Assembly (NCBI GenBank): GCA_020438215.1
Contig: JAGQUX010000026.1
Location: 1-33,598 of the forward strand
DNA length: 33,598 nucleotides
DNA from: Armatimonadota bacterium
Lineage (GTDB): Bacteria > Armatimonadota > Fimbriimonadia > Fimbriimonadales > Fimbriimonadaceae
Direction: 5' to 3'
The notes beneath the pieces are model-generated. The model did not search any database. It was not told the origin of the DNA and saw nothing but the letters and a program-made list of their open reading frames with translations. Made by a program: the position numbers and the translations under genes. Below are positions 1-33,598 of the stretch, piece by piece (the stretch's first letter is position 1; each line of letters begins with the position of its first letter).

Positions 1-57
1 TATGTAGCCGGCCAGGGTCATGACAACGGCAATAATGATCCCAATAAAAGCAAACAT
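1..57 (-). CDS. MotA-like membrane protein, N-terminal fragment (partial)
   Basis: Reading leftwards from an ATG at 57, 19 codons run off the window edge and encode a hydrophobic helix ending in AGYI. A very short hydrophobic N-terminus with a Gly-Tyr just before the next loop resembles the first transmembrane helix of MotA/PomA flagellar stator proteins, which continue with a conserved Gly-Gly segment. The reading frame upstream has a stop about 11 codons before the ATG, so this ATG is the only likely start. No convincing Shine-Dalgarno is seen. The gene is divergent from mutL. The family call rests on 19 residues and could be another inner-membrane protein. Confidence 0.45.
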   Translation of the reverse strand, partial: MFAFIGIIIAVVMTLAGYI

Positions 58-182
58 ATCCGGTTCCGAAAAACTGATTTGAGGGGATCAGGCACACGCT
101 GGCCCAATTCCTCCTTCTTCATTGTCGGCGCACCTGGCAAAATTATGGAGACGTCTTTTAGATTTACAGACTAAAAAACCTC

Positions 183-1967
183 ATGGCTTCGACAGAGATT
201 CCGCGTACAGGAAAAATCCAACTCCTTGATAACGTCACGATCAACCAGATCGCGGCGGGGGAAGTTGTTGAGCGACCTGCCGCCGCCCTGAAAGAGCTTT
301 TAGAGAACTCCATTGATGCGGGAGCCAAGCGCATCACGATTGATTTGGAAGAAGCGGGGCGTGCTCTCATCCAAATACAAGATGATGGGATCGGCATGGA
401 ACCGGAAGAAGCCAAGATGTCGCTTCTCCGCCATGCCACCAGCAAAATCCACCGTGTGGAGGATTTGAGCGACATTCAGAGCTTCGGATTTCGCGGAGAA
501 GCACTTCCCTCTATCGCATCCGTATCCACCCTTGTCCTGACAACCGGCACGGAAGACGGACAACTCACCGAGATCATCGTCGAAGCGGGCAAAACGGTCA
601 GCGAAAAGAGCGTGGCAGGCCCCCGTGGCACAACCATCCGAGTCGAGAACCTTTTCCTCAACACCCCGGCACGGCTCAAATTTTTGAAAACGGACGCGAC
701 CGAACTTTCGGCGTGCGTAGAGGCAGTCTCCAAAGCCGCCATTGCGAACCCGCAGATTGCGTTCACTCTTCGCCACCACAACTCGGTGCTCGTCCAAACT
801 TCGGGGCAAGACAATCTGGAAACCGCCGTCGCCGAAATCTGGGGAAGAGAAGTTGCTCGCGCCCTTGTCCCGATTGATCTTTTCAACGGTACGGCGCGCG
901 TGACCGGGCTTGTTTCTCCGCCGCACTTCACAAAGCCCACTCGGTCCATGCAGTGGTTCTTTGTCAATGGCCGCCCGGTGAAGAATCGCACTCTCATTGC
1001 CGCCGTAGACCAAGCGTATCGCTCCCTCACTCCCGAACGCAGGTACCCGGTTGGAGTAATCCTCGTGGATATTGCCCCCGAGCGCGTGGATGTGAACGTC
1101 AGCCCCACGAAGAGCGAAGTCAAATTTCACCAAGAGGGCGCGGTCTTTGATGCCGTTCGGCGCGGTATTAAGGAAGGAATCCTCGCCGGCGGAATGGTGC
1201 CGACATTTGATCAAGTGGCGGCGGCGAATGAAGCTTTGTTGGAACACCGCCAGGTGTCTTTGATGCCAGGAATTTCTGCTGGTCCAATTGCTGGTTCCGG
1301 GCTCGCAGGTATCCCAACCGATCAACCGATCTCACCCTTGGGCGCATCAACTGAGCCACAACTAGAGCAGTCTCCCAAAGAGAAGTTCCTTGATGGATTG
1401 CGAGTGCTGGGTTCGATAGACAAGACTTTTATCATCGCCGAGAACCGGACGAACCTTCTCGTGATTGATCAGCACGTCGCCCATGAGCGAATCCTGTACG
1501 AAATGCTCTGCCGAACCCGGGGCAGTACCGCGATTGAATCTCAACCACTCCTGACCCCCGAAACGGTCACTGTCGATAAACGAGTGGCGAGTGTGCTTTC
1601 TGAGCGTTTGGATGATCTCCGCGACATCGGCTTTGATATGGAGCCGTTTGGAGCGGACAGCTTCCTTTTGCGGGCAGTTCCGGCTCTTGGCCGTCGCCGC
1701 ACTCCGCGCGAGGTCTTACAAGACCTGATCGACGAAATCACCGATGGCTCCGCTAGTAGCTCGCTGATCCCCACCCGCGACGAGGTGTACATCATGTGCA
1801 GTTGCAAGATGGCGATCAAAGCTGGGGATCAGCTTGGGCACGCAGAGATGGAAAAGCTCCTGCTTGATCTGGCGGAATCGGAAAATCCCTACCTCTGCCC
1901 ACATGGACGCCCCATCACCATTGTCCTCCCCAAAAACGACCTCCTCCGGCGGTTCCACCGCGCATGA
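183..1967 (+). CDS. mutL: DNA mismatch repair endonuclease MutL
   Basis: 594 residues, normal MutL length. The N-terminal GHKL ATPase (about residues 13-215) shows the family signatures NQIAAGEVVERP, ENSIDAGA, DDGIGM and GFRGEAL. A transducer domain follows (to about 340, with FVNGRPV and VDVNVSPTKSEVKF), then a linker and the C-terminal dimerisation/endonuclease domain (about 395-594). The metal-dependent nicking motif is present as DQHVAHERILYE (D429 onward), with the ACR-like CSCKMAIKAGD and CPHGRP (C572). This is therefore the nicking type of MutL found in bacteria lacking MutH, expected to act with MutS, which is not in the window. Its stop overlaps the ruvC start as ATGA, implying translational coupling. 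No Shine-Dalgarno precedes the ATG. Confidence 0.97.
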   Translation: MASTEIPRTGKIQLLDNVTINQIAAGEVVERPAAALKELLENSIDAGAKRITIDLEEAGRALIQIQDDGIGMEPEEAKMSLLRHATSKIHRVEDLSDIQSFGFRGEALPSIASVSTLVLTTGTEDGQLTEIIVEAGKTVSEKSVAGPRGTTIRVENLFLNTPARLKFLKTDATELSACVEAVSKAAIANPQIAFTLRHHNSVLVQTSGQDNLETAVAEIWGREVARALVPIDLFNGTARVTGLVSPPHFTKPTRSMQWFFVNGRPVKNRTLIAAVDQAYRSLTPERRYPVGVILVDIAPERVDVNVSPTKSEVKFHQEGAVFDAVRRGIKEGILAGGMVPTFDQVAAANEALLEHRQVSLMPGISAGPIAGSGLAGIPTDQPISPLGASTEPQLEQSPKEKFLDGLRVLGSIDKTFIIAENRTNLLVIDQHVAHERILYEMLCRTRGSTAIESQPLLTPETVTVDKRVASVLSERLDDLRDIGFDMEPFGADSFLLRAVPALGRRRTPREVLQDLIDEITDGSASSSLIPTRDEVYIMCSCKMAIKAGDQLGHAEMEKLLLDLAESENPYLCPHGRPITIVLPKNDLLRRFHRA

Positions 1968-2446
1968 TTGTTATCGGTTTTGATCCAGGACTTGAGCGCG
2001 TCGGTTTTGGTGTTCTTCGCAAAGTAGGTAGCCAGATCACTTGCCTCGAACACGGATTGATCAAAACTCCGGCTGGCCCCCTTGGCCCGCGCCTTAAGCA
2101 AATCCATGAAGAGGTCGATGCCCTGATTACTAAGCACCAGCCGCAATCCATCGCCGTGGAGAAGCTGTTTTTCACTAAAAACCAAACATCGGCGATGGAT
2201 GTTGCCAAAGCCTTGGGGTGTGTTCTGCTTGCGGTGGAAGAACACGGTTTGGGGTCAGAAGAATATTCCCCGCCGCAAGTCAAGCAGAGCGTTGTCGGGA
2301 ACGGTGCCGCGGATAAGAAGCAAGTGCAGTTTATGGTGACGAAGCTCTTAGGGCTGAAGGAGACGCCTAAACCGGATGATGTCGCCGACGCCCTTGCCAT
2401 CGCCATCACCCACCTGATGCGGAGCGGCCCCGCCAAACTCAGATAG
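1964..2446 (+). CDS. ruvC: Crossover junction endodeoxyribonuclease RuvC
   Basis: 160 residues, typical for RuvC, the dimeric Holliday-junction resolvase. The four acidic catalytic residues expected from E. coli RuvC are visible: D7 in GFDPG, E66 in IAVEKLFF, and D139 and D142 in DDVADALAIAITH. The start is an ATG inside the mutL stop (ATGA), so the pair is probably one operon. ruvA and ruvB, common partners elsewhere, are not in the window. The 3' end overlaps the convergent dprA gene by 8 nt. Confidence 0.96.
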   Translation: MIVIGFDPGLERVGFGVLRKVGSQITCLEHGLIKTPAGPLGPRLKQIHEEVDALITKHQPQSIAVEKLFFTKNQTSAMDVAKALGCVLLAVEEHGLGSEEYSPPQVKQSVVGNGAADKKQVQFMVTKLLGLKETPKPDDVADALAIAITHLMRSGPAKLR

Positions 2447-3386
2447 TCCCCAAACCGTAATCTAAAACAGTTTCCCGAACCCGGGCAAACCCAAAAAGCT
2501 CAGGCTGGGCAACCGGAGATGGCATCGACAAGGCATTGACAATTGCGTCCGAATCGGCAAAGCCGGGACGTACCAGCGGGCTAGCCCCTAGGCCGATCAA
2601 TGCTCGAGCAGCATCATCGCCCCAATCCGCCACTGTCACCCCGCAAAGGTGACGCCGCATTGCATCTACCGCCCCCGCCCACGAACCGCCACGCTGTAAT
2701 CGTGCCGCCACAACCAGCGTCCTGTCTGACATGGCGTAAATCAATGCGTTGCGCTCCATTGCATTGGCAGTCGAGAAATCAGCAGAAGGCGGGCATACCG
2801 ACCAGTAAGTAACGCCCGCGTGCCTACGAACCAAATTGACCCCATAAGGCAGAATTACTGCAACACGCCCATCGCCACCCGAATCCACGGCTCCATAAAT
2901 CGAAGCAGAATCTGCCCCAACTGCGCCACCCGTTACCAAAACGCGCCCTGCCGACAAAATAGCGGAGCCGGCCCGCTGAGCCAGGCGAAACTGCCCGTCT
3001 GACAAGTTACGCGACCCCACGACCCCCCAAGCAGGCATCGGAGCAACGGGCGAGCCAACCTGCCAAAAGACGGGCGGTGCGCCCGCCCCCAGCGTGTCCA
3101 GCCAGGATTGGGGATAGGAATCGTCCAAAACCGTTAGCGCTCGACCAGCCTCAACGATATCAAGGCACTGCAATAAGAAATCTAAATCACGGCACCGATC
3201 TGCCTCATCATAAAAGCCGCCTGAGCGTAGGACATCACTCACGCAGGAAAGGCCAGCCCAATCCTTTCGCAAAGTAGACAAAACCCTGGGCCAGTGACGC
3301 CGCGACAAACAGCTGGTACCGCCATTGCCACGCAGATAAAGGGCGCACAAAACCGCCGATATTGCTGTGATCTCTCCCCGATTCAC
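2439..3386 (-). CDS. dprA: DprA/Smf-like DNA processing protein (divergent SLOG domain)
   Basis: 315 residues. About 95 N-terminal residues resemble the helical DprA N-domain, followed by the DDSYPQSWLDTL and PPVFWQVGS segment that precedes the Rossmann (SLOG) fold in DprA. The fold reads WGVVGSRNLSDGQF, then VTGGAVGADSASIYGA, VAVILPYGVN and NALIYAMSDRTLVVAA, corresponding to DprA's IVGSR, SGxAxGID, VLxxGxD and RNRIIAxLSD signatures. DprA loads RecA on incoming ssDNA during natural transformation. This copy is divergent: the usual GIDxxAH is GADSAS, and the C-terminal winged-helix-like domain is short or absent. The start is GTG; an ATG 2 nt upstream is followed at once by a stop. It converges with ruvC and diverges from the mannosidase gene. 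Confidence 0.75.
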   Translation of the reverse strand: MNRGEITAISAVLCALYLRGNGGTSCLSRRHWPRVLSTLRKDWAGLSCVSDVLRSGGFYDEADRCRDLDFLLQCLDIVEAGRALTVLDDSYPQSWLDTLGAGAPPVFWQVGSPVAPMPAWGVVGSRNLSDGQFRLAQRAGSAILSAGRVLVTGGAVGADSASIYGAVDSGGDGRVAVILPYGVNLVRRHAGVTYWSVCPPSADFSTANAMERNALIYAMSDRTLVVAARLQRGGSWAGAVDAMRRHLCGVTVADWGDDAARALIGLGASPLVRPGFADSDAIVNALSMPSPVAQPELFGFARVRETVLDYGLGTI

Positions 3387-3392
3387 ATCCTT

Positions 3393-3400
3393 ATCTTACC
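3393..3400 (-). promoter_or_regulatory. Putative -10 box of dprA (GGTAAGAT), leaderless geometry
   Basis: On the minus strand GGTAAGAT is followed by six nucleotides (aaggat) and the GTG start of dprA. With a -10 hexamer TAAGAT, transcription would begin at or next to the start codon. No clear -35 is visible. The identical octamer precedes the lipoprotein gene near 28093-28100 with the same geometry. Confidence 0.45.
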
Positions 3401-3403
3401 CCT

Positions 3404-3411
3404 GGTAGACT
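3404..3411 (+). promoter_or_regulatory. Putative extended -10 box of the mannosidase gene (TGGTAGACT)
   Basis: TGG-TAGACT has the TGn extended -10 form and lies 25 nt before the ATG at 3437. It is only 3 nt from the oppositely oriented dprA -10 box, so RNA polymerase binding at the two sites should be mutually exclusive. Confidence 0.4.
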
Positions 3412-3436
3412 CGCCTCTTCATTTCAGGTTCCCCTT

Positions 3437-6400
3437 ATGTACAAGCACTCGCGCATCACCAACGACCGCATTCGCCGATTCATCGAATTTGAACTCCGAG
3501 AAACCATTGTTGACAAAATCAGTGCTGTCGAAGCGGAGCTTTTGATCAGCGACGAACCGAGCGAAGCCGCCGCACGCAAAAGCAAAAACTGGAAGAAAGT
3601 CCAGCCCGGCGACAAGTGGGGGCCATCGTATCAGTTTGGTTGGTACCGCGTACAAGGCAAAGTGCCAACCGCTGAACCCGGCTTTTCCGTCGCCCTGATG
3701 TACGGCAAAACTGAATTCGCGTGGCAAGGCTGGTGGGGACCAGATATGGTCGAAGCGACCATTTTTGAAGACGGTTCTCCCATCGCCGCGTTGGATTTTG
3801 CCCACCCGTATTACCGCCTCGATGCCAACCGCAAATCCATCGACTTTCTTCTTCAAACCTACGCGCGAAACAAAGAAACCACCGTCGATCGGCCCGAGCA
3901 ACCCCGCACCCCTGAACCGGAAGATTTCAAAGGATTTTGGTTCTGCCGACTGGATGAAGAAAAACTTCAACTCTTCTTTGATTGCGAGTTTGCCTTTGAT
4001 CTGATGAAAGCGCACGAGGAGGACGATGCCATCTTCGTTTACATTCAGCGCGCACTCAACGAAGTCTGCAACACCTATGATGCCGACAATCGCAAAACCT
4101 GGGCGAAGTGCCGCAAGATCATTCAGTCCACGCTAGGAGAACTGAACAGCGAGCTTCATCATACGATCACGCCAGTGGGACACGCCCACCTGGATACGGC
4201 GTGGCTCTGGCCACTCAGCGTGACTCACCTCAAGATGGCCCATACCAGTGCCGCTCAACTCGAGCTGATGGATCGGTATCCCGAGCACGTTTTTGCTCAT
4301 AGCCAAGCCAGCCAATACGACTGGATCGAGCGCGAGCATCCAGAACTATTCAAGCGCATCCAGCGGCAAGTCAAGCGCGGGCAGTGGGAAGTCGTCGGAT
4401 CCATGTGGGTAGAAGCTGACTGTAACCTCACCGGGGCAGAATCTCTGATCCGGCAATTCTTGTACGGCAAACGGTACTTCCGCCAAAAATTCGGCGTGGA
4501 AACTGTGGATATGTGGCTCCCCGATGTCTTCGGATATTGCGCGGCGTTGCCACAGATTCTTGAGAAGTTCAGCATCAACCACTTTTTGACGCAGAAGATG
4601 AGCTGGAACTCGACCAACAAAATCCCCCATAACACCTTTTGGTGGCAAGGGATTGATGGCACTCGGGTTTGGGCGCACTTCCCTCCAGCGGACACGTACG
4701 TTCATTCCTGCGCACCAAGCGACATCATCAAAAGCGTCAAGAACCACCGCGACAAAGCACGCTCCGACCGGTCGCTCCTTCTCTTTGGATTTGGAGATGG
4801 CGGCGGCGGCCCAACCGAATGGCACCTCGAACGATTGCGACGGGCGCGCACGGCTCCCGGAATGCCGGAACTAGAAAAGAAAGAAACGGCCAAGAGCTTC
4901 TTTGAACGAGCCAGAGAAGAATCCCGCGACCTGATGACCTGGCGAGGCGAACTGTATCTAGAATTCCACCGGGGCACCTACACCAGCCAGGCAAAAAACA
5001 AGCGGTTCAACCGCCAATGTGAGTTTCTGCTTCGCGATGCCGAATACCTTAACGTATTCCGCGATGATTACGCCAAGGTGTACCCCCAAGCAGAACTGGA
5101 AGACGCATGGAAGCTCGTTCTCCTCAACCAGTTCCACGACATCATTCCCGGCTCATCGGTGCGGGAAGTGTACGAGGATAGCGACAAAGACTACGCTGAA
5201 GTCATTTCCATTGCCGATAAGCACATCGAATCGGCGATGAAGCGCATCTCCAGCCAGATGACCTTGCCCGAGCCGGACAAATCCGAAAAATCGTACGAGC
5301 CGCTGGCGATCTTCCACCACTCTGATGTAGCGAGCGAAGTCAAGATGCCTTGGTCTGGCAAGAAAGTGCCGACCAGCCTGAAATGCGGAGACGAATCTCT
5401 CCCTGTTCAGCTCGTTGAAGAGGGCGGTGAGAAGTCGCTAATCTTTGAAACGCCAAACAACGCCATGCGATCCGTCGCCGTGGCGAGCCTCAGCGACGAA
5501 GAACCGCTCGACACAACCCGACTCAAAGTTGCGGCGCGACGCATGGAAAACGATGAGTTCGTCGTCAAATTCGACGCAAACGGAAACATCACCTCTATCC
5601 AAACGCTAGACGATGATCCAACCGAGTTCATCGAAGCAGGCAAGCTCGCCAATCTCTTCCAAATCATGGATGACAAGCCCAACTTCTGGGATGCATGGGA
5701 TACCGAGCTATTCGCCCAAGAAACCATCCAAGATTTGGTGAAAAGCGAATCCTTCGAGGTTGTAGAAAAAGGGCCGGTGCGCGTTGCCGTTGAACTCGTC
5801 AAAAAGTTTGGCAAGAGCACCATCCGCCAGCGGATTAGCCTTGGCCCGACGCCGGGTATCCGATTCGATACCGAAGTGGATTGGCAAGAAGACCACAAGT
5901 TCCTGAAAGTGGCATTCCCGCTGAACGTGAACTCCGATCGCGCTACCTACGAAATCCAATACGGGCACGTCGAACGCCCGACCCACCGCAACACGAGTTG
6001 GGATCAAGCTCGGTTCGAAGTGTGCGCCCAAAAGTGGGCCGACCTCAGCGAAGGTGGACACGGCGTCGCTCTGATCAACACCGGGAAGTACGGTTACGAT
6101 TGCCACGAAAATGTCTTGCGGCTTTCGCTTCTCCGCGCTCCCAAAGCTCCAGATCCAATCTGCGACCGAGGCGTTCACAAGTTCAGCTATGTCCTACTTC
6201 CGCACTTCGATCAAGTGCAGCACAGCATGGTCATCCAATCAGCGTATGCGATCAATGCTGAGCCGCGAGTGTGCACAGCATCGCCAAAAGCTGGCGATGT
6301 GATGGAAGTTCCGCCCTATGTGGATGTAGACACGCGCAGCATCACCATCGAATGTGTGAAAAAAGCGGAGGACAGTAACCGCCGTGTTGTGCGTATGTAT

Positions 6401-6571
6401 GAATGTCTGAACACGCGCGGGATGGCAACGCTCTCATCGGCAATGCCGATCAAGCGGGCGTGGATCACTGATCTTGAAGAGAATGTGATCTCCGAAGCGG
6501 AAGTGGTCGATGGAATGGTGACATTTGGCTTCACGCCGTTTGAAATCATCACGATGAAGCTGGAAATGTGA
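3437..6571 (+). CDS. Alpha-mannosidase, glycoside hydrolase family 38 (cytosolic type)
   Basis: 1044 residues, the size of the MAN2C1/Ams1 subgroup of GH38, with no signal peptide, so probably cytoplasmic. A long N-terminal region is followed by the zinc-dependent catalytic domain: GHAHLDTAWLW with zinc ligands H251 and D253, WLPDVFGY with nucleophile and zinc ligand D363, and NQFHDIIPGSS with ligand H567. The C-terminal half (about 640-1044) has the mannosidase beta-sandwich pattern. The enzyme removes non-reducing alpha-mannose residues from oligosaccharides, probably in glycan salvage; no transporter or other glycosidase is beside it. The divergent promoter region shared with dprA is only 50 nt. 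A 102-aa gene follows after 46 nt and may be co-transcribed. Confidence 0.93.
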   Translation: MYKHSRITNDRIRRFIEFELRETIVDKISAVEAELLISDEPSEAAARKSKNWKKVQPGDKWGPSYQFGWYRVQGKVPTAEPGFSVALMYGKTEFAWQGWWGPDMVEATIFEDGSPIAALDFAHPYYRLDANRKSIDFLLQTYARNKETTVDRPEQPRTPEPEDFKGFWFCRLDEEKLQLFFDCEFAFDLMKAHEEDDAIFVYIQRALNEVCNTYDADNRKTWAKCRKIIQSTLGELNSELHHTITPVGHAHLDTAWLWPLSVTHLKMAHTSAAQLELMDRYPEHVFAHSQASQYDWIEREHPELFKRIQRQVKRGQWEVVGSMWVEADCNLTGAESLIRQFLYGKRYFRQKFGVETVDMWLPDVFGYCAALPQILEKFSINHFLTQKMSWNSTNKIPHNTFWWQGIDGTRVWAHFPPADTYVHSCAPSDIIKSVKNHRDKARSDRSLLLFGFGDGGGGPTEWHLERLRRARTAPGMPELEKKETAKSFFERAREESRDLMTWRGELYLEFHRGTYTSQAKNKRFNRQCEFLLRDAEYLNVFRDDYAKVYPQAELEDAWKLVLLNQFHDIIPGSSVREVYEDSDKDYAEVISIADKHIESAMKRISSQMTLPEPDKSEKSYEPLAIFHHSDVASEVKMPWSGKKVPTSLKCGDESLPVQLVEEGGEKSLIFETPNNAMRSVAVASLSDEEPLDTTRLKVAARRMENDEFVVKFDANGNITSIQTLDDDPTEFIEAGKLANLFQIMDDKPNFWDAWDTELFAQETIQDLVKSESFEVVEKGPVRVAVELVKKFGKSTIRQRISLGPTPGIRFDTEVDWQEDHKFLKVAFPLNVNSDRATYEIQYGHVERPTHRNTSWDQARFEVCAQKWADLSEGGHGVALINTGKYGYDCHENVLRLSLLRAPKAPDPICDRGVHKFSYVLLPHFDQVQHSMVIQSAYAINAEPRVCTASPKAGDVMEVPPYVDVDTRSITIECVKKAEDSNRRVVRMYECLNTRGMATLSSAMPIKRAWITDLEENVISEAEVVDGMVTFGFTPFEIITMKLEM

Positions 6572-6617
6572 CAATTCGGCCCCATCTCAGGCAAGAAACA
6601 AGGAAAATAGAAGCACT

Positions 6618-6926
6618 ATGAGCGAGAACATGGAGAAATTCCGTCACCTGGACGGGAACAACGCCGTGATTGAAAAGGAGTTCATCCATATCACTTTTCA
6701 GCACGGCGACCCGAATGAAGTCGGAGTCAATGGGTGCCGCATTGAGGACATTCTGGATATCGTAACGGACAAGATTCTGGATTTCCAGGGACGGGATCTC
6801 AATTGCCCGGAAAACGCGACCGCTCTATATCACCTTGATCTTGCCCGTGAAGCGTTGATACTCCGACGGCGACGGCGTGAGCAACAGGGTGTGATCGGCA
6901 CCCGCTCAAAGCACAAAAGCGAGTAA
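6618..6926 (+). CDS. Small protein of a phage-type family (possible Acb2/Tad1-like hairpin domain)
   Basis: 102 residues, charged, no membrane segment. The core contains ITFQHGDPNEVGVNGCRIED (residues 25-44), a helix with DIVTDKILDFQG, a CPENATALYHLDLAREAL segment and an Arg-rich end RRRRREQQGVIGT. From memory this order (FQ-G...EVGVNG..nEd, DRL..FQ.G, C.eNA.AL..L..A...L..Rt..R..rGV.GT) is the hallmark of a very common small phage protein family, often labelled hypothetical or wrongly as ABC transporter ATPase, and recently grouped with Acb2/Tad1 hairpin proteins that sequester cyclic-nucleotide immune signals. I infer the relation; I could not run a profile search. It follows the mannosidase gene and its stop directly abuts the stop of the response regulator. 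No other phage genes are near. Confidence 0.7.
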   Translation: MSENMEKFRHLDGNNAVIEKEFIHITFQHGDPNEVGVNGCRIEDILDIVTDKILDFQGRDLNCPENATALYHLDLAREALILRRRRREQQGVIGTRSKHKSE

Positions 6927-7595
6927 TCAGCCTACGAACTTGTAACCCACGCCCCGCACGGTCACGAGTCGTGTGGGGTTGCTGGGGTCTTCTTCAATGC
7001 GCTCCCGAATCCAGCGCACATGCACATCCACTGTTCGCGCAGAGACAAACGCATCCTGCCCCCAAACCCGGTCGAGCAACGCTTCGCGAGCGAACACCTG
7101 CCCGCGGTTCTTCGCCATAAAGTGAAGCAGAGCATATTCCTTCGGCGAAAGCTGAATCTCCTTCTCATCCAGCCACGCTTCGTGCGACTTGGGATCAATT
7201 TTCAAATTGCCCGTTTCAATGAGTTCGTTAGGAATTTCGCCGGTAAAGCGTCGCAAGACGGATTTCACGCGAGCAGCCAGTTCGGCGAGGCTAAACGGCT
7301 TGGTGACATAGTCATCACCTAGCTCAAGACCCTGAAGGCGGTCTTCCTCCGCAGACTTCGCGGTCATGAAAATAATCGGGACTTGGCTCTCGCGGCGGAT
7401 CGCTTGGGCAAGCTCCATCCCGCTTCGCTGAGGCAACATCACGTCAAGCAAAAGGAGATCGGGCTTGACGAGGCGATACAGGCGCATCGCTTCTTCGGCA
7501 GACCCGGCAGTGAAGACCGAATAGCCTTCACGCCGGAGTTTGCGTTCAACAGTTTCTAAAATTGTAGGTTCGTCGTCAACAACTAATATTTTCAT
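6927..7595 (-). CDS. OmpR/PhoB-family response regulator
   Basis: 222 residues. The receiver domain (1-115) has the acidic pair D7/D8, phosphoacceptor D51 in LLLLDVMLP, T78 in FMTAKS and K99 in DYVTKPFS. The C-terminal winged-helix DNA-binding domain (about 128-222) has LSPKEYALLHFMAKN, the DRVWG segment, a RTVDVHVRWIR recognition helix and the terminal VRGVGYKF hairpin. It is expected to dimerise when phosphorylated and bind promoter DNA. No histidine kinase is adjacent, so it is an orphan within this window. Its ATG overlaps the stop of the upstream gene as ATGA, so the two are probably translated together. Confidence 0.95.
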   Translation of the reverse strand: MKILVVDDEPTILETVERKLRREGYSVFTAGSAEEAMRLYRLVKPDLLLLDVMLPQRSGMELAQAIRRESQVPIIFMTAKSAEEDRLQGLELGDDYVTKPFSLAELAARVKSVLRRFTGEIPNELIETGNLKIDPKSHEAWLDEKEIQLSPKEYALLHFMAKNRGQVFAREALLDRVWGQDAFVSARTVDVHVRWIRERIEEDPSNPTRLVTVRGVGYKFVG

Positions 7596-8719
7596 GAGGT
7601 GGCGATGATCTCGACATTGGCTCGCGGCACCACCACCGTATCGCCATTGTCAAGAACCGCTTCCAGAACCCTCACTTCTGCGCCCGACTCAACTGTTTGC
7701 AGTTGAGCTGGGAGCCCTGTGACTTTGCCCAATCGGCCAAAGTACGGTTCACGGATGATCCGAATCGGTGTCCCCGCAGTCAGAGCGTTTCCAGAGTGTT
7801 CTGGTACCTGCTCTTCTGCCGAGTGCGCGATTGGACAGATCAATTCCGGTCGAATGACACCAGCACGGATTTGTGTTGCCCCGTTCAAACTTGCTCGACG
7901 TCCTTCAAGAGTCTTCAGCAATTTGAAAGTGCGCTCCGCCATGTTCAGCTGACCAAAGCCTTCGGTGACAACCAGAGTGGTTTCCACCTCTTCTTGACCA
8001 GTGATCGCCACGCCAATGTCGTATCCCAGGAGCTCTTGCAAGTCCACATCGCGGACAGCACCCACGATCAGTCCGACTGCGCCTACTTCGTTCAGTTTTC
8101 GCAGTGCGGCCAAAGTGACACCCGATCCACCGATCAGGATCTTGCCTGCATCCGAAGCAGAAACATGGCTCTCATCAACAACTTGGTCTGGGCTATCAAC
8201 CGCAACGCGAACATCGCCATTACGCTCTCCGCCAATCCCAAAGATGCCCTGAACCATTGCCCCGCGTGTTTCGACAATTGCGCCTTCCTCCGGGATCACC
8301 TCTTTGATGGTGCCCGAGACGTAAGCAGAAATGTCGACTGGGATGGATGGCTCCCGAATCAAGATGTTTCCAGTCACTTCCGAGATTGACTCCACCACAC
8401 CGGTGTATTCACTCTCGACTTGCGCTTTGAAGAACTTGCCAAACAGTCCCTTCGTTTCCGCAACAATCTGACCTTTTTCAATCGGGTCATCGACTTTCAA
8501 TGAAGTCAGACCCGGAGCTTCCTTCGGTTCCACCCCTAGCTTTTCAGCAAGACGAATTGTCTGCAAAAGGCCAGGGAGCATTGCCCGAGCAACAACGGTA
8601 TCGTGGCTTACCTCATCGCCTTGGTTCACCAAAACCTCACCTTTAATTGGAAGGCGTCGGATGCGTTCGACGACGGTATCGCCACTGACTGTCAGACCGG
8701 GTGTATATGCGCTGCCCAA
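7592..8719 (-). CDS. Conserved protein of unknown function with C-terminal KOW-like segment
   Basis: 375 residues, no signal peptide. The N-terminus (YTPGLTVSGDTVVERIRRLP, then GEVLVNQGDEVSHDTVVAR and KGQIVAET) has two short beta motifs like the halves of a biotinyl/lipoyl barrel. A central region has Gly-rich GIFGIGGERNGDV and IGGSGVTLAALRK segments and the conserved SLNGATQIRAGVIRPE. The last 60 residues (GTPIRIIREPYFGRLGKVTGLP onward) look like a KOW/SH3 barrel. I recall close relatives with the same MGxAYTPGLKV start in Firmicutes, Deinococcus and Thermotogae, but know of no assigned function. The start is TTG at 8719, supported by AGGAG at 9 nt spacing. It is the first gene of an ATGA-coupled pair with the response regulator. 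Confidence 0.8.
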   Translation of the reverse strand: MGSAYTPGLTVSGDTVVERIRRLPIKGEVLVNQGDEVSHDTVVARAMLPGLLQTIRLAEKLGVEPKEAPGLTSLKVDDPIEKGQIVAETKGLFGKFFKAQVESEYTGVVESISEVTGNILIREPSIPVDISAYVSGTIKEVIPEEGAIVETRGAMVQGIFGIGGERNGDVRVAVDSPDQVVDESHVSASDAGKILIGGSGVTLAALRKLNEVGAVGLIVGAVRDVDLQELLGYDIGVAITGQEEVETTLVVTEGFGQLNMAERTFKLLKTLEGRRASLNGATQIRAGVIRPELICPIAHSAEEQVPEHSGNALTAGTPIRIIREPYFGRLGKVTGLPAQLQTVESGAEVRVLEAVLDNGDTVVVPRANVEIIATS

Positions 8720-8748
8720 AAGAAACTACTCCTGATTCAGAATCAAAC

Positions 8749-8768
8749 GCCGGAAATGTTTTTCCGGC
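8749..8768. promoter_or_regulatory. Perfect 8-bp inverted repeat, probable 5' mRNA hairpin or operator
   Basis: GCCGGAAA-tgtt-TTTCCGGC is perfectly self-complementary with a 4-nt loop. It lies between the putative -10 box (8774-8779, minus) and the Shine-Dalgarno of the TTG-started gene, about where transcription should begin. It would form a hairpin at the mRNA 5' end or act as a DNA operator. There is no T-run, so it is not a normal terminator. Confidence 0.5.
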
Positions 8769-8773
8769 ACGTC

Positions 8774-8782
8774 AGTTTAGCA
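8774..8782 (-). promoter_or_regulatory. Putative extended -10 promoter of the 8719-7592 operon
   Basis: On the minus strand TGC-TAAACT matches an extended -10 element. A weak TTGAAA-like -35 is seen at 8804-8799 with a long 19-nt spacer. The predicted start near 8767 gives a leader of about 48 nt that begins in the perfect inverted repeat. Confidence 0.4.
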
Positions 8783-8877
8783 TGGCACGGATTCCACTTT
8801 TCAAATTGCTTTGCCTCAAGAGAGACAATGTTATGATCCTTGTCCCGAGTTAAGCCTTCGTTAACATAAGCGGCAGA

Positions 8878-8885
8878 GGTACGAT
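8878..8885 (+). promoter_or_regulatory. Putative -10 box of tdh (GGTACGAT), leaderless geometry
   Basis: GGTACGAT is followed by ttggccc (7 nt) and the GTG start of tdh, the same spacing as at dprA and the lipoprotein gene. An alternative upstream extended -10 (TGT-TATGAT, 8829-8837) would give a leader of about 50 nt. No Shine-Dalgarno is present near the GTG, which favours the leaderless option. Confidence 0.4.
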
Positions 8886-8892
8886 TTGGCCC

Positions 8893-9924
8893 GTGAAAGC
8901 GATCGCAAAGGTGCGACCAGAACCGGGTCTCGAAATCATTGATATTGAAGAGCCACAGCTCAAACCCGGGCATGTTAAGGTCAAAGTAGAACGAGGATCG
9001 GTCTGCGGAACCGACCTGCACATCTATAACTGGGATCGCTGGAGCGCAGGCCGAATCAAGCCGCCGCGCGTCATCGGGCACGAATTTTGTGGGACGATTG
9101 TCGAAGTTGCCGATGATGTCACCGACCGTAAAGTCGGCGATTTTGTTGCCAGCGAGTCCCATATCGTTGATGAAAACTCTCCTCAATATCTCGCCGGGAT
9201 GGGTCACATTGATAAAACCACCCGCCTTCTGGGAGTGGATGTGGATGGAGGGTTCTGCCCCTACGCCGTCATCCCCGCGATGAACGCCCGTCTTGTCCCG
9301 AGCGTCGTTCCGAAGGATGTTGCGTCCATGTTAGACGCACTCGGCAACGCTGTCCACACCGTGATGGATGGCCCGGTGGAAGGCAAAAAGATTCTCATCA
9401 CAGGCCTCGGCCCGATCGGTTTGTTCGCTGGTGCAATTTGCAAAGCACTCGGGGCGGAGAAGGTCTATGCCACCGAAGTCAAAGATTTCCGCATCGAAAT
9501 GGGCGAACAGGTGGGGATTGATATGATCCTCAATCCGGCGAAAGAGAATGTTGCCGAAATCATGGCCCGCCTGGAGCCGGATGGAATTGATGGCACCTTG
9601 GAAATGTCTGGACATCCATCCTCACTCGATTTGGCAATCCAATCCACGGCTGCAGGTGGACGGATTAGCTTGCTCGGCATTTTTCCCGACACGCTTCGCG
9701 AAGTGGATTTCAACCAAATCATCTTCAAAGGCTTACAGATGCACGGCATCATCGGGCGCAAAATGTGGGAGACATGGGATCAGATGATCTGGCTCCTCAC
9801 AGAAAAGAATTTGAACGTCAGCCCGGTGGTGACGCACCAGATGCTGTACACCGAGTTCAATGAGGCAATGACGATCATGAATGATGGTCGGGCCGGAAAA
9901 ATCGTATTGAACTTTAGCGAATAA
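8893..9924 (+). CDS. tdh: L-threonine 3-dehydrogenase, zinc-dependent MDR family
   Basis: 343 residues, collinear with E. coli Tdh (341). Catalytic zinc ligands C38 (SVCGTDLHIYNW) and H63-E64 (IGHEF) are present, and GLGPIGLFAG forms the NAD Rossmann loop. EMSGHPSSL, LLGIFP and GRKMWETWDQM match Tdh-specific segments. It would oxidise L-threonine to 2-amino-3-ketobutyrate with NAD; the usual partner Kbl is not beside it. An oddity is that the structural-zinc lobe, which normally carries four cysteines, is ESHIVDENSPQYLAGMGHID here, with no cysteine. The start is GTG at 8893, fixed by the family N-terminus MKAI. The next gene begins shortly after the stop. Confidence 0.9.
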   Translation: MKAIAKVRPEPGLEIIDIEEPQLKPGHVKVKVERGSVCGTDLHIYNWDRWSAGRIKPPRVIGHEFCGTIVEVADDVTDRKVGDFVASESHIVDENSPQYLAGMGHIDKTTRLLGVDVDGGFCPYAVIPAMNARLVPSVVPKDVASMLDALGNAVHTVMDGPVEGKKILITGLGPIGLFAGAICKALGAEKVYATEVKDFRIEMGEQVGIDMILNPAKENVAEIMARLEPDGIDGTLEMSGHPSSLDLAIQSTAAGGRISLLGIFPDTLREVDFNQIIFKGLQMHGIIGRKMWETWDQMIWLLTEKNLNVSPVVTHQMLYTEFNEAMTIMNDGRAGKIVLNFSE

Positions 9925-9989
9925 CAGATCATGCTCAAACGCCCCGCTCCCGAAGGACCGTCCTCATCGGCGTTCGGCTTGGGTCAACC

Positions 9990-9997
9990 GGTAAACT
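9990..9997 (+). promoter_or_regulatory. Putative -10 box of the TPR gene (GGTAAACT), leaderless geometry
   Basis: GGTAAACT is followed by cggccccc (8 nt) and the ATG at 10006. The layout closely parallels ilvC (TACACT, cggcgc, ATG). It supports 10006 rather than 9931 as the true start of the TPR gene. Confidence 0.4.
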
Positions 9998-10005
9998 CGG
10001 CCCCC

Positions 10006-11844
10006 ATGCGCATCGCTGTATTGTCATTCAACGCCACCGACGGCACCCGTGAATCCATCGCCCGTCAAATGGCCAACTACGCCGCTGAAATTGCCAACGG
10101 GGCCTCCGAGGCAGAAATCGGCACCATGATCCCGATGCGCCAAGAAATGGTGGATGGGGTTCCCCAGGTTCATCTCGTCACCCCAGGCAACGCGCTCAAC
10201 GAGCCCGAGTTCGTCAAAGAATTTATGTCCCAAGGCCAATTCGACGTTTTCGTTGATGGTCTTCTGGACGAGAACCAAGCCGGTGGCGGAAAACTCACCG
10301 TTCGATTTTTTAAGGACAACCCGGAATCTCCCGCCGAGACCAAAGATTTTGGCTACCTCGCCGGTGGCGAATTTGAAGTCATTCGCGGTTTGATCGGGAT
10401 GCTCCTCTCTCAAGGTGGCGGGCAACTTCCCGAAGGCGCAGAAGAAGATGAAAACCTCTTCGGCACCAGCAATTCTCAAGCATTTTTGAAATTCCTGGAA
10501 GGCTACGATGTCATGCAATACATCGAGCGAGCCCAAGGGATGGTCGGCCCGGACTTTGATCCGCAACCGGCAATGGACTGCCTGAACCAAGCTATTGAAG
10601 CCGATAGAGATTGGGAAGCTCCGTTCCTGGTTCTCACCCAGCTTTGCCGCATGTGCGTGCAATTCCGCATCGGGAATGCACAGATGGTCGAGGGAGCTTT
10701 GGAGGGCCTCACGAAATCCGAGCCCGAAGATCCGCGTGGCTGGTTTGCTCTCGGTGAGTTCTACGCCAACATGGGTAACCACGAAAAAGCGAGCGAAACA
10801 ATGGAAAGAGCCGCTCAGCTTGATCCAAATGAACCCGCTTTTCTTCACCGTTTGGCGATGAGTCAACTCGCACTGGGGATGCCAGTGAACGCGGAGCGAA
10901 ACCTCCGCAAAGCGGCAGAACTAGAAGATGGCGAAGACCTCCCAAGCCTTGAACTGCTCAGCAAAGTACTTGGTCAAACCGGTCGCCCGCACGAAGTGCC
11001 TGAGCTTTGGCACGATGTTGTTCGACAAAACCCGCAGTCGGGTCGAGCGCACGCGCGCTATGCCATTTCGCTCTTCCAAGCGAATCGACGAGAAGACGGA
11101 ATCAAAGCATTTGAAGAGGCGCTCACGACCGTTGATGAGAACGCTTGGGTCAAGCGGTACTACGCCCCGGTTCTGAGCGAAGAAGGTGATGTCGATCGCG
11201 CGATGGACTTCTACGAAGACTGCATTGACATGGCCCCAGCCGATGTTCCGCTCTTGCTGGAGTACGCACGGACACTCGACAAGGCCAGCCGCCAGTTCGA
11301 AATTCCTGAAGTCCTCAAAAATGTCTTGAAGGCAAACCCAGATCAAAACACCGCCGCTCAAACCCAAGCATGGCTACTTGAGCTTGAGCAACCGAAGCGC
11401 GCTGAAGTCGTAAAAGCTGCTGGCGAAAAGGCCGAGCAAGGTGATTTTGATGGTGCAATCAAAGACCTTAAGCCGCTCACCAATTGGTTAGGCGATTACT
11501 GGAAGCTGTGGATGGTCTTGGCGACTGCTTACAACCAAACCGGCGAGCACACCGAAGCGGAAGCCGCGGCACGACGCATCCTCGAGATGTTCCCATCCTG
11601 CGAACCGGCATATGTTGAACTCAACAATGCGCTCGGCGGACAAGGAAAGAACGAAGAAGCATACGCGCTCATGCAGATTGCTCTTGGTAACATGCCGCAG
11701 TCTCTGCCCGTTGCTCTCAGCACGGCGGTCGCGGCAAAGCGCGTTGGTCGAGAAGACGAAGCTCGCAATCTTGCTCAGCAAATCCGGCAAGTTGCTGGCG
11801 AGCAGGAAGGGCTCTCAGAAATCCTTGCTGAGCTTGAAAAATAA
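10006..11844 (+). CDS. Tetratricopeptide-repeat protein of unknown role
   Basis: 612 residues from the ATG at 10006. An in-frame ATG at 9931 would add 25 residues of Pro/Ser-rich sequence with no Shine-Dalgarno and would read through the putative promoter box. The N-terminal about 150 residues (MRIAVLSFNATDG..., then FDVFVDGLLDENQ, KLTVRFFKDN) form an alpha/beta domain I do not recognise. The rest is a TPR solenoid, for example ARGWFALGEFYANMGN-type repeats (GWFALGEFYANMGNHEKASE), RLAMSQLALGMPVNAERNL, AISLFQANRREDGIKAFEEA and ATAYNQTGEHTEAEAAARR. There is no signal peptide, so it is probably a cytoplasmic scaffold. It follows tdh closely and converges with ilvC, 2 nt separating the stops. Confidence 0.85.
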   Translation: MRIAVLSFNATDGTRESIARQMANYAAEIANGASEAEIGTMIPMRQEMVDGVPQVHLVTPGNALNEPEFVKEFMSQGQFDVFVDGLLDENQAGGGKLTVRFFKDNPESPAETKDFGYLAGGEFEVIRGLIGMLLSQGGGQLPEGAEEDENLFGTSNSQAFLKFLEGYDVMQYIERAQGMVGPDFDPQPAMDCLNQAIEADRDWEAPFLVLTQLCRMCVQFRIGNAQMVEGALEGLTKSEPEDPRGWFALGEFYANMGNHEKASETMERAAQLDPNEPAFLHRLAMSQLALGMPVNAERNLRKAAELEDGEDLPSLELLSKVLGQTGRPHEVPELWHDVVRQNPQSGRAHARYAISLFQANRREDGIKAFEEALTTVDENAWVKRYYAPVLSEEGDVDRAMDFYEDCIDMAPADVPLLLEYARTLDKASRQFEIPEVLKNVLKANPDQNTAAQTQAWLLELEQPKRAEVVKAAGEKAEQGDFDGAIKDLKPLTNWLGDYWKLWMVLATAYNQTGEHTEAEAAARRILEMFPSCEPAYVELNNALGGQGKNEEAYALMQIALGNMPQSLPVALSTAVAAKRVGREDEARNLAQQIRQVAGEQEGLSEILAELEK

Positions 11845-11846
11845 CC

Positions 11847-12836
11847 TTACGGTTGGATTTTCATTTTCTCGCGCAACACCTGACCCACGGGAACACTCTC
11901 GTGGGTCGATTCTTTAACTTCCTGTGCGCGGAGGTGCACTTGTCCTTTCGCGCACTCTGCCATCCATTCCGTGGCAAATTCTCCGCTTTGGATACGGCGA
12001 AGTGATTCGTCCATCTCTTTTTGAGCATCCTGAGAAATCACGCGGGGGCCGACTTCGAAACCGCCCCACTCCGCGGTGTCACTGATTGCTTGCCGCATCC
12101 CTTCCATCCCACGATCATAGATGAGGTCGGTGATGAGTTTCGCCTCGTGGATGCACTCAAAGTATGCCGCTTCGGGCGAATATCCCGCTTTGACGAGCGT
12201 CGTGAACGCCATCTTAAGAAGCTCGGGGATACCACCACAGAGAACTGTTTGCTCCCCGAACAGATCGGTATGGGTTTCTTCCCGGAACGACGTCTCCATC
12301 ACTACTGATCGGAATGAGCCAATCCCTCGGGCGTAGCCGAGAACTCGGTTCCAAGCTTCACCTGTCGCGTCTTGCTCCACCGCAACCAACGCCGCCAATC
12401 CTGAGCCATCCAAAAACTGAGAGCGGAGTTTCGCTCCCGCTCCTTTCGGCGACACCAATCCCACATCTACAAACTTCGGAAACTTCAAGTAGCCATAAAC
12501 CACATTGAATCCATGAGCGAACAGGACGGTTTGCCCTTCGTGCAAGCCAGGAATCACCTGATGTTTGACGATCTCCTGCATGGCGACATCCGGCAGGGTC
12601 AGCATCAAAACATCGCAATTCTGAACGGCGTCAGCGATCTCATAGACTTCAAATCCATCTGCAGTGGCATGTCCATGCGCCTTTCCTGAAGCACGCGCCC
12701 CAACGATGACTTTCACACCGGAATCTCGTAGATTCTGTGCGTGAGCGTGCCCCTGATTCCCGTATCCAATCACGGCAACCGTCAAACCCAAATCAGCCAA
12801 GTCGGGAGCTTCAGCCTCATCAAAAAAGCGCGCCAT
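11847..12836 (-). CDS. ilvC: Ketol-acid reductoisomerase (NADP(+)), class I
   Basis: 329 residues, normal for class I KARI, the second common step of valine, leucine and isoleucine synthesis. The N-terminal Rossmann domain has GYGNQGHAHAQNL (24-36) and VIVGARASGKAHGHA for NADPH binding, followed by HGFNVVYGYL and VSPKGAGAKLRSQF. The C-terminal knotted domain carries the Mg-binding HTDLFGEQTVLCGG and the FECIHEAKLITDLIYDRGM segment. The open frame extends 24 codons further upstream to 12908, but the ATG at 12836 gives the family length and is preceded by TACACT and 6 nt. ilvB/ilvN are not in the window. It is divergent from ubiD. Confidence 0.95.
   Translation of the reverse strand: MARFFDEAEAPDLADLGLTVAVIGYGNQGHAHAQNLRDSGVKVIVGARASGKAHGHATADGFEVYEIADAVQNCDVLMLTLPDVAMQEIVKHQVIPGLHEGQTVLFAHGFNVVYGYLKFPKFVDVGLVSPKGAGAKLRSQFLDGSGLAALVAVEQDATGEAWNRVLGYARGIGSFRSVVMETSFREETHTDLFGEQTVLCGGIPELLKMAFTTLVKAGYSPEAAYFECIHEAKLITDLIYDRGMEGMRQAISDTAEWGGFEVGPRVISQDAQKEMDESLRRIQSGEFATEWMAECAKGQVHLRAQEVKESTHESVPVGQVLREKMKIQP
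11882..11907. terminator. Hairpin inside the ilvC 3' coding end, possible terminator of the TPR gene
   Basis: GACCCACG, a 10-nt loop, then CGTGGGTC form a perfect 8-bp stem 38 nt past the TPR stop. On the plus strand a loose T-rich stretch (gattcttt) follows. Since the TPR and ilvC stops are 2 nt apart, any TPR terminator must lie inside ilvC. The coding role alone could explain the sequence. Confidence 0.35.
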
Positions 12837-12842
12837 GCGCCG

Positions 12843-12850
12843 AGTGTATC
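12843..12850 (-). promoter_or_regulatory. Putative -10 box of ilvC (GATACACT), leaderless geometry
   Basis: On the minus strand TACACT is followed by cggcgc (6 nt) and the ilvC ATG. No Shine-Dalgarno is visible. Confidence 0.4.
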
Positions 12851-12886
12851 CCCCGCACCCAAGACCCGCCAGACAATCCCGCCCCG

Positions 12887-12899
12887 AAAGACGTAGAAT
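12887..12899 (+). promoter_or_regulatory. Putative promoter of ubiD (AAAGACGTAGAAT)
   Basis: A TAGAAT -10 hexamer ends 11 nt before the ubiD ATG. The same 13-mer occurs before uvrC at 28153-28165, 12 nt from its ATG. No clear -35 is seen. Confidence 0.45.
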
Positions 12900-12910
12900 C
12901 GGAAGCAACT

Positions 12911-14452
12911 ATGGCGTATCGTGATTTCCAACACTTCCTCCAGGTTCTGGCCGATGCTGGTGAGCTCAAAACGATTGAGCACCCGGTTTCGCCGCATTTG
13001 GAGATCACGGAAATCGCTGACCGCGTGATGAAAGCAGGCGGCCCTGCACTTCTCTTCAAAAACCCGGCGGGGACTCCGCAGCGGCGCGGAACGCCCGATC
13101 CAATGAGCGCGGTGATGAACCACGCAAGCATTGATCCGGCGATTCGTCCAGGTGGAGCCGTCAGCTACAAATATCCCGTTGCCATCAACACGATGGGCTC
13201 GCGGAAGCGGATGTCGATGGCCCTGAGTTGCGACGACTTTGAAGAGCACGCAGAGCGAATCGGAGCGTTGCTCAAACCAGAGATTCCGAAAGGGCCGAAG
13301 GAGGCTCTTGCCGCCTTACCCAAGCTCCTCGAACTTAAGGATGCACCACCAAAACAAACCAAGAACGCCCTTTGTCAGGAGATTGTTCTGCAAGGTGATG
13401 AAGTTGATCTCACCCAATTTCCTGTCCTGAACTGCTGGCCTGAGGATGGCGGCCCTTACATCACACTCCCCCTCGTTTTTACCCACGACCCCAACTCCGG
13501 CAAGCGCAACGTTGGGATGTACCGCGTTCAGGTTTATGACAAGAACACCTGCGGAATGCACTGGCAGATGCACAAAACCGGGATGCGCCATATGGAAGAT
13601 GCCGGAGCCAAAGGCAAGCACATCGAAGTCGCGGTTTGCTTGGGTGGCGACCCTTGTTACAGCTTCGGCGCAATCTCCCCGCTCCCGCCCGGAATTGATG
13701 AGATGATGTTCTGCGGCTTCCTGCGCCGTGAACGTGTGAGCATGGTCAAGTGCAAAACGATTGATGTTTCCGTTCCCGCCGACTGCGAGATCGTCTTGGA
13801 AGGTTACGTTGATCCAAGCGAGCGAAGGCTGGAAGGGCCGTTTGGGGATCACACAGGCTATTACAGCTTAGCTGGGGACTTCCCCGTTTTCCATGTCACC
13901 GCAATCACCATGCGCGAGAGCGCTGTTTGGCCAGCCACAATTGTCGGTCAGCCGCCGATGGAAGACGGCTGGATGGGCAAAGCGGTCGAGCGCATCTTTA
14001 TGCCAATGATTCAGCTCACTGTGCCGGAAATTGTTGATATGAACCTCCCGGTCGAGGCAACATTCCACAACGTCGCCTTCGTGAAGATCAAGAAGAAATA
14101 TCCCGGTCACGCTTACAAAGTCATGAACGCAATCTGGGGGCTGGGAGGGCTGGCTTACACCAAGTTCGTTTACATCTTTGACGAAGATTGCGATGTTCAG
14201 AACTTTGATGAAGTGCTGTTCCGGATCGGCGCGAACTGCGATCCGGGGCGAGATGTCCTTCACTCACGAGGGCCAGTGGATCAGCTTGATCATGCTTCAA
14301 TGGCGGAAGGGTTTGGCGGCAAGATTGGCTTCGATTGCACCCACAAATGGCCAGGCGAAAACGGATTCAATCGTGACTATCCGAAGTTGATTTCAATGGC
14401 GGATGATGTCAAAGCGAAGATTGATGAGCTTTGGCCGAAGCTGGGGTTGTGA
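12911..14452 (+). CDS. UbiD-family decarboxylase (prenylated-FMN dependent)
   Basis: 513 residues from the ATG at 12911. The open frame reaches back to 12737, but that extension overlaps ilvC and lacks family similarity. Family segments include MAYRDFQHFLQVLADAGEL, EDGGPYITLP, the cofactor/metal region MYRVQVYDKNTCGMHWQMHK, CLGGDP, and the signature RRLEGPFGDHTGYYS that supplies the catalytic Glu/Arg/Glu network. UbiD enzymes decarboxylate aromatic or unsaturated acids using prFMN made by UbiX, which is absent here. A role in quinone synthesis is a common annotation but unproven for this copy. The stop codon lies within a long inverted repeat. Confidence 0.92.
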   Translation: MAYRDFQHFLQVLADAGELKTIEHPVSPHLEITEIADRVMKAGGPALLFKNPAGTPQRRGTPDPMSAVMNHASIDPAIRPGGAVSYKYPVAINTMGSRKRMSMALSCDDFEEHAERIGALLKPEIPKGPKEALAALPKLLELKDAPPKQTKNALCQEIVLQGDEVDLTQFPVLNCWPEDGGPYITLPLVFTHDPNSGKRNVGMYRVQVYDKNTCGMHWQMHKTGMRHMEDAGAKGKHIEVAVCLGGDPCYSFGAISPLPPGIDEMMFCGFLRRERVSMVKCKTIDVSVPADCEIVLEGYVDPSERRLEGPFGDHTGYYSLAGDFPVFHVTAITMRESAVWPATIVGQPPMEDGWMGKAVERIFMPMIQLTVPEIVDMNLPVEATFHNVAFVKIKKKYPGHAYKVMNAIWGLGGLAYTKFVYIFDEDCDVQNFDEVLFRIGANCDPGRDVLHSRGPVDQLDHASMAEGFGGKIGFDCTHKWPGENGFNRDYPKLISMADDVKAKIDELWPKLGL

Positions 14453-14482
14453 TTTCTTCCCAAGTCGGGAAGAAATCACAAC
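14446..14482. terminator. Perfect 16-bp inverted repeat between convergent genes, bidirectional terminator-like
   Basis: GTTGTGATTTCTTCCC (14446-14461) and its exact complement (14467-14482) flank a 5-nt loop. The left arm contains the ubiD TGA, and the right arm ends 7 nt before the last codon of the opposing gene. The symmetry serves both directions, but there is no T-run on either side, so Rho-dependent ending or 3'-end protection is as likely as intrinsic termination. Confidence 0.6.
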
Positions 14483-14488
14483 AGATCG

Positions 14489-16486
14489 CTATCGCGCCCA
14501 GACAAGTTTCAGCGCAATCCGATCTCGAGCAGTTTGCGCGTTCGGGTCACCGACAATCACATACCACTCCAATCCCTTGCCACCAGCATTTCGATAGGCG
14601 AGGTACCAGTTCGAGTCGTCCTCGTTCTGCACAAAACGCGCAGTGAGTGATCGCGTCTTATCAATCTCCCAACCAACAGTGCCAATCGTTTGGTGCCGGG
14701 TTACACCATTGCGGAACATCGACTGCTGAAGCCCAAAATCAATCCCGGCGATGCGCTGGCTAGCATAGGCGTTCACAAAAGAGCTATAAACTCCATCCCG
14801 CTGTCCAACATTCCAACTTGCACCGAACTTGTTATAAGGGTGCGAGGCATTGAAATTAAGTCGCACGCTGGTGATCTGCTCGGGCTCATCTTCAAAACGG
14901 TGAGTGGAGTAGCCAACGCCGAAATTGATGTCGCTCCGAGTGGTCAAGCTGGCATTGAATTCGGCGGTTTTGCTGAAATTTGAATTGTCGAACTTCTCGT
15001 TATCTTCCAAGTACAGATCAATGTGAGCGCGTTGATATGGGCCCGAATTGTAGCGCGCGTTGTATTCACTGTAACTGTAGACACCGCGATACCCGGTGAA
15101 TGGAACTAAGCCTAGGCGCGCCTCAAAGTCAGGCTGGATGTACATCGCCCGAACCAAGGTGAAAAACCTTGGGACTTCGTAGTTGATACTCAACGAGCCT
15201 GCCTGGGATTGGTCACCCGAATCATCCGAGATTGCAAACTCGTGCTCCAAAGCCCAGTTTCCTTTGCTCAGAGAACCTGAAGTTCCGTAAACACGGTTCT
15301 GAATTGCGCCATCGCTTCTTGCTGTCCCAAAGAAGCTGATGTCACTGCGAGAATCGATTTGTCGGCGGTAATTGAAGACGGCATCTAGGCGATCCTTGTC
15401 TTCAACCGTTGCTAGAATCCCAACGTTGTCCTTATCTCCGACAGCACCAAAGAACTTGATCCCCTGATCAAAGTCGTCGATACGTTGCGAATAGAAGAGC
15501 CGGCCAATGCCGTGCTGACCATTCGGCGAAAAGAAGCCTGATCCTTCAGAGAAGAACGGTCGAGTTTCCGCTCGGAATCGCTCGGAGCGCGTAAAGCCAA
15601 TCCCGTCCACAACACCTTCAATGTTCTTGAAGTCAGGGTTCAAACTGAGAACCCCAGTCACCCGTGAATTCGGTCGGATGCGGAAGTCGATCCCTGATCG
15701 GAAAGAGTATTTGGGGTCAGCATCCTCGTCGTATTCCGGCGAGAGATAGCCCAGCATCTCAACTTTGGTCGTTTCCTTTGGTTTTTCTGGATATTGAACA
15801 CCAGTCATCACACCGTTCCGCTCAACCAAATCACGCAGAGTGAGAGGTGCCCAGCGGCTTTCCACTTTCAGCGCATGATCCCAGCGAGCGAAGTTGATTA
15901 AACAATCGCCTTGCTGCCCGTCAGGAAAATTGAGAATGCCCCAAGGAATGAAAACCTCCCCGCTCCATCCCTTTTCGTTTTTGGAAGCGGCCGCTTTCCA
16001 ATCACCCGTCCATTCGCGCTTGGCTGCGCGACCACCGGCAATCTGCTCCGAACGAGCCCCTAGCGGATTGATCCGAAATTGAGACGCACTATTCCAATCC
16101 TTTTTATTGAGCGGGTCAATCACGATCACAAAGAAATCTTCGCCTTGGAAGCGGATGCCATCCTGCTTCGTCAGTGCAACGACACCGCTTGGATCGGAAT
16201 CCAAGCAGGTGAAACCAACGTAAACGCCTTCGGGAACTACACCAACAAACAGTTCTGTTTGATCGCCAACCGGTTCCCCAGTGTTGTCGTCAATCAGTCC
16301 AGTGAGACGCTCCGCACCCGCCCATTCCCCTTCCGAAATCACCCCATCCAAAGTGGGGGGAGCGGAAAGAGTCTTTGCTGGGAAAGAATTGGGCTTGGTA
16401 TCGTCTGCCAAACAGATCGAAGAAGTCCCCAAAAGGCACAGGGCCATCATCGCCAATCGCACGTTGGCACATTCAAAATTTCTCAT
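14489..16486 (-). CDS. Exported CBM9-like / DUF5916 protein with predicted outer-membrane beta-barrel
   Basis: 665 residues from ATG 16486 (a TTG two codons earlier is the other option). The signal peptide has a hydrophobic core LAMMALCLLGTSSICLA before a DD cleavage region. Residues about 35-235 form a CBM9-like sandwich (PPTLDGVISEGEWAGAERL, then FFVIVIDPLNKKDWNSASQF, WSGEVFIPWGIL). The remainder matches DUF5916: alternating beta strands with RAETRPFFSEGSGFF, and an end KLVWAR typical of barrel C-termini. It is probably an outer-membrane protein linked to polysaccharide or small-ligand handling, but no substrate is known. Its presence argues for a diderm cell. It converges with ubiD. Confidence 0.85.
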   Translation of the reverse strand: MRNFECANVRLAMMALCLLGTSSICLADDTKPNSFPAKTLSAPPTLDGVISEGEWAGAERLTGLIDDNTGEPVGDQTELFVGVVPEGVYVGFTCLDSDPSGVVALTKQDGIRFQGEDFFVIVIDPLNKKDWNSASQFRINPLGARSEQIAGGRAAKREWTGDWKAAASKNEKGWSGEVFIPWGILNFPDGQQGDCLINFARWDHALKVESRWAPLTLRDLVERNGVMTGVQYPEKPKETTKVEMLGYLSPEYDEDADPKYSFRSGIDFRIRPNSRVTGVLSLNPDFKNIEGVVDGIGFTRSERFRAETRPFFSEGSGFFSPNGQHGIGRLFYSQRIDDFDQGIKFFGAVGDKDNVGILATVEDKDRLDAVFNYRRQIDSRSDISFFGTARSDGAIQNRVYGTSGSLSKGNWALEHEFAISDDSGDQSQAGSLSINYEVPRFFTLVRAMYIQPDFEARLGLVPFTGYRGVYSYSEYNARYNSGPYQRAHIDLYLEDNEKFDNSNFSKTAEFNASLTTRSDINFGVGYSTHRFEDEPEQITSVRLNFNASHPYNKFGASWNVGQRDGVYSSFVNAYASQRIAGIDFGLQQSMFRNGVTRHQTIGTVGWEIDKTRSLTARFVQNEDDSNWYLAYRNAGGKGLEWYVIVGDPNAQTARDRIALKLVWAR

Positions 16487-16617
16487 TTTCAAAAACGCAA
16501 CCTCAACAAATCAGAAGATCATTCTGTATGCGGTTCCCTACGGGCCCAAGGCTTCGGAAAGTTGCGCATTGTTCAAAAAATGTGAAATTCATCGTCACAC
16601 GCTCAGAACAATTGCCG

Positions 16618-16625
16618 GGTATCAT
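16618..16625 (+). promoter_or_regulatory. Putative -10 box upstream of the TfoX-N gene (GGTATCAT)
   Basis: GGTATCAT matches the box seen elsewhere in the window. The predicted start near 16632 coincides with the beginning of a strong hairpin, giving a structured leader of about 75 nt before the ATG at 16707. Confidence 0.35.
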
Positions 16626-16626
16626 T

Positions 16627-16682
16627 GGGTTCCGGGCGCGAGCCCGGGGCCTGGGTTAATTATTGCAATATTTTTTTGAACC
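16627..16682 (+). promoter_or_regulatory. Two consecutive hairpins in the leader of the TfoX-N gene
   Basis: The first stem pairs 16627-16637 with 16642-16652 (core CCGGGC-gcga-GCCCGG, a GNRA-type tetraloop, extended by G-C and G-U pairs). The second pairs GGGTT (16653-16657) with AACCC (16678-16682) around an AT-rich interior containing ATTGCAAT and seven T. The GGGTTC at 16627 could instead pair with GAACCC at 16677, so the two folds can compete. Confidence 0.5.
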
Positions 16683-16706
16683 CGGCCTCCCAAGGACTCA
16701 ATAATA

Positions 16707-17039
16707 ATGGTGTACCGGCCGATTCGCTACGAACAAATGATGAAGGCAGCGGAGGGAATGGATGTACGAGCCCGCCGCATGTTTGATGGCATGGCCATCT
16801 ATACAGGCGAAAAAATGTTCGCCTATTTGGTGGGAGAAGATATCGGACTCAAGCTTTCGCCTGAAGATCGAAACACTGCGCTCTCTCTGAATGGAGCAGA
16901 GCCGTTGCGAGCCGCACCCGATGCCGAACCAATGAAGGAGTACGTCCGAATGCCCAAAGATGTGTTGGACGACTACGAAGGGTTCGTTTGCTGGGTGAAG
17001 AAAAGCGCGCAATACGCCACAAACCAAGCCGTTCACTAA
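16707..17039 (+). CDS. TfoX N-terminal-domain protein
   Basis: 110 residues, a single TfoX_N domain: RRMFDGMAIYTGEKMFAYLVGEDIGLKL, a short helix, GAEPLRAAPDAEPMKEYVRMP, and a final helix DDYEGFVCWVKKSAQYA. In Haemophilus, full-length TfoX/Sxy activates competence genes with CRP. Stand-alone TfoX_N proteins are widespread with no defined role, so a competence link is only suggestive, though dprA and cinA are nearby. The start is supported by AAGGA about 10 nt upstream. It is preceded by a structured leader and followed by a structured region with an intrinsic terminator. Confidence 0.85.
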   Translation: MVYRPIRYEQMMKAAEGMDVRARRMFDGMAIYTGEKMFAYLVGEDIGLKLSPEDRNTALSLNGAEPLRAAPDAEPMKEYVRMPKDVLDDYEGFVCWVKKSAQYATNQAVH

Positions 17040-17060
17040 GAACGACTGCAACATAAAACC

Positions 17061-17113
17061 GAGAGCGAGAACGCAGGTGCAAGGGTGCAAACCGGTTCTC
17101 AAAACATGCTCTC
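17061..17113 (+). ncRNA. Nested stem-loop RNA element upstream of pfkA (candidate leader or 3'-UTR RNA)
   Basis: An outer stem GAGAGC (17061-17066) pairs with GCTCTC (17108-17113). An inner stem GAGAAC (17067-17072) pairs with GTTCTC (17095-17100). Inside, GG/CC and TGCA-aggg-TGCA form a further hairpin. The asymmetric bulge aaaacat (17101-17107) joins inner and outer stems. It sits between the TfoX-N stop and an intrinsic terminator that ends 26 nt before pfkA. I recognise no known riboswitch class. Confidence 0.45.
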
Positions 17114-17131
17114 ACACGACGAAAAACGACG

Positions 17132-17171
17132 CCGGGGTCTGAATCTTAATTCGATTTAGTCCCCGGTTTTT
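17132..17171 (+). terminator. Strong intrinsic terminator before pfkA
   Basis: CCGGGG (17132-17137) pairs with CCCCGG (17161-17166). After a T-T mismatch the stem continues CTGAATC (17139-17145) with GATTTAG (17153-17159, one G-U) around a 7-nt loop. TTTTT (17167-17171) follows at once. It ends TfoX-N transcription and/or acts as an attenuator in the pfkA leader. Confidence 0.8.
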
Positions 17172-17197
17172 CAAATTTGGCGAGAGAAAGAAACTCA

Positions 17198-18160
17198 TTG
17201 AACAAGATCGGAGTGATTACCAGCGGGGGCGACGCGCCAGGAATGAACGCGGCGGTTCGCGGTGTTGTGCGAGCGGCACTCGCTCGCGGGGTCGAGGTTG
17301 TCGGATTCCAACACGGTTACCGTGGCATCATTTCCGAGGATTTTGTTAATCTCACCACCCAATCTGTTGGTGGCATCATCCACCAGGGCGGCACAATGCT
17401 CCGCACCGCCCGCAGCTCGCAATTTCGCGACTACGAAGGCCGTAAGCAAGCCTTCGAAGTATTAATGTCCAACGAAGTGGAAGGGCTAGTTGTCATCGGC
17501 GGGGATGGGTCGCTCACCGGGGCAAAAACGCTCAGCGAAGAATTTGATTATCCGATCATGGGATTACCCGGCACGATTGATAACGACATCGCCGGCACCG
17601 ACTTCTCCATCGGCTTTGACACTGCTGTCAATACCGCAATGGAAGCCATTGACAAAATCCGTGACACAGCGTATTCGCACGAGCGAGTCTTTGTAGTCGA
17701 GGTAATGGGGCGACGGAACGGGTTCATTGCGCTTGAGGTGGCACTATCCTCCGGGGCAGAAGCCGTGCTGATTCCTGAAGTCCCGTTTTCTCTCCTCGAA
17801 ATCTGCGACAACCTCAAAAAAGCACGAACACGCGGGAAGCGCAGTTCCATCATCGTTGTCGCCGAGGGTGCAGGTCGCGCGAGCGACGTCCGCGACTTTG
17901 TCGCCAAAAACACAGGCTTTGAAGCGAGATATATCGTTCTCGGTCACATGCAGCGCGGAGGGTCACCCACCGCCTTTGATCGAGTTCTAGCCCTTCGTCT
18001 TGGTGCATATGCGGCAAACCGCCTGATTAATGGTTACAGCGGCGAAATGATCGGCGTGGACGGCGGAAAGCTGGTTCACAACCCAATCAGCTATGTCCTT
18101 TCCACCGAGCGCACGATTGACCCAGAACGACTCCTCCTTGTGGATGTCATGTCGTCATGA
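17198..18160 (+). CDS. pfkA: ATP-dependent 6-phosphofructokinase
   Basis: 320 residues from a TTG at 17198, the same length as E. coli PfkA and putting GGDGS at 101-105, where E. coli has D103/G104. An in-frame TTG at 17177 would add 7 residues and begins just after the terminator T-run. Gly at 104 indicates ATP rather than PPi as donor. Other motifs are SGGDAPGMNAAVRG, PGTIDNDIAGTD with the catalytic Asp (about D128), VEVMGRRNGFIAL and LGHMQRGGSPTAFDR. It commits fructose 6-phosphate to glycolysis. Its TGA overlaps the next ATG (ATGA), coupling it to a PfkB-family kinase. Confidence 0.95.
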   Translation: MNKIGVITSGGDAPGMNAAVRGVVRAALARGVEVVGFQHGYRGIISEDFVNLTTQSVGGIIHQGGTMLRTARSSQFRDYEGRKQAFEVLMSNEVEGLVVIGGDGSLTGAKTLSEEFDYPIMGLPGTIDNDIAGTDFSIGFDTAVNTAMEAIDKIRDTAYSHERVFVVEVMGRRNGFIALEVALSSGAEAVLIPEVPFSLLEICDNLKKARTRGKRSSIIVVAEGAGRASDVRDFVAKNTGFEARYIVLGHMQRGGSPTAFDRVLALRLGAYAANRLINGYSGEMIGVDGGKLVHNPISYVLSTERTIDPERLLLVDVMSS

Positions 18161-19104
18161 TTCTTTCGATCACCCTCAACGCAGCCGTTGACCACATCCT
18201 TTTCATCAACGGGCTTAAACCTCATGACACCAACCGTGTTCAAACCATGCAGACTGATGCGGGGGGCAAGGGCATCAACCTTAGCCGGATTGCCGTTGAA
18301 CTCGGGGCAAAGTCAATCGCAACAGGATTCCTTGGTGGAGGGCCGGGGGCATTCATCAAGCACGTTCTGGATTGTCAGGGCGTGGAGCACGATTTCATTG
18401 AGACAGCAGAGGAAACACGTACCAATCTCAACGTCGAGAGTGGCGATGGCCCGCCGACAACCTTCAATGCTAAGGGACATCATGTCACCGAGTCGGAGTG
18501 GAGCCAACTCCTTGAGAAAGTCCAACCTTTGTTAGTGCAAGCCGATTGGGTTGCAATGGGAGGAAGCCTGCCTCCTGGTGTCCCCACCGACGCGTTTCGA
18601 ACGCTTGGGCGCCTCGCCAAGGAACACAACTGCAAAGTGATGCTTGATGCGGATGGCGAGCCGATGCAGCTCGGTCTCGAATGCGTTCCCGATCTTATCA
18701 AGCCAAACGTCCGCGAGGCGGAACGCCTCCTCAATCGCGAATTGGTTGACAAGGAAGATGCGATCTGCGAAGCAGCCAAGGAACTTCAAGCTCAACTTAA
18801 AAATGGAGGAAGTCACGACCCAGTGGTCATCATCTCTCGCGGGAAAAAGGGCGCAATCCTCGCCGATGAACTTGGCATTCTGATCGGAGAAGGGATCGAA
18901 GTGCAATCTGCCTCGACCATAGGCTCCGGCGATTCGATGCTGGGTGGCTATCTCTATGCTTTGGAAACGCGTCTGTCCCGTGAGGAGGCATTGCAATACG
19001 GCCTTGCGGCAGGAGCAGCCACCGCCATCACCGATGGAACAGAAATCGGGCGAAAGCCGGTGATTCTGGACTTACTGGCCCGTGCCGTTGTCCGCCGAAT
19101 GTAG
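18157..19104 (+). CDS. PfkB-family hexose-phosphate kinase (1-phosphofructokinase/tagatose-6-phosphate kinase type)
   Basis: 315 residues. The start SITLNAAVDHI and AGGKGINLSRIAVELG match the FruK/LacC subgroup. NxxE is seen as KPNVREAE, and STIGSGDSMLGG carries the anion hole and catalytic base D259. Substrate could be fructose 1-phosphate, tagatose 6-phosphate or fructose 6-phosphate; no PTS or sugar genes nearby decide this. It overlaps pfkA by 4 nt, so both sugar-phosphate kinases are probably made together. A tRNA gene with its own promoter follows. Confidence 0.9.
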   Translation: MILSITLNAAVDHILFINGLKPHDTNRVQTMQTDAGGKGINLSRIAVELGAKSIATGFLGGGPGAFIKHVLDCQGVEHDFIETAEETRTNLNVESGDGPPTTFNAKGHHVTESEWSQLLEKVQPLLVQADWVAMGGSLPPGVPTDAFRTLGRLAKEHNCKVMLDADGEPMQLGLECVPDLIKPNVREAERLLNRELVDKEDAICEAAKELQAQLKNGGSHDPVVIISRGKKGAILADELGILIGEGIEVQSASTIGSGDSMLGGYLYALETRLSREEALQYGLAAGAATAITDGTEIGRKPVILDLLARAVVRRM

Positions 19105-19130
19105 GTCCTCGCACGAATCCTGAATCCGGC

Positions 19131-19139
19131 TGGTATCCT
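19131..19139 (+). promoter_or_regulatory. Putative extended -10 promoter of tRNA-Leu
   Basis: TGG-TATCCT is an extended -10 form. The predicted start near 19146 leaves about 13 nt before the mature tRNA 5' end. Confidence 0.45.
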
Positions 19140-19158
19140 TTCCCTTCGCAAAACCCCT

Positions 19159-19244
19159 GCCGGGGTGGCGGAATGGTAGACGCGGCGGTCTCAAAAACCG
19201 CTGAGGTTAAACTCGTGAGGGTTCGAGTCCCTCCCCCGGCACCA
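19159..19244 (+). tRNA. tRNA-Leu (anticodon CAA)
   Basis: A 7-bp acceptor stem GCCGGGG (19159-19165) pairs with CCCCGGC (19234-19240), followed by A and an encoded CCA. The anticodon stem GCGGT/ACCGC encloses the loop CTCAAAA, so the anticodon is CAA (19192-19194) and reads UUG. The long variable arm (gaggttaaactc region) is typical of class II leucine tRNAs, and ggttcgagtcc is a standard T arm. Confidence 0.97.
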
Positions 19245-19314
19245 ACTTTCCCCCTGATTTGAGAAACTTACCGGGTCAGAATGCGTCGAATTCTATAGAA
19301 GGAGACCCGTACTC

Positions 19315-20022
19315 ATGCGCATTTTTACGACTCTCGTGGCACTTGCTTGTGCCGCATTTGGATTTTCACAACTCACCAACCAGAACGCCTACGGCGCACC
19401 AGTCGATTGGAAGACCGTTGCCGAAGGCAGTAATTCTCGAATTCTTACCGCTGGACAAGCGGTCATTACCTCGCCAGTAATTTGGCAGTCCTACTTCTCG
19501 CAAATGGTGGGTGATCGCAATATCGGTGATACGCCCGCCCCGCTACTGTGCAACTTTGGCACGCAAGATTTGATTGTTGTTCATATGGGTCAGCGCCCGA
19601 CAACTGGGTATCGAACCTACGTGACGAGTATCGAACGACCAAAATTTGGCGTTAAACAGGTGAACATCGTCATGATGTCCCCTCCGCCGAGTGCCGTTCT
19701 CGCCCAGCAGATGATCAGCCCTTATGTGGTGATCGTTGCCAACAAAGCCAGCGGCCAATACGACTTCAAATGGATCCCGGTAATCAACAATCAAGTTTCT
19801 GTTTTTGGTGGCGGTGGTAGCACCTGCGGATGCACCTGTCCTTGTTGCGCTAGCGGACAATGCCACGGAGGTCATCCTGGCGGAAACGGCGGTGGAATCG
19901 TCATCAACGGTAACACCGGTCAAGTCGTGAGCGGCGGCAATTTACAAGGCAATCGTTATCCCGATATCTGCCCACCGCTACCTTCAGTCCCGCCGGCTCC
20001 ACGTCGGAATGGCGGAAACTGA
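19315..20022 (+). CDS. Secreted PrcB C-terminal-domain protein with Cys/Gly-rich tail
   Basis: 235 residues. The N-terminus MRIFTTLVALACAAFGFSQ is a signal peptide. Residues about 75-140 match PrcB_C (PF14343): DLIVVHMGQRPTTGYRTYV, then VNIVMMSPPPSAVLAQQMISPYVVIVANK. PrcB was named from a spirochaete protease complex; domain members are usually exported. The C-terminal third is low complexity, with a Gly run, the cluster CGCTCPCCASGQCHGG with six cysteines, more Gly/Asn and a Pro-rich end. AAGGAG lies 10 nt before the ATG. The end overlaps the ATG annotated for cinA by 14 nt. Confidence 0.8.
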   Translation: MRIFTTLVALACAAFGFSQLTNQNAYGAPVDWKTVAEGSNSRILTAGQAVITSPVIWQSYFSQMVGDRNIGDTPAPLLCNFGTQDLIVVHMGQRPTTGYRTYVTSIERPKFGVKQVNIVMMSPPPSAVLAQQMISPYVVIVANKASGQYDFKWIPVINNQVSVFGGGGSTCGCTCPCCASGQCHGGHPGGNGGGIVINGNTGQVVSGGNLQGNRYPDICPPLPSVPPAPRRNGGN

Positions 20023-21289
20023 ACATGAATTGAAATTCGCGGAAACGGTCTCTATAGGAACAGAGCTCCTGCTCGGCCAGATTGTTGATAGCAATGCGGC
20101 GGAGCTCGGTGCTCTTTTTGCTGAATGCGGCATCGGGCACCGCTATCGCCAGACAGTGGGAGATTCTTTGCCAAGAATGGTGGATGGACTCCGACTCGCT
20201 CTCTCCCGTTCGGATATTGTGATCACGATTGGTGGGCTTGGCCCCACTGCCGATGATCTCACCCGCCAAGCCATCGCCGAAGCTCTTGATGATGAGCTTA
20301 TTTTAGATGATTCGGTCAAAAAGCACCTCATTGACCTTCTCGAAAAGCGCCGTGTGCCGATTGTTGAGTCACAGTTTCGGCAAGCCATGCGCCCAAGTTG
20401 CTCTGAGATCATCCCAAACCCAAACGGTTCTGCCCCAGGGCTAATTGCCCGGAAGGGCGGGAAAATTGTTGTTGCGCTTCCCGGCCCGCCAAACGAATTT
20501 CGACCAATGATTCGTGGGGCGGTTCGCGATCTTCTAGTCGAGCAAGGCGACGGAGTGATCGCCTCGCATGAGTTCCGAATCGTCGGGGTTTCAGAAGCCA
20601 GCCTGGACGAACAGCTCGCTGATCTCATGTCCGCTGAAGATGTGACCCTTGCCCCTTACGCAAAATTGGGAGAAATTCACCTACGAGCTACAACCCGCGC
20701 TGCAGACTCAAATGAAGCCGAATCAAAGATGCAGAACGTGATCCAGACCATTCGTTCTCGAATGGGAAACACAGTCTACTCCGAGTCTGGGCAAACATTG
20801 GCGGAAGCGATCGTTGCTCAACTCAGGAGCCTTGGGCAAACCCTTGGAGTTGCGGAGAGTTGTACAGGCGGATTGCTTGGTGGAGCGATCACTTCCGTCT
20901 CTGGTTCAAGCGAAGTATTTGCGGGAGGCTTTCTTACTTATGCAACCGAGCAAAAGCACCTCATGATGGGCGTACCACACGAAATCCTCAGGAGTCCGGA
21001 TATGGGGGCAGTCAGCGAAGAGTGCGCACTGGCAATGGCGGAAGGCGTCCGTTCAAAGCTCGGTGTGGATTGGGGAGTCAGCATCACTGGAGTTGTTGGC
21101 ACAGAAGAGTACGAAGAAAACGGCGTCCAGAAACCCAATGGGCTAGTCTTTATTGGAGTAGCGGGCCCGAACGGCGCCAAGGCACACCGTAATCTCTTTA
21201 TGGGGAGTCGGGAGACGGTTCGGGGCAGAGCAACGGCGCAGGCTTTGATTCTCCTGCGCCGTCATTTGCTCAAGATTGAACTAGATTAG
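20009..21289 (+). CDS. cinA: CinA: NMN deamidase / competence-damage protein
   Basis: 426 residues, usual CinA size. The N-terminal MoCF-type (COG1058) domain has SIGTELLLGQIVDSNA, TIGGLGPTADDLTRQA, NPNGSAPG and VALPGPPNEFRPM. The C-terminal PncC domain (about 265-426) has VAESCTGGLLGGAITSVSGSS, FAGGFLTYA, TGVVGTE and GLVFIGVAG. The PncC domain converts nicotinamide mononucleotide to nicotinate mononucleotide for NAD recycling, and the full protein is linked to competence in some bacteria. A TTG at 20030 would give MKFAETVSIGTELLLG, nearer to the family start, and remove the overlap with the PrcB gene. The stop overlaps the convergent S9 peptidase gene by 4 nt. Confidence 0.95.
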   Translation: MAETEHELKFAETVSIGTELLLGQIVDSNAAELGALFAECGIGHRYRQTVGDSLPRMVDGLRLALSRSDIVITIGGLGPTADDLTRQAIAEALDDELILDDSVKKHLIDLLEKRRVPIVESQFRQAMRPSCSEIIPNPNGSAPGLIARKGGKIVVALPGPPNEFRPMIRGAVRDLLVEQGDGVIASHEFRIVGVSEASLDEQLADLMSAEDVTLAPYAKLGEIHLRATTRAADSNEAESKMQNVIQTIRSRMGNTVYSESGQTLAEAIVAQLRSLGQTLGVAESCTGGLLGGAITSVSGSSEVFAGGFLTYATEQKHLMMGVPHEILRSPDMGAVSEECALAMAEGVRSKLGVDWGVSITGVVGTEEYEENGVQKPNGLVFIGVAGPNGAKAHRNLFMGSRETVRGRATAQALILLRRHLLKIELD

Positions 21290-23376
21290 CGATTCATGAC
21301 CAGTCGTTCTACAAAGAACTCCATCATGCGCTCATAGTTCACACCGGAGTGACCGCGATCCACCCCAACCTGAACTTCAAACGACTTGCGTTGTCGCTGC
21401 AACTCGTTGATCAAAGTCAAGCTGTTGCTGGGGTGAGTGTTGTCATCGGCGGTGCCGTAATAGATCATCAACCAACCCTTCAGATCCTTCGCATAGGTCA
21501 AGGTTGAACCGCGCTCATAACCTTCTTTGTTGTTTTCGTACAGATCCATGTACCGCTCGGTGTAGGTGGTGTCGTATTGCGTCCAACTACTCACCATACT
21601 GCTTGCGCTGGAAGCGTGGAACAGATCAGGGTATCGAAGGATCGCCATCGCTGAAGCGTAGCCACCATAGGATGTCCCGTAGATTCCCACTCGGCTTGTG
21701 TCCGCCCACGGGAACTGCTTGAGAGCCATTGCTCCAGCGGCAAAGTCGTCGATCTCGACGATGCCCATCTTGCGATAGATTGCTTGCCGGAAGTCGCGCC
21801 CACGACCATTGCCATCGCGCACATACACGTTCACAATCAGGAAGCCAGTGCTGGCCTGGGTGGAACTGTAGCTATAGCTTTCGCTTGGTGATCCGAACGG
21901 GCCAAGCGGACCGCCATAGATTGAGAAGAGAACCGGGTACTTCTTGTTCGGGTCGAAGTTACGCGGCTTGTCAATGGTTCCCCACAGATCAGTTGAATCA
22001 TCCAGGCTCTTGAAGTGGAACCACTGCTGAGGTTCAAAACCTGCTTGAGCGCCCAAATCTGCAACCTGAGCGACTGGCGTCGCCTTACCGGTCGCAACAT
22101 TGACAACCTGGATACTGGGCGGATTCTTTGCATTCTCGAAATCATCGACAAAATACTTGTTGTCCGCACTCAATGTCACTGAGTGGTGGTACTCCGAAAT
22201 TGTAAGGCTCCGGTGCCCCGTACCATCAAAGTTGATCACATGGAGCTGGTGCCGATAAGGGGTTTCCCCATCACCCGCCATGTAGAAAATCCGCTTACCA
22301 GCATCATCCACTTTGACAATGCTCACAACATCGAATCGGTGCTGAGTGATCGCCTTGCGACCCTTACCGCCAGGCTTTGTATCCATCCAATACAGATTGA
22401 AAAAGCCGATATCTTCCGAAAGAATCAGCATCTCATCGCCGAAAGTCATCCCGTTTGCGCCGAGGCGTCCGCGCGACCGTGCATCGGAGTAAGCAAAGAA
22501 CTCAGTCCATCCCTTTTGGTTCTCCTCGCGATCAACAACGGTGATGTTCCCGTTCACTGGGTTTGCCGAAACAAGTTCTTTAATCTTCTGCTGACGATCC
22601 ATGCGATGGAACATCAACCGAGAACTATCTTCGCTAAAGCCGATCCCGAAAACGTAGTGACCAAGCGCATTGCTGAACTCGCCGTCCCGCACTTTGACCT
22701 TAGTAGACTGTCCAGTCTGTAAATTGTAAACGTACAGATCAACGATCGGATTCTTGGTACCTGGCTTAGGATATGCCTCGATCGCCAAGCTGGATTGAGT
22801 GCTGTTTTGCCCCAACGTCAGATAGAAATCTTTGACCGGGTTGTCATCAAATCGGTAGTACCAGAGGAATTTCCCATCGGGAGAGAAGCCCATTGCGTGA
22901 TTCTGATTGAGTTCTTCTCCGTACACCCAACTAGCAGTGCCGTAGCGAATTCGTTTGGCATCGCTCCCGTCAGTCGTGACAGCCTTCTCGGTATCCCCAA
23001 TCGTCACATAGACATTGCCTTCTCGGTACTCGGCCTTGGCGTTACCCGCAGGAGAGTTCACCTGCGTCCATTGCCGCCCGCGACCGGGAGCTTGCTGAGG
23101 AGCAGGAACAGGCTCCGGCCCGAAACTCATTTCGCTAGGTGACGAAACACCAGTCGAGACATTGAATTTGAAGTTCCCTTTTGAAGTCGAATAGTTGAAC
23201 TCCGTGTTGCTTGTCCAACTAATGCGCGGGTTCAAGTTCGGGAGATCGCGCCGTGCTTGGTTAGCCGCTTGGAATTCCTTGTAGCCAGGCATGGATGGCC
23301 AGCGCATTTGCGCTTTGCACGTTGCTGGAATGACGAGGGCGGAAAGCGAAATCGCCCAGAATCGCAACAATTTCAT
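21286..23376 (-). CDS. Exported S9 family (DPP IV-type) serine peptidase
   Basis: 696 residues. The N-terminus MKLLRFWAISLSALVIPATCKAQ is a signal peptide. An N-terminal beta-propeller (about 100-440) is followed by an alpha/beta hydrolase: YPVLFSIYGGPLGPFG, then GIYGTSYGGYASAMAI with nucleophile S569, YYGTADDNTH with Asp 644/645, and VDRGHSGV with H676. S9B/C enzymes remove dipeptides or act on oligopeptides, here probably in the periplasm. It starts 4 nt after the DUF554 stop. A TAGAAT box, 6 nt before the ATG, overlaps that stop and could drive separate expression. It converges with cinA. Confidence 0.93.
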   Translation of the reverse strand: MKLLRFWAISLSALVIPATCKAQMRWPSMPGYKEFQAANQARRDLPNLNPRISWTSNTEFNYSTSKGNFKFNVSTGVSSPSEMSFGPEPVPAPQQAPGRGRQWTQVNSPAGNAKAEYREGNVYVTIGDTEKAVTTDGSDAKRIRYGTASWVYGEELNQNHAMGFSPDGKFLWYYRFDDNPVKDFYLTLGQNSTQSSLAIEAYPKPGTKNPIVDLYVYNLQTGQSTKVKVRDGEFSNALGHYVFGIGFSEDSSRLMFHRMDRQQKIKELVSANPVNGNITVVDREENQKGWTEFFAYSDARSRGRLGANGMTFGDEMLILSEDIGFFNLYWMDTKPGGKGRKAITQHRFDVVSIVKVDDAGKRIFYMAGDGETPYRHQLHVINFDGTGHRSLTISEYHHSVTLSADNKYFVDDFENAKNPPSIQVVNVATGKATPVAQVADLGAQAGFEPQQWFHFKSLDDSTDLWGTIDKPRNFDPNKKYPVLFSIYGGPLGPFGSPSESYSYSSTQASTGFLIVNVYVRDGNGRGRDFRQAIYRKMGIVEIDDFAAGAMALKQFPWADTSRVGIYGTSYGGYASAMAILRYPDLFHASSASSMVSSWTQYDTTYTERYMDLYENNKEGYERGSTLTYAKDLKGWLMIYYGTADDNTHPSNSLTLINELQRQRKSFEVQVGVDRGHSGVNYERMMEFFVERLVMNR

Positions 23377-23380
23377 GCTG

Positions 23381-24124
23381 TCATTCTACTGATGCAGGTT
23401 CTTGAATTGCGTCTTTCTTTACGAATTTCGATATCACCCAAACCAGGGCAGGAGCAATAAACAGCGCCGGAAGTAACTGTTCAGTCGGGAAATCTTTAAT
23501 GCCAGCCAGCCCCAAACCAATTGATACCATCATCACCCCACCAACCGCAGAAATCTCGTCGAGATACTCTGGTTTCTTCGCCATCGGGCGCAACAAACCC
23601 GCCAGCAAAGTAAGAAGCCCTTGGAAAACCAGCACGATAATCGCACTAAAGAGAACCCCCACTCCCATCGTGGCGGCAAAGAAGATGCTCGTGATCCCAT
23701 CCAGCATTGACTTGATGCTGAGAAGTTCGATCTTCCGTTCCAGCGCATCTTGCAAACACCCGAGAAGCGTCATCGGACCAACGCAGTAAAGGATTGTTGC
23801 TGTAATCAGTCCTTCGTTGAACCGTGATTCGCCCTGGGCAAACGTCTTGAGTTGATCCGCGATCCAATCCAGACCAGCCGAAATCCCAAGCACCATCCCT
23901 AAAATGCCACCGACCGCAATCGCGGTCAGGGTGATCAGCACGTTCTTGCCTTTCAGGAACATACTGACCCCGATCAGCATCGTGATGAACCCAAAACTGT
24001 TTTGAACCAGAGTTTGTGCGTCGCTTGGGAGCGCGTTCCCGATCGCGAGACCAATCAACGACCCGACGATCACAGTGATCGTGTTTAGGATCGTCCCGCG
24101 ACCAGGAAGCGTAGCTTTCTTCAC
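23381..24124 (-). CDS. DUF554 family integral membrane protein
   Basis: 247 residues with about seven hydrophobic segments. DUF554 (YdfK-type) signatures are GTILNTITVIVGSLIGLAIG near the N-terminus, CVGPMTLLGCLQDAL, KSMLDGITSIFFAATMG and GGVMMVSIGLGLAGIK. It is probably a transporter-like inner-membrane protein; no function is established. The start is GTG at 24124, chosen because no better start precedes the first helix. It lies between aconitase and the S9 peptidase with gaps of 9 and 4 nt, so it is probably in one transcript with them. Confidence 0.9.
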   Translation of the reverse strand: MKKATLPGRGTILNTITVIVGSLIGLAIGNALPSDAQTLVQNSFGFITMLIGVSMFLKGKNVLITLTAIAVGGILGMVLGISAGLDWIADQLKTFAQGESRFNEGLITATILYCVGPMTLLGCLQDALERKIELLSIKSMLDGITSIFFAATMGVGVLFSAIIVLVFQGLLTLLAGLLRPMAKKPEYLDEISAVGGVMMVSIGLGLAGIKDFPTEQLLPALFIAPALVWVISKFVKKDAIQEPASVE

Positions 24125-24133
24125 GCGCTCACA

Positions 24134-26764
24134 TCAAAGCAGTTGGCGAAGAACGTATTGGAGAACGCCGCCGTGGCGGTAGTAATCCATTTCCGTTGGT
24201 GTATCCAATCGACAAACGGCAGTAAATGTCTTGACTTGCCCGCCGGTATCCACGGCCCGCACGGTCAAGGACTTGCCTTCCGCGAATTTCGTTTGGACGC
24301 CATGTTCTAACCCGATCACAGCGAACTCTTCATCACCGGTCAAACCAAGCGACTCTGCGTTTTGCCCATCTTCGAATTGGAGCGGGAGAACGCCCATGCC
24401 AATCAGGTTTGAGCGGTGAATCCTTTCAAACGATTCGGCGAGAACAGCCTTCACACCCAGAAGCCGGGTTCCTTTCGCCGCCCAGTCGCGGCTGGAACCA
24501 GTTCCGTATTCCTTGCCAGCAATCACGATCAAGCCAATGCCTTTCGCACCGTAAGATTGTGCGGCATCAAAGATTGTTGTGACTTCCCCGGTGAGATGGT
24601 TCTTGGTGAAACCACCCTCGGTTCCGGGAGCGAGTTGGTTGCGGAGTCGGATGTTGCCGAAGGTGCCGCGCACCATGACTTCATCATTACCGCGGCGTGC
24701 GCCGTAACTGTTGAACAGATGTGGTCGGACGCCTTTCTCGATCAAATACTGACCAGCAGGGGAATCTGCCTTGATCGAACCAGCGGGTGAGATGTGGTCT
24801 GTCGTCACCGAGTCGCCAAGCTTAGCGAGAACCTTCAAACCGCTCAGGTCAGGCACGGTTTCCGGTGCTTGCGGCGGCATGTCTTGGAAGAAAGGAGCTT
24901 CTTTAACATAAGTGCTTTCTGTCCAGGCGTAGCGATCACCACCTTCAACAGCGATTTCTTGCCACTTGTCATCACCCTCAAAAACGCTTTCGTAAGACTT
25001 GGTGTACATCTCGCGAGTGATGTTTTTCTCAACTGTATCCGCGATTTCTTGTTGGCTCGGCCAGATATCGCGGAGATAGACCAGCGTGCCGTCTTCTTGC
25101 GTAGCAATCGGATCGTGAGCCAAGTCGATATCGAATGTGCCGGCGAAACTGTATGCCACGACCAGCGGAGGCGACATCAGATAGTTGGCCTTGACATCTT
25201 GGTTTACGCGCCCTTCAAAGTTACGGTTACCACTGAGAACAGAAACAACCGCCAAGTCCTTCTCCTTGATTTCGTTAGAAATCTCTTCAGGCAGCGGTCC
25301 GGAGTTACCAATGCAGGTCGTGCAGCCATATCCAACGACATTGAATCCAACCGCTTCCAGATCAGGGAGCAATCCACTCGCTTCCAGATAGCGAGTGACA
25401 ACTCGTGAACCAGGAGCCAGCGAGGTCTTCACCCACGGCTTCGGTTTCAAACCAAGTGCGTTCGCTTTCTTAGCGACCAAGCCCGCCGCAACCATCACGC
25501 TCGGGTTACTCGTGTTAGTACAGCTGGTAATAGCGGCAATGACCGTGCTGGCGTTATCAAGCGAGTTCTTATCCGTTGGCTTTGCATCCGGGAATGCGGC
25601 GAAGAAGGTGTCCTTCGCATTCGGCAAAACAACGCGGTCTTGCGGACGCTTCGGACCAGCAACGCTCGGGACAACATCTGCGAGGTTCAGTTCCAGCGTG
25701 CTGGAATATTCTGCCTCAGCTGAATCCGCCGTGTGCAAAATGCCTTGCGCTTTGTAATAGTCACGAACTCGATTGACATGCTGTTCTGACCGTCCGGAAA
25801 GAAGCATATAGCGAAGAGTTTCTTCGTCTACCGGGAAGATGCCACAGGTAGCGCCGTATTCCGGAGCCATGTTGGCAATCGTCGCGCGGTCAGCGAGCGG
25901 AAGATTCCCAATTCCAGGGCCGTAAAATTCAACGAACTTCCCAACCACGCCGTGCTTGCGGAGCATTTCTGTAACCGTAAGAACGAGGTCGGTAGCGGTA
26001 GCACCTTCAGGGAGGCTTCCGGTGATCTTAAAACCAACCACTTGCGGGATCAACATACTGACCGGTTGCCCCAGCATCGCCGCTTCTGCTTCGATACCAC
26101 CAACGCCCCAACCAAGCACGCCGAGACCGTTGATCATCGTCGTGTGGCTGTCAGTTCCGACGAGAGTATCGAGATAGGCAACACCTTTCTCTTCAAACAC
26201 GACTCGCGCCAGATATTCCAGATTCACCTGGTGGCAGATACCCGTGTTCGGCGGAACCGCTTTGAAGTTACTGAAGCCTTTCTGACCCCATTTCAGGAAT
26301 TGATACCGCTCGTTGTTACGCTCAAACTCTAGGTCGAGGTTGATCTGGAGTGCCGCATCTGAACCGTACGCATCCACCTGCACCGAGTGGTCAATAACCA
26401 ACTCAACCGGCTGGAGCGGGTTGATCTTTTGCGGGTCCCCACCGAGGCGTGCCATCGCATCGCGCATGGAAGCAAGATCGACAACACATGGAACACCGGT
26501 GAAGTCTTGGAGGAGAACCCGAGCCGGAGTGAAAGCTATTTCTTGGCTGGGAGTTGCTTTGGAATCCCAATTCAGGAGTGCTTCAATATCGCCTTTGCTG
26601 ACGTTCACGCCATCTTCGTGGCGGAGGAGATTTTCAAGGAGAACTTTGTGAGCATAAGGCAGGCGATCGACATTGAATCCGGCTTCGCGGAGCTTGTTGA
26701 AGTCAAAGAAAGTGGACTCAACGCCCCCAAATGAACCGGTTGATTTTGTACCAAAACTGTTCAT
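24134..26764 (-). CDS. acnA: Aconitate hydratase A
   Basis: 876 residues, AcnA/IRP1 type. The three [4Fe-4S] ligands are visible: C415 in [11 protein letters not shown], and C481 and C484 in [14 protein letters not shown]. Active-site segments include [45 protein letters not shown] and [15 protein letters not shown]. It interconverts citrate and isocitrate in the TCA cycle. A GGTAATCT box lies 13 nt before the ATG, suggesting its own promoter downstream of the lipoprotein gene. The DUF554 gene follows after 9 nt. Confidence 0.97.
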
Positions 26765-26777
26765 AGTAATTGAACTC

Positions 26778-26785
26778 AGATTACC
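26778..26785 (-). promoter_or_regulatory. Putative -10 box of acnA (GGTAATCT)
   Basis: On the minus strand GGTAATCT lies 13 nt before the aconitase ATG in the 58-nt gap after the lipoprotein gene. No clear -35 is seen. Confidence 0.35.
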
Positions 26786-26822
26786 TGGGCTTTGGGTGAA
26801 CGTTTGGGCGAATATATTTAGC

Positions 26823-28085
26823 TTAGTTTGCGCTTGGTTTTGCGAATTCTGCCGCCCCGGTTTCCAAAAGCATTTTCGTGTACTCCAAGGGCTGGCTCTT
26901 GGACGGAAACTTCATTTTGAGGAGCTTGGTGGTCATATCCACCTCGTACGGCTCATTGGTAATGGGGGCCCTCAAATCCTTCGCCAAATCATAATTGCCA
27001 TTGATTGCATGATTGATGCGAACGGCATACGAATCGCGCTGAACGTGCTGATACACAGCCCATTTGAGAGCGGTGAATGCATCCTGAGTGAACTCGTAGG
27101 CAATCAGTCGGCCGACTGAGTTGGGCTGATCAGCGATTTTAAGTTCTTGATCCGGGTTTGCTTTCAGCGATTTGAATTCGGCAGTGGAGTTGGCTTCCCG
27201 CTCTTCCACTAAATCATCCCATTGCTCGACAGTCAAATTCGGTTCGGCCAGGCGCTCAATCCAACTGCTGCTGAGCTTGATGCTCTCTGGCCCGTTCAGA
27301 GGGTGTTCTTTACTTTGTAAAAGCTTCACCAAAGAATCGACATACGGCTCCGGATCAATGTCTCCAGCGAGGGTGGTGACAATCGTTTTCGCCGGATCTT
27401 TTGCGCTCATCAAAGCTTGGAAGCGGGCGACGGTTTCAGTCGCATAATCACGGCGGATTAGGCCCCTCATTTCCGTGAGAATTGGTGATGCCTGTACCAA
27501 TTTGAGTAGCTCATTGCGTTGATCTTTTGCACTCGCAGGGTTCTCTGAAAAGCGCGCTATCGCCTCCCAAAGTTGAAGTCGAGATGCAGTCAAAGTTTTT
27601 GCGCGGAGATCGGTTGCGTTACCAAGGCTCTGATTCAACCAGTCATCTGCCGTCTTGAGCCTCTCGAAAGCCATTTCCGCATCCTTTTGTGCGGTTGCCG
27701 CTTCCGCCGAGAGAATCAGCAGATTGACGGTTTGGGAAACGGCATCAATCGTCTCATCGAAAGTCAGCTCGTTATCAACCGGTTTTAGACTCAACCAATC
27801 ATGAACTTTCTTTTGAAATTCGTCTTTGCCCTTGACTCGCGAGATTTGTGATTCATTGAAAGGGTCAAGAAGCATCGCTCGCCACTCCTCATCAAGCTCT
27901 GGTAGCGGCTGAGCGAATTGCCACGCAATCCACTTCTCATTCGGATTAGGTTCAAATTGCAAGGATTCCGGAACCGCGTTCTCAATCGACTTCGGCGAAT
28001 TGTTGACCGCCAGCTTCTTAGCCGCCGAACACCCGATCAAGCTCAACGAAAGCAAACCAAGTAGCCACCAGCTCAGAAATCGCAT
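26823..28085 (-). CDS. Lipoprotein of unknown function
   Basis: 420 residues from the ATG at 28085. In-frame ATGs at 28094 and 28142 are possible, but 28085 gives a compact signal [20 protein letters not shown] with lipobox LIGC and sits 7 nt after a GGTAAGAT box. The mature protein is mostly helical and acidic, rich in Asp/Glu/Lys, without cysteines or recognisable motifs. It has several WIERL/DDWLNQ-type helices that may form a repeat-like helical bundle. I do not recognise a family. It is the first gene of a minus-strand run with acnA, DUF554 and the S9 peptidase, and diverges from uvrC. Confidence 0.75.
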
Positions 28086-28092
28086 GTCCTTC

Positions 28093-28100
28093 ATCTTACC
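28093..28100 (-). promoter_or_regulatory. Putative -10 box of the lipoprotein gene (GGTAAGAT), leaderless geometry
   Basis: On the minus strand GGTAAGAT is followed by gaaggac (7 nt) and the ATG at 28085. The octamer and spacing match those at dprA. Confidence 0.45.
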
Positions 28101-28152
28101 GACGTCGCGAAATTGCCCGGCATCCCGCAATCCCCGCGCCAAAAGCAGCGCA

Positions 28153-28165
28153 AAAGACGTAGAAT
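28153..28165 (+). promoter_or_regulatory. Putative promoter of uvrC (AAAGACGTAGAAT)
   Basis: The TAGAAT hexamer ends 12 nt before the uvrC ATG. The full 13-mer is identical to the one before ubiD (12887-12899). Confidence 0.45.
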
Positions 28166-28177
28166 AATATCCACCAC

Positions 28178-30094
28178 ATGGCGCGGAAACCGCTCAATGA
28201 GCACGTCACCGAACGGCTCAAGCAAGTCCCCACAAATCCAGGCTGCTACATCTATAAAGATGAAGACGGTCGGATTCTGTATGTGGGCAAAGCGGTGAAT
28301 CTGCGATCCCGAGTGCGATCCTATTTCCGCCCCAGTGCAAACCACAGTCAGCGCATTGAACGCCTCGTTCGCCGCATTCGCACAATTGACTGGATGGTAG
28401 TAGATTCCGAGCTAGAGGCACTTGTTCTTGAGTGCAACCTCATCAAAGAACACCGCCCGCACTACAACGTCCTCCTCCGCGATGATAAAAGTTATCCCTA
28501 TATTCAGGTCACCAAGGAGAACTTCCCCCGCGTCCAGTTTACGCGCAGGCCAAGGCGGCGGAATGGAAAGGTGTTCGGGCCCTACACCAGTGCGTTTGCT
28601 GTGCGTGATACGATCAAGACACTGCATAAGGCGTTTCCTCTGATCCCTTGCGGCAAGTCATGGAGTGGCAAAGAAGAGCAGAAGCCCTGCCTCTACTATC
28701 ACATCAAGCAGTGCATGGCACCCTGTGCCGGGCTCGCAGACAAGGAAGAGTACAGCCAAGTGGTCAACCAAGTGGTGAAGTTCTTGGAAGGCAAAGAAGA
28801 TTCCGTCATCAACGCCACAGCCCAAAAAATGGAGAAAGCCGCCGAGAATCTTGACTTTGAACTCGCCGCATCACTCCGTGATCGTATTCACGCTCTCCGG
28901 TCTGTACAAGAACGGCAGAAAGTTCTGAGCGAAGATGGCAAAGATCGCGACATTGTCGCCGTTGTCAAGGATGACCGCGGCTCCGCTATTCAGATGATGT
29001 ACATCCGGGGGGGACGCCTGATCGGTCAGCAAAACTTTATGCTCCAGCAGTCGAGTGATGTTCCGACCGGCGAAGCGGTTCAAGCATTTGTGGAGCAGTA
29101 CTATTCAAACGCTCCTGAGATTCCACGCGAAGTCTTGCTCCCGGTGGAGATCGAGTCTCGCCGGATCATTGAATCGTGGCTCCGCAACCGCAAGGGCGCA
29201 GCGGTGACGGTGGAAGTTCCTCAAGGCGGAGAAGGCTTGCGTCTCGTGGAAATGGCGGCTCAGAACGCCGAGCTCGCTCTTACCAGTTTCATCGAGGAAT
29301 CGGATGCGAAAGGGCAGTGGGCAGAGAATGCCATCGTCGAACTCAGCGAAGCTCTCGAACTCCCCAAGCCTGCCTATCGTATCGAAGGCTACGACATCTC
29401 CAACATCCAAGGGAAGGCACCTGTCGGCTCGATGGTGGTCACCGAAAATGGCGAAGCGGCAAAAGGCGAATACCGGCGTTTCCGAGTCAAATACACCCCT
29501 GAATCGCCTGATGACTTTGCGATGATGAACGAGGTACTTCTGCGACGTTTCCGGGCATATCTGGATGGAAATGAGAAGTTCAGCAAGCTCCCCGATCTCA
29601 TAATGATTGACGGAGGGAAGGGGCAGCTTTCATCTGCGCTGCGCGCGCGCGATCAACTCGGTTTGGATGTCCCAATGGTGGGGCTCGCAAAGCGCCAAGA
29701 GATCATTTTTGTTCCGGTGATTGACACATCATTAGAGCACCTACCTGGTGAGATGCCCTCACGATACACCTACCGAGAGGTGATTCTGCCGCTCAATTCA
29801 CCGGGACTGTTGATTCTCAGACGGTTACGCGATGAAGCCCACCGATTCGCGCTCAGCTACCACCGCAAGCTCCGTGATAAACGCGTTCACGGCTCCATCC
29901 TCGATGAGATTCCCGGGGTTGGCCCAAAGAAAAGACGGTTGCTTCTTCGTACTTTTGGAAGCATTGAGGGGATTCGCCGTTCCAAAGTCGAAGAGATTGC
30001 AGCTGTACCAACCTTTACAATGCGGCAGGCGCAGACCATCCACGATTACCTGCGCCCTGATGTCCGTGAAGTAGATGACCAGGCGAAGGAATAG
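28178..30094 (+). CDS. uvrC: Excinuclease ABC subunit C (UvrC)
   Basis: 638 residues, normal for UvrC, the dual-incision nuclease of nucleotide excision repair. The N-terminal GIY-YIG domain reads GCYIYKDEDGRILYVGKA (22-39), with the Cys-containing region KPCLYYHIKQCMAPC after it. A UVR motif (about 215-250, ENLDFELAASLRDRI) for UvrB contact follows. The RNase H-like 5'-incision domain has RIEGYDISNIQG, DLIMIDGGKGQL and LPLNSPGLLILRRLRDEAHRFA. Two C-terminal HhH motifs end it (LDEIPGVGPKKRRLLL). uvrA and uvrB are not in the window. There is no Shine-Dalgarno; a TAGAAT box lies 12 nt upstream of the ATG. Confidence 0.97.
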   Translation: MARKPLNEHVTERLKQVPTNPGCYIYKDEDGRILYVGKAVNLRSRVRSYFRPSANHSQRIERLVRRIRTIDWMVVDSELEALVLECNLIKEHRPHYNVLLRDDKSYPYIQVTKENFPRVQFTRRPRRRNGKVFGPYTSAFAVRDTIKTLHKAFPLIPCGKSWSGKEEQKPCLYYHIKQCMAPCAGLADKEEYSQVVNQVVKFLEGKEDSVINATAQKMEKAAENLDFELAASLRDRIHALRSVQERQKVLSEDGKDRDIVAVVKDDRGSAIQMMYIRGGRLIGQQNFMLQQSSDVPTGEAVQAFVEQYYSNAPEIPREVLLPVEIESRRIIESWLRNRKGAAVTVEVPQGGEGLRLVEMAAQNAELALTSFIEESDAKGQWAENAIVELSEALELPKPAYRIEGYDISNIQGKAPVGSMVVTENGEAAKGEYRRFRVKYTPESPDDFAMMNEVLLRRFRAYLDGNEKFSKLPDLIMIDGGKGQLSSALRARDQLGLDVPMVGLAKRQEIIFVPVIDTSLEHLPGEMPSRYTYREVILPLNSPGLLILRRLRDEAHRFALSYHRKLRDKRVHGSILDEIPGVGPKKRRLLLRTFGSIEGIRRSKVEEIAAVPTFTMRQAQTIHDYLRPDVREVDDQAKE

Positions 30095-30124
30095 CGCGTA
30101 GCCCGGAGCAAATCCGTGGTGGCA

Positions 30125-30132
30125 GGTACCAT
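30125..30132 (+). promoter_or_regulatory. Putative -10 box of ileS (GGTACCAT)
   Basis: GGTACCAT lies 14 nt before the ileS ATG in the 52-nt gap after uvrC. This gap shows no T-box features; it is far too short for one. Confidence 0.35.
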
Positions 30133-30146
30133 TCCCCTCTAGTCCA

Positions 30147-32918
30147 ATGAACCTGAAAGATACGCTCAATCTGCCTAACGCAGACTTTTCCATCCCCATG
30201 AAGGCCAACCTCCGCGAGCGAGAGCCGGAGATTCAAACGCGCTGGGATGAGATGAGCATTTATCGGAAGATTCAGGATGCGCATCAGGGTGATAAGGTCT
30301 TCGTTCTCCACGATGGCCCGCCGTATACAAACTCGCCAATCCACATCGGAACCGGGCTCAACAAGATCCTCAAAGACTTTGTGGTGAAAAGCCGCTCTAT
30401 GATGGGGATGCGAGCCCCCTACGTTCCCGGCTACGACAACCACGGTTTGCCGATTGAGCAAGCGGTGATGAAGAAGCTCAACGAAGCAAAAATCGACTTC
30501 GATATCCCGATGCTTCGTGAGGAATGCCGTAAACACGCGGAGCACTTTATCGGCGTACAAACGGTGCAGTTCCGTCGGCTTGGAGTCTTTGGCATGTGGG
30601 ATAACCCCTATTCCCCCATGCGGCCCAAATACGGCGCAGAGATCATCCGTATCTTCAACCGATTGGTGAAAAACGGATACGTGTATCGCGGACTTCGCCC
30701 TGTGCTTTGGTCGCCAACATTCCAGACCGCACTTGCCGACACCGAAATCGTTTACGATGATGACCACGTCTCCACCGCGATCTTTGTCAAATTTCCCTTG
30801 AAGGAAGACAAGAACGGCCTCTTTGCGGGACTCGATGATGTTGCCACGGTCATCTGGACAACCACGCCTTGGACAATTCCTGCGAACCTCGCGGTGGCGT
30901 TTCACCCTGAGTTCACATATGTTGTTGTCAAAACAGAGAAAGGGCATCTTGTCTTACTCAAAGACTTGATGGCAAAGACACTTGAGAAATGCGGCCTGGA
31001 ATCCTACCAAGTGGTGAAAGAGTTCACCGGTGCAGAGATTGAATACTCTGTTTTTGAGCATCCCATCTACATGCGTGATTCCTTAGCCGTTTTAGCTGAT
31101 TACGTCACCACTGAGGATGGGACAGGCATCGTCCATACCGCTCCCGGCCATGGTCGCGACGACTTCTACACCGGCCAGAAATACGATCTACCCGTACTCT
31201 GCCCGGTGGATGAGCGCGGCATCCTCACCGAGGAAGCGGGTGAATTCGCAGGCACGCACTACAAAAAGTGCGACAGCGTTGTTGTGAGTCGCCTCGCCGA
31301 AGTCGGTGCCCTCCTCCAAAGCGAGGAGTATCACCACAAGTATCCGCTCGCCGAGCGCGATGGCAAGCCGGTCATCTTCCGCGCCACCGAGCAATGGTTT
31401 ATCGGCATTGACCTCCCCTTCCACGCTGACCCGAGCAAGACACTCCGCCAAAAGATGATGGATCAAATCCCCGAAGTGGCTTGGTATCCCAAGTCTGCGC
31501 AAGGGCGATTTACTGCCATGATCGAAGGTCGCCCGGATTGGTGCATTTCTCGCCAGCGACCGTGGGGTATCGGTATCCCGATCTTCTACGGTAAGGATTC
31601 CGGTGAGCCGGTTCTTGATCCGGTCGCTATCGAAGCGGTTGCTCAGCTTCTAAAGGAGAAAGGCTCTGATGCTTGGTACACCGTTGATGCCGCCGACATC
31701 CTCCCGGCCGGATACAAGCATCCGACGACAGGAGAAACCGAATTCACCAAGGAAACCGATGTCTTTGATGTTTGGTTCGATTCGGCCTGCACCCACATGG
31801 CGGTTCTGGAAGGGAATGTCGATCCTGCATGGAAAGAGCACCTCCCTGCAGACCTTTTCCTAGAGGGATCAGATCAACACCGGGGTTGGTTCAACATCTC
31901 CATGTTCCTCAGCACCGCGTGCAACGGGATTTCTCCGTTCAAAGCGGTTGTCACCCACGGCTTTGTTGTGGATGGGCAAGGCAACAAAATGTCCAAGCGA
32001 CTTGGCAATTCTGTTGACCCAATCCAAGCCAGCGAGGAGTACGGCGCGGATGTTCTGCGGTACTGGGCGGCTAGCGTCAATTACGAAAACGATGTCCCGT
32101 GTAGCCCTGAGCTTCTCAAAGTGGCGGGTGAGGCGTATCGCACCATCCGCAACACAATCCGATTCCTTATTGCGAACCTTAGCGACTACGATCCTGAGGC
32201 AGATCACGAGCTCAGCCTGATTGATCGCTGGGTGATGCAGTCCACCGATCAGCTCACCGAAACGGTGAAGAAGCATTTGCTGGAATACGACTTCAACCAG
32301 GCGATGTCCGCGGTTCACAACTTCTGCGTGAATGAACTCAGCCGTTTCTACCTGGATGCGATCAAAGACAGCATCTATTGTGACGGCGCGAACTGGCCTT
32401 CTCGACGTGGCGCACAACGGGCTTGTCATTACGTCGTCAACCGTTTGGTGAGATTGATTGCGCCGGTTCTTGTTCATACTGCTGATGAAGCTTACGAACG
32501 GATTCCGCATATTGCTCATCGAGAGAGCGTGCACTGCGATGTGTTCCTCGCTCCGGAAATTGAGTTTGATGCCAAAGTTGATCAGGACGTCAAAGCGTTG
32601 CTTGACATCCGTGGCAAAGCGTTTGCTCAATGGGAGCAATGGAAAGCAGCAAACAACGTCAAAGACTCCCAGGATGTTGAGCTAACACTCAGCACAGAAT
32701 CAAATCTCGTTGACCTTAAGGTTGACTTTCCCATCCTCTTCAAAATGGCAGATGTCAAGCTGAATAGCGGTTCGTTCCAAGCTGATTTCCAACTCAGCAC
32801 CTACGAAAAGTGCGATCGGAGCCGTGTTCGTCGCGCCGATGTCAAAGCCGTCGAATGGGAAGGACAGACCGTCAATCTCTCCGCTCGTGATCGCCGTGCA
32901 CTAGGAATCGAAGACTGA
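30147..32918 (+). CDS. ileS: Isoleucine--tRNA ligase
   Basis: 923 residues, class I synthetase. Visible features are FVLHDGPPYTNSPIHIGTGLNK with the signature motif as HIGT (66-69) rather than HIGH, the CP1 editing domain with WTTTPWTIPANLAVAFHP and GTGIVHTAPGHGRDDF, the PDWCISRQRPWGIGIPIF and DVWFDSACTH segments, NKMSKRLGN (KMSKR at 614-618), and the anticodon-binding helical domain. The C-terminus normally has a Cys4 zinc finger; here only a remnant YEKCDRSRVRRADV (C889) is left and the second Cys pair is absent. lspA starts 4 nt after the stop, a common neighbour of ileS. Confidence 0.97.
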   Translation: MNLKDTLNLPNADFSIPMKANLREREPEIQTRWDEMSIYRKIQDAHQGDKVFVLHDGPPYTNSPIHIGTGLNKILKDFVVKSRSMMGMRAPYVPGYDNHGLPIEQAVMKKLNEAKIDFDIPMLREECRKHAEHFIGVQTVQFRRLGVFGMWDNPYSPMRPKYGAEIIRIFNRLVKNGYVYRGLRPVLWSPTFQTALADTEIVYDDDHVSTAIFVKFPLKEDKNGLFAGLDDVATVIWTTTPWTIPANLAVAFHPEFTYVVVKTEKGHLVLLKDLMAKTLEKCGLESYQVVKEFTGAEIEYSVFEHPIYMRDSLAVLADYVTTEDGTGIVHTAPGHGRDDFYTGQKYDLPVLCPVDERGILTEEAGEFAGTHYKKCDSVVVSRLAEVGALLQSEEYHHKYPLAERDGKPVIFRATEQWFIGIDLPFHADPSKTLRQKMMDQIPEVAWYPKSAQGRFTAMIEGRPDWCISRQRPWGIGIPIFYGKDSGEPVLDPVAIEAVAQLLKEKGSDAWYTVDAADILPAGYKHPTTGETEFTKETDVFDVWFDSACTHMAVLEGNVDPAWKEHLPADLFLEGSDQHRGWFNISMFLSTACNGISPFKAVVTHGFVVDGQGNKMSKRLGNSVDPIQASEEYGADVLRYWAASVNYENDVPCSPELLKVAGEAYRTIRNTIRFLIANLSDYDPEADHELSLIDRWVMQSTDQLTETVKKHLLEYDFNQAMSAVHNFCVNELSRFYLDAIKDSIYCDGANWPSRRGAQRACHYVVNRLVRLIAPVLVHTADEAYERIPHIAHRESVHCDVFLAPEIEFDAKVDQDVKALLDIRGKAFAQWEQWKAANNVKDSQDVELTLSTESNLVDLKVDFPILFKMADVKLNSGSFQADFQLSTYEKCDRSRVRRADVKAVEWEGQTVNLSARDRRALGIED

Positions 32919-32922
32919 CCCA

Positions 32923-33483
32923 ATGGAAGCCACCGAGCCAAAGTTCCACCCGAAGTTCCGATTGTTCCTCATTTTGACAATCGGGCTTCTGGTTCTTGAC
33001 CAAGTGGTGAAAATTGCCAGCCGCAACGCAGTTGGTGGCGTTGAAGGCAAGTCCATTTCGAGTCTCTGGACAGGTGTTTTTGAACTCAAGCTGGTTTATA
33101 ACGAGGGTATCGCTTTTGGGATGTTCCAAGGTGCAGGTGTCGTCCTCACCCCCATTGCGATTATCATCACCGGGCTCGCCGCCTGGATGAGTTACAAAAA
33201 TCGCAACGAACCGAAAGTGGTGCATATCACAATGGCTCTGCTCGCCAGCGGTGCAATCGGCAACCTCTACGACCGACTCTTCCACGGCAAGGTCACCGAC
33301 ATGTTCTGGATTCGGCTGATCGACTTCCCGGTCTTCAACATTGCCGATGTGTGTATCACCGCCGCAGGAACACTCATGGTGCTTGGCGCGCTGAGTGAGA
33401 TGTTCACCAAAAAGCCTGCTGAGGAACCTGCGTTAGAAGCTGAGGCCGATATGAAGGCCGACTCGGGGGCGGAGGCACCGTAA
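32923..33483 (+). CDS. lspA: Lipoprotein signal peptidase (signal peptidase II)
   Basis: 186 residues with four hydrophobic segments (about 12-30, 70-90, 100-115 and 137-157). The catalytic aspartates lie in GAIGNLYDRLFHGKVTD (D117) and FPVFNIADVCI (D142). VLDQVVK and VYNEGIAFGMF are also typical. It is an inner-membrane aspartic peptidase that cleaves prolipoproteins before the lipidated Cys, and the lipobox protein in this window is a possible substrate. It has an acidic, Ala/Glu-rich C-terminal tail of about 25 residues not usual in E. coli LspA. It is probably co-transcribed with ileS. Confidence 0.95.
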   Translation: MEATEPKFHPKFRLFLILTIGLLVLDQVVKIASRNAVGGVEGKSISSLWTGVFELKLVYNEGIAFGMFQGAGVVLTPIAIIITGLAAWMSYKNRNEPKVVHITMALLASGAIGNLYDRLFHGKVTDMFWIRLIDFPVFNIADVCITAAGTLMVLGALSEMFTKKPAEEPALEAEADMKADSGAEAP

Positions 33484-33486
33484 GGT

Positions 33487-33517
33487 GCCGAGGGCGCGGC
33501 TTCGGGCGCGAGTCGGC
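33487..33517 (+). terminator. GC-rich hairpin after lspA
   Basis: GCCGA (33487-33491) pairs with TCGGC (33513-33517), and inside it GCGC (33494-33497) pairs with GCGC (33506-33509). It begins 3 nt after the lspA stop. No T-run follows, so it may mark the mRNA end by a Rho-dependent or processing route. Confidence 0.4.
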
Positions 33518-33562
33518 CCAATTTGAAACCTCCATGTTCTCGCCGGAGTAGTTCTTCTTATC

Positions 33563-33598
33563 ATGAGACGAATTCCTCCTGCAAATGGCCTTGGTTTG
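33563..33598 (+). CDS. Possible start of a further gene (partial)
   Basis: An ATG at 33563 opens 12 codons (MRRIPPANGLGL) to the window edge. A GGAG about 16 nt upstream is too distant to be a good ribosome site. It is too short to identify. Confidence 0.2.
   Translation, partial: MRRIPPANGLGL

Follow-up and report, generated by a model that had tools for sequence, protein, structure and literature searches.

The question raised by this locus is whether a protein of phage type can be a permanent component of a bacterial chromosome and, if so, what it would do there. The window analyzed here, i.e. the whole stretch of 33,598 nucleotides, contains a small open reading frame whose product was characterized, in a preliminary description, as a lone phage-type protein possibly related to Acb2 and Tad1 and located among housekeeping genes. 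The motif order named there is present exactly in the 102-residue product, whose translation carries FQHGDPNEVGVNGCRIED, DKILDFQG, CPENATALYHL, an arginine-rich run and GVIGT. The gene and its immediate neighbors are arranged as follows:

3437..6571, forward strand: GH38 alpha-mannosidase, 46 bp upstream of copy A, a conserved neighbor in several genera
6618..6926, forward strand: host-encoded Tad1-like protein (copy A), 102 amino acids plus stop, ATG start
6927..7595, reverse strand: PhoB/OmpR-type response regulator, convergent and abutting the end of copy A, a neighbor in part of the family

The genes that could be typed between 2442 and 11844 code for a DprA-like protein, the GH38 alpha-mannosidase, the PhoB-type response regulator, a zinc dehydrogenase and a TPR protein, and MutL and RuvC, read from their translations, are found upstream of copy A. 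No phage or defense gene was found among these typed flanks, and within this interval the housekeeping and regulatory setting is thus as first described. In the genus, the gene order is mutL-ruvC-dprA-GH38-copy A-response regulator-(RnfC_N-like)-dehydrogenase-TPR, and it is partly kept in several other genera; the RnfC_N-like gene (7592-8719, reverse strand), whose product has only a weak match to this domain, is a conserved neighbor that accompanies the response regulator. In the rest of the family the Tad1-like gene has other neighbors, among which no phage hallmark was recognized, nor was any defense gene recognized in the neighborhoods examined. Thus, the question whether chromosomal orthologs keep this neighborhood has a divided answer: the arrangement is common to several genera, while not all of the family has the response regulator next to the gene, and this speaks against the two forming a dedicated pair. 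The search for an operon partner in about 6 kb around 41 loci returned unrelated genes, mostly of housekeeping type, that follow the lineage, and no conserved partner indicating a pathway was found among them; a promoter and terminator scan was uninformative.

The protein is not a lone one. A second gene, copy B, with 72% identity to copy A, lies in the same genome, that of a member of the Fimbriimonadaceae within the Armatimonadota (2.64 Mb, 99% complete), on contig C47, at positions 10311-10616 of the reverse strand. Two copies are present in seven of the eight genomes of the genus and at least one in all eight. Copy B is always preceded by a gene for a small helical protein (MSFVSQIMRKASIVERS...; C47, 10667-10957, reverse strand; L002, 1857-2147), which in this genome starts off the same strand at a distance of about 50 bp upstream; the protein is present throughout the genus (8/8 genomes), was not found in any other genome of the family, and is a possible operon partner of copy B.

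The nearest characterized relatives are proteins of the Tad1 group (PDB 7uav, 7uaw, 8smd and 8kbb to 8kbh; phage SPG24 Tad1; phiKZ gp184). With the single sequence of copy A, the solved Thoeris anti-defense 1 chains and phiKZ gp184 are matched at about 1e-6 to 1e-5 (phmmer, Tad1 1.4e-6); with a profile of the family the E-values for the same proteins fall to between 1e-9 and 1e-12 (best Tad1 match, 1.4e-12), and the alignment of the host family with phage Tad1 proteins by hhalign gives an E-value of 6e-22 over 73 columns with 40% identity. The phage-built profile phrog_2428 of the PHROG collection recognizes copy A (E-value 1.7e-16), as do two other PHROGs. Searches of Pfam and NCBIfam with copy A gave no match, and the profile check proposed at the outset turned out negative, since PF24729 (Acb2_Tad1_hairpin), which covers the Tad1 hairpin homologous to that of the host protein, does not match any of 23 host members even at an E-value of 10. 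PF24729 does match phage SPG24 Tad1 (6e-8), and it misses the C-terminal domain of a protein of the Burkholderia jumbo phage FLC9 that BLAST pairs with copy A; as this homolog escapes too, narrowness of the model is a likelier cause of the missing Pfam match than absence of kinship. In the FLC9 protein (L037, 2224-3240), the Tad1-type hairpin domain is fused to a cyclophilin-type prolyl isomerase.

As for the two relatives originally proposed, the kinship to Tad1 is upheld by sequence profiles, profile-profile comparison and predicted fold, whereas for Acb2 there is a weak likeness at the fold level and T4 Acb2 (Vs.4) has no sequence match to the host family (hhalign probability 0.2). It is close to certain that copy A belongs by descent to the Tad1 superfamily.

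Two template-free AlphaFold2 models of copy A, with pLDDT values of 73 and 79, together with the alignments, divide the protein into the following elements, all on the forward strand:

6618..6662: N-terminal tail MSENMEKFRHLDGNN, residues 1-15, near-invariant in most Fimbriimonadales copies, lost in genus g6 and modeled with low confidence
6663..6698: predicted beta hairpin, residues 16-27 (strands 16-20 and 23-27), aligning with part of the Tad1 N-terminal sheet
6696..6734: FQxG...G-NG loop, residues 27-39, with Q28, G30, G36 and G39 invariant
6741..6788: predicted helix 1 of the hairpin, residues 42-57 (42-57/58 across both models)
6783..6815: inter-helix loop FQ....C.EN, residues 56-66, aligning with the region of Tad1 F82 and N92
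6807..6887: predicted helix 2, residues 64-90 (64-89/90 across both models), with R83 and R87
6888..6923: C-terminal tail GVIGTRSKHKSE, residues 91-102, with H99 invariant in host copies and GVEGT not strictly kept

The structure comparison suggested in the preliminary description placed Tad1 as the top match for both models. With the first model, Foldseek ranks 1 to 20 are all Tad1 (best E-value 8e-5), and VIA gives Tad1 a Z-score of 9.3 (92 residues), the best unrelated entry thereafter scoring 6.2. With the second, of higher pLDDT, Tad1 is again first, at 7.9 against 6.4, a gap with which the structural evidence alone would be modest; matches in the viral library BFVD include named Acb2/Tad1 hairpin proteins. 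The predicted fold thus agrees with the sequence evidence for Tad1 kinship. Both host protein and Tad1 have the C-terminal helical hairpin and the FQxG...NG...EN...R...R...G core, but the N-terminus of the host protein is shorter, with two predicted strands compared with four in Tad1 (residues 1-12 are modeled with low confidence), its GVEGT tail is relaxed, and a host-specific H99 and C-tail are added. With Acb2 (T4 Vs.4, PDB 7uq2) it shares two long, in the host protein predicted, antiparallel helices, a weak structural likeness (VIA, Z 5.6-6.0 over 56-60 residues); Acb2, however, has a short N-terminal helix where the host protein has a beta hairpin in the model.

Residue conservation was counted in 55 host proteins and 15 proteins from phages and mobile elements. 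Q28, G30, G36, G39, R83 and R87 are invariant in all of both groups, and N66 is present in 55/55 and 13/15, respectively; N38, C63, E65, N66 and A76 do not vary among the host proteins and are common in phages. Position 90 is always Q in the hosts and mostly R in phages, and at position 56 the listed host proteins have F, Y or H. In the family-profile alignment, F56, N66 and R83 coincide with or adjoin F82, N92 and R109 of Tad1, which in CbTad1 we take to be ligand contacts. The C-terminal tail of Tad1 is reported in a review to be part of the pocket region (PMC12043709), and it is relaxed in the host copies, so that ligand specificity may have changed from that of phage Tad1. The N-terminal MSENMEKFR is conserved in most genera; divergent copies from genus g6 and its neighbors (L074, L075, L078-L082, L105, L106) lack this start and end in RTED..DFSATGA, and the two lineage tails never co-occur.

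The gene was found in 69 of 291 Armatimonadota genomes, of which 63 (out of 85) belong to the Fimbriimonadaceae, five to a sister family in the order and one is a marginal match; no convincing match outside the two families was found among the 291 genomes of the phylum. The phage-built PHROG profile gives the same picture, with matches in 67 genomes, all in the two families having the gene, and none outside them among the 291 genomes or in 14 controls. A scan of viral contigs with the family alignment revealed no relative, a result that is limited by the pattern used and does not prove absence, and a plasmid search returned one weak Halomonas match near an integrase, which is probably prophage-like. 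In phylogenetic analysis, the 55 distinct host proteins group in a single clade (support 100/98), separate from 15 homologs of phages and mobile elements; the tree does not single out any phage group as the nearest.

Selection on the gene is strongly purifying. The dN/dS ratio is 0.055-0.059 in the four pairs with computable dS, values that are rough since dS is near 2 in three of them, and in the remaining pairs synonymous sites are saturated and only 9-27% of nonsynonymous sites differ. Several lineages have lost the gene, which is hence not essential to the family. Phylogeny, synteny and purifying selection all back the domestication suggested earlier: the host gene is fixed in chromosomes outside any prophage, selected and vertically inherited. 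Tad1 anti-defense proteins are phage- or prophage-encoded, while the host gene is chromosomal, order-wide, syntenic and placed in a separate clade; since its product is not viral, it is no Thoeris anti-defense protein as usually understood. The literature searched, in which structure papers were incompletely covered, yielded no previous description of a Tad1 fixed in a host chromosome.

Tad1 binds gcADPR and cyclic di- and trinucleotides, with weak binding of cAA (reviewed in PMC12043709), and the distribution of the enzymes that produce such signals was therefore compared with that of the gene. DAC, the c-di-AMP cyclase, is present in 83 of 85 family genomes and in all 70 of good quality. GGDEF proteins are found in 81/85, and c-di-GMP was discarded as an obligatory ligand, as no GGDEF protein was found in the near-complete genomes G088, G089 and G096, which keep the gene. 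SMODS CD-NTases occur in 13/85 family genomes and TIR domains in 43/85, each in two of the eight genomes of the genus; the Cas10 palm domain is found in 10/85 and is absent from this genome, so that a type III CRISPR signal was rejected too. These last three occur too rarely to account for a gene that is spread across the order.

The best explanation, to which we give an even chance, is that the protein is a host buffer or receptor for a cyclic nucleotide. A single ancient event would have fixed a Tad1-family gene in a chromosome ancestral to the Fimbriimonadales, and the gene would have been inherited vertically thereafter, with two copies in this genus. The Tad1 architecture of a small beta element and a helical hairpin has most likely been kept; the hairpin would pack to form dimers and hexamers, with the pockets lying between the protomers, and the protein would probably still bind a cyclic nucleotide, acting in the host as buffer or receptor for a signal of the cell's own. 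A sponge- or receptor-like working is likely but unproven. The most economical candidate ligand would be c-di-AMP, because its cyclase is in every good-quality genome of the family; DAC is, however, equally universal in the 22 family genomes without the Tad1-like gene, which makes this evidence permissive only, and weak. The weak binding of cAA by Tad1, the relaxed GVEGT tail, the loss of the gene in several lineages and the failure to find a conserved operon partner also count against this explanation.

A different cellular use would be self-protection, with the protein as a constitutive, low-capacity sink that holds the host's own CBASS or Thoeris signals, which arrive horizontally, at levels too low to kill, as phage Tad1 sequesters the signals of both systems (PMC12043709). 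Every one of the 13 family genomes that encode a SMODS CD-NTase also has the gene (13 of 63 carriers against none of 22 non-carriers; Fisher p 0.018, uncorrected for phylogeny and genome size), but within mixed genera the probability of such an association by chance rises to about 0.10, TIR domains show no association (32/63 carriers, 11/22 non-carriers, p 1.0), and the genus keeps the gene in all eight genomes with CD-NTase and TIR each in two; we regard this sink as unlikely. The same low probability is assigned to an exapted scaffold, in which the fold would serve assembly or protein-protein contacts and nucleotide binding would be gone: the lineage-specific tails (N-terminal MSENMEKFR in most genera, C-terminal RTED..DFSATGA in g6) and the genus-specific helical protein ahead of copy B would fit it, while the residues shared with phages, R83 and R87 included, are invariant in 55/55 host proteins.

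Hosts are also reported to run decoy nucleotide circuits, named Panoptes, that respond to sponges (PMC12657218, PMC12657230), and the protein could accordingly stand on the defense side, with the cell employing its own sponge either as a decoy or within a guard circuit by which nucleotide tricks of phages are sensed or starved; we consider this improbable, given that no defense gene was recognized in the neighborhoods examined and that the inheritance is vertical and housekeeping-like, differently from most defense genes. Least credible by far is a recent, passive prophage remnant on its way out: the protein is recognizably of a phage family, but order-wide spread, a single clade, synteny across genera, a dN/dS of about 0.06 and two maintained copies all contradict it.

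Returning to the buffer or receptor, nucleotide sponges have been described as viral tools, and here a strictly conserved, duplicated, chromosomal version extends across an order of soil and water bacteria. It offers an example from nature of a sponge that belongs to no virus, by which the origin of the fold and cellular cyclic-nucleotide buffering become testable, and it indicates that a Tad1-like match in a bacterial genome is no proof of a prophage. That the order turned a viral Tad1 sponge into a second-messenger protein, or that the phage family itself came from this order as its cellular origin, has in our estimate slightly less than an even chance; the transfer may have run in either direction, and either way the protein, with a cellular second-messenger role possibly linked to c-di-AMP, would be the first cellular Tad1 member with a physiological function.

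Two further observations concern the surroundings of related genes. In this genome, a SMODS CD-NTase fragment is found at the end of contig C78 (4166-4489; L139), near an XRE/ImmA-IrrE-type protein and an AAA ATPase, both read from translations, and this contig end is possibly a CBASS or defense island. In Herelleviridae phages (L108, L124, L128, L131), the Tad1 gene is located directly upstream of a RecA/UvsX-type recombinase.
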